A DNA stretch of 64,000 nucleotides from Gilliamella mensalis (GTDB lineage Bacteria > Pseudomonadota > Gammaproteobacteria > Enterobacterales > Orbaceae): contig NZ_FMWR01000014.1 of assembly GCF_900103085.1 (NCBI RefSeq), forward strand, positions 62,001 to 126,000. Direction: 5' to 3'. Shown here piece after piece: positions 1 to 64,000 of the stretch; position 1 is the first letter of the stretch, and each line of letters begins with the position of its first letter. The position numbers and the translations under genes are program-made. The notes under the pieces are model-generated. The model was not told the origin of the DNA, made no database searches, and saw only the letters and a list, made by a program, of their open reading frames with translations.

Positions 1-418
1 CATCAAGCAGATCCACCACACGATCTGACAGCGTAATATCTAGCTCAATCTTAGGGTACTTATCGATAAATTTTTGCCATAAAGGTGCTAAATGTAAAAT
101 TCCAAAACTAACGGGGACATTAATTCGAAGTATACCTTGTGGACTTGCGTGATCTAAAGTGAGGTTATTTTCTGCTTCTATGGTGGCATTAATAATGGCT
201 TTAGCTTGCAAATAAAAAGTTTGCCCTTCAAGAGTGATAACCATTTTGCGAGTGGTTCGTTGTAACAACCGTACTTGCAAGCGATCTTCTAACGCTTGAA
301 GATATCGTGACACCGCTTGCTTAGACATCTTTAACTTAACCGCAGCATCAACAAAGCTATTACAATCAACCACCGTAACAAAAACCATCATTTCTAGTAA
401 TTTATTTGATCTATCCAT
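1..418 (-). CDS. LysR-family transcriptional regulator, N-terminal part (cut by window edge)
   Basis: Reading leftward from an ATG at 418, about 139 codons remain open up to the window edge, so the C-terminal part of the effector domain is missing. The N-terminus MDRSNKLLEMMVFVTVVD leads into a winged helix-turn-helix of LysR type, with SFVDAAVKLKMSKQAVSRYL at about residues 21-40. The start of the periplasmic-binding-protein-like effector domain (GILRVNVPVSFG) follows. It is transcribed away from doxX at 559. In the LysR family that arrangement commonly means control of the neighbour together with autorepression. The effector is unknown. It resembles AaeR-type regulators, but I would not name it. 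Confidence 0.85.
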   Translation of the reverse strand, partial: MDRSNKLLEMMVFVTVVDCNSFVDAAVKLKMSKQAVSRYLQALEDRLQVRLLQRTTRKMVITLEGQTFYLQAKAIINATIEAENNLTLDHASPQGILRINVPVSFGILHLAPLWQKFIDKYPKIELDITLSDRVVDLLD

Positions 419-447
419 TTGCCTTCACCTACAAAGCAATTGTTCCA

Positions 448-464
448 CTTATTATGACAATAAG
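448..464. promoter_or_regulatory. Inverted repeat between lysR-type gene and doxX
   Basis: Arms CTTATT and AATAAG flank the five bases ATGAC. The repeat sits 30 bp from the LysR start codon and about 95 bp from doxX, where a LysR-type operator (T-N11-A dyad) would be expected. A related AATAACTTATTT follows at about 471-482. Function is inferred from position and symmetry only. Confidence 0.4.
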
Positions 465-558
465 TCACATAATAACTTATTTATCTATGAAAAAATAACT
501 ATTAGTATAAACAAATAGTGCTAATTAATCACAATAATTAACTTACAGGAAAAATAAA

Positions 559-948
559 ATGAAACAATATCAAACAGACATAGCCTTACTTATGTTACGA
601 ATTGCATTAGGTGTCATGTTCTTGGCGCACGGTTTTACTAAACTTCTCGTCTTTACTCCCTCAGGTACTGCGCAATATTTTCAATCACTTGGCTTTCCTT
701 GGTTCATTGGTTACTTAACGATTATGTTTGAAATTGGCGGCGGTTTGTTATTGCTTTTAGGTATTTTAACTCGCATTGTTAGTTTATTGGCAGTGATTCA
801 AATGATTGTTATTACATTTATTCACTCAGTGAATGGTTGGTCATTTAGTAACGCAGGTGGCGGTTGGGAATATCCTGCCTTTATGGCGCTAACAGCATTC
901 AGTTTAGTATTGTTGGGAAGTGGTCGCTTTAATGTATTAGCTAAATAA
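559..948 (+). CDS. DoxX family inner-membrane protein
   Basis: This 129-residue hydrophobic protein has four predicted membrane segments (about 8-27, 48-70, 74-92 and 105-123). Near the N-terminus is the DoxX-family pattern LRIALGVMFLAHGFTKL, followed by FEIGGGLLLLLGILTR. The length is normal for the family. DoxX proteins are poorly defined membrane proteins that recur beside redox and stress genes, and no reaction can be read from the sequence. A ribosome site (AGGAAA) lies 9 bases before the ATG. The divergent LysR regulator suggests inducible expression. No partner gene follows; the next gene is convergent. Confidence 0.85.
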   Translation: MKQYQTDIALLMLRIALGVMFLAHGFTKLLVFTPSGTAQYFQSLGFPWFIGYLTIMFEIGGGLLLLLGILTRIVSLLAVIQMIVITFIHSVNGWSFSNAGGGWEYPAFMALTAFSLVLLGSGRFNVLAK

Positions 949-1015
949 AAACCTCAATAAAATAAATACTTTTTCTGACTGATCTTTACTTAGGGTTGAG
1001 TGGGTTAGAAGAGTA

Positions 1016-1040
1016 AAAGGCTCGGTTTGTGATCGAGCCA
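1016..1040 (-). terminator. Rho-independent terminator of the cysteine hydrolase gene
   Basis: Six-base GC-rich arms GGCTCG (1019-1024) and CGAGCC (1034-1039) with a 9-base loop. On the minus strand the stem is followed by CTTTTAC. It lies 77 bases beyond the hydrolase stop and may also stop doxX transcripts. Confidence 0.6.
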
Positions 1041-1116
1041 ATTTAGATTGTTTATAATTATGTTATCGCTTTTTTGGCATCCATTATCCATAATCATTTA
1101 ATTACAATGCAATAAT

Positions 1117-1680
1117 TTATAAAACAGTCTGTTTAGTTTGAACAAACATTTCACAACTTACAACCGATGCAAAATTGGTTAAGGCAGATATAAAGCTGTT
1201 ATGTACCACTTGAGATGGAATCGTTTTACCATCAAATTCGAGATCACAAGTTGTACAAGCATCATGGATTAATATCGGTTGATAACCTAGTTCGGATGCG
1301 TGACGTGTTGTTGAGTCAACACACATATGGCTCATCATTCCACAAATAACAATCTGTTGGATCTGTTCTTGTTGTAATTTTTTTTGTAGCTCAGTTTGAT
1401 AAAAACTATTAGGGAATGTTTTTTTGACAAGATACTCATGCAAGTTACCAAGCGGTAACAAACTTGGATGAATTTCAGCGCCTAAACTTCCGTTAGCAAA
1501 AAAATCCGCATGAGGATCAGACTTTATATGCTGAATATAAAAGATCGGTAATTGTTGTGATCTAAAGTGTTTTTGTAGTTTTAAGGTATTTTGTAAAGTT
1601 AATTCTGTATTGTTTAAAGTAAATTTACCCGTTGGAAAATAGTCATTTTGTACGTCGATAATTATTAACCCTTGTTTCAT
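1117..1680 (-). CDS. Isochorismatase-family cysteine hydrolase
   Basis: This 187-residue protein has the isochorismatase-like fold signatures. The N-terminal strand LIIIDVQNDY supplies catalytic Asp9, KKTFPNSF supplies Lys86 or Lys87, and GMMSHMCVDSTTRHA supplies nucleophile Cys120. An intact Asp/Lys/Cys triad argues for an amide or nicotinamidase-like hydrolase rather than isochorismatase itself, which lacks the Cys. The substrate cannot be read. It is cytoplasmic, with no signal peptide. The gene faces away from an Lrp-type regulator 118 bp upstream, which is its likely controller, and ends before a GC-rich terminator. Confidence 0.9.
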   Translation of the reverse strand: MKQGLIIIDVQNDYFPTGKFTLNNTELTLQNTLKLQKHFRSQQLPIFYIQHIKSDPHADFFANGSLGAEIHPSLLPLGNLHEYLVKKTFPNSFYQTELQKKLQQEQIQQIVICGMMSHMCVDSTTRHASELGYQPILIHDACTTCDLEFDGKTIPSQVVHNSFISALTNFASVVSCEMFVQTKQTVL

Positions 1681-1798
1681 TGTTTTGTCCTTAAATTATG
1701 TTTGAGTTGATAATTATGCGATAATTACGCTATCTGTTACATAACGAATTGAAAGTATTATTACTTACCTACTTTCAATATGAAAAAAATGAACAAGT

Positions 1799-2191
1799 AT
1801 GGATAAAAAAGATCGCGCTATTTTAGATGAGCTTAAAAAAAATAGTCGCCAATCATGGAAAGAAATTGGCGAAAAAGTATATTTGTCAGGACAGGCTGTT
1901 GGACAGCGAGTTCAAGAATTGTATAATAATCATATTATTGAAAAATTTACTATTAAAGAAAAAACAAATCAGCTTCAGTTTATTACGATTTATATGAATT
2001 CAAATCAATTCACCTCGTTCGAAAACATGGTCATGTCGTTTAAAGAAATCATCGAATTTTATAAAATCACAGGCGATGGGTGTTACTTTATAAAAAGTGA
2101 ATTTACAGACCAAAACTTACCACATTTTTTAGACAAACTTGAGCTCTATTGCCGTTATAAAGTTAGTCATCATTCAAAAGTGATTAGATAA
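1799..2191 (+). CDS. Lrp/AsnC-family transcriptional regulator (short)
   Basis: At 130 residues it is somewhat shorter than the usual 150 of the family. Residues 1-50 form the AsnC-type winged helix (KKDRAILDELKKNSRQSWKEIG, then SGQAVGQRVQEL). The remainder is a weakly conserved RAM-like ligand domain (ITGDGCYFIKSEF). It probably senses an amino acid or related metabolite and controls the divergent cysteine hydrolase. No clear ribosome site precedes the ATG at 1799. Instead a mini-ORF of eight codons begins at 1780 and runs across the start in another frame, so translation may be weak or coupled. Confidence 0.8.
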   Translation: MDKKDRAILDELKKNSRQSWKEIGEKVYLSGQAVGQRVQELYNNHIIEKFTIKEKTNQLQFITIYMNSNQFTSFENMVMSFKEIIEFYKITGDGCYFIKSEFTDQNLPHFLDKLELYCRYKVSHHSKVIR

Positions 2192-2267
2192 CTCTATTTT
2201 AAAGATTTACACTTAAACTTGTTTACTATTTTTTATATAAAATTTTTTACATAAAAACAAAAAAAAG

Positions 2268-2294
2268 TTGCGAGCAAGTAAATTCTGTTATATT
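2268..2294 (+). promoter_or_regulatory. Possible his operon promoter
   Basis: TTGCGA (2268-2273) and TATATT (2289-2294) are separated by 15 bases, which is short of the ideal 17. They lie about 50 bases before the hisL start codon, the expected distance. Several other AT-rich hexamers compete, so this is a guess. Confidence 0.3.
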
Positions 2295-2342
2295 TTGTTC
2301 AATAGCTTTAATTATCAACTCAGTTAAAGGTTTTTTATTTTT

Positions 2343-2405
2343 ATGAATTGTTTTTGCGTTTTTATTACTAATGCTATTAGTACACATCATCACCATCATT
2401 CCTGA
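2343..2405 (+). CDS. hisL: his operon leader peptide HisL
   Basis: A 20-codon ORF starts at the ATG at 2343 and ends with TGA at 2403. Codons 15-19 are five consecutive His codons (CAT CAT CAC CAT CAT), followed by Ser and stop. E. coli HisL has seven in a row. An AAAGG ribosome site lies 12 bases upstream. The ORF directly precedes an attenuator and hisG, so a ribosome stalled at the His run for lack of charged tRNA-His would control read-through into the operon. Besides His the peptide also holds two Cys codons. Confidence 0.93.
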   Translation: MNCFCVFITNAISTHHHHHS

Positions 2406-2428
2406 ATAGTCTTCGGGCGATTGGTGCT

Positions 2429-2505
2429 GGGAGACGTTGGTCTTCCGGTGATATAGCAAAAGCAAGCAGAGAACCCTCGGAAGATCAAACTTCCGAGGGT
2501 TTTTT
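2429..2505 (+). promoter_or_regulatory. his attenuator: protector, antiterminator and terminator hairpins
   Basis: Three alternative stems can be drawn. The protector pairs GGGAGAC (2429-2435) with GTCTTCC (2440-2446). The antiterminator pairs TCTTCCG (2441-2447) with CGGAAGA (2478-2484). The terminator pairs CCCTCGGAAG (2474-2483) with CTTCCGAGGG (2490-2499), followed by six T. The shared segments make the three mutually exclusive in the order known for enteric his leaders. A ribosome stalled on the His codons would free the antiterminator. Confidence 0.9.
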
Positions 2506-2546
2506 GTTTGTGGTTTATAAATTTTTAGATAACTTTGGAGAAAGAT

Positions 2547-3446
2547 ATGTTGGATAATTCGCGTTTACGCATTGCAATGCAAAAGTCAGGTCGCTTAAGT
2601 GATGAGTCAAAAAAGCTACTTGCCCAATGTGGCATTAAGATTAATCTGCAAGAACAACGGTTAATTGCTTTTGCCGAAAATATGCCCATCGATATTTTGC
2701 GAGTTCGTGATGATGACATTCCCGGGCTGGTGATTGATGGCGTTGTGGATATTGGGATTGTCGGCGAAAATGTTTTAGAAGAAGAAGTATTAGATAGGCA
2801 GGCCGAAGGCGAAGATCCACAATTTATAAAACTGCGCGCGCTTGATTTTGGTGAATGTCGGCTGTCGATCGCCGCCCCGCGTGATTTTGAGTATTCTGGT
2901 CCTGAGTGTTTAAATGACCTGCGTATTGCCACCACTTACCCTCACCTGCTACGCCGTTATCTGGCACAATATAATGTTACCTTTAAAACCTGCTTACTTA
3001 ATGGTTCAGTCGAAGTTGCACCACGTGCAGGACTTGCCGATGTAATTTGTGATTTAGTATCTAGCGGTGCAACACTTGAGGCCAATGGGCTGAAAGAGAT
3101 CGAAGTTATCTATAAATCAAAAGCCTGCTTAATTCAACGTCAAGGCGACATTTCACCAATAAAACAGGCGTTAATCGATAAAATCATGACGCGTATTCAA
3201 GGGGTTATTCAAGCTCGTGAATCAAAATATATTATGCTCCACGCCCCTACCGAGGTGTTAGATGATATTGTTGCACTATTACCCGGTGCTGAAAATCCTA
3301 CCATTTTGCCTTTAACTGGCGAGCAAAATCGGATTGCACTACATATGGTGAGCAGTGAATCGCTTTTTTGGGAAACGATGGAAAACCTAAAAGCGTTAGG
3401 TGCAAGCTCAATTCTTGTATTACCAATTGAAAAAATGATGGAGTAA
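2547..3446 (+). CDS. hisG: ATP phosphoribosyltransferase (HisG), first step of histidine synthesis
   Basis: HisG condenses ATP with PRPP to phosphoribosyl-ATP and is the feedback-controlled entry to the pathway. The 299 residues match the E. coli length. The protein opens [12 protein letters not shown], carries the PRPP-binding stretch [19 protein letters not shown] and ends [13 protein letters not shown], as in the long-form enzymes with a His-binding C-terminal domain. I take the ATG at 2547, with GGAG six bases upstream. A TTG at 2535 would add four residues but overlaps the ribosome site. It is the first gene after the attenuator and is followed four bases later by hisD. Confidence 0.97.
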
Positions 3447-3450
3447 TAAT

Positions 3451-4746
3451 ATGAAACTCTCTTATTGGCAACAATGTACAAATGAACAACAAACAGCACT
3501 ATTAACGCGTCCAGCGATTACAGCCTCTGATTCGATTAGCAAAGCTGTTGCAGATATTTTGGCACAAGTTAAACAAGATGGTGATAAGGCGTTAAAAGCG
3601 CTAAGTAGCAAATTTGATAAAGTCCAAATTCAGCAGTTCAAACTCACAAAACAAGAAATCAACACCGCCGCAGACCGCGTTAAGCCTGAATTAAAACAAG
3701 CAATGCAATTGGCAGTTGCGAATATCGAAAAGTTCCACCAAGCTCAAGTAAAACAGACCATTAAGCTTGAAACAATGCCGGGGGTAGAATGCCAGCTAGT
3801 TACTCGATCAATCGATTCGGTTGGGCTTTATATTCCGGGGGGATCAGCGCCTTTGTTATCAACGGTATTAATGCTTGCAATACCCGCTAAAATTGCTGGT
3901 TGTCGTCAGGTGATTTTATGTTCACCGCCACCTATTGCTGACGAAATTTTATATGCAGCAGACTTGTGTGGTGTCAGCGAAGTATATCAATTAGGCGGTG
4001 CACAAGCGATTAGTGCAATGGCACTAGGCACTGAGTCTGTTCCTAAAGTGGATAAGATCTTTGGTCCGGGCAATGCCTATGTTACCGAGGCTAAACGACA
4101 AATTAGCCAGCGACTTGATGGCGCTGCGATTGATATGCCTGCAGGTCCGTCTGAAGTGCTAGTGATTGCCGATAGTTCGGCTAATCCTGCTTTTGTTGCC
4201 GCTGATTTACTTTCACAAGCTGAACACGGTCCTGATTCGCAAGTGGTGTTATTAACACCAGATGAAACTATTGCACAAGCGGTCTCGCAAGAAGTGGATA
4301 AACAATTAAGCACGCTATCACGCCAAAGTATTGCTGAAAAGGCATTACAAGAAAGCCGACTAATTGTAACAAAAGACTTGAATGAGTGCGTGGCTATTAG
4401 TAACCGTTATGGACCTGAACATTTAATTATTCAAACCGCCAATGCCGATGAATTAGTTAAACAGATCACCAGCGCAGGCTCCATATTTTTGGGTAATTGG
4501 TCGCCAGAATCGGCTGGTGATTATGCCTCTGGAACTAACCATGTTCTGCCAACTTATGGCTATACCGCAACATATTCTAGTCTTGGGCTGGCTGATTTTC
4601 AAAAAAGAATGACAGTACAAAAATTATCACCAGAAGGCTTAAAAGCAATTGGAAACGCAGTTGAACTTATGGCCGAAGCCGAACAACTGACCGCCCATAA
4701 ACAAGCGGTTACTTTGCGCCTTGCGGCATTAAATTCAATGGGTTAA
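3451..4746 (+). CDS. hisD: Histidinol dehydrogenase (HisD)
   Basis: HisD oxidises L-histidinol to histidine in two NAD-dependent steps and is a zinc enzyme. The protein has 431 residues (E. coli 434). Visible signatures are [20 protein letters not shown], the FGPGNAYV loop, and RYGPEHLII with the catalytic Glu-His pair. [16 protein letters not shown] follows near residue 350. The gene begins four bases after hisG, with the GGAG inside the hisG end serving as ribosome site. All domains are intact. Confidence 0.97.
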
Positions 4747-4752
4747 AAATAG

Positions 4753-5820
<1,068 letters not shown>

Positions 5821-5828
5821 GAGCAAAA

Positions 5829-6896
5829 ATGTTACAAAAATACTTATTTATTGATCGAGATGGCACATTAATTACCGAACCTCCAGTTGACTTTCAAGTT
5901 GATCGTTTTGATAAGCTGGCTTTTGAACTGAATGTGATCCCTGCGCTTCTTAAATTGCAAGCCGCTGGCTATAAATTGGTGATGGTGACCAATCAAGATG
6001 GACTAGGTACTAAAAGCTATCCACAAGTAGATTTTGATGGACCGCATAATCTAATGATGCAGATTTTTAAATCGCAAGGCATTAATTTTGAAGATGTGCT
6101 AATTTGCCCTCACTTTCCCGAGGATAACTGTGAATGCCGTAAACCTAAAATCCAATTAGTGTTACCTTATCTTACCAGCGGGAAATTGGACAAACAAAAT
6201 AGCTACGTTATTGGTGACAGGGTCACTGATATTCAGTTGGCTGAAAATATGCAAATCAAAGGATTACACTATCATCCTGAACAGTTAAACTGGCTCGAAA
6301 TCGCCCAGCGGTTAACCACCACAGATCGCTATGCAAAAGTTGAGCGTAATACTAAAGAAACCAAGATTTTAGTAGAAGTATGGCTCGATCGCCAAGAGGG
6401 AAGTAACATCAATACAGGAATCGGTTTTTTTGATCATATGCTTGACCAAATTGCCACTCACGGCGGAATTAAGCTCAATGTTCAAGTCGATGGCGATTTG
6501 CATATTGATGATCACCATACCATCGAAGATACGGGACTAGCCTTGGGCGAGGCGTTAAAAACAGCACTCGGCGATAAACGCGGCATTACTCGCTATGCAT
6601 CAGTAATTCCGATGGACGAGTGTTTAGCAAAATGTGCAATGGATATTTCAGGCCGCCCTTATCTTAAATTTAAAGCGGAGTTTACTCACCAAAAAGTAGG
6701 CGATATGAGCACACAAATGGTTGAGCATTTCTTTTATTCATTGAGTTATGCTATGGCTATTACGTTACATATTGAAACCGAAGGCAATAATGATCATCAC
6801 AAAGTTGAAAGCTTGTTTAAAGCCTTTGCGCGCACATTAAAGCAAGCAATTAAAATTGAAAGTGATCGACTTCCTAGCTCAAAAGGAGTGCTATAA
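5829..6896 (+). CDS. hisB: Bifunctional histidinol-phosphatase / imidazoleglycerol-phosphate dehydratase (HisB)
   Basis: This is a fused two-domain enzyme of 355 residues, equal to E. coli HisB. Residues 1-165 are a HAD phosphatase with nucleophile Asp9 and Asp11 (DRDGT) and a zinc loop ([15 protein letters not shown]). The remainder is the dehydratase, with metal-binding [14 protein letters not shown] and [10 protein letters not shown]. It therefore supplies steps six and eight of the pathway. The fused form is typical of gammaproteobacteria. A matS-like 13-mer falls in the phosphatase part at 6214. The stop is directly followed by the hisH ATG. Confidence 0.97.
6214..6226 (+). promoter_or_regulatory. 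matS-like site inside hisB
   Basis: GTGACAGGGTCAC matches the MatP-binding consensus GTGACRNYGTCAC at 12 of 13 positions, with both GTGAC/GTCAC arms perfect. It is embedded in codons for Gly-Asp-Arg-Val-Thr and uses the unusual Arg codon AGG. MatP itself is encoded 7 kb away. Whether MatP binds here is unknown. Confidence 0.4.
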
Positions 6897-8990
<2,094 letters not shown>

Positions 8991-8997
<7 letters not shown>

Positions 8998-9617
8998 CTC
9001 AAAATAGCGATATAAAATTAGATTTACAGCAACTCGATTGGCAAAAAGTAGATCATTTAATGCCGGTCATTATTCAGCATTATGTTTCTGGCGATGTACT
9101 AATGCTGGGTTATATGAATCAAGATGCATTAGCTCAAACACAAAGTAGCGGTAAAGTCACTTTTTATTCACGCACCAAACAACGCCTTTGGACTAAAGGC
9201 GAAACGTCTGGCAACTTTTTAAATGTAGTGAGTATTTCCGCTGATTGCGATAATGATACGTTACTGATTTTAGTAAATCCTGTTGGTCCAACATGCCATA
9301 CTGGTACAAATAGTTGCTTTGCTAATGCTAAAAGCGAATGGGGATTTTTGTTTGAATTAGAACAATTAATTGCAGCACGCAAAAATGCCGATCCTAAATC
9401 ATCCTATACAGCAAAACTATATCATGACGGCACTAAACGTATTGCCCAAAAAGTGGGAGAAGAAGGTGTTGAAACCGCCCTTGCTGCGACAGTTCATGAT
9501 CGAGAAGAGTTAAATAATGAATCTGCGGATTTAGTTTATCATTTATTAGTATTACTCCAAGATCAAAATCTGTCACTACAAGATGTGATTGGCATTTTAA
9601 AAGCAAGGCATAAATAA
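8991..9617 (+). CDS. hisI: Bifunctional phosphoribosyl-AMP cyclohydrolase / phosphoribosyl-ATP pyrophosphatase (HisIE)
   Basis: Fused enzyme of 208 residues covering steps two and three. The N-terminal cyclohydrolase domain (to about 115) carries the zinc and magnesium residues in [10 protein letters not shown] and [12 protein letters not shown]. The C-terminal MazG-like pyrophosphatase domain (about 120-205) has [14 protein letters not shown] and [14 protein letters not shown]. It overlaps hisF by seven bases and is the last gene of the operon, followed by a hairpin terminator. Confidence 0.97.
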
Positions 9618-9628
9618 TAAAAATAATC

Positions 9629-9656
9629 AAAGTGCGAATCATATCGCACTTTCCTT
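9629..9656 (+). terminator. Terminator of the his operon (bidirectional)
   Basis: Nine-base arms AAAGTGCGA (9629-9637) and TCGCACTTT (9644-9652) with a six-base loop. It sits between the convergent his operon and cysB. The T-tract is short, but A- and T-runs on both sides suit use in both directions. Confidence 0.7.
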
Positions 9657-9691
9657 TATATCTTTTTTATTATGATGAAAAATAAATTGAC

Positions 9692-10663
9692 TTAGCAAAC
9701 AGGCAATTTTACCCCATTAAACATTGCTAATACCTCGGTATTATTTTCACATAACATCAGTTTGTCGACGGTTTGTCGATCTAAATTTGGCGAAAACTGC
9801 TTAATAAAATCATACATATAACTGCGTAAAAATAACGAGCGTGCAAAAACGATATAGGTTGTGCTGTAGGGGAATATATGACCAGCATTCAATACAACAA
9901 AATCATCATCTGAAGTATTACTCACCGCCATTTTTGCGACAATGCCAACGCCAACTCCCAACTTAACATAGGTTTTAATTAACTCTGCATCTGTTGTACT
10001 AAAAACAATATTAGGAGACTGACGAGCACGCAAGAAAGCTTGATTTAAATCGGAGCCATCGTTAGAAAAATCATAACTAACTAACGGAAATTTGGAAAGT
10101 TCTTCAATTGAAATTAATCTGCTTTTGGCAAGTGGGTGATCTTTCATCACAATCACTGCTTGGTTCCAGTGATAGCAAGGCAACGCAATCATATCTTCAC
10201 TAAGCTGTGAAATGTCGGTCACAATAGCCAATTCGGCCTGCCCTGCTTGTGCCTGAGATATGCACTGTGATGATGATCCTTGCTCCATATGCAAAGTAAT
10301 ACTTGGATATTGTTGCATAAACTGCTGGATCACAACAGGCAAGGTATAACGCGCTTGAGTATAAGTTGTGGTAATCGTTAATGAGCCTTGATTTGGTTGG
10401 CAAAACTCTTTAGCAATAATTTTAATATCGCTTGATTTATTGAGGATTTCTCGGGCAAGAGCAATGATTTTTTCACCAACTGGTGTCACTTCTGAAAGGT
10501 GCTTACCTACTCGGGTAAATATCTGAATGCCAAGCTCGTCTTCTAATAATTTTATTTGCTTGCTAATGCCAGGCTGAGATGTATACAGTTTTTCGGATGT
10601 TAACGATACATTGAGGTCGTTATTCACGACTTCAACAATATAACGTAATTGTTGCAATTTCAT
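9692..10663 (-). CDS. cysB: CysB-type LysR regulator of sulfur assimilation
   Basis: From the ATG at 10663 the protein has 323 residues (E. coli CysB 324) and begins MKLQQLRYIVEVVN with the CysB helix-turn-helix (LYTSQPGISKQIKLLEDELG). The effector domain keeps ITTTYTQARYTLP, LPCYHWNQ and DAELIKTYVKLGVGVGI, which line the N-acetylserine/sulfate pocket. The frame remains open 48 bases further upstream, but AGGAGC before 10663 and the alignment support the shorter start. Adjacency to topA is the same as in E. coli. It is expected to activate cysteine biosynthesis genes elsewhere. Confidence 0.93.
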   Translation of the reverse strand: MKLQQLRYIVEVVNNDLNVSLTSEKLYTSQPGISKQIKLLEDELGIQIFTRVGKHLSEVTPVGEKIIALAREILNKSSDIKIIAKEFCQPNQGSLTITTTYTQARYTLPVVIQQFMQQYPSITLHMEQGSSSQCISQAQAGQAELAIVTDISQLSEDMIALPCYHWNQAVIVMKDHPLAKSRLISIEELSKFPLVSYDFSNDGSDLNQAFLRARQSPNIVFSTTDAELIKTYVKLGVGVGIVAKMAVSNTSDDDFVVLNAGHIFPYSTTYIVFARSLFLRSYMYDFIKQFSPNLDRQTVDKLMLCENNTEVLAMFNGVKLPVC

Positions 10664-10834
10664 GACAAACAAAGGCTCCTTTAACTGTATACTTTTCTCC
10701 CTTTTAATCACATCTCAAAAGGGAGAATTGGTAAGGTAAGTCTTTTTACTGTCTAGCACAAACAATAATAACTATTTTTATACTAAAACATATGCTTTCC
10801 TGAAACTTTTTAACAAAAGTTTAGCTGCTATTAC

Positions 10835-13453
10835 CTATTTTTTACTATTAATCCATTTGCCATCTACGTATTGCATCACCCAACCAGTCGATTTACCATT
10901 AACTTCAGAGGTGACATATTGTTGTTTGCTTTTACGGCTAAAACGAACAATGGATGGATTACCATCAGGATCTTTACTTGGTGCCTCAGTTAAATAAACA
11001 AATTTCTCGGGCAAGCGATCTTTAAAGCGTTGTAACTCTTCAATCAACGGTGCGCGTGTTTCTCTTGATTTTGGAAAATTATGTGCTGCCAAAAAGATAC
11101 CTGCGGCACCATCACGCAATACAAAATGTGCATCAGATTTACTACATTGAAGTTCTGGTAAATCAACCGGATCTTCTTTAGGGGGTGCAACATCACCATT
11201 TTTTAAGATCTTACGTGTATTTTTACAATCAGGATTAGTACAGCCCATATATAAACCAAATCGCCCTGATTTTAAATGCATTTCTGAGCCACATTTTTCA
11301 CATTCGATAATTGGTCCTTCGTAACTTTTTACTTTAAAGTTACCTTTTTCAATTAATGAACCATCACAAATTGGGTTATTACCACATATGTGTAATTTAC
11401 GTTCGTTATCAAGCAAATAACTATCCATAGCTGTATGACATTTTGGACAGCGTTTACGTGCTCTTAACGCTTCGGTTTCAGCTGTTTCAGCTTCTTCTAA
11501 AATGTTTAAAGTTTCGTGCTCAGGAATTAAGTTGATGGTTTGTTTGCAACGTTCTTTAGGTGGCAACGCATAACCTGAACATGCTAAAAACACACCTGTA
11601 CCTGCAGTTTTTATACCCATTTCACGCCCGCAATTTGGGCATTTAATTTCAGGCGTTAACACTAATGGATTTAGTTGCATACCACCTTTATCGGGCGCTT
11701 GTTCAGCAACCTCAAGATGCTGACTAAAATCACTGAAAAACTGGTCAAGTACTTCGCGCCATTCTTGTTTTTTATGGGCAATTTCATCCAATGCATGCTC
11801 CATACGTGCGGTAAAATCATAACTCATCAGATCATTGAAGTTTTCGCTGAGTCTATCAGTAACAATTTCACCAATTTTTTCTGCATAAAAGCGACGATTT
11901 TCCAAACGCACATAGCCGCGATCTTGAATTGTCGAAATAATGGTTGCATAAGTCGATGGGCGACCAATTTCACGTTTTTCAAGCTCTTTAACCAGTGATG
12001 CTTCATTATACCTAGCAGGTGGTTTGGTAAAGTGTTGATTTGGATTTAAGTTGATTAAATCGAGTTTGTCGTTGACTGATAACGGCGGTAATATTTTATC
12101 TTCATTGCTTTTCGCCAGTTGCGGTTGCACTTTAGTCCAACCATCAAAGCGCAATGTACGACCTTTTGCTTTTAAGGTAAAATCGCCAGATTGGACTGTA
12201 ATGGTAGTTGAGTTATATTCAGCCGATGTCATTTGACATGCCACAAATTGCCGCCAAATAAGTTGATATAATTTACCGGCATCCGCTTCGATATCACTAA
12301 TATTATCTGCAAGAATAGTAACATCTGATGGACGAATCGCTTCGTGTGCTTCTTGTGAATTCTTTTTACTGCTGTATACATTTGGTGATTTTGGTAAATA
12401 TTTATCACCAAATTTGTTGCCAATATAATCTCGGACCATTGTTAATGCATCTTGACTCAAATTAGTTGAATCGGTACGCATATAGGTGATATAACCAGCT
12501 TCATATAAACGCTGAGCTAGCATCATAGTCTTTTTAACACCAAAACCAAGGCGAGTACTTGCGGCTTGCTGTAAAGTCGAAGTAATAAACGGAGCGTTTG
12601 GATTACTTTTAGTCGGTTTTTCTTCAATATTCGTTACTTGATATTGGTTTTTATTAAGCTCAGCTAAGGCTATATCAATGGCAACTTTATCTTTTGGTTC
12701 GAACGCTTTGTCTTTATAATTGGTGACCTGTAATGTTAATTGTTCTTTTTGAGCAGTCGTTAAATCAGCATAAAGATCCCAATACTCTTCAGGAATAAAG
12801 GCATGGATTTCGCGCTCACGTTCAACCACTAAACGCACCGCAACAGACTGAACACGACCAGCTGATAATCCACGTGCAACCTTTTTCCAAAGTAGTGGTG
12901 ATAACATAAAGCCCACAACCCGATCCATAAATCGGCGTGCTTGCTGAGCATTGACCCGATCCATATCGAGCATGGCAGGCTCGTTAAAGGCATTTTTGAT
13001 CGCTGTTTTGGTAATTTCATTAAAAACAACACGACGATATTTACTATTATCGCCACCAATGACATCCTTCAGATGCCAAGCAATAGCTTCCCCTTCTCTA
13101 TCTAAATCGGTTGCCAGATAGATCATATCAGCATCTTTAGCCAGTTTTTTAAGTTCAGCAACCACCCGCTCTTTACCTGGTAAAATTTGGTAATGTGCTT
13201 TCCAACCGTTGTATGGATCAACACTCATCCGATCAACCAAGACCTCCCTTTCAGAACGTTTAGCTTTTTTCTCGGCTTTATCTTTTTTATCGTTTGTTTC
13301 TTTTATTGATTTTTCAGCTCGTTGGCTACTACCACTCACAGGCAGATCACGAATGTGACCTACACTTGATTTAACTACGAAATCTTTGCCAAGATATTTA
13401 TTAATCGTTTTGGCTTTGGCTGGTGATTCCACAATAACAAGGGATTTTCCCAT
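10835..13453 (-). CDS. topA: DNA topoisomerase I (TopA)
   Basis: This type IA topoisomerase relaxes negative supercoils. The 872 residues compare with 865 in E. coli. The Toprim domain has [12 protein letters not shown] with the catalytic Glu and the acidic DLDRE (Asp116, Asp118, Glu120). The active-site Tyr324 lies in [11 protein letters not shown]. The C-terminal third has four-cysteine zinc ribbons ([25 protein letters not shown] with CTNPDC) and a basic end. An insert at about 45-70 is rich in Lys and Glu. It is followed by cysB and preceded by matP, all on the same strand but with gaps. Confidence 0.97.
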
Positions 13454-13482
13454 AATAAAACCTTTTTATTCTGTTGTTTGTA

Positions 13483-13947
13483 TTATTTACTATCAAGTTT
13501 CACATCAAGCAGCGACAGTAAATCGTCTTTAATTGTCGATACTTTCGTTACATATTGCTCTTTTTGTTCTGCATCTTCAATTAGCTGCGTAATGGTTTGT
13601 GACAACGTACATCCATGGCGTTTGGCTAAATTAGCCAATCGTTGCCAAACTAAAAACTCCAAATCAATGGACTTTTTTCGAGTATATTGCTGTTCCGCAT
13701 TAAAATGCCGCTTTCGTTTTGCTCGAATGGTTTGCTTCATGCGATTATCTAAATCGGGATTTAAATGCTTTTTTATCCAATCAACGACACCTGTCGGATT
13801 ATGTTCTAGTAACAATAATTCACTGACGGCATGCTCAGCAGCACTTTTTTCAATATAACGAGTGATTAATTCACCTTCTAGATGCCTTTTTACTAAATAG
13901 TGCCACTTCCAACCGCATTCAAGGTTTTCTAGTTGTTGATATTTCAT
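13483..13947 (-). CDS. matP: Macrodomain Ter protein MatP
   Basis: MatP binds matS sites and condenses the Ter region of the chromosome. In enterics it also contacts ZapB at the divisome. The 154 residues begin [20 protein letters not shown] and contain [18 protein letters not shown] and [20 protein letters not shown]. These correspond to the four-helix bundle, the ribbon-helix-helix DNA-binding part and the C-terminal coiled coil, nearly identical to E. coli MatP. It ends 29 bases before topA. A matS-like 13-mer lies directly upstream of its start. Confidence 0.95.
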
Positions 13948-13958
13948 CGGCTCACCTT

Positions 13959-13971
13959 GTGACGCTGTAAC
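13959..13971 (+). promoter_or_regulatory. matS-like site directly upstream of matP
   Basis: GTGACGCTGTAAC matches GTGACRNYGTCAC at 12 of 13 positions (A for C at position 11). It lies 12 bp upstream of the matP start codon, overlapping the region of the ribosome site and possibly the promoter. This would allow MatP to repress its own gene. The role is inferred. Confidence 0.4.
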
Positions 13972-14095
13972 TAAAATATGATATTTTTAGCATAATCTGC
14001 ACACACAATAAAGAAAATTATTGCATTTGACAAATTTTTTATAAATCTGCTATCGTTGACCTTTCATTTTGATCTTTATTTAAGGAATCCCCATA

Positions 14096-15778
14096 ATGGT
14101 TAAAGCAGATGTTATTTATATTAATGGCTATATTTACACCGCAGACAAACAAGACAGTATCTGCGAGGCAATAGCAATCGAAAATGGCTATATTATTGCA
14201 ACTGGCACCACGCAAGAAATAAATAACAGTCACTATGTTGATAATCATACAACAATTTATGATCTGCAAGGTAAAACAATGATGCCTGGGATCATCGATT
14301 CACATCTACATACATTTTGGGGTGGAATGCAGTTATGCTCTTGTAATTTAAATTATCAAAGCTTAACCATTGATGATACTTTAGCGATTATTCAAAAGCA
14401 TTTAGATAAAAATGTGACAGATAACAGAGCAAATTGGTTACAAGTTCGGGGGTGGTTGCGACAAGAAGTACTACCGATTGGTACTGATATTACTCGCTTT
14501 GATCTCGATAGACTTAATACAAAACGACCTGTTATTTTGTTTTCAAATGATTGCCATACTTTAGTTGCCAATAGCATTGCTTTAGAGAAATTTGGTTTAG
14601 ATAGAAACACACCAGAACCAACTGATGGAAAGATTGGACGTACTGATGACGGTGAATTAAATGGTATATTAGAAGATGCCCCTGCCATGCGTGCGTTTGA
14701 CAGTATATCTAAACTCACCGATGAACAAGCCGTAAACATTGCTAAATTATCGCAAGCAGAACTTAATAAACAAGGTGTTACGGCTGTTATGGATGCTCGA
14801 ATTACTGAAACCCAAGCCGAGGCATTTTTAAAACTACAACAACAAGACCAACTATCTATTCGCTTATTTGGCGCGCGCGAGTTACCACCAGATGATGTAT
14901 CATCAATAGAAGAAATTCCAACTTTACTGAACAAAGTTAAACAGTTCGCCGCACGTTACGATGACAAAAACTGGCAACCTAAGCCTGGCATTAAAATATC
15001 ACATACTAAATTATTTGTAGATGGCGTAATGCAAGCACCTTTAATGACCGCTCGCTTGCTTAAACCGTACAATTTAGCCGACGAAAAAGATCGTTACGGT
15101 GATCTTTATTATTCCATTGAAATGTTAGATGCGTTAATACTTGAATCTGCAAGAGCTGGTTTTCATCCGCATATGCATACAGTTGGTGAAGGGGCTATTG
15201 AAGTTGTACTTGATGCCATTGAAAAAATGCGTAAAGCATTACCTGATGCCGATATTCGTCCAAGCACTGCGCATAACGAACTAAGCGCACTACACCAATT
15301 TACTAGATACAAACAATTAAATGCATGTGTAGTGTTTTCATTCCAGTGGGCTGGTTGTAGTTCTGCAATGGTTGAACAATATCAAACCCTATTTGGTCCA
15401 GAACGTTATAACGGTTTAGAAGCACATGGGCAATATATTGATGCAGGTGTAACATGCGCTTTTGGTAGCGATTGGCCAATTGATCCATTAAATGAGTGGT
15501 ACGATTTCCAAATTGCAATGACTAGACAAATCGATGCCGATCATCCTCGGTTAAACAGTGATCGCAATCTAACCGCTATTGAAGTATTACGTAGTGCCAC
15601 TATTAATGCCGCCTATGTGTTAAAACAAGATCAATACATAGGTTCAATTGAAAAAGGTAAATTTGCTGATTTGATTATTTTAGATCGTAATCCATTTACC
15701 ATCCCAGTAACAGATATGCAAAATGTCAAGGTACTAACAACGATTGTGGGCGGTCAAATAGTTTACCAGCAAGCATAG
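14096..15778 (+). CDS. Amidohydrolase family protein (YtcJ-type, metal dependent)
   Basis: This 560-residue member of the amidohydrolase_3 group has an N-terminal composite beta domain (ADVIYINGYIYTAD). The metal-binding MPGIIDSHLHTFWGG follows at about 63-77, and a TIM barrel includes KLFVDGVMQ. Later come HPHMHTVGEGAIE and GSDWPIDPLN with the catalytic Asp, and it closes with KGKFADLIILDRNPF. Relatives hydrolyse N-formyl or N-acyl amides, but substrates are mostly unknown. There is no signal peptide, so it is cytoplasmic. It stands alone, with AAGGAATC upstream of the ATG, and converges on the PTS genes. Confidence 0.88.
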   Translation: MVKADVIYINGYIYTADKQDSICEAIAIENGYIIATGTTQEINNSHYVDNHTTIYDLQGKTMMPGIIDSHLHTFWGGMQLCSCNLNYQSLTIDDTLAIIQKHLDKNVTDNRANWLQVRGWLRQEVLPIGTDITRFDLDRLNTKRPVILFSNDCHTLVANSIALEKFGLDRNTPEPTDGKIGRTDDGELNGILEDAPAMRAFDSISKLTDEQAVNIAKLSQAELNKQGVTAVMDARITETQAEAFLKLQQQDQLSIRLFGARELPPDDVSSIEEIPTLLNKVKQFAARYDDKNWQPKPGIKISHTKLFVDGVMQAPLMTARLLKPYNLADEKDRYGDLYYSIEMLDALILESARAGFHPHMHTVGEGAIEVVLDAIEKMRKALPDADIRPSTAHNELSALHQFTRYKQLNACVVFSFQWAGCSSAMVEQYQTLFGPERYNGLEAHGQYIDAGVTCAFGSDWPIDPLNEWYDFQIAMTRQIDADHPRLNSDRNLTAIEVLRSATINAAYVLKQDQYIGSIEKGKFADLIILDRNPFTIPVTDMQNVKVLTTIVGGQIVYQQA

Positions 15779-15806
15779 TTTAAACTTCAATTATTTATTA
15801 ATGCAT

Positions 15807-15834
15807 TGCTACACCAATCACGATTGGTGTAGCA
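15807..15834. terminator. Long perfect hairpin between convergent amidohydrolase and PTS genes
   Basis: GCTACACCAATC (15808-15819) pairs with GATTGGTGTAGC (15822-15833), and one further A-T pair closes the base. The position between two convergent genes suggests a bidirectional terminator, but neither strand has a proper T-tract after the stem. Confidence 0.5.
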
Positions 15835-15852
15835 TGAGTCATTATTCAGCCT

Positions 15853-17241
15853 CTAGTCAACTTCAGCTACTACCTCAGTTTCTACTGCTGTTGGTTTCGT
15901 TAAATGTAAAATAGCAGCAATAATTAATGCGCCAATAAACATATCAATGACATACCACGCGGCTGCTTTAGTCACCCCACCTAATGCAACTAACCCGCCA
16001 AATGCTACCAATGATTCAATCCCATTAATCATTCCTAGCATACCTGCGATGGCAGTGCCAACAACAATAGCAATAATAATACGCTTTGGATCTTTAGCCG
16101 CAAAAGGAATCGCACCTTCGGTAATACCCGCTAATGACAAAAAGAAAGCTGTAATGCCAAACTCTTTCTCTTCTTTGGTGTATTTTGAACGTGACACAAC
16201 CAATGATGACATAGCTAAACCTAATGGCGGAATAGCACAGCACATACGAAATACGCCATTTGGACCATAAACTCCCTCAGCCATTGCAGCTAAGGTAAAT
16301 GCAGTTGCGGCTTTACTACATGGTCCCCCCATATCTAACGCGGCTAATATGCCAATACCAATACCTAAGAATGCGGCATTGACTTCAGACATACCTTTTA
16401 ACGTTGCGACCATGGCTTTAACAAACCAATCAAGCGGATAAGATAAACCATAAATGTAAAGTGGTGCCATCACAAGTATCGTTACAGTTGGAATAATCAT
16501 CACAGGCATAACCGAAGCTATTACTGGATGAACTTTAACTGTTTTGAACCATTTAACAAAATAACCAATTAAAATACCAAAAATCATTGCACCAATAAAT
16601 CCTGTACTGACTTGATTAGCACCAATTGGATTATTAACCACATAACCCATAATAAATGCAGGTGCTAAAGCAGCATTACCACCAATGGAATAAGCCATAT
16701 AAGCAGCAAGCACAGGTACCATCATGGCAAAGCCATATAAGGCAACTTGTTTTAAATCCATAAAAAATTGATTACTTGGCAAAATAGTATCGTTTGTTAC
16801 CTCACCTGTCATTAACACAATTGAAAAAAGTATTCCCGATGCGATGATAACGGGTAAAAACTTACTGATACCTGTATTTAACGCTCTAAATATCTCTTTA
16901 CCGACGCTATCTTTAACCACTTTAGTCGACATAGTTTCTGCATTATTAAAAATATTGGCAGTATTTTTAACTGCTTCACCAGTACTCACTTTTATGACAT
17001 TTTTATAAGGCTCAAGCCTATCGGCATTTTCAATTGAAATATCAGTTGCTAATAAAATCACATCGGCACTTTTAAAATCTTGTTCGGTTAATGAATTTTC
17101 AATACCTGCGGCACCTTGTGTTTCGATTTTATAATCCCAACCACGTTTTTTTGCTTCATTTTCAATTTTTTGCTTAGCAATATAAGTATGCGCCATCCCT
17201 GCGGTACACGCACAAATCGCAACAATCTTTTTTTTACTCAT
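15853..17241 (-). CDS. PTS fructose-family EIIBC permease
   Basis: Sugar-specific phosphotransferase of 462 residues. Residues 1-100 are the EIIB domain with phospho-cysteine Cys12 in CACTAGMAHTYIA. A linker follows, then a membrane EIIC domain from about 125 to 450 with GYVVNNPIGANQ, GIGIGILAALDMGGPCSKAA and GITEGAIPFAAKDPKR, typical of the fructose/mannitol group. The start at 17241 has a GAGG upstream. The frame is open 69 bases further, but that lies within the EIIA gene. EIIA is encoded just upstream with an 8-base overlap. The EIIA plus EIIBC layout resembles E. coli frvAB. The sugar is not known. Confidence 0.92.
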   Translation of the reverse strand: MSKKKIVAICACTAGMAHTYIAKQKIENEAKKRGWDYKIETQGAAGIENSLTEQDFKSADVILLATDISIENADRLEPYKNVIKVSTGEAVKNTANIFNNAETMSTKVVKDSVGKEIFRALNTGISKFLPVIIASGILFSIVLMTGEVTNDTILPSNQFFMDLKQVALYGFAMMVPVLAAYMAYSIGGNAALAPAFIMGYVVNNPIGANQVSTGFIGAMIFGILIGYFVKWFKTVKVHPVIASVMPVMIIPTVTILVMAPLYIYGLSYPLDWFVKAMVATLKGMSEVNAAFLGIGIGILAALDMGGPCSKAATAFTLAAMAEGVYGPNGVFRMCCAIPPLGLAMSSLVVSRSKYTKEEKEFGITAFFLSLAGITEGAIPFAAKDPKRIIIAIVVGTAIAGMLGMINGIESLVAFGGLVALGGVTKAAAWYVIDMFIGALIIAAILHLTKPTAVETEVVAEVD

Positions 17242-17668
17242 ATAAACCTCTAATCTTATTTGCCACAGATTGAATATCGCTTTTAAGCAAATCTTCGACA
17301 AAATCATCATTAGCTAAATTCGATGCTAATTTCGCAATAATGGATAAGTGCTCTTTATTGGCGTGTTCTGGCGCGCCAATCATCACGATTAACTTCACTT
17401 TATTATCATTATTCCAAATGATGCCATCGCTATATTTCCCAACTACAATAAATGGCGTTTTAACCGCATTACTTTTAGCATGTGGCAAAGCAATATCAGG
17501 TAACACATCCGTTTCCATTTCTTGTTCATGTGCCATCACATCGTCAAAGAAGGTTTTGACATTGGTTAAATAAGTTTGGCTAGTTTCAACCATTAAATGG
17601 ATAACGGATGATTTTTGATTAACAGTATCACCGGTTAAATCAACTGGTACAACAGGGATTGACTGCAT
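17234..17668 (-). CDS. PTS fructose/mannitol-type EIIA protein
   Basis: This 144-residue cytoplasmic phosphocarrier takes phosphate from HPr and passes it to the EIIB domain encoded downstream. The phospho-acceptor is His63 in LPDIALPHAKSNAVK, the PTS_EIIA_2 signature. VKLIVMIGAPEHANKEHLSII follows as in the family. Its 3' end overlaps the EIIBC gene by eight bases, so the two are translationally coupled. No kinase, hydrolase or regulator of a sugar pathway is adjacent. An inverted repeat 60 bases upstream may be its operator. Confidence 0.92.
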   Translation of the reverse strand: MQSIPVVPVDLTGDTVNQKSSVIHLMVETSQTYLTNVKTFFDDVMAHEQEMETDVLPDIALPHAKSNAVKTPFIVVGKYSDGIIWNNDNKVKLIVMIGAPEHANKEHLSIIAKLASNLANDDFVEDLLKSDIQSVANKIRGLYE

Positions 17669-18035
17669 AAATGGGTCCTCTTACTGATAATAGATTATTC
17701 ACAATAATTAATTTTCACCCTACATGTATTGTAGATAAAATATACAATAATTCGTTTATACTGACACTTATTTTGTCTAATAAATAATAGATTTGGATCA
17801 CAAATATGCAAATAGAAGCGTAATCCATTAACCTAATAACCTAAATTAAATTGAGCTAAAATAACTCGTAAAGCACTTTAAAGCTTATAATTTGCTTATT
17901 TAAGTACCATTTTACTAAAAATTAACTTGCATAATTATCACAATATGGCAGAATTCCCTGCCGCTTTAAGCGGGTAAAAAGGCAAAACTATACTTAGTAG
18001 TTTTTTATTGTTTTTTGGGACAGAGGAGCAAAGTC
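17669..18035. promoter_or_regulatory. Intergenic control region between divergent PTS and permease genes, with inverted repeat
   Basis: The 367-bp region separates the PTS unit (leftward) from the APC permease (rightward). It holds TATTGTA (17727-17733) and TACAATA (17743-17749) around nine AT-only bases except one G, a plausible repressor operator for the PTS. A small GC-rich patch at about 17947-17974 (GGCAG/CTGCC and CCGCTT/AAGCGG) can fold before the permease. No ORF of note is seen. Operator function is inferred. Confidence 0.35.
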
Positions 18036-19397
18036 ATGTCCGCAATAAAAATGAAACGAGTTTTAACCACACCTGCATTAATTGCATTTGGTTTAGCTTA
18101 TATGGTTCCTTTGGGGATCTTTACCACTTATGGGGAAGTGACAGTATTAAGTAACGGTCACTTACCTATAGCCTATATTATCACTCTAGCAATGATCTTT
18201 TTTACAGCATTAAGCTATTGCCGAATGGCAAATAAGCTTCCAATTGCTGGTTCTGCCTATTCGTATGTTCAACATACGTTTGGTGGAAAAATTGGATTTT
18301 TGGTGGGTTGGGCACAAATCCTTGATTACCTATTTTTACCAATATTAAATTATTTGGTACTAGGTATTTACCTTAATGAAGCATTTCCTAGCGTTCCTGC
18401 GTATGTATTTGTACTTGGGTCATTGATTGGTGTTAGTCTCTTAAATTATCTGGGTATTAAGTTGATTAATTCGGTAAATTTCACCTTAATTATTGTTCAG
18501 ATGATTTTTATTGGGTTATTTATATTTTTGACTTTAGTTAATGTGGATTTAACCCCTGAAGCAATGATAAAACCACTACAAGTCAATGCAAGTGATTTTA
18601 GTGGTTTAATGTCTGGTGCAGCAATATTATGCCTTGCTTTTTTAGGATTTGATGCCATTGCCACCTTGGCAGAAGAGTCTAACGATGCTCAAAAATCGCT
18701 ACCAAGAGCCATTATCTGGACTGTTCTTATTGCTGGTTGTATTTTTTTAATGGTTTCTTATTGTGCTCACTTAGCTTATCCTAAATGGAGTGATTTTATC
18801 GATAATAAAGATACTGCAAGTTTAGATGTGGTTCGTCAAGTTGGTAATCTCAGCCAATTAGGTAGTAATTTTATGTATAATTTCTTCCAAGCGGCATATT
18901 TAACTGGTGTCTTTGCATCGGCAATGACAGCTCAAACGAGTGTATCAAGAATATTCTATGCCATGGGGCGTGAAGGTGTGTTACCTAAACAAATCTTTTA
19001 TAAGATTCACCCACGATTTAGAACCCCTTACTTGTCGATTATTTTTGTCGCCTGTTTTTCATTACTGTCATTGGTATTAGATCTTAGTTTAGTTGTTTCA
19101 ATGATCAGTTTTGGCGCTTTAGTTGCATTTACCTTTGTTAATTTATGTGTAATTAAAAGCTATTTAGGCGATATCAAGACAAAAACAGCCTCTGTCCTAT
19201 TTAAATATGGAGTGTTACCAGCCATTGGGGTTTTACTTTCATTATGGTTATGGACAAGCCTTGATGCAACAGCGATGATCGTTGGTTTAGTTTGGTTGGC
19301 AATTGGTTTTCTTTATTTAGTTTATCTTACGCGAGGATTTACGCGTTTGTTACCTTCGATTGATCATAAAGAGCTACATTCTATTATCAAAGATTAA
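18036..19397 (+). CDS. APC-superfamily amino acid/polyamine permease
   Basis: Membrane transporter of 453 residues with about twelve helices. It begins MKRVLTTPALIAFGLAYMVPLG and has FLGFDAIATLAEESNDAQKSLPRAI, the conserved helix 6/loop region of the PuuP/PlaP (putrescine importer) branch. AIGVLLSLWLW lies near the end. Start ATG 18036 has GAGGAG eight bases before it. An in-frame TTG at 18015 is less likely. By likeness it imports putrescine or an amino acid with protons, but the substrate is not certain. A strong terminator follows, so it is a single-gene unit. Confidence 0.88.
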   Translation: MSAIKMKRVLTTPALIAFGLAYMVPLGIFTTYGEVTVLSNGHLPIAYIITLAMIFFTALSYCRMANKLPIAGSAYSYVQHTFGGKIGFLVGWAQILDYLFLPILNYLVLGIYLNEAFPSVPAYVFVLGSLIGVSLLNYLGIKLINSVNFTLIIVQMIFIGLFIFLTLVNVDLTPEAMIKPLQVNASDFSGLMSGAAILCLAFLGFDAIATLAEESNDAQKSLPRAIIWTVLIAGCIFLMVSYCAHLAYPKWSDFIDNKDTASLDVVRQVGNLSQLGSNFMYNFFQAAYLTGVFASAMTAQTSVSRIFYAMGREGVLPKQIFYKIHPRFRTPYLSIIFVACFSLLSLVLDLSLVVSMISFGALVAFTFVNLCVIKSYLGDIKTKTASVLFKYGVLPAIGVLLSLWLWTSLDATAMIVGLVWLAIGFLYLVYLTRGFTRLLPSIDHKELHSIIKD

Positions 19398-19456
19398 CCA
19401 TCTAATTAGATAAATACATCTACTATAAAGTATTTAGTTAACGCCTTCTTTACAAC

Positions 19457-19489
19457 TCCGTCGACTATTGTCGACGGAATGATTTTTTT
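19457..19489 (+). terminator. Rho-independent terminator of the APC permease gene
   Basis: Nine-base arms TCCGTCGAC (19457-19465) and GTCGACGGA (19470-19478) around TATT, then ATGATTTTTTT. It is located 60 bases after the permease stop and 30 bases from the end of the convergent HPr gene. Confidence 0.85.
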
Positions 19490-19517
19490 GAAAATAATTA
19501 CTATACGAACTCAGTAA

Positions 19518-19781
19518 TTATTCACCAAAGCCTGTTGCAAATAACTCGCGAATTTCATCCATTGCAGCTTGTTCATCTTCACCATCACAGATGATTTCAA
19601 CCGTTGAGCCACCTTTTACACCTGCTCCAAGTAACCCCATCATACTTTTTAATTTGATAGCTTTATCATTATAAACAAGCTCAATTGATGATTTATAACG
19701 ACCAGCTAATTTAACTAGAGTTGTAACAGGACGTGCGTGCAATCCTGTTGAATTTTTTACTACCATTTGCTCTTTTAACAT
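19518..19781 (-). CDS. HPr-family phosphocarrier protein
   Basis: An 87-residue PTS phosphocarrier with the active His15 in STGLHARPVTTLV and a Ser at position 46 in LKSMMGLLGAG. The sequence around Ser46 and the C-terminal GFGE look closer to Firmicutes-type HPr or a second HPr than to the enteric PtsH (SLFKLQTLGL). No ptsI or crr gene is adjacent, so it is either a stand-alone HPr or the partner of the EIIA/EIIBC pair 2 kb away. A gap of 139 bp follows the end of the ynbB-like gene. I leave the symbol open because the main ptsH may be elsewhere. Confidence 0.9.
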   Translation of the reverse strand: MLKEQMVVKNSTGLHARPVTTLVKLAGRYKSSIELVYNDKAIKLKSMMGLLGAGVKGGSTVEIICDGEDEQAAMDEIRELFATGFGE

Positions 19782-19920
19782 AATAAAGTCCTTATTTATA
19801 TCTTAAAGTTAATACAATACCTGTAGTTATATCACAAATTAAACTGTTTTGCTCTTCTTTTAGGTGTGAATTTGTATAATTAATATAAACTATTTTGATT
19901 ATCTAAATTTGGTAAACAAG

Positions 19921-20859
19921 TTATGCCCAAAAATAACGTACAACATGGAAAAAGATAGGTGCTGCAAAACAAACAGAATCTAAACGGTCGAGCATACCAC
20001 CATGACCATCGATTAAATTTCCCCAATCTTTTATGCCTCTATCACGTTTAATAGCTGACATTACTAATCCGCCTAGAAAACCTAATAATGTAAGCATAAG
20101 AGATATTAAACCTGCTTGCATAAAACTAAAAGGTGTTAACCAAAATAGACAAGCACCAATTAAGCTTGCTAATAATGTTCCCCCAATAAACCCTTCAACG
20201 GTTTTAGAGGGAGATAAATTTGGGCTGATTTTGTGTTTACCGAATAATTTTCCAAATACATATTGAAACACATCAGAAAGCTGAACAATTAATACTAAAA
20301 AAGCAATCAAAAGAATGTTCCTATCTTGGTAATTGTCGATTGGTAATATTAAAAGTGCAGGTACATAAGAAATACAATAAACCGAAATCATTAGCCCCCA
20401 CTGCACTTCAGCGGTTCGTTCTAAAAAGTTATGGGTTGAGCCTGTAATTGCAGCCAAAATTGCTAATAACAAAAATCCATAGACAGGAATAAAAATGCTA
20501 AACCATCCATACCATGACATAACCACCAAAATATATTGCAGAGGCAAAACAACAAAATAAGCAAATTTCAATGCATAAAAATCATAACGACTATCTGGTA
20601 TTAAACTTAAAAACTCTCGCAACGCAATGCCAGATGCCACAAAAAATAGAAAAATTACAACCAATTTACCTAATAAAAAAGCAATACCAATAATCACAAC
20701 CATTACCCACCATGCATTAATGCGAGTATTGAGATTATCAATAACACTATTTGGGCTTTTAAAGCGTCGTTTTAACAAAAAACCAATTATCGATGCCACA
20801 ACCAATAACACACCAATACCACCAAACAATAATACAACGTCTTGTAGATAATTATACAT
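19921..20859 (-). CDS. ynbB: CdsA-like phosphatidate cytidylyltransferase (YnbB type)
   Basis: Integral membrane enzyme of 312 residues, predicted to make CDP-activated lipid from phosphatidic acid and CTP. The C-terminal CDP-diglyceride synthase signature is clear: SPSKTVEGFIGG, then SAIKRDRGIKDWGNLIDGHGGMLDRLDS. About eight helices precede and surround it. It is longer than housekeeping CdsA and fits the YnbB group, which in E. coli sits next to ynbA and ynbC. Here an about 1.1-kb stretch of decayed sequence separates it from ynbA, so it may no longer be cotranscribed. GGAGATTAGG lies upstream of the start. Confidence 0.88.
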   Translation of the reverse strand: MYNYLQDVVLLFGGIGVLLVVASIIGFLLKRRFKSPNSVIDNLNTRINAWWVMVVIIGIAFLLGKLVVIFLFFVASGIALREFLSLIPDSRYDFYALKFAYFVVLPLQYILVVMSWYGWFSIFIPVYGFLLLAILAAITGSTHNFLERTAEVQWGLMISVYCISYVPALLILPIDNYQDRNILLIAFLVLIVQLSDVFQYVFGKLFGKHKISPNLSPSKTVEGFIGGTLLASLIGACLFWLTPFSFMQAGLISLMLTLLGFLGGLVMSAIKRDRGIKDWGNLIDGHGGMLDRLDSVCFAAPIFFHVVRYFWA

Positions 20860-21041
20860 CCTAATCTCCTTATTTTATTTTTATATCTTATTTAATTTTA
20901 TTATTTTTTTAGATTTTACTTAACTAGTGAAAATGAATAATGCATAGATTAATGTTCTTATTAACAATAATATCTGTAAAAAAGTCAGATAACTGTTTTT
21001 TTTAAATAGCTCTTTTCCCTTTTGGGCGCTACTGATCGAGC

Positions 21042-21275
21042 CTACTGGCAATCGGCATGATTTTTGAGTAAATTAAATGGTAGGAATGCATCCAACTCAG
21101 TAAGTGTATTTGGTAATTGATAAATATGGGTGACTAAATAATCAAACAAACGTTTATCAAATTTGTTCCGCAGAGCATAATGTTTTTTTTTTAATTCAAC
21201 AAAAAAACAACAAACTGTTATCCGTGTAGTTTGATTAATACCTGTTATTAAATGTATATTGGCAGAAATGAGCAT
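21042..21275 (-). CDS. Small unrecognised ORF in the decayed ynb region
   Basis: A 77-codon ORF with a good ribosome site (AGGAAG, six bases before the ATG). It starts MLISANIHLITGINQTTRI and contains a basic stretch ELKKKHYALRNKFDKRLFDYL. I recognise no family. It lies between the ynbC remnant and ynbB on the same strand. It may therefore be a leftover piece of a larger gene (for example the missing C-terminal half of ynbC) or chance. Confidence 0.25.
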   Translation of the reverse strand: MLISANIHLITGINQTTRITVCCFFVELKKKHYALRNKFDKRLFDYLVTHIYQLPNTLTELDAFLPFNLLKNHADCQ

Positions 21276-21499
21276 ACTGACTTCCTTTGTCTATTTGTAA
21301 AAAACAGTCCTATAAATATTAAATGTTGTTTAGCTAAAATGACTCCCTACTATGACGCGCTTTCTTTTACTATAGTTATAGCTTTATCTAAACTCGGTAC
21401 TCTTTTTGTCAACAATAACCAAACAATTGGTTTGAAACTTTTTCTACTATTCATATTCACGCTTGCCAATCTGTCACTCTAATATCACTATCATCGCAT

Positions 21500-21960
21500 C
21501 ACAATTCTAAATTGGGTTGATTGGCAACATAGCCAATAATAAATTCCCTTGCAATAATTGCATACATTAGATGTTTCTCACCAAAAATATCATGATAAAG
21601 ATCTGGAATATATTAATTTTTTTGCTATGGCCCAAATGATTGTATTATTTTGCGCTTTATGAATTACCACAGAATCCGAAGAGCCGAGTGGAATATAAAA
21701 CTTAATCAAACCGGTGAACTTAAACTAAAACCAGAATATTTACTACATCGTCATGTATCCAAATCAAAGTAATAACAACTACCAACACTTTGTGCAATAA
21801 TGGTAATATTTTCATGGCGAAGCAAATATCGTTGCTTGATAGGCTCATATATTTAGTTAATTATGCAAAATTAGGTAAATCGCCACGTTCGCCTACTGAT
21901 TTACTATTGCCTATAGCATCCCAAGCAGAGATCGAATAATCGGGTAGATTTAATTCATCA
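21500..21960 (-). pseudogene. ynbC: Decayed ynbC (alpha/beta-hydrolase part)
   Basis: Directly after ynbA the minus strand encodes, in shifting frames, pieces that follow the order of E. coli YnbC as I remember it. DELNLPDYSISAWDAIGNSK with GERGDLPNFA lies at about 21864-21960, then ITIIAQSVG at about 21781-21801 and WIHD at 21750-21761. SSDSVVIHKAQ follows at about 21650-21685 and YHDIFGEKHLM ... FIIGYVANQ at about 21505-21600. Stops and frameshifts separate the pieces. The first 50 or so residues, an internal block and the C-terminal methyltransferase half are missing. The gene is therefore dead, although its neighbours ynbA and ynbB are intact. Confidence 0.75.
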
Positions 21961-22569
21961 TTATTTTTGAACTTCTTGAATCCCTTTTCGAATCCGATTA
22001 CATACAGTATAAATAAGCAAAACACTGATGATCCATAATAGCGCATTGATCCCATTTAAAGGTAATAAATCAGTCGCGATACCTAGACTTATCACACCAA
22101 AAATAAATGCACGATCGCTTTTACCCATTGGACCATCATATCGTCGTGAAGCGCCAATCATAACCCCTAACACTCCACTATATTCAGTTAATAATGATAA
22201 TAAAATCACAAAAATAACTAAATAGTTACTAACATCATCAAGTTGCGTAAAAATGAGTAACAACGCGCTATCTGACACAATATCACAAATCTCATTTAAA
22301 TAAGTTCCCAGATTTGATTTTTGGTCATATTCTCTAGCTAACATACCATCTATAGCATTAAGTGCCATACGGATAAACATCCATATTGGAATCAGAAAAA
22401 AAATCCATTGATACTGAGCCAGTAATCCAACAATTAACGCAATAATAATAGAGCCAAAACATGCAATTAATGTTACCTGATTAGCAGTAATCCTAGCATT
22501 ATAAAGAGAGGTAGTATAAGGTCTAAGGAATGCTTGAAATTTGGGTTTTAATTGATAAATTGACAACAC
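21961..22569 (-). CDS. ynbA: CDP-alcohol phosphatidyltransferase family protein (YnbA type)
   Basis: Membrane enzyme of 202 residues with the CDP-alcohol phosphotransferase motif in the form NAIDGMLAR(x8)GTYLNEICDIVSD. Compared with the general pattern D-x2-DG-x2-AR-x8-G-x3-D-x3-D, the first and third Asp are Asn. As far as I recall the same is true of E. coli YnbA, so it is a family trait and not damage. It probably transfers a phosphatidyl group to an unknown alcohol. I choose a GTG start at 22569, with AGGA seven bases upstream. An ATG overlaps it out of frame. The ynbC remnant begins within its stop region. Confidence 0.88.
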   Translation of the reverse strand: MLSIYQLKPKFQAFLRPYTTSLYNARITANQVTLIACFGSIIIALIVGLLAQYQWIFFLIPIWMFIRMALNAIDGMLAREYDQKSNLGTYLNEICDIVSDSALLLIFTQLDDVSNYLVIFVILLSLLTEYSGVLGVMIGASRRYDGPMGKSDRAFIFGVISLGIATDLLPLNGINALLWIISVLLIYTVCNRIRKGIQEVQK

Positions 22570-22731
22570 ATTATAATCCTACTAGTTTGATAGTCTATGC
22601 TATATTTATATAAATATAACATAGATATACTATTTAAACCTATTATAATTATATATGTCTGTAAAACAGTAGATAACAAATTGATAAGTATGATTTTATG
22701 GTTTAGATTGAAACAAAACAATAAAAACTAC

Positions 22732-23451
22732 TCATGCTGATTGTTGTAATCCTTGCTTAGCAAGCTTAATCACATTTTTTAAATCAACACCTTGTGCTTT
22801 AGCTGCAAAAATACAGCCACAATAACATTGACGATACACATCATATTCTTTACAAAGCTCAATCGAACGTTTATAACCATTGTTCTTTTTAAAATCAGAA
22901 GGAAGATAATTTACTGAGAATAACTCTTGAATTTCAAATCCTAACTCGTTAATCTTCTGACTATTTTTTTTAGGACTAAGGGTTAATGCACTTGCAAAAT
23001 AATCAAAACCTAGTTCTTGAGCTTTAATTGCGGCTAAATCTAATCGCATTTTATAACAAATATGGCAACGTTCCCCACCTTCTGGCGCATCACGTAAATG
23101 ACCAACTTTTTTGATAAATTCAGCTGGTTGATAAGGCGCCTCTAAAAACTGTACATTGTTTCCGGTTTTTTGATTAAAATCAGCAATAAATTTTTGCTGC
23201 ACCACACTACGGTATTCATATTCGACTCGAGGATGAATATTAGAATTGGCAAAGTAGATCGTAATATCAGCATATTGCGCTAAGTATTCTAAAACATATG
23301 TACTACACGGCGCACAACAACTATGAATCAATAACTTTGGTCGCACTGATTTTAATTGCCAATTAGTAATCACCTCTTTTAATACAGAATCGTAATTTAC
23401 TTTATTATGTGGATTTAATTTTTCGAGTATATTTTTAGCATTAATTAACAT
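22732..23451 (-). CDS. queH: Epoxyqueuosine reductase QueH
   Basis: QueH (DUF208 family, 239 residues) reduces epoxyqueuosine to queuosine in tRNA, a non-orthologous substitute for QueG. The metal/cofactor cysteines are all present: HSCCAPCSTYVLEYL with Cys45, Cys46 and Cys49; GGERCHICYKMRL; and YRQCYCGC near the C-terminus. An N-terminal extension of about 35 residues precedes the first Cys pair, as is common in proteobacterial members. It is a single gene with AT-rich non-coding DNA on both sides. Confidence 0.93.
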   Translation of the reverse strand: MLINAKNILEKLNPHNKVNYDSVLKEVITNWQLKSVRPKLLIHSCCAPCSTYVLEYLAQYADITIYFANSNIHPRVEYEYRSVVQQKFIADFNQKTGNNVQFLEAPYQPAEFIKKVGHLRDAPEGGERCHICYKMRLDLAAIKAQELGFDYFASALTLSPKKNSQKINELGFEIQELFSVNYLPSDFKKNNGYKRSIELCKEYDVYRQCYCGCIFAAKAQGVDLKNVIKLAKQGLQQSA

Positions 23452-23745
23452 GGTAACTCATTTATATTTATATTTAATTTTGTTTTCTATTTTTGTTTTA
23501 GCAACTAAGTATTTAGTCGGCTGGCTATCATATAGTGATACGCACCAACCATCAAGATGGAAGCTAAAATTTTATATTTGAATTTATAGGCAATTGGTAA
23601 TATTTCATCTCAATCATTAAGTTTTATTATAAAGCGAAAAAAATCAATCCGCATAAACCAGTAAATACACAGGACAAGCCTAGCAGTTAACGCTGAAACA
23701 ATCCTGTTTAAGTCGACTACTTATGATAAATAAGACCATCTTATT
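23452..23745. other. Non-coding stretch between queH and exporter genes
   Basis: 294 bases without a supported ORF. Short open segments on the minus strand such as KILASILMVGAYHYMIASRL hint at a decayed membrane protein gene, but the pieces are too short to assign. Confidence 0.3.
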
Positions 23746-24936
23746 TTATTTTTTTTCTCTAACATTCCCAGCCATTACCTTTTTGATGTCACGTTTTTCA
23801 AGAATGAATGCGATACAAAAATAGACAATGGTTAATATCCACAAATGCCAATATTGTGCGCTAAATTCAGCAAAACTTGCACCCATTTGATTTATTTTTA
23901 CTGAACCGACTATGGCTGGTACCGCTGGAAATATATCGCCAATAAAATGGAATAAAGGCGGCATTAATTCTTTTGGCCAAGATAAACCAGTAACAAAAAA
24001 TATAACCATACTTGACGGTATAATTAAGCAAAACACATCACTGACCGTATGGACAAAATGTGATATAACTTTACCTAATAATGCTGTAGAAAAAATAAAA
24101 GGAATAATAAACGACAACGAAACAATAAGATGACTTAGACGCGGTAAATCATACCAATAGTTAGCAAATACGGTATAAATAATAAAATAGATTAAATAAA
24201 GTGCTAAATAAGTTAATAATTTGCCCGAAAGCAATAATAATGCGGATGAGACCGCATTATTCTGTTTATTAATCACAGTTATTTCAAAATCAGAACCTTT
24301 GCTAAATAGACGACATAAAATGCTACCAATAAGTAATGTCTGATATAAGATCAAAATAAAGGCAGCAGGAATAACATAGGTTGCATAGCCTGATTGAGGA
24401 TTAAATAAGCTAATCAGCTGAGTACTAAACGGTGAAACACTATTGGTTGCAACAGCTGGATCAACGCCTTGCGCTATTTTTCGTGAAATGGAAATTTTAG
24501 CCCCAAAATTGCTAGCAACGGTATTAATTGCGGTAGCAACGTTACTATAAATTAAAATATAACTCGCATCGCCATAATATGAGATCGGACTCGTTTTGCT
24601 CTCTAAAATATGTTGTTGAAAACGATAAGGTATCAGCACTACCCCATAGATTTTACGCTCTTCAATCATTTTTTTAGCCGTCTGTAAATCCGCAATATGT
24701 AAGTTTATGTTAATGGATTTATTGGCATCAATTTGCCTGACTAACTCTCGACTATAGTTGGTATTATCTTGGTCAATAACAGCGATGGGAACATCTCGTA
24801 TCGCTTCATGCAAATAAGGTTGAGGATAAAAGAAGAAATAGATAAAAATCCCCACAAACATGATACTAGCTATCGCTTTATTTTGGAAAATGCGTTTTAG
24901 TTCATCATAGGAAATTAATAATAAAGATTTAATCAT
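23746..24936 (-). CDS. ABC-2 type permease of an exporter (YhhJ/YbhR-like), second copy
   Basis: Membrane protein of 396 residues in ABC-2 architecture: one N-terminal helix (about 20-37), a large periplasmic domain (about 40-175, with VPIAVIDQDNTNYSRELVRQI), then five helices at 180-385. The pattern VIDQDxxxxSR is typical of the ABC2_membrane_3 family. It overlaps the upstream permease gene by four bases (ATGA), so both are made together. The pair probably forms a heterodimeric channel. No ATP-binding cassette gene is adjacent. The last residues are basic (VREKK). Confidence 0.88.
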   Translation of the reverse strand: MIKSLLLISYDELKRIFQNKAIASIMFVGIFIYFFFYPQPYLHEAIRDVPIAVIDQDNTNYSRELVRQIDANKSININLHIADLQTAKKMIEERKIYGVVLIPYRFQQHILESKTSPISYYGDASYILIYSNVATAINTVASNFGAKISISRKIAQGVDPAVATNSVSPFSTQLISLFNPQSGYATYVIPAAFILILYQTLLIGSILCRLFSKGSDFEITVINKQNNAVSSALLLLSGKLLTYLALYLIYFIIYTVFANYWYDLPRLSHLIVSLSFIIPFIFSTALLGKVISHFVHTVSDVFCLIIPSSMVIFFVTGLSWPKELMPPLFHFIGDIFPAVPAIVGSVKINQMGASFAEFSAQYWHLWILTIVYFCIAFILEKRDIKKVMAGNVREKK

Positions 24937-26093
24937 ATTAACCGCCTACGGATTTTTTGTAAATAAAGAGTAATAAGCAATACCATAACGCTAAATTGGA
25001 TCAATAAATAAATAAACGGTTCTAACGAAGTCATCACATTCGGCGCTCGTAATGTTTGATCAAGTCGAATTTGTATATACCATGTTACGGGTAATAAAGC
25101 GCCCCAAATATAGGCAAAACTATTCATAGCAAGGCGAGGGAAAATCAGACCAGTAAATCCAAAACTAGGAGAAGCGACTAAGCTTGCACTGCCATAAGCT
25201 TGTGCTAGTGTTGATCCAGTTAAACCAAAAAAAATCCCATATAAACATGAAGTCAGAGTAAACCCAATACCACCAAGGAAAAGCAATATAAAATGCCCAT
25301 TTAATGGTAAATTAAAATAAGTGATTAAAACTGTATCAAATAAAATTAGACAAAATAAAAAATAGAGAAAATACGGAAAGATACGCCCCAATAAAAAGAT
25401 AAAAATATTATGATTAGCTAGTTGTAAGACTTGCTGATAACTTGTTGCAGCAAAGCGATCACGAGTGATGCTGGTAACCATTGCCATCATAATAATGATC
25501 TGCAAAATCGTGGGGATTAAACCATTAATTAAGGTATATAGATAATTTAATGTGGGATTATATAAAGGATGTAAACTAGCTGGAATAGTTTGCATTTGAC
25601 CTTGCGCTACCGATGATGCAATCCCTTTTTCTAGCAATCCTTGCAGTATTATTTGGCTATTAGCTGTTTTTAATGCAGAGCTCATCGCTCGAAAAATAAT
25701 CGTCCCAGCCGACATATACTGATTATTATAAAAAGCCACTACTTCTGGCTGATGACCTGCTATTAAACCTTTTTCAAATTCCGGCTGAATAAAAAGCACG
25801 GCATAAACTTCCCCCTTAATCAACGCATGTTTGGCTGAAGAAAGATCTTGATAACGTTCAGCTATCTCAAGCTGTGGTGAAGCAGCTACTTGTTGAATTA
25901 ATGTGCGCGATGATTTGCTTGTATCTTGATCAACAACGGCAATAGGTATCTGGGTAATTACGCCAGCATGATACATATAAAGAAATAAAAAAATAAATAA
26001 TAAAGGATAGATGAAAACCAATATAAATAAAAAACGTTGTTTAATTAATTTACGAAGTTCCCATCTAATCACTTCTAATAGCGAATGAGACAT
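24933..26093 (-). CDS. ABC-2 type permease of an exporter, first copy
   Basis: 386 residues with the same layout as its neighbour: N-terminal helix, periplasmic domain with IPIAVVDQDTSKSSRTLIQQV, then a five-helix C-terminal part. The two are paralogues. The start is uncertain: ATG 26093 has AAGGG five bases upstream and fits the family length, while ATG 26123 would add ten residues but has no ribosome site. The HlyD-type gene ends 40 bases upstream. The substrate is unknown; relatives in YhiI-RbbA-YhhJ and YbhG-FSR systems export drugs or lipophilic compounds. Confidence 0.87.
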   Translation of the reverse strand: MSHSLLEVIRWELRKLIKQRFLFILVFIYPLLFIFLFLYMYHAGVITQIPIAVVDQDTSKSSRTLIQQVAASPQLEIAERYQDLSSAKHALIKGEVYAVLFIQPEFEKGLIAGHQPEVVAFYNNQYMSAGTIIFRAMSSALKTANSQIILQGLLEKGIASSVAQGQMQTIPASLHPLYNPTLNYLYTLINGLIPTILQIIIMMAMVTSITRDRFAATSYQQVLQLANHNIFIFLLGRIFPYFLYFLFCLILFDTVLITYFNLPLNGHFILLFLGGIGFTLTSCLYGIFFGLTGSTLAQAYGSASLVASPSFGFTGLIFPRLAMNSFAYIWGALLPVTWYIQIRLDQTLRAPNVMTSLEPFIYLLIQFSVMVLLITLYLQKIRRRLI

Positions 26094-26133
26094 AAGTGCC
26101 CTTTTTTTGTGTAGAATCTCCATATTATTTCTG

Positions 26134-27111
26134 TTAGTGAGATTGCCACTTTGTGGTAACACTCATTCCTGGACGAAGCCCTGCCACGTCATTAATTGGT
26201 TTTGCTCGCATTTCAAAAGTTTTTAGGTCGAAGTCACCAGTCGCTTTAGTCGCTTGCCAATTTGCATATTGACCTAAGGCATTTAATACGGTGACTTTAA
26301 CATCAATAACTTGATTATTTAATGCTGGCACTTTTACTTGAAACGTATCACCGACTTTAAGATTTCCTAGCAAATCTTCACGAATATTAAAAGTAAACCA
26401 AATATCATTTAAATCAATAATAGAGTAAAGTGGCGTGCCTGGGCTATATAACTGTCCTGTTTCAGCAACACGAGTTGTAATTTGACCACTAATAGGAGAA
26501 ACTAAAGTTAATTCATTTACATCCGCTTTTACTTGTAACAACGCAGCTTCTGACTGTTCAACCTGTACATCAGCTAATTTTTTCTGCTCTATACTACTAC
26601 CATTTTCGGCTAATGCTAAGTTAGCTCTAGCTGCATCATAAGCCTTAATGGCTGCTTGATATTGATTAAAAGATTCATCATAACTTTGTTTTGAAACAGT
26701 TCCATTTTTAGCTAAACGATTAATTCGTTCATAGCTAGTTTGCGCTAAAGCTAAATCCGATTTTGCTTTATCTAACTGCGCCTTTTGCACTTCAATTGTT
26801 TCTGGTCTAGTACTATAAGTATTATCACGACTTGCCATTGTCACTTTTAATTGTGCTTCTGCTGTTGCAAGCTGAGCTAACAATGCAGGACTTGAAAGAG
26901 TAAGAAGAACATCGCCCTGTTTAACATCATCTCCAACATCATAATTAAATTGAATTACTCGACCTTGTACTCTGGCTGCGACATCAACTCGGTTAGATTC
27001 AACCTCACCTTGTAAAATAATGGTATTAGGTTGATTAGCAAGATATATAACAGTGACCATAGCAATAACAGCAATGATTGCTACAATCCAAAAAAGACGT
27101 TTTTTATGCAT
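26134..27111 (-). CDS. HlyD-family membrane fusion protein (YhiI/YbhG-like)
   Basis: Periplasmic adaptor of 325 residues. It has an N-terminal anchor helix (about 6-25), then a biotinyl-lipoyl half-motif (VAARVQGRVIQFNYDVGDDVKQGDVLL). A long alpha-hairpin follows at about 75-185, with the second lipoyl half (VSPISGQITTRVAETGQLYSPG) and a beta-barrel after it. It should connect the two ABC-2 permeases encoded downstream with a TolC-type outer membrane channel encoded elsewhere. It heads the three-gene operon. An IS3-type remnant lies upstream. Confidence 0.9.
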   Translation of the reverse strand: MHKKRLFWIVAIIAVIAMVTVIYLANQPNTIILQGEVESNRVDVAARVQGRVIQFNYDVGDDVKQGDVLLTLSSPALLAQLATAEAQLKVTMASRDNTYSTRPETIEVQKAQLDKAKSDLALAQTSYERINRLAKNGTVSKQSYDESFNQYQAAIKAYDAARANLALAENGSSIEQKKLADVQVEQSEAALLQVKADVNELTLVSPISGQITTRVAETGQLYSPGTPLYSIIDLNDIWFTFNIREDLLGNLKVGDTFQVKVPALNNQVIDVKVTVLNALGQYANWQATKATGDFDLKTFEMRAKPINDVAGLRPGMSVTTKWQSH

Positions 27112-27199
27112 AAATTGTGCTTATAAATGATTAGAGTAAAACTAGAATAAGATTATTGGCAATAATATAAAGGTAAATATTAAAATACGCAATAACATA

Positions 27200-27352
27200 T
27201 GGTGTGGTATGGTGAGTCATTCTTCAGTCATTTCCTTTGCTTATTCTAGGTTATTAAAAAGATACAAATCTAACAATTCGGTTCGATAAGTGCGGTTAAA
27301 TGGTTCAATGTAACCGTTTTGATATAGATTACTGACCTCAATATAATTCGTG
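27200..27352 (-). mobile_element. Remnant of an IS3-family transposase (OrfB C-terminal end)
   Basis: The minus strand reads QNGYIEPFNRTYRTELLDLY, then LFNNLE-stop-AKEMTEE, which matches the DDE-domain end of IS3-family OrfB proteins (typically NGYIESFNRTYRTEVLDLY...LEEVREITEEW). Stops interrupt the frame and no other part of the element is recognisable. It occupies part of the 460-bp gap between the HlyD gene and tRNA-Leu. The rest of that gap shows no gene. Confidence 0.72.
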
Positions 27353-27534
27353 TGATTCTTAGAAAAGAATTATTATTTTATTATTGATGAATAGGAAAAA
27401 TATGCCATATTGATCTTTTCGAGCAATTTGTTTAATTATATCATTTTTACTCTTATTTTGAGGCAATTTGAGTAGAGATAGGTTGACAAGTTAACTAAAT
27501 GTAGTAGAGCCTAGTTTTGATAATATTTTAGACA

Positions 27535-27568
27535 TAAAAAAACAGCCTGTTGCTGGTGTTCTTTTTTG
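27535..27568 (-). terminator. Weak terminator downstream of tRNA-Leu(CAA)
   Basis: On the minus strand CAGC and GCTG flank five bases and are followed by a run of eight T. The stem is short, but the T-tract and the position just after the tRNA 3' end support it. Confidence 0.4.
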
Positions 27569-27571
27569 AAT

Positions 27572-27658
27572 TGGTGCCAGTGGTCGGACTCGAACCGACA
27601 CGCTTTTAAGGGCGGCGGATTTTGAATCCGCTGCGTCTACCAATTTCGCCACACTGGC
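27572..27658 (-). tRNA. tRNA-Leu, anticodon CAA
   Basis: 87 nt including an encoded CCA. The acceptor stem GCCAGTG pairs with CACTGGC. The D-loop has TGGTAGACGC, the anticodon loop is TTCAAAA, there is a long variable arm typical of tRNA-Leu, and the T-arm carries GGTTCGAGTCC. It reads UUG codons. Confidence 0.96.
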
Positions 27659-27756
27659 ATTAAACGTGTAAATAAGTAAACGTTAGCATTATACTTAGCT
27701 TTGCAATATCTGCAACAAGTATTCTCGTAAAGTGCTTTATATGCCTAAAAAACAAG

Positions 27757-27999
27757 CTACCGTCTAGGTTTCCATGCGGGTAATTTTTTAAGGATTATAT
27801 AAGCCGTTTGCTTAGCCACTGCGTTATCAACATTATGATTTTTAGCATATTGTAATGTGACTTCATACCATTTTTCGTCAAATGTTTTCATTGTGCCATC
27901 TTTACGAGCACAATGTTTACAATAGCTTTTTGACATATCAAGCAACGGATAATCAGCAATAGCTGTCATTGGCATGCCACAAGCAATACACATTTTCAT
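27757..27999 (-). CDS. Small putative zinc-ribbon protein
   Basis: An 80-residue protein with an N-terminal CxxCGMPM motif, then YCxxCARKDGTMKTFDEKW, a four-cysteine zinc ribbon of the 'putative zinc ribbon' (PF12674) type. The C-terminal half is a short helical domain ending KLPAWKPRR. Such proteins are widespread but of unknown function and may bind nucleic acid or protein. It stands alone between tRNA-Leu and the DUF1289 gene, in the same direction as both. Confidence 0.82.
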   Translation of the reverse strand: MKMCIACGMPMTAIADYPLLDMSKSYCKHCARKDGTMKTFDEKWYEVTLQYAKNHNVDNAVAKQTAYIILKKLPAWKPRR

Positions 28000-28124
28000 A
28001 TTCTAAGTCCCAATAAAATTTAAAAAGTGACTTAATAATTGCCATCTTTATTATATGTATAAAAAAGCCTACTCTTAGTTACACAAGATTACAATATACA
28101 ATTAAACAGAACTAAATAGATTTT

Positions 28125-28385
28125 TCAGAAATTAAGATCAAATTGTGATGTGATTGGATTTAATTGTGGTTGTGGTTGTCGTTGTTGCTGTGATAATAAA
28201 TAACGACGCCTTGCTGCCCGTTGTTTGCATAAACGCAAAACATCTTGCTTTTGGCTATCACTCAAGGTTAACCACTTAAAGCGTTCGTCTCTTGAGCGAT
28301 AGCAGGTAATACAATAGCCTTGTTTATCAGTTTCGCAAACCCGTTTACAAGGGCTTGGGATATCAAAAAATTCAATCTGATCCAA
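28125..28385 (-). CDS. DUF1289 family cysteine-rich protein
   Basis: 86 residues with the DUF1289 pattern SPCKRVCETD, GYCITCYRSRDERFKWLTLS and then a basic helix with CKQRAARRRYLL. The four cysteines probably bind a metal or cluster. The C-terminus is Gln-rich (QQQRQPQPQ). The function is unknown. It follows hemA by 36 bases in the same direction and may be cotranscribed with it. This differs from E. coli, where prfA follows hemA. Confidence 0.85.
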   Translation of the reverse strand: MDQIEFFDIPSPCKRVCETDKQGYCITCYRSRDERFKWLTLSDSQKQDVLRLCKQRAARRRYLLSQQQRQPQPQLNPITSQFDLNF

Positions 28386-28421
28386 ATTATTCCTCGTCTT
28401 TTAGGCAATTCGATATATTTA

Positions 28422-29693
28422 TTAATGTTCTTTTAAGCCTAAACCTTTACTAAGCACTTTAAAACAGTCATCACAATCATGTGTAGCGGCATGGAGTAAT
28501 GTTTGAGTCGGTGCGTGGATTAATTTATTGGTTAAACGGTGGGAAAACTCAGCAAAAACATCGTCAATATTAGCACCCTGCTTGATAGCATTTAAAGCTT
28601 TTATTTGTAATTCACGCTTAATACTTTCCGCATTACTCCGATACTGCTTAACATAAGCAACTGCATGTCTAGTTTTAATCCAATCAATGAAATATTCAGC
28701 TTGTTCTTGAATAAGATATTGTGCTTCTTTAGCGGCAATAGCGCGTTGTTCTAAATTACTTTCAACCGTTTTTTGTAAGTCATCAATAGTATAAAGATGC
28801 ACATTATTGAGCTGATTAACCTCTTCCTCAACATCACGAGGCACGGCTAAATCAATAAACAACATTTTACGATAATTTCTAGCATGTAAGGTACGTTCGA
28901 CCATGCCTTTACCTATGATAGGTAAAGGGCTTGCTGTTGAACTAATCACAATATCAACATCTTTAAGTCGATTAGCGATATCAGGCAATGAAATGATTTC
29001 TGCATCGATACCAGCCGCAAGTTTTAATGCCTTTTCACGGGTACGATTGGCAATAATCACGTGATTAAACCCATGCGGTTTTAGATAGCGCGAGATAAGC
29101 TCTATCGTTTTCCCTGCTCCAACAAGCATAATATTTAAACTAGAAGTATCAACAAAAAGATGACGAGCAACTAAACAAGCAGCATAAGCAACAGATGCCG
29201 TATTAGCACCAATATTGGTTTCACTGCGGACAATTTTTGCCACATGAAATACTGTTTGAAATAGTTTTTTTAATTGGACAGATAAACAGTTTTGTTTTTG
29301 AGCAAAACTATATGCCTGCTTAACTTGTCCTAAGATTTGTGGCTCACCAATGATCATTGAGTCCAAACCACTAGCCACCGACATCAAATGTTCAATAGCT
29401 TGTTGACCGTCATGCCAATAAAGTGAGTCTTGATATAGATCAATATCAAGATGATGAAATTGCCCCAACCAACTTTCTACCGACTGTTTTAATCTTAGAT
29501 AATCGGTTTGATACTCATAACTTAAATAAATTTCAGTTCGATTACAGGTAGACAAAATCACACACCCTTCAACCAAAGGATGTTGGTATAAGCTATATAG
29601 CGCTTTATCGACAATCTCAGTAGGAAAAGCAAGTCTTTCCCTTAAAGCGACTGGCGCAGTTTTATGATTAACACCAAAAATTGTAATGGACAT
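28422..29693 (-). CDS. hemA: Glutamyl-tRNA reductase (HemA)
   Basis: HemA reduces glutamyl-tRNA(Glu) to glutamate-1-semialdehyde with NADPH, the first step of C5 tetrapyrrole synthesis. The product is used by HemL, encoded at 54.3 kb. The 423 residues begin ITIFGVNHKTAPVALRERLAF and carry nucleophile Cys50 in LSTCNRTEIY. The central Rossmann domain has MLVGAGKTIELISRYL, and the C-terminal dimerisation helices are intact. It is divergent from lolB, as in E. coli. N-terminal Lys residues that serve as degradation signals in enterics are not evident. Confidence 0.96.
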   Translation of the reverse strand: MSITIFGVNHKTAPVALRERLAFPTEIVDKALYSLYQHPLVEGCVILSTCNRTEIYLSYEYQTDYLRLKQSVESWLGQFHHLDIDLYQDSLYWHDGQQAIEHLMSVASGLDSMIIGEPQILGQVKQAYSFAQKQNCLSVQLKKLFQTVFHVAKIVRSETNIGANTASVAYAACLVARHLFVDTSSLNIMLVGAGKTIELISRYLKPHGFNHVIIANRTREKALKLAAGIDAEIISLPDIANRLKDVDIVISSTASPLPIIGKGMVERTLHARNYRKMLFIDLAVPRDVEEEVNQLNNVHLYTIDDLQKTVESNLEQRAIAAKEAQYLIQEQAEYFIDWIKTRHAVAYVKQYRSNAESIKRELQIKALNAIKQGANIDDVFAEFSHRLTNKLIHAPTQTLLHAATHDCDDCFKVLSKGLGLKEH

Positions 29694-29856
29694 TGCATCG
29701 CTTCTTTTTTGCAGGTTATATTTGATATAATTATTTTATTAAGCGTTTTTAAAAACTATATTATACATAAAAAAACAATAAAGGTTCTTTTTCTTATTCA
29801 GCAAATTATCAGTTATAATACTGCCATTGTTGGCATAAACAACTAAGAGTTATTCC

Positions 29857-30477
29857 ATGTCTAAAATTAAATATGCTTTAATTATCATGCTACCGTTACT
29901 TATCACGGCTTGCCAAACAACGAAATCTCAAAACAATACATCGGTTGCGCAACAGTGGCAAGTTCATCAACAAAATCTAAAACAAATAAACGCTTTTCAA
30001 GTAAAAGGTAGTATCGCTTATATAAGTGATAAATCACGTAGTTATGGACGATTTTTGATAACTCAACAATCAACCGATAATTACCAAGTCAAATTGACCT
30101 CACCGGTTGGTACCAACATTTTAACTTTAAACGCTGAGCCTAATTATGCTCAATTGATTGATAAACATGGTGAAAGCTACCAAGATGTCAATGTTGAAAA
30201 TCTTATGAAAAAAATATCTAACGTAAATATCCCACTTAATTCTTTACACAATTGGCTAAAAGGTTTTTCAGACAATATCAATACTGATAAATTAGATAAT
30301 TCAGGACGATTAGTTTCCACCGTATTTATGCAAAATAACCATAAATGGACATTAAAAATTCCAAGTTATGCAGTTTATACCTATAAAAATCAAAAAATTG
30401 ATTTGCCAGCTACTATCGAACTTACGCATGATGACGAAGTTGTCCGCTTAAAAATTAGTAATTGGATTTTAAGATAA
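29857..30477 (+). CDS. lolB: Outer-membrane lipoprotein receptor LolB
   Basis: LolB accepts lipoproteins from LolA and inserts them in the outer membrane. The 206 residues have a lipoprotein signal peptide with lipobox LITAC (lipidated Cys19, followed by Gln, so destined for the outer membrane). The LolB fold follows, with FQVKGSIAY, KLTSPVGTNILTL and LHNWLKGF. The length matches E. coli LolB (207). It is divergent from hemA and followed after 12 bases by ispE, the conserved enteric order. Confidence 0.92.
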   Translation: MSKIKYALIIMLPLLITACQTTKSQNNTSVAQQWQVHQQNLKQINAFQVKGSIAYISDKSRSYGRFLITQQSTDNYQVKLTSPVGTNILTLNAEPNYAQLIDKHGESYQDVNVENLMKKISNVNIPLNSLHNWLKGFSDNINTDKLDNSGRLVSTVFMQNNHKWTLKIPSYAVYTYKNQKIDLPATIELTHDDEVVRLKISNWILR

Positions 30478-30489
30478 TGGATAATAGTG

Positions 30490-31329
30490 ATGAAACAGTG
30501 GTTATCTCCTGCTAAATTAAATTTATTTTTATATATTACTGGTCGTCGTGCTGACAATTATCATAATTTACAAACGTTGTTTCAATTTATCGACTATTAT
30601 GACACTGTAACCTTTAGTACGCGCAAAGATAACAATATTAACTTATTAACCGATTTTGCAAACATACCGGCTAATAAAAACTTAATTGTCATTGCCGCTG
30701 AACAACTAAAAAATTATACCAACCGCAATGACTTAGGTGTAGATATCACAATTGATAAAAAAATTCCAATGGGTGGTGGATTGGGTGGTGCATCATCCAA
30801 TGCAGCTACGGTATTAGTAGCACTTAATCAGTTATGGCAACTTAACTTATCCACTGAAACATTAATGGATATAGGACGAAACATTGGTGCCGATGTCCCT
30901 ATTTTTATTTATGGACATGCTGCTTTTGCTGAAGGAATTGGCGATCAATTTCAACCTGTAGATATACCAGAATATTGGTATCTAGTTACTTACCCTAATA
31001 TTGAAATATCTACAGTTAAAATTTTTAATGATCCTGAGCTAACTCGTAACACACCGGTCCAAAACATCACCGATTTGCTTTCATTGCCGTTTAACGAATT
31101 GCAAAATGATTGTGAAAGCATTGTTCGAAAACGCTATCCTAAAGTAGACAATATAATTACTTACCTTTCTCAATATGGTACTACTCGATTAACCGGCACC
31201 GGTGCATGTGTTTTTACACAGTGTGAATCAAAGCAGCAAGCATTAACCATTCAAAACAAACTTAAAGAACTCTCAATCCATAGTTTTGTGGCTAAATCAT
31301 TAAACTCTTCACCTTTATACGCAAATTAA
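30490..31329 (+). CDS. ispE: 4-diphosphocytidyl-2-C-methyl-D-erythritol kinase (IspE)
   Basis: GHMP kinase of the non-mevalonate isoprenoid pathway. The protein has 279 residues from the ATG at 30490 (a GTG three bases earlier is also in frame). It shows WLSPAKLNLFLYITGRRADNYH, the ATP loop PMGGGLGGASSNAA, GADVPIFIYG, and RLTGTGACVF near the end. It is cotranscribed with lolB. In E. coli prs follows; here a terminator follows instead. Confidence 0.95.
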   Translation: MKQWLSPAKLNLFLYITGRRADNYHNLQTLFQFIDYYDTVTFSTRKDNNINLLTDFANIPANKNLIVIAAEQLKNYTNRNDLGVDITIDKKIPMGGGLGGASSNAATVLVALNQLWQLNLSTETLMDIGRNIGADVPIFIYGHAAFAEGIGDQFQPVDIPEYWYLVTYPNIEISTVKIFNDPELTRNTPVQNITDLLSLPFNELQNDCESIVRKRYPKVDNIITYLSQYGTTRLTGTGACVFTQCESKQQALTIQNKLKELSIHSFVAKSLNSSPLYAN

Positions 31330-31336
31330 ACAAAAG

Positions 31337-31376
31337 ACCTTAATCTAAAAATATCATTAGATGGTTAAGGTTTTTT
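31337..31376 (+). terminator. Terminator of lolB-ispE
   Basis: ACCTTAATCTAA pairs with TTAGA-(TGG bulge)-TTAAGGT, followed by TTTTTT. It begins eight bases after the ispE stop. Confidence 0.8.
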
Positions 31377-31594
31377 ATAAATAATGCCAATGGTTAAATA
31401 TTAAATAAGCTACATTTGTGCCAAGCGCTAATCTTGCTATCACTAATAATAGTTAAGTTCAAATCAAACTAACCAACAAAATAAAAAATAGTTGTCTTTT
31501 TTTCGGTTGCAACGCTTCGTGTTTATTTAATATGCTAGCCGGATTGCTAATTCCTCAGTTATTAAATTAACTAAAATTGAGACTTTTAAAAACT

Positions 31595-32656
31595 ATGCTT
31601 ATTACTAATGTCGAAAAAATAAAACAATATTATCAAGCTTTACTGGCAAAGGATGCGCACTATATCGGGATATTTTACGCAGGCGTTAAAACAACATCGA
31701 TATTTTGTATTGCGACTTGCCGAGCAAAGAAACCAAAATTTGAAAATGTAGAATTTTTTAGCACTTTTAAAGAAGCGCTTGATGCAGGGTATCGCCCTTG
31801 TAAAATTTGTAAACCAACTGAAAACGCAAATGAAGCACCACCAGAAGTTGTTAAAGCTATTACATTAATTACACAAAATCCCAAAACAAAAATATCGGAT
31901 ACACAATTAAAAGAACATCAAATAACTCCCGAAACAGTCAGACGCTGGTTCAAAAAACACTATGGTATTACTTTCCAATCCTACCAAAGAATGTATCGAA
32001 TTAATCATGCCTTTCAAGAGCTTAAAATCGGCAAAAATGTCATTAATACCGCTTATGATACAGGATATGAATCTTTAAGTGGCTTTGGATATACCTATAA
32101 AAAAATCACCAAAAATTCCCCATTAATAAGCATTAACCAAGACATTATCCTAATTAATCGCTTAACAACGCCATTAGGACCTATGTTTATATGCTCCACT
32201 AATCAAGGGATCTGCTTATTAGAATTTGTCGACAGACGAATGTTAGAAACCGAATTCGAACAGCTGCAAAAACAGTTAAAATTGCAGATAATTTTTGGGG
32301 ATAACCAGCATATAAAACAAGCAAAAGAAGAAATTACTGAGTACTTTCAAGGAAAAAGACAACATTTTAGTGTCAATTTGTATACACCAGGAACAGATTT
32401 TCAGCAAACAGTTTGGGACAGTTTAAAGCAGATCCCTTATGGCAAACTAACTACCTATAAAGCACAAGCAGAAAACATCAATAATCCACATGCTATACGT
32501 GCAGTTGCAAACGCAAATGGGTTTAATCGAGTCGCAATTATCATACCTTGTCACAGAGTCATTGGATCAAATGGTGAATTAATGGGATATGGCGGAGGAT
32601 TAGAAAGAAAACGCTGGTTAATTGAACATGAAAAAAATCACACAAATCAAAATTAA
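31595..32656 (+). CDS. ada: Ada: methylphosphotriester/O6-methylguanine-DNA methyltransferase and regulator
   Basis: 353 residues. From the ATG at 31595 the zinc-binding cysteines fall at 38, 42, 69 and 72, exactly as in E. coli Ada, which decides the start over an in-frame TTG at 31577. The AraC-like helix-turn-helix region follows (about 90-175, with VRRWFKKHYGITFQSYQRMYR and AYDTGYESLSGF). The C-terminal methyltransferase has the active Cys in IIPCHRVIGSNG. It repairs alkylated DNA, and methylated Ada would activate its own gene. No alkB follows and I see no clear Ada box upstream. Confidence 0.95.
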   Translation: MLITNVEKIKQYYQALLAKDAHYIGIFYAGVKTTSIFCIATCRAKKPKFENVEFFSTFKEALDAGYRPCKICKPTENANEAPPEVVKAITLITQNPKTKISDTQLKEHQITPETVRRWFKKHYGITFQSYQRMYRINHAFQELKIGKNVINTAYDTGYESLSGFGYTYKKITKNSPLISINQDIILINRLTTPLGPMFICSTNQGICLLEFVDRRMLETEFEQLQKQLKLQIIFGDNQHIKQAKEEITEYFQGKRQHFSVNLYTPGTDFQQTVWDSLKQIPYGKLTTYKAQAENINNPHAIRAVANANGFNRVAIIIPCHRVIGSNGELMGYGGGLERKRWLIEHEKNHTNQN

Positions 32657-32886
32657 ATGCATTTGTAAAAATTTGTAAAAAAACATAAAGTGCTTAAAAA
32701 GAAATTTTTACAACATGGTATTATTTAACAATTAATCACTATCGTACTAATGACACGGATATACTAACTTATAAGTATTGCTAGGTTTCGGCATGAAATC
32801 ACAGTTTCTTTATTGCAACTAAAAAGTTTGCAGGTATATAATGAAAAACTAGCAACTCTTATAGAAAAGACTTAGAGAGCATTTAA

Positions 32887-33438
32887 ATGAATCAGTTACA
32901 AGAAAAACTTGCATTAATTAAAGACAGCATACTTACCATTCCCAATTACCCAAAAGATGGGGTTTTGTTTCGTGATATTACCAGTTTACTTGCTAATCCT
33001 ATTGCATTTAAAACCACTGTTGAATTACTAATTGATCATTATCGTAATAAAAAAATTGACAAAGTTGTTGGCACAGAAGCCCGAGGTTTTATTTTTGCAG
33101 CGCCAATTGCGTTAGCATTGGGTGTAGGTTTTATTCCTGTTCGTAAACCTAATAAATTACCTCGTCACGTATTTAAAGAGGAATATCAACTTGAGTACGG
33201 TACAGATACATTAGAAATTCACACAGATGCCATTAAACCGGGTGAACGGGTATTAATTATTGATGATTTACTCGCTACAGGTGGAACGATCGCTGCAACA
33301 GCTAACTTAATTCGTAAAGCTGGTGGTATTGCCGAAAATGCCGCATTTGTGATCAACTTACCGGATTTAGGAGGCAAAACAAAGTTAACAGATATGGGGA
33401 TTGATTGCTTTACTTTAGTTAATTTTGACGGCGAATAA
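32887..33438 (+). CDS. apt: Adenine phosphoribosyltransferase (Apt)
   Basis: Purine salvage enzyme that converts adenine and PRPP to AMP. The 183 residues match E. coli. The opening helix is followed by [22 protein letters not shown], then the [16 protein letters not shown] stretch and the PRPP-binding loop [13 protein letters not shown]. The upstream 230 bases are non-coding and AT-rich. A clear terminator follows, so it is a single-gene unit. In E. coli dnaX lies downstream; that link is not kept. Confidence 0.95.
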
Positions 33439-33449
33439 TGATTATCATT

Positions 33450-33474
33450 AAAGGCACGCTTGGTGCCTTTTTTT
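33450..33474 (+). terminator. Terminator of apt
   Basis: AAAGGCAC (33450-33457) pairs with GTGCCTTT (33463-33470) around GCTTG, and the T-run continues to 33474. Confidence 0.9.
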
Positions 33475-33659
33475 CATTTTAAGTACCTTTAATTTCTTTT
33501 CCTTTCTATAATAAAATCATTAAGTTATTCTTATTTCATACAAAATATATATACGCTTCACTTCACCTAAATTCAGATGCCCCAATTAAAATAAGAAATC
33601 AATAAAAAACCAACTAAAAACGAATAAAAACACACTTTACATCTTGATAAAGCCTTAAA

Positions 33660-33698
33660 TGTGAATTATTATTCATTAATAAAGCATAATTATTTAAA
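33660..33698 (+). promoter_or_regulatory. ARG box (ArgR operator) with degenerate second box
   Basis: TGAATTATTATTCA (33662-33675) is a perfect match to the ArgR half-site pattern TGAAT-w4-ATTCA. Three bases beyond the 18-bp box a second, weaker copy (7 of 10 specific positions) occupies 33681-33698. The 3-bp spacing is that of enteric ArgR operators. The pair ends ten bases before the DDAH-type start codon, so ArgR should repress this operon or set its level by arginine. Confidence 0.65.
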
Positions 33699-33708
33699 AG
33701 GAAATAAA

Positions 33709-34479
33709 ATGAAAAAATTTAACCACATTATTGCAAGAATGCCCGCTAAATCACTAATTAATGGTTTAACATCAGCCTCTTTAGGCAAACCAGATTATCA
33801 AAAAGCCTTAGATCAGCACAACAATTACATCCGAGCATTACAACTGTGCGATGTTGATATCACAATTTTACCCGCCGATGAACGCTTTCCAGATTCGGTA
33901 TTTGTTGAAGATGCAGTCCTTTGTACGCCATATTGCGCCATTATTACAAGACCTGGAGCCGAAAGCCGCAGGGAAGAAACTGAAATTATTGCTGACACCA
34001 TCGAAAGATTTTATCCAAATAAAGTGGAAAGAATTAACGCACCCGGTACAGTTGAAGCGGGCGATATAATGATGGTTGAAAACCACTACTACATTGGCTT
34101 ATCGGTTCGAACCAACCAAGCTGGTGCTAACCAAATGATAGCTATTTTAGAAAAGTACGGATTAACTGGCTCAGTAGTTAAGCTCGAAAAAGTGTTACAT
34201 CTAAAAACGGGTCTTGCTTATTTAGAGAATAACAACTTATTAGCAACAGGCGAATTTATCACTAAACCCGAATTCCAACACCTTAATATTATTGAAATCC
34301 CTGAGCAAGAAAGTTATGCGGCTAACTGCATATGGGTTAACGACCGCGTTATTATGCCTGCAGGCTACCCAATCACAAAAGGTAAAATTGCAAAGCTTGG
34401 TTACCAAGTTATCGAAGTGGATACCTCTGAATATCGAAAAATAGATGGTGGCGTAAGTTGCATGTCATTACGATTTTAA
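33709..34479 (+). CDS. Dimethylarginine dimethylaminohydrolase (DDAH)-type pentein hydrolase
   Basis: 256 residues of the guanidino-group-modifying (pentein) fold. Glu116 (PGTVEAGD), His164 (KVLHLKTG) and Cys251 (GGVSCMSLRF) fall exactly two positions after the Glu114/His162/Cys249 triad I recall for Pseudomonas aeruginosa DDAH. The early VFVEDAVL supplies the substrate-binding acidic pair. The expected reaction is hydrolysis of N-methylated arginine to citrulline and methylamine; plain arginine as substrate is possible. The start follows AAAGGAA. It is cotranscribed with the permease 49 bases downstream and has ArgR boxes upstream. Confidence 0.88.
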   Translation: MKKFNHIIARMPAKSLINGLTSASLGKPDYQKALDQHNNYIRALQLCDVDITILPADERFPDSVFVEDAVLCTPYCAIITRPGAESRREETEIIADTIERFYPNKVERINAPGTVEAGDIMMVENHYYIGLSVRTNQAGANQMIAILEKYGLTGSVVKLEKVLHLKTGLAYLENNNLLATGEFITKPEFQHLNIIEIPEQESYAANCIWVNDRVIMPAGYPITKGKIAKLGYQVIEVDTSEYRKIDGGVSCMSLRF

Positions 34480-34528
34480 AATGATTGAATGAAAACCTAC
34501 TAATACTCAACTTAACAATAAGCGAACT

Positions 34529-35929
34529 ATGAATACACCAATACAAAAAAAGCTAGGCATACTTCCCCTTACTCTATTAGTTGTTGGCAGTATTGTAGGA
34601 AGTGGAATTTTTAGCCTACCGCAAAATATGGCCGAAGGGTCAGGGACTGCAGGGATTTTAATTGCATGGACAATAACCCTTTTAGGCATGTTCATGCTAA
34701 CACGGGTATTTCAATATTTATCGATCCGATTTTACAAAATCAATGATGGATTATACGGCTATGTACGAGAAGGATTTGGCGATTATATCGGCTTTAATGC
34801 AGCATGGGGATACTGGATATCGGCATGGATGTCGTGTACTAGCTACTTAGTTATTTTATTTAGCGCATTAGGATCTTTTGATAGCTTAAACTTCTTTGGT
34901 CATGGCACCACATTACCGGCAGTTATTGCGGCTATTTTATTGTTATGGATAGTACATTATTTTGTATTAAAAGGAATATATCGCGCCTTTTTATTAAATT
35001 GTTTAGTTACATTAGCTAAAATTGTGCCTATTGGTTTATTTATTGTTTGTGTTAGCCTCGCCTTTAAAATCTCGACATTTAAGATCGACTTTTGGGGAAC
35101 ACCGCAATTAGGATCAATTATTGATCAAGTTGAAAACACCATGCTTTATACCGTTTGGGTCTATTTAGGAATTGAAAGCGCAACGGTTTATGCCAAAAGA
35201 GCCAAAAATATTATCAGTATTAGTCGCGCAACCTTTTTTGGCTTTGCCATTACCAGTTTATTACTTATTTGTGTATCTGTGTTATCGCTTGGCATTGTGC
35301 CACAGCAAGAACTGGCACAAATGAAAAACCCATCAATGGCCTTAGTCATTGAACGTGTCATTGGTAGTTGGGGGGCGACCTTGATCAACATCGGCTTAAT
35401 CGTATCGGTCAGTGGAGGATTATTATCGTGGCTAATGCTAGCTGCCGAAATGCTATTTTTAAGCGGTCAAGGCAAACAGCACACGGTGCCAAGTTGCTTT
35501 GGTAAACTCAACAAAGCGGGTACACCTTCCAACGCATTATGGTTAACAACAAGCTTAATAACGGTATTAATTATCCTTGCTCATTTCAATCAATCGGGCT
35601 ACAACACCTTAATCCAGTTATCAACATCAATGGTGCTGATCCCCTACTTGCTTTCGGCACTTTTTGTTTTCAAATTGGCTATTCAACAAGGCAAAGCCTA
35701 TTTAATTATGATTGGCGCTTTAGGATCGATTTATGGAGTATGGTTGATTTATGCTGGTGGTACAACTTATTTATTACTTTCCATGATACTCTATAGTGTA
35801 GGACTATGTTTTTATCTCTATGCCAGAAAGGAACGATCTTTACCAGCATTTAGTTACTTACACGACAAAGTGTATGCTATTGCAATTATCCTATTAGCTG
35901 TCATCGCTATTTTATACTTCTTGATCTGA
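34529..35929 (+). CDS. APC-family basic amino acid antiporter (ArcD/YdgI-like)
   Basis: 466-residue transporter with about twelve to thirteen helices. It starts LGILPLTLLVVGSIVGSGIFSLPQNMA, the APA-family signature of basic amino acid/polyamine antiporters, and has YTVWVYLGIESATVYAKRAKN in the central region. It is similar to arginine-ornithine antiporters. Beside a DDAH-type hydrolase it may exchange methylarginine or arginine for citrulline or ornithine. The ribosome site is weak, so coupling to the upstream gene is likely. Ends before a long hairpin. Confidence 0.87.
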   Translation: MNTPIQKKLGILPLTLLVVGSIVGSGIFSLPQNMAEGSGTAGILIAWTITLLGMFMLTRVFQYLSIRFYKINDGLYGYVREGFGDYIGFNAAWGYWISAWMSCTSYLVILFSALGSFDSLNFFGHGTTLPAVIAAILLLWIVHYFVLKGIYRAFLLNCLVTLAKIVPIGLFIVCVSLAFKISTFKIDFWGTPQLGSIIDQVENTMLYTVWVYLGIESATVYAKRAKNIISISRATFFGFAITSLLLICVSVLSLGIVPQQELAQMKNPSMALVIERVIGSWGATLINIGLIVSVSGGLLSWLMLAAEMLFLSGQGKQHTVPSCFGKLNKAGTPSNALWLTTSLITVLIILAHFNQSGYNTLIQLSTSMVLIPYLLSALFVFKLAIQQGKAYLIMIGALGSIYGVWLIYAGGTTYLLLSMILYSVGLCFYLYARKERSLPAFSYLHDKVYAIAIILLAVIAILYFLI

Positions 35930-35941
35930 TCATATTTAGTC

Positions 35942-35970
35942 GAGGCTTTTTGACAATCTCAAAAAGCCTC
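35942..35970 (+). terminator. Hairpin after the DDAH-permease operon
   Basis: Perfect ten-base arms GAGGCTTTTT (35942-35951) and AAAAAGCCTC (35961-35970) with a nine-base loop. CATAT/ATATG can extend the base. No T-tract follows, so termination may need Rho or the element may protect the mRNA 3' end. Confidence 0.55.
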
Positions 35971-36156
35971 ATATGAGCAAAAAATACGAATATATAAAAG
36001 GAATACAAGCGACTTAAATAATAAATTATATTTGTATATAACATTAATTTTATGCTTTAACTTTTGAGGATGAAAATTTCTTTTATCAAGATTTATTACT
36101 TACTATTAAATAACTTATATTCACTATGAAATTAAAAATAAGTAAGCATCTAAGCG

Positions 36157-36903
36157 TTATTTTCGAAACAGATAAAAATCAGCTAACAACCGTCTAAACT
36201 CTTGTGAATAACGTCCATCATCATCTCGCATACACAATTCCTGCGAATTAATCTTATTAGACTGAATTAATGAAAAAGCCATCAACGACAACGAAAAGTC
36301 TTTATCTGCACTATATCTAATATTCATCAATTCGTGTAAATATAACTGATTAGATTCACATAATAACCTAAACTGATTGGATAAATGATAAGGCAAAACT
36401 AAACAAAATTGACCTGCCGGGTTTAATAAACGCTTAACCGTGTCAATAAGCTGTTGAAAGTTTAAACTTTCGGTATAGCGTGCTAATTGCCTTTGCGGAT
36501 TACGACAATCAACAGCGGATTCAAAATAAGGGGGATTGGTCACAATCAAATCATAGCCCACGGCATGACTTGGCTCAAATTGATTAATATCGATATTAAT
36601 CGCATTAACCGAGGTAAACCCAGCTTGTTGGCTATTTTGCTGACATTGTGCCACCGCCTGCACATCAATATCAATCGCATCAATTTGACAGTGATTATGC
36701 TCTAATCGCTGAGCTAACATCAACGCAATTACGCCACAACCGCAGCCAATATCCAGTATTTTTTGCGGAGCAGAACGAATGGGCGCCCATGCGCCTAACA
36801 AACAACTATCAGTTGTTACCTTCATTGGACTTTTGTCGTGCCCAACAAAAAAACGTTTAAAGGTAAAGCCACCTTTTTTTAATGGTAATGGATTATTGTG
36901 CAT
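36157..36903 (-). CDS. trmN6: tRNA1(Val) A37 N6-methyltransferase TrmN6 (YfiC)
   Basis: 248 residues (E. coli 245). It is an SAM-dependent adenine-N6 methyltransferase with [18 protein letters not shown] (SAM loop) and the catalytic [12 protein letters not shown] motif. The N-terminal [27 protein letters not shown] is typical of the YfiC group. The start ATG 36903 lies inside the end of nfi (11-base overlap). The frame is open further upstream, but only within nfi. The pairing with nfi suggests one transcript. Confidence 0.92.
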
Positions 36904-37564
36904 GTTTAAACTTCTTAAACAAAGGTTTATTTGACGCAATCGCATCAGCCCAGCGCGTTGGTTCAGGCAAGCGATAGCCACGCAAGCATAAATTAACCCA
37001 TTTTAAAGCGCTATCTTGACTCACTCGGTGACCGGCCGAAATAAATAAAGGATTGCAATTATTTTTACTGCATAGCACCCAACCAATCTGCTCTTGCTTA
37101 TCTTGCAAAGGTGTGACACTACCCGCTTGTTTTGGTAATGATTCATACTGACCACACAACTTTTTTTTAGCCACTCCAATCGTTGGCATATCTAGCAACA
37201 AACCTAAATGACTAGCAATACCTAAACGTCGAGGGTGAGCAACACCTTGCCCATCAACGAACAATAAATCGGGTTTCTGAGTTACCTGCTGCCATGCCTC
37301 GATCAATGCGGGATACTCACGAAAAGATAAATAACCGGGAATATAAGGAAACTGCGTTTTTATTCGAGCAATATGGTATTCAACAACTTTAAAATCAGGA
37401 TAAGTAAGAACAACAATTGCAGCTCTAGTCACATGACCATCATCCTCAAAGCCTACATCGGTTCCACCAATAAATTTAACCGACTGACAAAACGCATCGG
37501 TTAATATAACTTGTTTTGCTAACGTCTGTTGTGTTTGCCTTAATTGTTCTAAATTAATAGACAT
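36893..37564 (-). CDS. nfi: Endonuclease V (Nfi)
   Basis: Endonuclease V cleaves DNA one base beyond deoxyinosine. The 223 residues equal E. coli Nfi. Catalytic residues are visible in [11 protein letters not shown] (Asp), PGYLSFRE (Glu), [20 protein letters not shown] (Asp) and [10 protein letters not shown] (His). ATG 37564 is chosen; ten in-frame codons upstream lack support. It is divergent from yigZ 54 bases away and overlaps trmN6 at its 3' end. Confidence 0.95.
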
Positions 37565-37618
37565 TTTGATTCTGTTCAGTATTATTATCCACAATAAATT
37601 GATTTTACCAGAATTAGC

Positions 37619-38200
37619 ATGCCATATACATTAGCAAATCCCGTTGAACTAACAGAAGAAATAAAAAAAAGCCGCTTTATTGTCAATGCTGCGCCAGTTA
37701 CAACAGCCGAACAAGCCACCGACTTTATTAACCAAATCAGTGATCCCAACGCTACTCACAACTGCTGGGCATGGAAGATTGGACAACAATATCGATTTAA
37801 CGACGATGGCGAGCCTACCAGCACTGCCGGTCGCCCTATCCTTTCCGCCATTGAAGGGCAAAATTGCGATCAAGTGGTTGTGGTGGTAACTCGCTACTTT
37901 GGTGGCATAAAACTGGGTACTGGCGGGTTAATTCGTGCTTATGGTGGTTCGGCTAGCCACTGCTTACAACAAGCTGAGCTGATTGAACTTATTGCCCGTA
38001 TTCCTCTGCATTTTCACTGCTATTATAGTGAATGGCCAATTATTGAAAATCGTCTAAAGGAGCTTGATGCCATTATTGAAAATCAAGAGTTTGATGCTGA
38101 AGGTGTCAAAGTCACAACAGGCATAACACAAGATAAATCGCAATTACTGCAAAAAAATATCAGCGACATCACCCGTGGACGTGTTATGATCAAGTTATAA
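37619..38200 (+). CDS. yigZ: IMPACT-family protein YigZ
   Basis: 193 residues with the UPF0029/IMPACT signature [17 protein letters not shown] and [20 protein letters not shown], followed by the ferredoxin-like C-terminal domain. The family is conserved from bacteria to the eukaryotic translation regulator IMPACT. In bacteria the role is not settled, and a link to ribosomes or RNA has been suggested. In E. coli it lies beside pepQ and trkH; here it stands alone and divergent from nfi. Confidence 0.92.
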
Positions 38201-38514
38201 ATAAAGAAAAAATCGGTAAAAATTATAGTGATGTGGAAACATCTGTAATTAAATATTTAAAGGATAATCAAATCAGATAAATAGCTTTTATCAAAACGCT
38301 CACTTAACCACAGTTTTTCATTGCATTGTTATTCAAGAGAATCTCCATAAGCTAAAGCTTCGCCTTTAGCAACAAAAGTTATAAGCATTTTATGACAACT
38401 AGCTAGGTATTTTTTTAAATACTCAAGATTACAAAATTATTAATATTGTTAATAGAACACAGTTTTGTTGTCATCATGACCAACAATAATTTAATAATTA
38501 TCAACACAAAAGCT
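38201..38514. other. Non-coding stretch downstream of yigZ
   Basis: 314 bases without a credible ORF. A hairpin of seven-base arms, GCTAAAG (38351-38357) and CTTTAGC (38364-38370), has no T-tract. Nothing else is recognised. Confidence 0.4.
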
Positions 38515-38733
38515 TCAAATATGAATAAACACCGCACTAAAAAGGTAAATAAATACAGTGAAAAAACAAAAAATATAACAAACTGCTGGCACTATTACAA
38601 ATAAGAAGCCAATTAATTTTAAAAATCCATTTTCACATGTAAATAGCATAATTATACCAAATATAAAAATAGTGAGATACATCCACCATAAAAGGATTAA
38701 TGATGCTCTCATAGCGTTCAATAATGGAATCAT
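38515..38733 (-). CDS. Small two-helix membrane protein, unknown
   Basis: 72 codons from the ATG at 38733, preceded six bases earlier by AAAGGA. The product has two long hydrophobic segments (about 8-32 and 38-68) and almost no charged loop. No family is recognised. A good ribosome site and consistent membrane topology favour a real small gene, but codon statistics in AT-rich DNA can produce such ORFs by chance. Confidence 0.45.
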   Translation of the reverse strand: MIPLLNAMRASLILLWWMYLTIFIFGIIMLFTCENGFLKLIGFLFVIVPAVCYIFCFFTVFIYLFSAVFIHI

Positions 38734-39241
38734 AAAATATCCTTTCAAACCGTAAAATTCTATGAATTATATCAACTAGTAGAAAATTATTAACATTAAT
38801 TTTAACTACCACATTGATTATTTGGCGTGCTTAACAATTTACTGCTAATATTTAAAGTTTTAGCATATGTTCGTTTTTTACAACTAAATTTTTTAATATA
38901 TTCAAATATATAATTTATTTTTTTATTATTATTTAATGATATCACCCTTACCACATCTTCATTTTGAGGTTGGTGATAATAGTTTGTAAGAACAGAATAC
39001 TACCATTTTTCATCGTAGTAGAAATAGTAACGGTTATTAATAACACATTTAGTAATGTTAAGAATACTAGTTAAATTGTTAGCTAAGCTTTATTTAGAAG
39101 AATAAATATCAATCCTGGATTATTTTATAATTAATGATTTTAATTTGAAAATATGACTAAGATATACCTGTTATGGCATAAATCATTTTAAGCAATGATT
39201 AACTAAGGATATAGCAATGAATAAAAAGAGATAATCTAGAA
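38734..39241. other. Non-coding stretch before tRNA-Ile2
   Basis: About 500 AT-rich bases. A small hairpin TACTAC/GTAGTA lies at about 38998-39020. I find no gene, transposase remnant or RNA motif I can name. Confidence 0.4.
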
Positions 39242-39318
39242 TGGTGGCCCCTACTGGACTTGAACCAGTGACCAATCGATTATGAGTCGACTGCTCTGAC
39301 CAACTGAGCTAAGGGGCC
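39242..39318 (-). tRNA. tRNA-Ile2, anticodon CAT (lysidine type)
   Basis: 77 nt with encoded CCA. The acceptor GGCCCCT pairs with AGGGGCC and the anticodon loop is CTCATAA. Although the anticodon looks like Met, the body closely matches E. coli ileX/ileY (GGCCCCTTAGCTCAGT, GGTTCAAGTCCAG). It is therefore the minor isoleucine tRNA whose C34 is changed to lysidine by TilS to read AUA, a useful tRNA in an AT-rich genome. Confidence 0.93.
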
Positions 39319-39534
39319 ATTTGGGTGTGCTACTGAGTTAGTAGGGTTATGATTATAATAGAGTTGAATCAAATTTGCTATAGTTAATTAATAAAATAGG
39401 TCGGTTTGATTATTTATTAAACTGTAATTTATTGGATTTTATGCGAGTTTAATTACTGATATTTTTTGTTTAATTAAACTGATACAATAATTTGGTTTAT
39501 TACTGTTAGTTATTTTATTGGTTGAGGAAATGTT

Positions 39535-39894
39535 ATGTCTATCAGAAAATTATTATTTATTGGTGTTGCGATGTTTGCAACCTTGCTTTTAGGTGCTTGT
39601 AGTGGTTCTAAATATCAACCTACTTCTGCTGGTAGTCAAGTTCAGTTTATTGATACTAAACCTGCGGCTTCTTGTCAGTTATTGGGTAAAGCGGAAGGAC
39701 GTCGTAGTAGTTTCTTTTCTGGCCTTAAAACTCATAGCGAGCTAATTCGCGATGCAGCTTCTGAGCTGATGAATAAGGCTGCTGCAATGGGGGGGAATGT
39801 GATTTATAACGCACAAGATACTTCTATGCAATATATTTCGGATATTGCGCCAACAGATGCGGTTATGGTTGGTGATGTTTATAGTTGTAAATAA
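39535..39894 (+). CDS. DUF4156 lipoprotein (YjeI-like)
   Basis: 119 residues with a lipoprotein signal peptide and lipobox LLGAC (Cys22, then Ser). The mature part has ASCQLLGKAEGRRSSFFSG, a helix (RDAASELMNKAAAMGGNVIY) and DAVMVGDVYSC, matching the YjeI/DUF4156 family. The function is unknown. A Cys pair (about 47 and 118) could form a disulfide in the periplasm. GGTTGAGGAAATG supplies a good ribosome site, and a terminator follows. Confidence 0.88.
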   Translation: MSIRKLLFIGVAMFATLLLGACSGSKYQPTSAGSQVQFIDTKPAASCQLLGKAEGRRSSFFSGLKTHSELIRDAASELMNKAAAMGGNVIYNAQDTSMQYISDIAPTDAVMVGDVYSCK

Positions 39895-39909
39895 GGCTAG
39901 TCAAATAAG

Positions 39910-39935
39910 AAAGGGAGCTTTGCCTCCCTTTTTTA
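39910..39935 (+). terminator. Terminator of the DUF4156 lipoprotein gene
   Basis: AAAGGGAG (39910-39917) pairs with CTCCCTTT (39924-39931) with a short loop, and the T-run continues to 39934. Confidence 0.88.
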
Positions 39936-39969
39936 TTGGTATTAATGAATTATAATATCTTGTATTAAT

Positions 39970-41055
39970 TTAACCATTTTGTTTTTCAAATTGCCGCATA
40001 AAGTCAATCAAATAATTCACTCCTTCTTGATCCATCGCATTATAAATGGATGCACGCATTCCACCTGCAATACGATGACCTTTGATTCCAATAATGTTAG
40101 CTTGAGTTGCTTCGCTTACAAATTTTTTATCTAGTTCTTCATTTGGGGATAAAAAAGTGACATTCATAATTGATCGATTCGCTGTTGCGACAGTATTTCG
40201 ATAAAAATCGGATTGATCGATAAATTGGTATAGTAATTGCGCTTTGGCTTGGTTTCGTTGCTGCATTGCTTTTAGTCCACCAAGGCTTTTTATCCATTTA
40301 AATACTAAGCCTGACATATACCATGCAAATGTAGGTGGCGTGTTAAACATGGAATCGTTGTCCAATAAAATTTTGTAATCTAATACTGATGGTAGGATTT
40401 TTTGCGCATAACCAATAAGATCTTCACGCACAATAACAATGGTAATGCCTGATGGACCAATATTTTTTTGTGCACCAGCATAAATAATACCATATCGGCT
40501 TACATCAATAGGTTGTGATAATATGCATGATGATAAGTCAGCAACCACGGTTTTATTGTCAAAGTTGGGCTCTTCAAAGATTTGAATCCCGTCAATTGTT
40601 TCATTTGGGCAATAGTGTACATAGGCGGCATTATCATTTAATTGCCATTCTAACATAGGTTTGATAGCTGTTAGTCCATTTTGTTTGATAACAACATTTT
40701 GTTCATTAATTTGGCAATATTTGCTAGCTTCTTTGGCTGCGCATTGGCTCCAATAACCGCTGTTGATATAGTCTGCACTAGTTCTGTTACCTAAGATGTT
40801 CAATGGAACTGCGGCAAATTGTGCTCTGGCACCACCTTGGCAATAAAGGATTTTATAATTATTAGGGATGTTTAAAATTGCACGCAGGTCGTTAGAGGCT
40901 TCAATAGCACATGCATCAAAATCTTTACCTCTATGGCTTAATTCCATAACTGATGCGCCTGTATTACGCCAATTTAATAATTCAGTTTGAACTTGCTTTA
41001 ACACATCAGCAGGCAATTTTGCAGGACCTGCACTAAAGTTATAACTTTTATTCAT
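39970..41055 (-). CDS. serC: Phosphoserine/phosphohydroxythreonine aminotransferase (SerC)
   Basis: PLP enzyme of serine and pyridoxal phosphate synthesis, 361 residues (E. coli 362). It begins [11 protein letters not shown] and has the PLP lysine in [24 protein letters not shown] near the end closes the active site. It lies downstream of argH on the same strand, but a terminator intervenes. In E. coli serC is followed by aroA; here the convergent lipoprotein gene follows. Confidence 0.96.
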
Positions 41056-41164
41056 TACGATTCACTTTGATCCATTCAAAAAAGGATTCTATTTTTACAC
41101 TGTATGGACAGATATACAATCAGATTTTTTGTAAAAAAGTTTCAGGAAACTATATGTTTTAGCA

Positions 41165-41187
41165 TAAAAATACCGGCGAATGCCGGC
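41165..41187 (-). terminator. Terminator of the argCBGH operon
   Basis: On the minus strand CCGGC and GCCGG flank ATTC and are followed by TATTTTTATG. It lies 30 bases after the argH stop. Confidence 0.75.
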
Positions 41188-41215
41188 ATGGTTGTAATTA
41201 GATTGATATAGGTGA

Positions 41216-42589
41216 TTATGAAAGTTGTTGCTTGGCAACTTCAATCGCTGATTTTACCTGCTGTGGTGCAACGCCGCCTTTAGCACAGCGTTTAGCTAAG
41301 CATGATTCTAACGATAATATTGGATAGACATCATTATTGATCACGGGGCTGAATTTTTGTAGTTCTGCAAGCGAGAGTTCTTCGAGTGCTTTTTGCTTTG
41401 CTATCGCATCAACAACGGCTTCGCCAACAATGTGATGAGCTTCGCGGAATGGTATGCCTTTGGCAACTAAATAATCAGCAAGTTCGGTTGCATTTGAATA
41501 ACCTTGTTTAGCGGCTTCTTGGCAGCTTTTATAGTTGATTTTGATATCTTCTAACACTAGTGTGGCCATATCTAAACATTCTTGCCAAGTGTCGAGCGCA
41601 TCAAATAGGTGTTCTTTGTCTTCTTGTAGATCTTTATTATAAGCAAGCGGTAAACCTTTGATAGTCATGAGTGTTCCCATTAGAGCACCCGTAACCCGCC
41701 CTACTTTGCCGCGAATCAGTTCTAATGCATCGGGATTCTTTTTTTGTGGCATGAGTGAAGAACCTGACGTAACGCGATCTGATAACTCAACAAAGTTGGC
41801 TTCGCCACTGTTGAAAATAATAAGATCTTCAGCAAAACGCGATAGATGTACCATGCCTGTTGAGGCGTTATTTAATAATTCAACAATATGATCACGATCA
41901 GACACCGAATCTAAACTATTATTAGTTGCTCGAGCAAACCCTAACCAATGCGCCAATTGCTCACGATCCATTGGATAGGCGGTTCCGGCTAATGCTCCTG
42001 AGCCTAATGGGCTAACGTCTAAGCGTTTTAATGTATCTTGTAAGCGACTGACATCACGGCTAAGCATTTCAAAATAAGCTAAGCACCAGTGAGCAAAAGT
42101 AATTGGTTGAGCTCGTTGCAAGTGGGTGTAACCGGGCATAATCGCATTTTGATGCTGTTCGGCAGTTATAACCAGAGATTGTCGCAAATGATTAATCGTA
42201 CTAATTAAATAAGGAATCTGATCTTTACACCATAGTTTTAAATCGGTCGTTGATTGGTCGTTACGGCTTCGGCCTGTATGTAATTTTTTTCCTAAGTCGC
42301 CAATTTTTTCGATCAGTTTTTGTTCGACCCAACTATGTATATCTTCGGCATCACTTTGTAAAATCTGTTTGGGATCTTGTTGAACCGAAATCAGTAATTC
42401 ATTTAAGGCTTTTTCTAATTTTTTTTGTTCATCATAAGATATAACGTTAACCGTCACCAACGCTTTTGACCAAGCAATTGAACCCATGATATCTTGCTCT
42501 GCAAGACGATAGTCAAAGCGTAATGAATCATTAAAATGCTTAAATTGTTGATCTGCCGCTTGACTAAAACGTCCTCCCCATAATGCCAT
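41216..42589 (-). CDS. argH: Argininosuccinate lyase (ArgH)
   Basis: Last step of arginine synthesis, splitting argininosuccinate to arginine and fumarate. 457 residues, same as E. coli. The fumarase-superfamily signature [12 protein letters not shown] with the catalytic Ser is present, with TGRSRNDQ near residue 110 and YTHLQRAQP at about 155. It is the last gene of argCBGH. A strong hairpin lies in the 127-bp gap after argG. The fumarate released links to the TCA cycle. Confidence 0.96.
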
Positions 42590-42652
42590 AATTACCTCAA
42601 TATTATCTTCAATAATTGCTTAAATAATTTAAATTTTATCAAGAATAAAAAT

Positions 42653-42682
42653 AATATATACAGGGTTTAACCTGTATATATT
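42653..42682 (-). terminator. Palindromic hairpin between argG and argH
   Basis: Eleven- to twelve-base arms ending ACAGG/CCTGT around a six-base loop. On the minus strand the stem is followed by a T-rich tract. It may act as a partial terminator or as an mRNA processing/stability element that sets argH expression relative to argG. Confidence 0.5.
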
Positions 42683-42716
42683 TATTATTATCACTTTTTT
42701 ATTTGCGCATTAGCGT

Positions 42717-44021
42717 TTACTTTTTCGTTTTTGTTGCTGATTTTTTAGCTGCTGTTTTTGTGTTAGTAGCGGATTTAGCTGTTTTAGCTTTTTTTGCAGG
42801 TTGTTTTTGCTTTTCTTCATTTAATGCACGTATACGTGATGATAACGAGAATAGACGAATAAACCCACCAGCATGGCTATGATCATAAACTTCATCTTCA
42901 CCAAATGTGGCAAACTCTTCGCTGTATAAGCTATTTGGTGATTGCTTTTGTACCGCAGTCGCATTACCTTTATAAAGTTTAACCACTACTTCGCCTGTCA
43001 TATCTTGCGCTAAAACTTCGGCTGCGGCTTGAATTGATCGACGATATGGAGCAAACCAGCATCCATCGTAAACAACGTAAGCCATTTCTAAACCAAGTTG
43101 TTCGCGCCATTTAAAGCTGTCACGATCTAAGATTAATTGTTCTAAACCGCGTAATGCTGTCATCATGATTGTGCCACCAGGCGTTTCATAACAACCCCGT
43201 GATTTAATGCCAACTAGGCGGTTTTCAATAATATCAACTCGCCCAACACCATGTTTTGCACCAATTTTATTTAATGTTGCAACACAGTTGTAAGGTGATA
43301 ATTTTTTACCATTGACTGAAACCACTTCACCTTTTTCAATGCCAATGGTCACTAATTCTGGTTTGTCTGGCGCTTCTTCTGGCGAAACAGTCCAAGCCCA
43401 GCAATCAGCATTAGCTTGATTCCATGTGCTTTCTAACACGCCGCCTTCGGTTGAGATATGCCATGCATTTTCGTCACGACTATAAATTTTTTCAACGGTT
43501 GCAGTAGTTGGAATTTTACGGACTTTTAAATAATCAATTAATGCTTCACGTGAACGTAGATCCCATTCACGCCAAGGTGCAATCACTTTAAGTTGTGGCG
43601 CGAGTGCGGTATAAGTGGTTTCAAAACGTACTTGGTCATTACCTTTACCCGTTGCACCATGGCATAATGTATCAGCGCCAACCTCTAGCGCATATTCCAC
43701 TTGTGCTTTAGCAATAATTGGACGAGCCATCGAGGTACCAAGATAATAAGTACCTTCGTATAAAGCCCCTGTTTTTAAGACGGGATATACATAGTCTTTA
43801 ACAAACTCTTCTCGTAAATCAACAACTTTACAAGCAACTGCACCCGATGCTTTGGCTTTTTTTTCTACATCTTTTAATTCTTTTGGATCTTGACCTACAT
43901 TAGCAACGAATGCATAAACTTCACACCCGCCATAATTTTCTTTTAACCAAGGAATAATCGCCGATGTATCCAAACCGCCTGAATAAGCCAATACAACCTT
44001 TTTTGTTCCACTTTTTTTCAT
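42717..44021 (-). CDS. argG: Argininosuccinate synthase (ArgG) with basic C-terminal tail
   Basis: Joins citrulline and aspartate with ATP. 434 residues. It begins [20 protein letters not shown] (the ATP pyrophosphatase P-loop), with [13 protein letters not shown] and [24 protein letters not shown] downstream, as in the long-type synthases of about 400 residues. The final 30 residues are an unusual Lys/Ala/Thr-rich tail ([20 protein letters not shown] and on), histone H1-like in composition. It lies between argB and argH in one operon. Confidence 0.95.
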
Positions 44022-44124
44022 GCTACACCCTTTCTAAATTAACTTACGGTAAAAAATGAGTTAGAGACCTTTACTTAAATTGTTAAATATAGCTAACCAG
44101 TTCAATATAATATCAGCTTAATAT

Positions 44125-44904
44125 TTAGGCAATAATGCTTGTGCCTGTTGTACCTGATTGGCCGTTAAATAATTTAATCAGTTGGTCTGACTCTTTCCAA
44201 CTGGCAATTGCAATCGGTCGTCCTAATGCTTTGGCAGCTTCAAAAGCTGAATTGACTTTTACGACCATACCCTCTGTAATAATACCTTTGGAAATCAGCT
44301 GATCGGCTTGTGATTGCGTTAGTGATTCAATGCGTTGCTTGTTTTCATCAAGTACGCCAACCACATCAGATAGCAATATCAAGTCAGCATTTAAGGTTTT
44401 AGCTAGCGCGACCGCAGCATGATCGGCATTGACATTCATCATTTGCCCTTCTTCAGTAATACCAATCGAGCTGATAATGGGTAAGTAGCCGGCATTAATA
44501 AGTAGATTTATTAATGTGGGATCGCCGGTTTTGGCTTCGCCAACATAACCAAGATCTTCCGAAATTTGCTTGACTTCTACACTATTACCATCAGCTAAGC
44601 AGAGTCCCACACTAGCTATTTGCTGTTTTTTAGCTTCTGATAATAAAGTGGTATTGGCACTGCCAGCAAGGCTACCGACAATAACGTCAATTTGGTCAGC
44701 TGGAGTAACTCGTAGTCCATTTCGACGTACCACAGGTAAAGAGAGTCTATCCATTAATGAATCGACCACTGTACCACCTCCATGGACAATAATTAATGAC
44801 CGCTGAAAATTCTTTTTATATTCACTAATAACAACAAATAACTTATTTAAAGAATCTTTGTTATCAAGTAATACGCCACCAAGTTTTATAATTAATGGTT
44901 TCAT
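44125..44904 (-). CDS. argB: Acetylglutamate kinase (ArgB)
   Basis: Second step of arginine synthesis: ATP-dependent phosphorylation of N-acetylglutamate. 259 residues (E. coli 258). It shows the amino acid kinase fold with [35 protein letters not shown] and [11 protein letters not shown]. The short enteric form lacks the N-terminal helix of the arginine-inhibited kinases. It lies between argC (78-base gap) and argG (103-base gap). Confidence 0.96.
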
Positions 44905-44982
44905 TTTAGTTTCCTATGAATTTAACCTACTGCTAATTTGTTCAAATTTTTGTACAGAATTTAAATATAATTTCATCCATTT

Positions 44983-45993
44983 TTATAATAATGATGTGGT
45001 TTCATCAAATCCATATCGAATATTCATACACTGCACTGCTTGTGCTGCTGCGCCTTTTAATAAGTTGTCTTCAACAGAAATTAATATTAAATGGCGATCT
45101 TTTAATACAAAGCCAATATCGCAATAAGGCAAACCAATGACAGATTTTAATGCTGGCCAATCTTTTTGATAAACTCTGATTAAGGGTTTATTTTGGTAAT
45201 ATTTATTTAAAACCGTAAGAATATCTTTTGATGTTACGCCCTCTTTTACTCGGCAAGTTATTGTGGCATGAATACCTTGTTTAAAGCTGCCTAAATGAGG
45301 TGTAAAGATCACTTCTTGACCTAAATGTGTCGCAATTTCGGGTTGGTGACGATGATTGAATAACCCATAAGCATGTAAGCTCACTTCGCAAAATATATTA
45401 TTATGCGAAGGCTTTCGTCCTGCACCACTCACACCACTTACGGCATTGATAACAGGCCATTGTGAATTGTCTAATAGTTCTTCTTTAATTAATGGTTTAA
45501 GAGGTAATTGTGAAGCGGTAGGATAACACCCTGGTACTGCAATAAGTTGAGCACTTTTGATCTGTTCACTATTCCATTCAGCTAAGCCATAAACGGCCTT
45601 GTCTAACCATTTTGGATATTGGTGGGTGAAGCCATAATAATCAGTATAAAAAGTGGTGGAATTGACTCTAAATGCACCTGATAAATCAAAAACGGTACAG
45701 CCATGTTCTAAAAAATAAGGGGCGATATCGTGACTAACGGCATGTTCAGTAGCTAAAAAAACGATATCAATATCATTTATATAAGTGGAATAATCAGCTA
45801 TAGCTATAAGCGGTAAATCAACAACGCTTTTTAGCTGGGGATGTAAATCGTAATCAGAAATAAACTTGCCACCATCTTGGCTGTTTTCTGATACTGTTAA
45901 AGCAATAAGTTCTATATGCGGATGCTTATGTAAATAATAAGCTAATTTTGCACCGGCATAACCACTCGCTCCTACAATAATGGCCTTTAACAT
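44983..45993 (-). CDS. argC: N-acetyl-gamma-glutamyl-phosphate reductase (ArgC)
   Basis: Third step of arginine synthesis, NADPH dependent. 336 residues. The Rossmann start [18 protein letters not shown] and the active Cys in [19 protein letters not shown] are present, with HRHQPEI later. AAGGATAGG is the ribosome site. It is the first gene of argCBGH, and tandem ArgR boxes lie 74-112 bp upstream. No argE is adjacent. The dipeptidase gene pepD lies upstream on the same strand, separated by 239 bp. Confidence 0.96.
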
Positions 45994-46066
45994 ACCTATC
46001 CTTATCTATTTTTTATACAATAACGTGTATATAGTAGGTTATTTATAAGGCTATTACAAGCATCAA

Positions 46067-46105
46067 AATGAATTTTTATTCACTTTTTATGAATTTAATT
46101 TCATT
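46067..46105 (-). promoter_or_regulatory. Tandem ARG boxes (ArgR operator) of argCBGH
   Basis: Box 1 has a perfect TGAATTTTTATTCA core (46069-46082). Box 2 has TGAATTTAATTTCA (46090-46103), one mismatch. The two 18-bp boxes (46067-46084 and 46088-46105) are separated by 3 bp, as in E. coli ArgR operators. They sit upstream of argC where an ArgR hexamer would block the promoter when arginine is plentiful. Confidence 0.85.
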
Positions 46106-46232
46106 TTTGTTTTTTTGGAAGATTTTGTCCTAATATTTTAAGTAATCTAATTTATGATTTTATTTTCTTGAGTAAATACAAGCAAACAACTTTAAATACC
46201 TACCGATAAAGATCGGCAGGCAACGCGGTAGA

Positions 46233-47696
46233 TTATTTTAAAAAACTTGCTGATTTTAATATCGCTACTAATAATTCCCAATAACGATAAACACTCTGTA
46301 TGTTGACCTTTTCATCAGGTGAATGTGGCGAAACAATCGTTGGTCCAATTGAAATCATATCCATATGTGGATAGCTTTGCTTAAATAGACCGCATTCAAG
46401 CCCAGCATGAATCACCATTATTTTCGCTTGCTGAGAAAAAATTTCGTGATATTTATCTTTGGCCAGTTTTAGTAATTGTGAATCTAAATTAGGTTCCCAT
46501 CCTGAATAACCACCACTTATTTCATAATTAGCATTCACGAGTTGGCTAAGTGATATCAGTGTTGATACAACAGCATCCTTAGCACTATCGACTTGAGAAC
46601 GAATTAAAAAATGGATATTAAATTGGTTATCTTCAATACTGACAATACCTAAATTAAGTGATGTTTCAACCACGCCATGAAGCTGATCACTCATTCTAAC
46701 CACACCATTAGGTGCTGTATTTAACCAATTAATGATCTTATCTTGATGTTCAGTGGTTAATACGTGTTTTACTTTATTGGAGTCAACCTCTGATACTGTT
46801 ATTTCAATAGCGGGTTCTACATGCCCTAACTCATTATGTAAAATAGTTTGATATTGCTTGATAATAGCCTCTAATTTAGGTAAATCCTGTTTATTTAGCG
46901 TGATTTCAGCAAAGGCTTCTCTTGGAATAGCATTACGTAATGATCCACCTTTGATATCGGCTAATCTAAATGAGATATCTTGCGCATATTGCGCTAAAAA
47001 GCGAGCCATTAATTTTATTGCATTACCACGACCAAGGTGAATATCACAACCTGAATGGCCACCTTTTAACCCTTTAAGTGAAATGCTCATATAACAATCA
47101 TGTTTTTCAGGTATTACTGCATAAGTGATGGCAAAAGTCGTGGTAAAGTCAACACCACCAGCACATCCAGTAAATATTTCACCTTCGTCTTCAGAATCTG
47201 TGTTAATTAAATACTGGCTTTTTAACCAATTAGGTTGTAAACCAAAGGCACCGTGCATACCCGTTTCTTCTGATACGGTTACCAATACTTCAATTGGACC
47301 ATGTTCAACCGCTGGATCAATTAAAACAGCTAGCGCAGATGCAAGTCCAACTCCGTTATCTGCACCCAATGTTGTACCTTTGGCTTTTACCCATTCGCCA
47401 TCGACATAAGCTTGAATTGGATCGGTTAAAAAATTGTGACTAGTGCCTTCATTTTTTTGTGGCACCATATCCATATGTGCCTGTAATGCAATCGACGGGC
47501 ACGCTTCCATGCCTTTGGTAGCGGGCTTTGTTAATAAAATATTACCCACTTTATCAAGTTTACAATCAATACGATGAGTATTGGCAAAATCGACAATATA
47601 TTTGGTGATCATTTGTTCATGGTGAGATGGGTGGGGGATTTTACAGATATCATTAAAAATCTGCCAAACAAATTTAGGTGTTAAGGTAGAAAGCAT
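46233..47696 (-). CDS. pepD: Cytosolic nonspecific dipeptidase (PepD, aminoacyl-histidine dipeptidase)
   Basis: Zinc peptidase of the M20 family, 487 residues (E. coli 485). Metal and catalytic residues are visible in order: LQAHMDMVPQ, TTLGADNGVGLA, VSEETGMHGAFG, NTDSEDEGEI and IGPTIVSPHSPDE. The lid domain lies between. It cleaves Xaa-His and other dipeptides. It is divergent from gpt, as in E. coli. Confidence 0.96.
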   Translation of the reverse strand: MLSTLTPKFVWQIFNDICKIPHPSHHEQMITKYIVDFANTHRIDCKLDKVGNILLTKPATKGMEACPSIALQAHMDMVPQKNEGTSHNFLTDPIQAYVDGEWVKAKGTTLGADNGVGLASALAVLIDPAVEHGPIEVLVTVSEETGMHGAFGLQPNWLKSQYLINTDSEDEGEIFTGCAGGVDFTTTFAITYAVIPEKHDCYMSISLKGLKGGHSGCDIHLGRGNAIKLMARFLAQYAQDISFRLADIKGGSLRNAIPREAFAEITLNKQDLPKLEAIIKQYQTILHNELGHVEPAIEITVSEVDSNKVKHVLTTEHQDKIINWLNTAPNGVVRMSDQLHGVVETSLNLGIVSIEDNQFNIHFLIRSQVDSAKDAVVSTLISLSQLVNANYEISGGYSGWEPNLDSQLLKLAKDKYHEIFSQQAKIMVIHAGLECGLFKQSYPHMDMISIGPTIVSPHSPDEKVNIQSVYRYWELLVAILKSASFLK

Positions 47697-47841
47697 AATA
47701 TAACCTCAATATAAATTAAGTAATAAATTAATGAGTGGTTTTTTTTAACTAATCACTCTATAATAAGGTGCAATTTTACATCTATTTTTAGTCCATTAAT
47801 ATTTATTTATTCGTACATTCGATTAAAATTGCAGGTTACAC

Positions 47842-48378
47842 ATGTCAACAGAACAAACTTTATTAACTGAACAAGAAATCCAAGCAAAAAAACAACACAA
47901 AGCAGAACTTATTGCTGAAAAGAAAAAATTCAATGTCACTTGGGAAATGTTACAATCCTACGGGCGCCAACTTTCAGAACGCTTATTACCTGCTAACCAA
48001 TGGAAAGGTATTATTGCCGTTAGTCGTGGTGGATTAGTTCCGGCGGCTATCTTAGCGCGTGAATTAAGTATTCGTTATGTCGATACGGTTTGTATTTCAA
48101 GTTACGATCATGATCATCAACGCGAAAAACTAATATTAAAACAGGCCAATGGTGATGGAGAAGGCTTTATTGTTGTTGATGATTTAGTCGATACGGGTAA
48201 CACCGCTCACACTATCCGCGAAATGTATCCAAAAGCACACTTTGTTACTATTTTTGCAAAACCTACAGGTAAACCACTTGTTGATGATTATGTTGTCGAT
48301 ATCGCTCAAGATACCTGGATCGAACAACCTTGGGATACTGGAGTGATGTTCGTTAAACCAATTTGTGATCATAAATAA
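47842..48378 (+). CDS. gpt: Xanthine-guanine phosphoribosyltransferase (Gpt) with N-terminal extension
   Basis: Purine salvage enzyme for guanine and xanthine. The core from about residue 30 is nearly identical to the 152-residue E. coli enzyme ([35 protein letters not shown], and PRPP loop [13 protein letters not shown]). At 178 residues it carries about 26 extra N-terminal residues, polar and Lys/Gln/Glu-rich. The ATG at 47842 follows AGGT closely, so the extension appears to be translated. No internal ATG with a ribosome site is seen before the core. frsA follows after 23 bases. Confidence 0.94.
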
Positions 48379-48401
48379 TCAATAGGGAAATTAAAGTTGT
48401 T

Positions 48402-49658
48402 ATGGCAACTACCGAAAATCTAACGGCACAGATATTCAAACCACAATTTGATTATCCTGAAACTTCAACACTCATAAATCGTATCGATAGTAGTGATGGC
48501 AGTAGTATTAGTGCGTTAGATGGTGAAATTGATTCAAGATGGTATCGTATTATTAATCCCATTTTGTGGCATTGGCGTGGTTTACCTAAATTAGAAGCTG
48601 AAGCGGTTTTATCCAAAATTGCCGCTTCAACTAGACATCATACAAATGATAACTGGTTAGACACGGTTGTTGGTTATCAATCTGGCAACTGGGTTTATGA
48701 ATTTTTAAACCAAGCGGCAATCTGGCAAGCTAAAGCAGAGTCGATTGATAAAACTAATCTTACCAATAAAGATAAAAACAATTTACTCAATTATTACCTT
48801 ATTGCTAGTGAATTTTCAAGTATCGCCAGTTATCCTCATTTTAAAAATGATGAACTGGCAATGTATGCCCAAACTTGTGCTTATCAAGCTTATACAAAAG
48901 CGCTTAGTTTTTCCCCTCTTTTGATTAAAGAGCTTGAATTTAAGGTTGATAATCGTAGCGTCAAAGCAATTTTGCATCTACCAAAAACTGAAAAAGTTTG
49001 CCCTGTTGTGCTAATCTGTAATGCATTAGGTAATTTGCAAATTGATTACTATCGTTATTTTAGTGAGTTTTTAGCCCCACATGGATTTGCTATGTTAACT
49101 GTTGACTTACCGACGGTTGGGTATAGCCGTAACTTTGCTTTAACACAAAATAGTAGCCAAATTCATCAAGCTATATTAGAGCAATTATCCTCTGTGCCAT
49201 GGGTTGATGATCATCGTGTTTTTGTTGCAGGCTTTCGTTTTGGCTCGCATATTGCGACACGTTTGGCCTATTTAATGCCAAATAAAATAAAAGGATTGTT
49301 TAACTTCACTCCATTTGTTCACCAAATTTTTGTTGATAATGAGCTGCAAAAAAATCTACCTAATAGTTACAAAGATATGCTCGCAAGTCGCTTGGCATTA
49401 CCTTCGGTATCCAATCAGCAATTAGCGGCAGAACTGAAATACTTTTCACTAAAAAATCAAGGTCTTTTAACTCATGCTTGCCATGTGCCAGTAATGAATA
49501 TTATATTTGAGGATGATAAGCTAAGTAATCTTTGTGAAGCAAAATTGATTCATTCAATTAAGCAAAATAAAATAGTAACAGTGCCCAAAAAGCAGTTACA
49601 AACAAGTTTGCATCAAGCGTTTACTCAATCAGTAAAATGGATGGAGTCTATTTTATAA
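48402..49658 (+). CDS. frsA: FrsA family alpha/beta-hydrolase (YafA)
   Basis: 418 residues, similar throughout to E. coli FrsA. It begins with FKPQFDYPETSTLINR and a helical N-terminal cap, then an alpha/beta-hydrolase fold from about 180 (ICNALGNLQIDYYRYFSEFL). The nucleophile elbow reads AGFRFGSH, so the usual Ser position is occupied by Arg, as I recall for FrsA in general. A classical esterase mechanism is therefore doubtful. It was described as a partner of unphosphorylated EIIA-Glc affecting fermentation. Its position between gpt and proB follows E. coli, but crl and phoE are absent. Confidence 0.92.
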   Translation: MATTENLTAQIFKPQFDYPETSTLINRIDSSDGSSISALDGEIDSRWYRIINPILWHWRGLPKLEAEAVLSKIAASTRHHTNDNWLDTVVGYQSGNWVYEFLNQAAIWQAKAESIDKTNLTNKDKNNLLNYYLIASEFSSIASYPHFKNDELAMYAQTCAYQAYTKALSFSPLLIKELEFKVDNRSVKAILHLPKTEKVCPVVLICNALGNLQIDYYRYFSEFLAPHGFAMLTVDLPTVGYSRNFALTQNSSQIHQAILEQLSSVPWVDDHRVFVAGFRFGSHIATRLAYLMPNKIKGLFNFTPFVHQIFVDNELQKNLPNSYKDMLASRLALPSVSNQQLAAELKYFSLKNQGLLTHACHVPVMNIIFEDDKLSNLCEAKLIHSIKQNKIVTVPKKQLQTSLHQAFTQSVKWMESIL

Positions 49659-49685
49659 TTCACGATTAAAAATAAGAGCAATGTT

Positions 49686-50795
49686 ATGATCAATAAAAAA
49701 CAACAAATTGTTGTTGTTAAATTAGGTACTAGTGTGTTAACTGCTGGCTCAAAACAACTCGATCGGGCACGAATAGTTGAGCTGATAAGGCAATGTGCAT
49801 GTTTACATCAAGATGGACATAAAATTATTATTGTTACTTCTGGCGCAATTGCAGCAGGTCGTGAATACTTAAACTTCCCTACTCTACCTAATACTGTTGC
49901 ATCAAAACAATTGCTTGCATCGGTTGGCCAAAGTAAATTAATACAGCTTTGGGAACAACTGTTTTCTATCTATAAAATCTATATTGGCCAAATGTTACTT
50001 ACCCGTGCCGACCTTGAAGATCGTGAACGATTTTTAAATGCGCAAGATGTGTTAAAAGCCATGTTGGATAATCATATCATTCCGGTCATTAACGAAAATG
50101 ATGCTGTTGCAACCGCCGAAATAAAAGTTGGAGACAATGATAATTTATCAGCGCTAGCAGCAATTTTAGCCGAAGCTGATAAGCTGATTTTATTAACCGA
50201 CATTGAAGGACTCTATACAGCCGATCCAAGATCAGATGTAAATGCCAAGTTAATTCACGAAGTAGATCACATTGATGATAAATTACTAAGCATTGCTGGT
50301 GATAGTGTTTCAGGACTTGGCACTGGCGGTATGACAACAAAACTACAAGCAGCAAAAGTTGCTGGTAGTGCAGGTATTGAAGTTGTGATTGCGGCAGGAA
50401 ACAGAGCCAATGTCATTATTGATATTATCAATAATCACCCTGTTGGTACACGATTTATTCCTCAAAAGACACCATTAGAACACCGAAAACACTGGTTATT
50501 TGGCGCACCTAAAGCAGGCAAAGTGTTATTAGATGATGGTGCTGTTAATGCGATTTTAAATAATGGCAGTTCGCTATTACCCAAAGGTATTCTAAAAGTT
50601 GAAAAGGACTTTTCGCGCGGTGAAGTTATTGATATATGTGATAGCTTAGGCAAACATATTGCTCGAGGTGTTAGCCGTTATAACAGTGATGCACTTAGGC
50701 AAATAGCAGGTCGTCACTCACAAGAAATTAGTAACATTATTGGTTATGAATATGGTCCTGTTGCCGTGCATCGTGATGACATGATAATTAAATAA
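49686..50795 (+). CDS. proB: Glutamate 5-kinase (ProB)
   Basis: First step of proline synthesis. 369 residues (E. coli 367). The amino acid kinase domain (1-255) has [22 protein letters not shown]-like [31 protein letters not shown] and [17 protein letters not shown]-terminal PUA domain (about 275-365) is present. The ATG at 49686 is used; an ATG five bases earlier is out of frame and stops at once. Unlike E. coli, proA does not follow immediately but after 386 bp. Confidence 0.95.
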
Positions 50796-51181
50796 CAAAC
50801 TTACAAGTAGTACAACAAAGAAATTCTAGATAAATTACAGACCATTTTATAGATGAAAAACAATCTAATGGTCCCTCTATTTATCACTCTCAACAAAAAC
50901 AATTAATCTATTTATTTGATGATTTATAGTTACTTATAGAACAGTTATACATGATAGTAACTAAAAATAATAAAATGACTTGTATTCTATTTAGAATATC
51001 GAGTGCATTATTGAATGGAAATAATTTCCCACAAAATAGATTACAAGGTAAATACGACTCAAAATAAGTTTCGATAGATTTAAATTATATGATTGATAAT
51101 GATTCACAGTCACTATTAAATAAAATAAGCGATACAAAATACCAAACAAACCAATAGTGATATAAATTAAAGGTGATAACA
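50796..51181. other. Non-coding gap between proB and proA
   Basis: 386 bases. An imperfect hairpin GACCAT (50840-50845) / ATGGTC (50868-50873) with inner TAGAT/ATCTA could terminate proB transcripts. TGATAATGATTCACAGTCA at about 51091-51109 weakly resembles half of a Fur box. proA presumably has its own promoter here. Confidence 0.4.
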
Positions 51182-52435
51182 ATGTTACAACAAATGGGTA
51201 AAGCAGCAAAACTTGCATCATACCAATTATCACAATGCCCTACTTCAACAAAAAATCAAGCTTTAACCATTATCGCTGATTTATTAGAAGCACACAGTGC
51301 AATTATCCTTGAAGCTAATGAAAAAGATATCCAAGCAGCAAAAAAGCAAGGGATAAGCACTGCTATTTTAGATCGTTTATTGTTAACACCTGAGCGCCTC
51401 GTCTCTATTGCTAATGATGTAAGAAAAGTAGTTTTATTAACTGATCCAATTGGTCATATTATTGATGGTTCGACGTTAGACAACAAATTAAAGTTACAAC
51501 GTCACAGAGTACCGCTAGGCGTGATTGGTGTGATTTACGAAGCTCGACCGAATGTCACTATTGATATAGCTTCGCTTTGCTTAAAAACGGGGAATGCGGC
51601 AATATTACGAGGTGGTAAAGAAACAGTAAATACCAATGCCGCCACTATATCAATTATTCAGCAAGCTTTAGAACAAGTGGGCTTACCTAAAACAGCAATA
51701 CAGTGTATCGATAACCCTGATCGTAAATACATAAAGGAATTACTTAAGCTTGATCAATATGTTGATATGATTATTCCACGAGGGGGAATGGCTTTACATA
51801 AGTTATGTCGTGAACATTCAACCATTCCCGTCATTACAGGAGGTATTGGAGTATGTCATATTTTTGTTGATGAAACGGCTGATTTTGATAAAGCACTTTC
51901 TATTATTGTCAACGCAAAAACTCAGCGCCCAAGTACCTGTAATACACTTGAAACACTACTTGTACATACAAAAATTGCCGATACATTTTTACCCAAACTT
52001 AGCCAAATTATGGCTGATAATGATGTGGTATTACACGCTGATCCAAATGCGTATAAAATATTAAAATCCGGTATAGCAAATACTTTTGCAGTAAAAGATG
52101 ATGAGTTACGCCAAGAATGGTTATCAAAAGACTTGAATGTAGTGATTGTCGACTCTCTTGAACTGGCGGTAGAACATATTCGTGACTATGGCAGTGGACA
52201 TTCCGAAGCAATTTTAACACGTAATTTAGCTAATGCACAGCAATTCGTCAATCTGGTTGATGCCGCTGCAGTTTATGTTAATGCTTCAACACGCTTTACT
52301 GATGGTGGGCAATTTGGTTTAGGTGCTGAAGTGGCTGTTAGTACTCAAAAATTACATGCACGTGGACCAATGGGGCTCGAAGCTCTAACTACCTATAAAT
52401 GGATAGGTTATGGAGACGATTTAATCCGTCAATAA
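51182..52435 (+). CDS. proA: Gamma-glutamyl phosphate reductase (ProA)
   Basis: Second step of proline synthesis, NADPH dependent. 417 residues, same as E. coli when started at the ATG at 51182. AGGTGA upstream is the ribosome site, and the in-frame GTG at 51173 lies within it. It shows [41 protein letters not shown], the active Cys in [15 protein letters not shown], and [13 protein letters not shown] at the end. It is complete. The downstream DNA holds a dead insertion sequence. Confidence 0.96.
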
Positions 52436-52559
52436 CAAATTACTCGTTAATTATTCGTATTTGACATACACTAATTATTCATCGGTTTTCATTTTAGCAA
52501 AATGTATTTCCGATGAGTAAAATAAATTTCCCAATTGTTTTTCTCTAACCAACTCTTTT

Positions 52560-53150
52560 TACTACAAGGTAGTTTTACCATGAATACTTATCTAAAAGAG
52601 TTCTAGCGACCGGTTTTATTCGAGTTACTTTCAGTTATTTGCTTATACTTCTGGCATTGTTTGACTTTAAGGTTATCAATTCACCAATGAATGTGTTCAC
52701 AAGATAAGCTAAAATCTTCATTCAATAGGATATTGGTCGACAGCTATAACCATACAAATCATAATGAAATTCAAATAATTCGTTAATTCGGTTATCTAAT
52801 TGCTTATTCAACTCCGTTCGCTGAGAACACGAATGGTTTTGATAAGTTCGCACCTTGCTACGTTTAACTGACCAAGTACTGAGTGGACTATTTAACAATG
52901 TCATTCTCATTTTGCGTAGTTTAAGCCCTTTTTCAATTACTTTGGCGCTATAGGGACTGATAATCAGGCGGTTTATTTGCTTTAATCATTTGTTGTATTA
53001 GTTTATTCATCAAGTAATTCACCCAATTACAAAATATTTTGTAATTCATACCTAAATCATTGCATTGGGCAATTGTTGATAACTTTAGCCACTAGTGAGG
53101 GCTAAATTGATGGCTATTTGGTTAAAAGATGGATCGTATTTTTTGCTCAT
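52560..53150 (-). mobile_element. Remnant of an IS3-family (IS150-like) insertion sequence
   Basis: The minus strand from the ATG at 53150 reads MSKKYDPSFNQIAINLALTS, an OrfA start. After stops and frameshifts come NYKIFCNWVNYLMNKLIQQM and EKGLKLRKMRM. Then OrfB-like pieces follow: TELNKQLDNRINELFEFHYD with LYGYSCRPISYL, EHIHWxIDNLKVKQCQKYK, and PVARTLLDKYSW. Order and spacing fit the N-terminal two thirds of an IS3-type element. The DDE domain and terminal repeats are not found. The wider gap from proA to tRNA-Gly otherwise has no gene. Confidence 0.65.
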
Positions 53151-53415
53151 ATCACTTCTTTAAGTACAGCTATAATGAATTTCTTATATTATTGATGAAC
53201 GTAAGGATAGTTAGTTACCATTTAGATAAACAGCGTAAAAATAATAACGATGACATATTTTTAGAATATGTTTAAAACCAAAATCACTTTGTTTTTGGAC
53301 TTATATTTGGACTAAATCCAATTGGATAACTCTGTTCTATATTGGAAAGAAAATTATCTAATCACTTGAAAAACATAATTTTATATGATTTGAAGTAGTA
53401 CACTGTATGTTAAAT

Positions 53416-53491
<76 letters not shown>

Positions 53492-53510
53492 GTAAGAGGT
53501 GTTTTTTTAA

Positions 53511-53598
53511 TGGTGCCCGGGGCGAGACTTGAACTCGCACGGCCAAAAAGGCCGAGGGATTTTAAATCCCTTGTGTCTACCGATTTCACCACCCGGGC
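53511..53598 (-). tRNA. tRNA-Leu, anticodon TAA
   Basis: 88 nt with encoded CCA. The acceptor GCCCGGG pairs with CCCGGGC, the anticodon loop is TTTAAAA, and the long variable arm CTCGGCCTTTTTGGCCGTG is typical of tRNA-Leu. It resembles E. coli leuZ. In E. coli the glyW-cysT-leuZ cluster has a tRNA-Cys as well; that is missing here. Confidence 0.97.
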
Positions 53599-53815
53599 TC
53601 AAAACTTACTACCAAAAGATAATTGCGTTTTGAATGCTGTGCATTTTACCCATCTAAAATTTATCGTCAACTAAAAAATAAAAAATATTGTTTAACTGCT
53701 CAATGTTTGTCATATTTTGTAGTTTTATTAACCTATCTTTTAAAAACTAACATTATGATTTGTAGTTTTGCTATAAATTTTAATTATTGGTCTTTTAAAT
53801 AGACTTGAAGACGAT

Positions 53816-54154
53816 TTAAACACTGAAAGATGAACCACAACCACATGTTGTTGTTGCATTAGGATTATCAACCACAAAGCGAGAACCTTGTAATCCTTCT
53901 ACATAATCGATTGTACCACCGACGAGATATTGTAAGCTCATGGGATCGATAACTAGTGATACGCCATTTTTTTCAATAGCTAGGTCGTCTACATTCACTT
54001 TTTCATCAAAAGTAAAACCATACTGAAATCCACTACAGCCACCTCCTGTGATGTATACCCTTAATTTTAGGTTTGGATTCTCTTCTTCAGTGACTAACGA
54101 TTTAACTTTGTTGGCTGCTGCGTCAGTAAAGTTAATCGGTAAAGCATCGCTCAT
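53816..54154 (-). CDS. erpA: Iron-sulfur cluster insertion protein ErpA
   Basis: A-type carrier of 112 residues (E. coli 114) that delivers Fe-S clusters, for example to IspG. The three cluster cysteines are Cys40 ([11 protein letters not shown]), Cys104 and Cys106 (TCGCGSSF). It is nearly identical to the E. coli protein along its length. It is divergent from hemL, the same neighbours as in enteric genomes. AGGAGAATAAT precedes the start codon. Confidence 0.97.
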
Positions 54155-54311
54155 ATTATTCTCCTATATATTGATCTAGGTATTATATACCTTTACTAAA
54201 TGAAAATACAAAATAGAAAACTTCTATCGAATAAATTTTGTTAGTTGGCTTGAATTTATTTTGATTTTATGAATAAATACAACAAATTTTTATAGAGAGA
54301 TCATCTCAGTT

Positions 54312-55604
54312 ATGCAAAACAATTTCAAATCAGAAAAGCTTTATCATCAAGCACTATCCGTTATGCCTGGTGGCGTTAATTCACCTGTTCGTGCATTTAA
54401 TGGTGTGGGTGGTACGCCTTTATTTATTGAGCGCGCAAACGGTGCATATATTTATGATGTGGATAGTAAAGCTTATATTGATTATGTAGGTTCTTGGGGA
54501 CCGATGATCCTTGGGCATAACGATCCCGATGTTGCCAATGCGGTAATTAATGCGGTGCGTAATGGTTTAAGTTATGGAGCACCAACCGAAATTGAAACTA
54601 AAGTAGCCAATTTAGTCACACAATTAATACCTTCAATGGAAATGGTGCGAATGGTGAATTCGGGAACAGAGGCAACAATGAGCGCTATTCGTGTTGCGCG
54701 TGGATTTACTGGTAGAGATAAAATTATTAAGTTTGAAGGTTGTTATCACGGGCATGCTGATTATTTGTTAGTTAAAGCTGGTTCTGGTGCGCTTACTTTT
54801 GGTCACCCTACTTCTCCTGGTGTGCCTAATGATTTTGTTAAACATACATTAGTTTGTGATTATAACAATTTAGAGTCAGTCAAAAAGCAATTTGAGCTAT
54901 ATACTAATGAAATCGCAGCGATTATTATTGAGCCAGTAGCAGGCAATATGAACTGTGTACCAGCGAAAAAAGATTTCTTACACGGTCTACGTGCGCTTTG
55001 TGATCAATACGGTGCATTATTGATTATCGACGAAGTGATGACTGGTTTTAGAGTCGCACTAGGCGGTGCGCAAGATTATTACGATGTAGTGCCCGATTTA
55101 ACTTGTTTAGGCAAGATTATTGGTGGCGGTATGCCTGTTGGAGCTTTTGGTGGTCGTGCAGATATTATGATGCAATTAGCACCAACTGGTCCAATATACC
55201 AAGCTGGGACTCTTTCAGGTAATCCCGTAGCAATGGCCGCAGGCTACACGACTTTAACCAAGCTAATGGAAGTTGGTATCTATCAAGAATTAGCCGATAA
55301 AACAGCTTCGCTTGCTAGCGGTTTATTATCGGTCGCAAAAAAGCATAATGTGCCATTAGTAGTAAATTATGCAGGTGCGATGTTTGGGATATTTTTTACA
55401 GCTGCTTCTGAAGTAATCAGTTATCAAGATGTGATGAAGTGTGATGTTGAATTATTCAAAAAATTCTATCATCATATGCTAACTGAAGGTGTTTATTTAG
55501 CACCGTCAGCTTTTGAAGCTGGTTTTATGTCACTTAAACACTCAGACAAAGAGATCAATCATACCATTGATGCAGCAAGTCGTTTTTTTAGTAACTTAAT
55601 TTAA
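54312..55604 (+). CDS. hemL: Glutamate-1-semialdehyde 2,1-aminomutase (HemL)
   Basis: PLP enzyme that converts the HemA product to 5-aminolevulinate. 430 residues (E. coli 426). It shows [18 protein letters not shown], the [16 protein letters not shown] substrate region, [12 protein letters not shown], and the PLP lysine in [16 protein letters not shown]. The protein is complete. It is divergent from erpA and followed by bcp after 60 bases in the same direction. Confidence 0.96.
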
Positions 55605-55664
55605 AAGTGTGACATTTTTATGTTTCCAATGAAAAAATTAAACTATTAAATAGGTAATAATTAT

Positions 55665-56141
55665 ATGGTTAATCCACTTAAAGAAGGTGAAAAAGCACCG
55701 CAGTTTTCGTTGCCAGACCAAGATGGAGAGCAAATAAGCTTAAAAGACTTTGAAGGTCAACGCGTTTTAATTTATTTTTACCCAAAAGCGATGACGCCAG
55801 GTTGCACAGTGCAAGCATGTAATTTGCGCGATTGTTCTGATGAGTTCAAAAAACACGATGTGGTTATCCTTGGTATTAGTACCGATAAACCAGAAAAGTT
55901 ATCTAGATTTTTTGAAAAAGAATTGTTAAATTTCACGTTACTTTCTTATGAAAATCATGAAGTTGCCCAAGCATTTGGAACTTGGGGAAAAAAAGAATTT
56001 ATGGGTAAGATCTATGACGGGATTCACCGTATTAGCTTTTTAATTGGCAAAGACGGTAGAATCGAAAAAGTATTTGATGATTTCAAAACATCTAATCATC
56101 ATGAAGTCATTTTAGATTATCTTCAAAACCATTGTAAATAG
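55665..56141 (+). CDS. bcp: Thioredoxin-dependent thiol peroxidase (Bcp)
   Basis: Peroxiredoxin of 158 residues (E. coli 156) that detoxifies peroxides with thioredoxin. Peroxidatic Cys47 and resolving Cys52 lie in KAMTPGCTVQACNLRD, spaced by five as in Bcp. FSLPDQDGEQISLKDF and the late TWGKKEFMGK are family features. It is cytoplasmic. It may be cotranscribed with hemL. A strong hairpin follows, shared with the convergent perM. Confidence 0.95.
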   Translation: MVNPLKEGEKAPQFSLPDQDGEQISLKDFEGQRVLIYFYPKAMTPGCTVQACNLRDCSDEFKKHDVVILGISTDKPEKLSRFFEKELLNFTLLSYENHEVAQAFGTWGKKEFMGKIYDGIHRISFLIGKDGRIEKVFDDFKTSNHHEVILDYLQNHCK

Positions 56142-56149
56142 TTTTAAAT

Positions 56150-56177
56150 AAAGCAGATTAACAATTAATCTGCTTTT
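56150..56177. terminator. Bidirectional terminator between bcp and perM
   Basis: Eleven-base arms AAAGCAGATTA (56150-56160) and TAATCTGCTTT (56166-56176) around a five-base loop, with A- and T-rich flanks on both strands. Part of the right arm encodes the last codons of perM. Confidence 0.85.
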
Positions 56178-57250
56178 ACCTCACTATTGGTATTATTAAA
56201 TTCATCTGGTTTTGGCCAAGCATTTATAATTGCTTTGACCAAAGTAGCCAAAGGTATGGCAAAAAATATCCCCCAAAATCCCCATAGACCACCAAAAACA
56301 ATTACCGCTAAAATAATGACTAATGGATGTAAATTGAGCTTTTCAGAAAATAAGCAAGGAACCAATAAGTTACCATCTAATGCTTGAATCATAATATAGA
56401 AAAATAGCAAATAGCCAAATTGTGTGGTTAAACCCCATTGAAATAATGCAATTAATACAATGGGAATTGTTGAAATAATAATACCAACATAGGGTACTAA
56501 TACAGATAACCCGACCAGCACGGCTAATAATAGTCCATAATCTAAGCCAAAATACCAAAAAGGAATATAGATACAAATGGTTAATATGATAATGTGTAAT
56601 ACATTACCCACAATATAATTGGATATTTGCATATCCATTTCAGCCGCAACTTTGTTTAGAATTGAGCGGTTTTTGGGTAAAATTTTAGAACAGTATTCCC
56701 ATATTTTTGCTTTGTCTTTTAATAAAAAGAACATCATTATTGGCACTAATACCGCATTAATCGCAACAGAGACAAGTCCTAACAAAGAGACAATTGAGAA
56801 TTGTAATAAAGAATTGCCAGTTTGCACAACTTTATCGGTAATACCTTGGATGACCGAGTCAAATAAACCAACATCAATTAATTCTGGATAGTGTTCAGGT
56901 AAGGAAGTGAGAAAGTTGTTTGCAAAATTTAGCATATTTGGAATATTAGTGATTAAGCTAACACTTTGTTGCCAAATTAATGGTAATAAAATCATAAATC
57001 CGACCAATACAACCATTAAAAAAAGTAGTAATACCATCACAACAGCCAGCGTTCTTGGAAGATTTTTTTTATGTAAAAAATTAACCGGTCTATCTAGTAA
57101 ATAAGAAAGTACAATAGCAATCAAAACTGGCAGAAGAATTTTATTAAAAAAATAGATAATAATAAATAAGCCAACTATAACGGCTATCAGCGACACTACA
57201 TGCGGATCGCTAAAGCGCTTTTTATACCATTCCATAAACATTTTTAACAT
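56165..57250 (-). CDS. perM: AI-2E family transporter (PerM-like)
   Basis: Inner-membrane protein of 361 residues with about eight helices. A pair lies at 17-50 (SLIAVIVGLFIIIYFFNKIL) and one at about 70-92, with the C-terminal part GLLLAVLVGLSVLVPYVGIII and FGGLWGFWGIFFAIPLATLVKA, the AI-2E transporter signature. It is similar to E. coli PerM, whose function is not settled. Some family members export autoinducer 2 or act as sodium/proton antiporters. The stop overlaps the shared terminator. Confidence 0.9.
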   Translation of the reverse strand: MLKMFMEWYKKRFSDPHVVSLIAVIVGLFIIIYFFNKILLPVLIAIVLSYLLDRPVNFLHKKNLPRTLAVVMVLLLFLMVVLVGFMILLPLIWQQSVSLITNIPNMLNFANNFLTSLPEHYPELIDVGLFDSVIQGITDKVVQTGNSLLQFSIVSLLGLVSVAINAVLVPIMMFFLLKDKAKIWEYCSKILPKNRSILNKVAAEMDMQISNYIVGNVLHIIILTICIYIPFWYFGLDYGLLLAVLVGLSVLVPYVGIIISTIPIVLIALFQWGLTTQFGYLLFFYIMIQALDGNLLVPCLFSEKLNLHPLVIILAVIVFGGLWGFWGIFFAIPLATLVKAIINAWPKPDEFNNTNSEVKAD

Positions 57251-57297
57251 TAAAGTACTCCTGTTTAGCTAACGTTTGGAAAATCAGCTCAATTTTA

Positions 57298-58803
57298 TTA
57301 TTTTTTAAAACCACCCAATATGCCACGAGTGATCTGTTTGCCAATTTGATTTACAACTTGCCTTGTTGCACTTTTAGCTATCTTTTGGGTGATTCCGTCA
57401 CGTTGCCCCCCTCTTGGTCCTTTCGTTCCCAAAAGAAGTGTACTTAAAAAATTAAGCAATCCACCACCATTACTTTGTTGATTACTTATATTATCAGTTG
57501 TATTTTGGTGAGATAAACTATCTAATGAAAATCCATTTTTCAATATTTCATAAGCGGATTGACGATCTATGGTTTGGGCATATTTATTGTAAAAATGAGA
57601 TTGATGAATAATAGATGATTGATTGTCAGGTGACATTGATCCCATTTTTGAATTCGGCGCAATAATATAACCACGTTCAACCATATTTGGACGACCTTTT
57701 TCATCTAAAAACGAAATAAGTGCTTCACCAACACCAAGTTCCATGATTGTTTTTTCAGTGTCAAAGCTTGGGTTAGCACGCATGGTTTGGGCAGCTGTTT
57801 TTACAGCCTTTTGGTCTTTAGGGGTAAATGCACGTAAAGCATGCTGTACACGATTGCCTAATTGCCCTAAAACCGTATCTGGAATATCGCTTGGATTTTG
57901 CGAGGCAAAATAAATCCCTACTCCTTTAGAGCGAATTAAGCGCACTACTTGTTCTATTTTTTCTAATAATGCAGGCGAAATATCATTAAAAAGTAAGTGG
58001 GCTTCGTCAAAAAAGAAGACAAGTTTAGGTTTATCAAGATCACCAACTTCTGGCAAATGCTCAAAAAGCTCTGACAATAACCATAATAAAAAGACTGAAT
58101 ATAATTTAGGCGAGTTATATAATTTATCGGCTGATAATATATTAACTATTCCATGACCTTCAGAATTAACGTGAATTAAATCTTGGATATCAAGCATCGG
58201 TTCGCCAAAGAAGAACTCGGCACCTTGTTGCTCGAGTGTTAATAATCCGCGTTGGATTGCACCAATTGACGATAGCGAAATGTTTCCATATTGTGTAGTA
58301 AATTTTTTGGCGTTATCACCCACAAATTGTATTAATGCTCGAAGATCTTTGAAATCAATTAACAATAGTCCGTTATCATCAGCAATTTTAAATATTAACT
58401 GTAACACGCCAGCTTGAACGTCATTTAAATCAAGTAATCGACCAAGTAAAATCGGTCCTATATCTGACACGGTACTGCGAACAGGTATACCTTTTTCAGC
58501 AAAGACATCCCATAATTCAATGGGTGACGAATCTGGTTGCCAGTTATCAACCTCAATACTAGCTAAGCGAGCTTGTAGTTTGTCAGATAATATACCCTTT
58601 TCACCTATTCCTGTTAGATCACCTTTAACATCAGCAAGAAAGACTGGCACACCTATTTTTGAAAAACCTTCGGCCATTTTTTGTAATGTAACTGTTTTGC
58701 CAGTACCCGTTGCGCCAGTAATTAAACCATGACGATTAGCTAATGCAGCTATAATAGATAAATCTTTACCTTGGCTTTTGGCAATTACAATCGATTCACT
58801 CAT
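57298..58803 (-). CDS. yjgR: DUF853/HerA-like ATPase (YjgR)
   Basis: Cytoplasmic P-loop ATPase of 501 residues, like E. coli YjgR (500). Walker A is GATGTGKT at 30-37. [14 protein letters not shown] follows. Walker B is [12 protein letters not shown], and a late arginine region contains [15 protein letters not shown] and [14 protein letters not shown]. The end is Gly-rich and basic ([10 protein letters not shown]). It is related to the HerA/FtsK translocase group but has no known role. Single gene, 47 bases upstream of perM in the same direction. Confidence 0.92.
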
Positions 58804-58962
58804 GAATTAACCCCTTATTAACCTGTGATTAAAAAAGTTTTGTGATAAAAATAATGTCGTTATTAAAACAATTTTTCTATTAAAGCGACAAATAATATTG
58901 TATTCTGAATTAGCAATAGCTGCTATTGTTATTATTCTACCTAACCTATATAAGGAGGCACT

Positions 58963-59193
58963 ATGTTTCCAGAATATCGAGAAATCATTTCTAAATTAAA
59001 AAATACCGATTTACGCTTTCAAAAATTGTTTGATCAACATAATGAGCTCGATCAAAAAATTAAAAACATTGAATCTGGCATTCTTGTTAATACCTCAGAA
59101 ACGATAGAGACATTAAAAAAACAAAAACTTAAAATTAAAGATGAAATTCATGAAATTTTAAAAAAAGCGTCTGAAACTCATCTAAACTTATAA
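58963..59193 (+). CDS. ydcH: YdcH/DUF465 family small coiled-coil protein
   Basis: 76 residues, beginning MFPEYREIISKLKN with FQKLFDQHNELDQKI and a second helix LKKQKLKIKDEIHEILKK. This is the DUF465 helical hairpin, matching E. coli YdcH. The function is unknown. Charged and coiled-coil forming, it is probably cytoplasmic. AAGGAGG lies seven bases before the ATG, giving a very strong ribosome site. A perfect terminator follows. Confidence 0.9.
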   Translation: MFPEYREIISKLKNTDLRFQKLFDQHNELDQKIKNIESGILVNTSETIETLKKQKLKIKDEIHEILKKASETHLNL

Positions 59194-59252
59194 TCAACTG
59201 CAACCTGTAATTATTTTAATTAATAATTTTTTAATACTAAAAAAGATCAAAT

Positions 59253-59280
59253 AAAAAACCCCTATAATTGGGGTTTTTTA
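59253..59280. terminator. Bidirectional terminator after ydcH and the small ORF
   Basis: Ten-base arms AAAAAACCCC (59253-59262) and GGGGTTTTTT (59270-59279) around TATAATT. The symmetric A/T tails allow use from ydcH (rightward) and from the 30-codon ORF (leftward). Confidence 0.9.
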
Positions 59281-59310
59281 TTATGTGTTAACTTAAAATT
59301 CTTATGCTAA

Positions 59311-59403
59311 CTATTTTTTATTTAATTGCTTAATTGGTTCTTGAGCTTTTTTTTGTTTTCGAGTTTTGATTAGCACAATTAAATTTTTATGTGGTGTTTT
59401 CAT
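59311..59403 (-). CDS. Candidate 30-residue basic small protein
   Basis: ORF from ATG 59403 to TAG 59311. The product begins MKTPHKNLIVLIKTRKQKK and continues to a C-terminal NKK, with ten lysines and one arginine in 30 residues. AAGGAA lies seven bases before the start, and a perfect TATAAT box (59431 to 59426) lies some 20 bases further up. A bidirectional terminator lies 31 bases downstream. It forms a self-contained unit of about 165 nt between the terminator of mgtA and that of ydcH. I know no family. It could also be the coding part of a small RNA. Confidence 0.5.
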   Translation of the reverse strand: MKTPHKNLIVLIKTRKQKKAQEPIKQLNKK

Positions 59404-59425
59404 AGATTATTTCCTTCTAGTTATT

Positions 59426-59431
59426 ATTATA
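59426..59431 (-). promoter_or_regulatory. TATAAT -10 box before the 30-codon ORF
   Basis: A consensus TATAAT on the minus strand, 23 bases before the ATG. Transcription from it would give a leader of only about 16 nt carrying just the ribosome site. The -35 region (TATAAA or TTATAA) is poor. Confidence 0.45.
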
Positions 59432-59481
59432 GGGCAACTAAATTAGTTTTTTATAAATTTTTACTATATAAATTTTAAAAT

Positions 59482-59509
59482 AGCTAAGCGACGTCAATAT
59501 CGCTTAGCT
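59482..59509 (-). terminator. Terminator of mgtA
   Basis: Ten-base arms AGCTAAGCGA (59482-59491) and TCGCTTAGCT (59500-59509), 8-base loop, followed on the minus strand by ATTTTAAAATTTAT. It begins 13 bases after the mgtA stop. Confidence 0.8.
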
Positions 59510-59521
59510 GTGATGTGTCAA

Positions 59522-62230
59522 TTAAAACCAGTGACCAAAACGTTTGATATAAATACGTTTCATCAATTGTGCAACACAACAATAGCTAAATAGGGTTGCT
59601 AAAAGCCATGGAAAGTATGACCAAGGTAATGGTTGTAATCCAATTAATCCACCCAGTGGAGAAAACGGAATATAAATACCTACAGCCATAATTAACAATG
59701 TCATCACAATAACAGGAAATGCCGCGGTGCTTTGCACAAATGGAATTTTTTGTGTTCTAAGCATATGCACAACTAAAGTTTGTGACAATAATCCCTCAAT
59801 AAACCACCCTGAATGAAACAGCGATTGCGCTTCAACACTGTTTGCACTAAATACAAACCACATTAATGCATAGGTTGTGATATCAAAAATAGACGATGTT
59901 GGTCCAATCCAAATCATAAAGCGTCTAATATTTAGCGCATCCCATTTGCGCGGTTTTTGTAAAAACTCATCGTCCATTTTGTCCCATGGTAATGAGAGTT
60001 GAGAAATATCATACAGTAAGTTTTGAATAAGTAAATGGATTGCTAGCATAGGCAAAAATGGCAGAAACGCACTAGCTACTAATACTGAGAAAATATTACC
60101 AAAATTCGAACTTGCGGTCATATTTAGATATTTCATAATATTACCAAAAGTTTCGCGGCCGCATATTACACCTTCTTCCAATACCATTAGGCTTTTTTCA
60201 AGCAGAATAATATCGGCAGATTCTTTGGCAATATCCGTTGCAGTATCAACCGAAATTCCTACATCAGCATCGCGCAGCGCCGGCGCATCGTTTATACCGT
60301 CTCCTAAAAAACCAACAGTATGACCGTTATCTTGTAATAATCGGATAATTCGCGATTTTTGCAACGGTGTTAATTTAGCAAAAATAGTGCGTTGTTCGAT
60401 TTGTATTTTCAGTTCAGCATCATCCATTTTTTCAATTTCAGTACCAAGTAATGGAATACCTGGCTCTAAACCGACTTCTCGACACACTTTGATGGTGATA
60501 ATTTCGTTATCACCAGTTAAGACTTTAACGCCGACACCATGTTCATTCAATGCTGAAATTGCCTCGAAAGCGCTTTCTTTTGGTGGATCTAGAAAGGTTA
60601 AAAAGCCACGAATAGCAAGCGCTGATTCGTCTTGTACAGTGTATTGTGTTTTTGTTTCGCTAGCTGGAATGTCTTTTATGCCAACCGCTAATACTCTAAA
60701 ACCATCTTTGTTGTAGTCATGTGCAAGTGCAATTAACGCTTGTTTGCGTTTATCGTCGAGCGGTAAGTATTCTCCATTTTCATAAACATGACTAGCAATA
60801 GATAGCATTTCTTCAACTGCGCCTTTGCAAATCATCAAATGGTTATCACTGCCATTTTGCACAACCACCGATAAACGACGACGTACAAAATCAAACGGTA
60901 ACTCATCAATTTTTTTGTATAAACCAACACCCACCTTTTTCATATTGGTTTTTTCTTCGGTAAAACGGATGATCGCTTTATCCATTAAGTTTTTCATACC
61001 ACTTTGATAATAGCTGTTAAGCCAAGCGAGTTCTAAAACAGAGGAATCAACTTGCCCCTTTATATCAAGGTGATGTTCTAAAATAATTTTATCTTGCGTT
61101 AAGGTGCCTGTTTTATCGGTACATAAAATGTCCATCGCACCAAAATTTTGGATAGCGTTAAGTCGTTTAACTACAACTTTACGTTTTGCCATACCAACAG
61201 CACCTTTGGCTAGGTTAGCACTGACGATCATTGGTAACATTTCAGGCGTTAAACCAACCGCAACGGCTAATGCAAAGAGTGCCGCATCACCCCAATCGTT
61301 TTTTGAAAAGCCATTAATAAAAAAGACAATTGGCACCATGATTAGCATAAAGCGAATAAGCAACCAACTAACACTGTTAACACCACGATCAAATGAAGTT
61401 TCAGCACGTGATCCAACAATTGATTTTGCTAATGAGCCAAAATGCGTATCAGCACCGGTTGCAACCACGATAGCAGTTGCGGTGCCACTAACAACGTTGG
61501 TGCCCATAAAACAGATGTTATTAACATCAAGCACATTATCTTTGTTAAGATCTGATTTTTCGATATTATCGGTCGTTTTTTGCGTTACTGCACCTAAGGT
61601 GTCATACTTTTCAACAGGAATGGATTCGCCAGTAAGTACCGCTTGGCTAACAAATAAATCCCTAGATTCAATTAATCGGATATCCGCAGGGATCATGTCG
61701 CCTGCTGATAAATAAACAATATCCCCCGGAACTATTTCACTTAATGGAATTTCAATGCGCTCTGGGGTCATATCTTTATGTGCACGACGCAACACGGTTG
61801 CTGTTGTGCGAATCATTGATTTTAAGGCTTCAGCCGCTTTGTTTGATCTAAACTCCTGCCAAAAACGCAATAATCCACTAAGCGATACCATGGTTAGGAT
61901 AATAATAATCCCAGTTAAATCAGTTTCTTCACCATTTTGCAAAGGCAACCAAAAATCAGTCACAAAACTGACACTAGCTAATGCTAATAATACAAATATA
62001 AATGGGTTATTAAATGCCATTAATAATTGCACTAGAATTGAGGGTACTTTTTCACGTGCGACTTCGTTTTTACCATATTGTTCAATTCTCGATTTGGCAC
62101 TTTCTTGTGTTAATCCTGAAAGGCTAGATTGGAATTTAGATAAAATACTATCAAGGCTACTTTGTGCCTCACTGATAGCTTTGATATCTGCACTATTTTG
62201 TGCTTTATTTTTTGATGTAGTTTTTGTCAT
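59522..62230 (-). CDS. mgtA: Magnesium-transporting P-type ATPase (MgtA)
   Basis: 902 residues (E. coli MgtA 898), a P3B-type ATPase importing Mg2+ at the expense of ATP. Visible motifs are the actuator loop VLTGESIPVEK, the phosphorylation site DILCTDKTGTLTQDK, KGAVEEML, VKVLTGDNEI and the hinge VGFLGDGINDAPALRDADVGI. About ten membrane helices are present. A basic N-terminal tail (TKTTSKNKAQNS) is typical. It is preceded by a long leader with short ORFs and hairpins, which suggests control by Mg2+ or a related signal, as in enteric mgtA. Confidence 0.96.
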   Translation of the reverse strand: MTKTTSKNKAQNSADIKAISEAQSSLDSILSKFQSSLSGLTQESAKSRIEQYGKNEVAREKVPSILVQLLMAFNNPFIFVLLALASVSFVTDFWLPLQNGEETDLTGIIIILTMVSLSGLLRFWQEFRSNKAAEALKSMIRTTATVLRRAHKDMTPERIEIPLSEIVPGDIVYLSAGDMIPADIRLIESRDLFVSQAVLTGESIPVEKYDTLGAVTQKTTDNIEKSDLNKDNVLDVNNICFMGTNVVSGTATAIVVATGADTHFGSLAKSIVGSRAETSFDRGVNSVSWLLIRFMLIMVPIVFFINGFSKNDWGDAALFALAVAVGLTPEMLPMIVSANLAKGAVGMAKRKVVVKRLNAIQNFGAMDILCTDKTGTLTQDKIILEHHLDIKGQVDSSVLELAWLNSYYQSGMKNLMDKAIIRFTEEKTNMKKVGVGLYKKIDELPFDFVRRRLSVVVQNGSDNHLMICKGAVEEMLSIASHVYENGEYLPLDDKRKQALIALAHDYNKDGFRVLAVGIKDIPASETKTQYTVQDESALAIRGFLTFLDPPKESAFEAISALNEHGVGVKVLTGDNEIITIKVCREVGLEPGIPLLGTEIEKMDDAELKIQIEQRTIFAKLTPLQKSRIIRLLQDNGHTVGFLGDGINDAPALRDADVGISVDTATDIAKESADIILLEKSLMVLEEGVICGRETFGNIMKYLNMTASSNFGNIFSVLVASAFLPFLPMLAIHLLIQNLLYDISQLSLPWDKMDDEFLQKPRKWDALNIRRFMIWIGPTSSIFDITTYALMWFVFSANSVEAQSLFHSGWFIEGLLSQTLVVHMLRTQKIPFVQSTAAFPVIVMTLLIMAVGIYIPFSPLGGLIGLQPLPWSYFPWLLATLFSYCCVAQLMKRIYIKRFGHWF

Positions 62231-62336
62231 CTTGAGTACCTATATTCATAATTTTGGCAAAGGCATGCCAACTCATTGTTACCAAGTAACGATAAGTTAT
62301 TAAATTTTACGATGAGCTAAAATTTTATTGCATAGC

Positions 62337-62368
62337 AAAACTAGCCCGTAAAGCTATTTTGTATAGCT
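62337..62368 (-). promoter_or_regulatory. Mutually exclusive hairpins in the mgtA leader
   Basis: On the minus strand AGCTAT (62368-62363) can pair with ATAGCT (62357-62352). The latter segment is also needed for a second stem, AAAATAGC (62360-62353) with GCTAGTTTT (62345-62337, one bulged G), which ends in four T. The second looks like a weak intrinsic terminator 107 bases before mgtA and the first like its antiterminator. The pairing is seen in the sequence; the regulatory reading is inferred. Confidence 0.4.
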
Positions 62369-62414
62369 AGTGCTGAGCATTAAATTTAATTAGCAAATAG
62401 AATTAATTAAGAAT

Positions 62415-62540
62415 TTAGATACAACTCGGTGGTTCTAAATGTTTTTCTGAAAGATGTAAAACACGCAACATTAAGCTTTGTGCGCATTGATGTTTTGAGT
62501 TTGTGTGATAGCGTGTAAAAAAATGCATATCGTTCACCAT
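62415..62540 (-). CDS. Leader ORF of mgtA, 41 codons
   Basis: ATG 62540 to TAA 62415. The product begins MVNDMHFFTRYHTNSKHQ and ends HLEPPSCI. It is rich in His (six) and has a Pro-Pro pair four codons before the stop. Proline codons in the mgtL leader of enterics sense proline and translation rate before mgtA, so the PP near the end is suggestive. The ribosome site is weak (AACGG). It lies between promoter and the hairpin pair, 184 bases from mgtA. No known family. Confidence 0.4.
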   Translation of the reverse strand: MVNDMHFFTRYHTNSKHQCAQSLMLRVLHLSEKHLEPPSCI

Positions 62541-62597
62541 TACCGTTTTATCAATTTCGGCTTGTGAACTGAAAAAATGGTTATTTAGACAGGTTCA

Positions 62598-62663
62598 TTA
62601 ACCGATAATGATGTGTTTAAAATTGTCTCCCCTCATTTTGGGGTGACCCGATTGAGTGTCCAT
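62598..62663 (-). CDS. Leader ORF of mgtA, 21 codons with strong ribosome site
   Basis: ATG 62663 to TAA 62598, preceded by AGGAG four bases before the start. The product begins MDTQSGHPKMRGD and ends KHIIIG. Its own codons form a hairpin CCCC (62643-62640) / GGGG (62632-62629), followed by GACAATTTT, that a translating ribosome would melt. The stop overlaps the ATG of a five-codon ORF (TAATG). The frame is open up to an ATG at 62732 without a ribosome site. It is probably a regulatory leader peptide. Confidence 0.5.
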   Translation of the reverse strand: MDTQSGHPKMRGDNFKHIIIG

Positions 62664-62771
62664 ATTTCTCCTGTAAATTGAACTCTTCACTTTGTATTTC
62701 AACTTCCCTTCACCCTCATTTTTAACTTCCATAATAGCTAAAAAAGGAAGAAAAGCTCAAAAGGCGGGCAC

Positions 62772-62800
62772 TTTATACGCTTTTCCGAAACAAAAGTCAA
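62772..62800 (-). promoter_or_regulatory. Sigma-70 promoter of mgtA
   Basis: TTGACT (62800-62795) and TATAAA (62777-62772) with exactly 17 bases between. A start at about 62765 gives an mgtA leader of roughly 535 nt. Just upstream GGTTG is repeated with a 9-base period (AGGTTGTATAGGTTGAC). That is not the 11-base period of a PhoP box. Confidence 0.75.
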
Positions 62801-62942
62801 CCTATACAACCTTAAAAGAGTGATAATTGTTGGAAAACAGCACTTATCGTCGTTTTTATCTTCATTTTGATATAGAATTAATACCCCAGATACCCAATAT
62901 AAGATACAATCACAGTACGATTAACTAACGGGAATATTTTAA

Positions 62943-63638
62943 ATGGACCTTTCTGAATTACTCCATGATAATTGGTTCAATTTAGTAATTATTTTTGTGC
63001 TTTCTTTTATCGTATTTATTTATAAAAAACGCACTGAAAATGACAGTTTTGATAACATCATTAAGTATGCCGATATTTTGGGGAAAATACCTCATCCCCA
63101 ATATCAAATAGATTATTTAAATAACATTAAAAGGAAGCTTATTTGGGAAAAGGTCTGCTTTTATAAATCAGGCAATATTGATAAAGAAAATATCGCAATT
63201 TCACTAGTAAATGCCGATATTAACAATATTATTGAACTCTCTCAATTAGATTTATTAACTCAATATTTTGAGATTGTGAAAAATCGTATTACACCACTTA
63301 AACCCTATTTAATTAAAGAAATTTTGCTTAGTGGTGTTGCATGTGCATTCGCTTTTATTATGTTGATATCTAATATGATTACCGTTTTTAGTTCGCCTTG
63401 GGTAATCAATGTCATTATTGCTATTTTGTCAATGTTTATCATGATGATTGCTCTATTTCGCTTTATTTCAAAGCCAATTAAACATTTAAAAACCTATTTT
63501 TTAATTCTAAAAGATTCCGCATTTTTACAAAGAGCAAATAATGAATTAACAAAAATTGTTGGCGATCAAAATAGAGATAAAGAAAAAGAGACAATGAATG
63601 CCTCGCTTCTTAAAAAAATCACCGAATCAGGTAAATAA
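62943..63638 (+). CDS. Uncharacterised three-helix membrane protein
   Basis: 231 residues. One membrane helix at 11-27 and a pair at 127-149 and 153-173 separate a cytoplasmic-looking central domain (30-125, with YADILGKIPHPQYQIDYL and WEKVCFYKSGNID) from a charged C-terminal coiled tail (QNRDKEKETMNASLLKKI). I recognise no family. It is divergent from the mgtA leader, 142 bases from the mgtA promoter. AACGGGAATA precedes the ATG. Its position may reflect a shared promoter region but says little of function. Confidence 0.75.
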   Translation: MDLSELLHDNWFNLVIIFVLSFIVFIYKKRTENDSFDNIIKYADILGKIPHPQYQIDYLNNIKRKLIWEKVCFYKSGNIDKENIAISLVNADINNIIELSQLDLLTQYFEIVKNRITPLKPYLIKEILLSGVACAFAFIMLISNMITVFSSPWVINVIIAILSMFIMMIALFRFISKPIKHLKTYFLILKDSAFLQRANNELTKIVGDQNRDKEKETMNASLLKKITESGK

Positions 63639-63695
63639 CACAAATCGCTACTATCTTAAAATCATTAAGAAGCGAGTATGGCTATATTGAAAAAT

Positions 63696-63732
63696 AGGAT
63701 GAAAGGTTAGTGTTACATGTCATCCTGTTTTT
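63696..63732. terminator. Bidirectional terminator between membrane protein and topB
   Basis: AGGATGA (63696-63702) pairs with TCATCCT (63720-63726) over a 17-base loop. It is followed by GTTTTTT on the plus strand and ATTTTTC on the minus strand. Confidence 0.6.
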
Positions 63733-63743
63733 TAATATAGTGA

Positions 63744-64000
63744 TCAAGCGATAATATTCAACTTTGTGTTTTTTAACTGATTAACAAGATCTAACAGCGA
63801 CGAGTTAAGTTGATGCATAAACTGCTGGTATGAAAATGCTTTCTTACTAATTTCGTCTAATTGTAATTCCCAATGCGCTGTCATGTCAGGCATCGACATG
63901 ATATCGGGAAGTGATAAAATAAGATTTTTTCCCACATCAGTTGCGCGAATTAACTTGCCTTGGCGAGTTAAAAACTGGCGTTTAAATAACAATTCAATAA
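63744..64000 (-). CDS. topB: DNA topoisomerase III, C-terminal end (cut by window edge)
   Basis: 85 codons up to the window edge. The stretch LFKRQFLTRQGKLIRATDVG, LILSLPDIMSMPDMTAHWEL and SKKAFSYQQFMHQL matches the end of the type IA core of TopB (in E. coli PDMTA.WE...S..QYQ.FMQPL). The protein stops about ten residues later, so it lacks the basic C-terminal tail of E. coli TopB. Such tail-less forms also occur on integrative elements. The upstream part is needed to tell a chromosomal topB from an element-borne one. Confidence 0.8.
   Translation of the reverse strand, partial: IELLFKRQFLTRQGKLIRATDVGKNLILSLPDIMSMPDMTAHWELQLDEISKKAFSYQQFMHQLNSSLLDLVNQLKNTKLNIIA

Follow-up and report, generated by a model that had tools for sequence, protein, structure and literature searches.

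The mgtA locus and its leader in Orbaceae

The window, a 64,000-nt stretch of DNA of the bee-gut genus Gilliamella (positions 62001-126000 of the contig, in an assembly of 2.28 Mb), carries on its minus strand mgtA (59522-62230), which codes for a magnesium-translocating P-type ATPase of 902 aa matching the PRK15122 (1660 bits, cut-off 975) and TIGR01524 (1415 bits, cut-off 610.75) models. All leader features described below are on this same strand. Upstream of mgtA is a promoter (62772-62800) with a -35 TTGACT (62795-62800), a 17-nt spacer, and a -10 TATAAA (62772-62777), and a predicted transcription start near 62765 would put about 535 nt of leader ahead of the ATG of mgtA (62230); an earlier note made from these letters had proposed both this promoter and this leader length, and both agree with what we find.

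MgtA is present in 41 of 44 Orbaceae genomes (E 1e-150 or better), and we compared 41 distinct Orbaceae leaders, of which 33 belong to the core genus group and eight are outer ones; L055 was taken from a named record and confirmed to be the leader of one sampled genome. The layout, with a promoter, two upstream open reading frames (uORF1 and uORF2, here ORF1 and ORF2), and two mutually exclusive hairpins, is kept in all 41, and ORF1 and ORF2 are retained in all 33 core leaders, so that the conservation of uORFs and stems among relatives, whose absence would have counted against the earlier note, is what we see across Orbaceae. A pattern search finds TTGA[CT][AT]-15..19-TATAA upstream in 41/41 leaders; within a set interval before ORF1 the promoter is found in 40 (spacer of 17 in 37 and of 18 in three), and in L125 it was read just outside that interval. 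Ribosome sites are predicted from sequence for both uORFs in every leader. Matches to a covariance model of the middle leader segment turn up in 32 of the 394 genomes searched in the order, each of them an Orbaceae genome, and model R1 gave two further weak matches (E 0.003 and 0.004). That the region before mgtA is a conserved, two-uORF regulatory leader is nearly certain.

Several other features of the surroundings are recorded here. The segment directly after the -10 box (62763-62771, minus strand; GTGCCCGCC) is G+C-rich, and a run of at least three G/C follows the -10 box in 32 of 41 leaders; G+C-rich discriminators in this position are a trait of stringently controlled promoters. An inverted repeat rich in A+U (TTTTTAGC..GTTAAAAA; 62719-62745, minus strand) lies close to the 5' end of the leader and is kept in the core relatives displayed. 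A divergent 231-aa open reading frame (62943-63638, plus strand) with no NCBIfam match adjoins the leader, and elsewhere in the window there is a histidine operon leader (2384-2508, plus strand; Rfam RF00514, 86.9 bits).

Coding and RNA constraint in the upstream open reading frames

ORF1 (62598-62663) has 21 codons, begins MDTQSGHP, and follows an AGGAG Shine-Dalgarno site (62668-62672) whose pattern is found in 41/41 leaders; its stop overlaps, at TAATG, the start of the five-codon ORF1b (MNLSK; 62581-62598), an arrangement that had been correctly described before and that recurs in relatives. The position of ORF1 is like that of mgtM. Its start is conserved in all 41 leaders, as are Ser5 and Pro8, with Asp2 in 40, and its length ranges from 21 to 31 codons. 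Among 12 representatives, codons 2-8 have no synonymous change and some amino acid change (pS 0, pN 0.07), which suggests that the RNA is what selection keeps there. Inside ORF1 is a hairpin, P2 (CCCC..GGGG; 62629-62643), with arms that are kept, a loop variable in sequence and length, and no double change counted; the fold of the ORF1 region is of no unusual stability (z 0.06), and in the modelled folds the ORF1 ribosome site could possibly pair with CCUGU. The ORF1 stop overlaps an ATG in 26 leaders and a TTG in two, ORF1 itself reaches the same place in nine, and four have neither. In the nine with a direct read the ORF1 stop lies 10-15 nt before hairpin P3 (described below), and in the 26 ATG and two TTG leaders the ORF1b frame stops either 14-16 nt short of P3 or within it.

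ORF2 (62415-62528), in an mgtP-like position, has 37 codons ending ...KHLEPPSCI-stop. It is preceded by a Shine-Dalgarno-like GGTGA (62534-62538), with GGTGAACG preceding the ATG in 41/41 leaders, and a small hairpin, P4 (GATATGC..GCTATC; 62507-62531), which covers its start codon, is present as a sequence pattern in 37 of 41. The frame is open from the ATG at 62528 to a stop just after Glu-Pro-Pro in all 41, with 37 codons in 33 leaders and 28 to 40 in the others. The earlier note had started this ORF four codons upstream, at 62540, for a length of 41 codons with a Pro-Pro pair near its end; the Pro-Pro pair stands, and the start does not, the codon at 62540 being ATG in 12, ACG in 26, and AAG in three leaders. 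Glu-Pro-Pro (62427-62435), the expected pause site, is present in 41/41, always with two consecutive prolines and not three, and it lies three residues from the stop in 40 leaders and four in one.

Since the alternative +2 frame of ORF2 is stop-free in 16 of 32 leaders, openness alone says little, and the coding evidence for ORF2 is its substitution pattern. Among 12 representatives pN/pS is 0.35 over codons 1-34, with 0.17 in codons 24-34 and 0.48 in codons 2-23 (L051 was excluded from the codon counts for an in-frame codon loss), which argues for conservation of the peptide, above all of its end. Synonymous-only change had been proposed beforehand as a check on both ORFs; in ORF2 synonymous changes predominate, and in codons 2-8 of ORF1 there are none. 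Across genera, invariance is limited to M1, E32, P33, and P34 (25 rows); among the 33 core leaders synonymous codons are interchanged at Glu and at both Pro positions, whereas the Ser-Cys-Ile-stop codons (35-37 and the stop) have zero variation. Judged from these substitutions, ORF2 is under protein-level constraint up to Pro-Pro and under RNA-level constraint after it.

The same numbers bear on two other explanations of the locus. ORF2 could code for a functional small protein to which the leader is incidental, as the pN/pS of 0.35 would allow; its conservation is mainly C-terminal (0.17 versus 0.48), and the inter-genus invariants are the start and Glu-Pro-Pro, both as expected of a pausing peptide, and we give this explanation the least credence of those weighed here. 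Hardly more credible is direct sensing of Mg2+ by a riboswitch, without peptides: a long, structured, conserved leader ahead of a Mg2+ transporter is what such a switch would look like, but protein-level selection on ORF2 speaks against it, and so does the region's want of any Rfam family at gathering thresholds or at E up to 10, bar three weak unrelated matches (E 2.6-6.3). The Rfam Mg2+ riboswitch covariance models themselves had no match in the leader region.

Alternative hairpins and two predicted ribosome-dependent switches

Between the uORFs lie two hairpins that share a segment. P3 (region 2 : region 3; 62532-62569) has the sequence GUUCAC..GUGAAC with an inner CCG..CGG, contains the GGUGA of ORF2, and is predicted by fold calculation to hide this ribosome site. 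Region 2, the 5' side of P3, has an alternative partner in region 1, at the end of ORF1 (62582-62605, minus strand), with which it forms hairpin X (62557-62605), the putative antisequestor. A pair of hairpins with a common segment had been foreseen, one member terminator-like, just before mgtA; the conserved alternative pair lies further upstream, at 62532-62605, between the uORFs. Downstream of the hairpin that does lie before mgtA (62254-62271), the mgtA strand reads AAAATTAT, which has no U run. We rejected a terminator at this place, the terminator-like match of the scan being on the opposite strand.

The 12 pairs of X are paired in 92.0% of cells of the alignment, compared with at most 58.9% when one side is slid along the other. 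Three pairs have changes on both sides, a number reached in 3 of 500 shuffles, and there are four such cells (1/500); the count of further pair types is unremarkable (108/500). The outer six pairs of P3 are invariant in 25/25 rows, and because of this no covariation is countable for it. The P3 fold has a modest z of -1.95, with 9 of 200 shuffles equally stable; other segments scored -1.42 and -1.46. When the same alignment was folded by automatic consensus, X was not chosen; the P3 outer helix and the pairing of the ORF1 site with CCUGU were picked instead, with both-side changes in 0 of 22 pairs.

We then modelled ribosomes at different places on the leader. Without a ribosome, X has a probability above 0.5 in 30 of 41 leaders and P3 in nine; with one at codon 8 of ORF1 the counts are 37 for X and four for P3. 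A ribosome at the -31 stop of ORF1 reverses this, with P3 above 0.5 in 39 leaders and X in none, and at the -14 stop P3 is above 0.5 in 34 and fails in seven. This switch behavior appears in 12 of 13 real leaders, L120 being the failure, versus 12 of 780 with region 1 shuffled. The median cost of opening the ORF2 site is 3.5 kcal/mol with the ribosome at codon 8 versus 5.9 kcal/mol at the stop, and the stop state is costlier by at least 1 kcal in 36 of 41 leaders. The GGUGA of ORF2 is nonetheless paired at about 0.78-0.80 (median) in all states but one, the X state included (partly due, in the codon-8 state, to P4 over the start codon), and the predicted ON state is therefore perhaps only relatively open. 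The choice between X and P3 by ribosome position is a prediction from energy calculations only.

The overlap of ORF1 and ORF1b could also be understood as positive coupling, in which ribosomes leaving ORF1 would restart at TAATG and their passage toward P3 would open the ORF2 site. The stop-start overlap (ATG in 26 and TTG in two of 41 leaders), or the direct read to the same place (9/41), accords with this, and several leaders have an ORF1b that runs into the P3 loop; a ribosome modelled there leaves neither hairpin formed and would have, in leaders with a long ORF1b, an opening rather than a closing effect on ORF2. For the -31 and -14 stops the calculation gave the opposite, with P3 favored, and in none of the 41 leaders does a ribosome at the stop make the ORF2 site easier to open by over 0.5 kcal. 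We rejected the opening of P3 by ribosomes leaving ORF1 for the usual stop positions, and positive coupling as a general account seems improbable to us.

The second predicted switch joins the end of ORF2 to the ribosome site of mgtA. An anti-Shine-Dalgarno segment, GTATCTA (62416-62422), at the ORF2 end is complementary to the Shine-Dalgarno segment of mgtA, TAGGTAC (62236-62242). The seven GUAUCUA:UAGGUAC pairs are standard in 96.5% of cases across the 41 leaders, whereas other registers give 12.2-73.2%, and one of the pairs is G-C in 35, G-U in three, and A-U in two leaders. When ORF2 ends and mgtA sites were swapped among leaders, 4 of 2000 arrangements were as good as the native pairs in the set of 19 representatives, and 29 of 2000 in that of nine divergent leaders. 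A scan of the whole leader places the best complement of the mgtA site at the ORF2 stop in only 19 of 41. There are 11 Gilliamella leaders in which region 1 (CCUGUCUA) is a stronger complement of this site than the ORF2 end (L018, L019, L059, L021, L048, L050, L035, L034, L117, L060, and L055), at -12.2 to -12.5 kcal/mol; region 1 with the mgtA ribosome site is possibly a third pairing.

A ribosome with Pro34 in the P site would cover the anti-Shine-Dalgarno segment. Forcing the stretch under such an EPP ribosome to be unpaired lowers the median cost of opening the mgtA site from 4.6 to 2.1 kcal/mol, and the site becomes easier to open in 35 of 41 leaders, versus 17 and 13 with control blocks. 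The anatomy of the two predicted switches is well supported, with comparison and calculation behind it.

The hairpins might instead act on transcription and not through ribosome sites, by Rho-dependent attenuation as in the mgtL leader: the ribosomes on the uORFs would determine whether RNA polymerase is halted by Rho within the ~190 nt, free of ribosomes, from ORF2 to mgtA. Such attenuation is established for MgtL (PMC11282234) and suspected for mgtCBR (PMC3641672), and the long stretch from the ORF2 stop to mgtA (147-319 nt) would suit it. It leaves unexplained why the ORF2 end is complementary to mgtA's own ribosome site and why P3 covers the ORF2 site in 41/41 leaders. We regard it as a rather unlikely, if serious, alternative; Rho attenuation and translational switches can coexist.

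Proposed mechanism and comparison with known Mg2+ leaders

We lean, with modest confidence, toward two translational switches in series as the control of mgtA by its two-uORF leader. Ribosomes completing ORF1 (or ORF1 and ORF1b) would cover region 1, region 2 would pair with region 3 as P3, and the ORF2 ribosome site would be hidden (OFF). An early abort or pause in ORF1, or no start at all, would allow X to form and P3 would be absent; ORF2 would then be translated, a ribosome slowed at Glu-Pro-Pro would cover the ORF2-end segment, and the Shine-Dalgarno site of mgtA would be free for translation (ON). The low-Mg2+ signal would be the abandonment of ORF1 by ribosomes, as for MgtL and MgtQ, and poor decoding of proline would be an input acting at ORF2. 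Conservation, coding selection on ORF2, complementarity, and the covariation of X are apparent in the aligned leaders themselves; the polarity in the cell, the signals, and translation (not termination) as the controlled level are what we infer.

The earlier note had suspected a leader logic different from that of mgtL, and this idea stands, but the logic has a precedent in the Salmonella mgtCBR leader with its uORFs mgtM and mgtP (PMC3641672 and PMC6908480). In both, two uORFs follow in the same order and prolines are concentrated toward the end of the second; alternative hairpins between and after the uORFs, in Orbaceae a prediction, are a further likeness. PMC3641672 reports that early mgtM stops derepress mgtC, with mgtM stopped before seven codons being derepressed, and that an mgtP start mutant has low expression; the polarity proposed for Orbaceae thus has a precedent. 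An early stop in the first uORF turning expression ON, with translation of the second needed, is the shared behavior, in Orbaceae as a prediction, and the predicted polarity fits the tandem mgtM/mgtP leader rather than mgtL. The starts of the two uORFs are 130-153 nt apart in Orbaceae; in two enterobacterial leaders of the tandem type, both before mgtB-like genes, the distances are 141 and 145 nt. The mgtM start codon is given as UUG (PMC3641672, PMC6908480, PMC8092293, and PMC11282234 as a group), and mgtM is reported to have an adenine stretch responding to ATP (PMC3641672).

There are also differences. The Orbaceae leader lies directly before an MgtB-like mgtA, ORF2 has 28-40 codons compared with 17 in mgtP, and the P3 and X sequences occur only in Orbaceae within the sample searched. 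In Orbaceae the prediction is of two serial, translational switches; for the two Salmonella attenuators PMC3641672 and PMC6908480 report independent, additive action on transcription. A PhoP/PhoQ-driven promoter before mgtC, a trait of mgtCBR, has no counterpart in the Orbaceae genomes searched: the PhoQ sensor domain had no match in 44 genomes, E. coli being positive among the controls, and the MgtC model matched in one of 44. With no PhoQ sensor domain found in these 44 genomes, this leader may be one of the main controls by Mg2+. The Orbaceae leader is a likely descendant of an mgtM/mgtP leader and, as modelled, is predicted to work like one.

For this family, in which no PhoQ sensor was found, we would go further only tentatively, and propose that the two serial switches form a translational AND gate, in which aborting uORF1 would license uORF2 and the Pro-Pro pause on uORF2, at a fixed distance from the anti-Shine-Dalgarno segment at the uORF2 end, would license mgtA; Mg2+ and proline decoding would then be read in sequence by ribosomes alone. 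If this is right, an mgtM/mgtP-like Mg2+ leader with two uORFs operates in a family without a detectable PhoQ sensor, two attenuators are serially wired through ribosome-site masking, and the fixed distance from Pro-Pro to the stop has a rationale; the leader would also be a compact natural test of how the stopping place of a ribosome sets gene output.

The mgtL leader resembles that of Orbaceae in that the gene of a Mg2+ P-type ATPase is preceded by a uORF having an acidic residue and a proline early on. MgtL is one uORF with EPDP, which ribosomes leave at low Mg2+, and it acts by Rho-dependent termination (PMC11282234); Orbaceae leaders, in contrast, have two uORFs and hairpins predicted to hide ribosome sites, and the single early acidic residue of ORF1 is a weaker motif than EPDP. 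Given this weak likeness of ORF1, the earlier statement that neither peptide resembles that of mgtL is only partly right. The translational level has its parallel in mgtQ, in the Salmonella mgtC-mgtB gap, where abortion of the uORF rearranges hairpins and opens the mgtB ribosome site, and a proline codon matters via base pairing (PMC8092293); mgtQ frees mgtB directly, whereas ORF1 would free a second uORF.

Outside Orbaceae we compared 11 of 14 mgtA/mgtB places, from 10 genomes of other families. A uORF with an early acidic residue and proline precedes all 11 of these genes (ten listed by script, and L163 read from the sequence), and in two such leaders, L158 and L160, a further uORF, with Pro-Pro-Pro toward its end, starts downstream of the first (by 145 and 141 nt, respectively). 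The resemblance of MDTQSGHP to (M)LDSHP, with similar spacing in L158/L189 and L160/L190, was seen by eye. In ermC-type translational attenuators, a ribosome paused on the leader peptide opens the ribosome site of the next gene; the predicted Orbaceae scheme differs in having no drug, a pause that would be at Pro-Pro, and an extra upstream switch.

Literature searches, in a collection that excludes most subscription papers, returned nothing linking Gilliamella with mgtA or Orbaceae with an upstream open reading frame, and the two papers on Gilliamella and leader peptides concern, by their titles, other subjects. A pattern search for mgtM-like starts matched in 74 of 197 genomes with a similar reversed control, and was discarded as evidence. 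We note that at L188 there is a second mgtM-like start, LDSHPGGLRQVNQ, after GAGGAG, and that the same genome has one before an mgtB-like gene.
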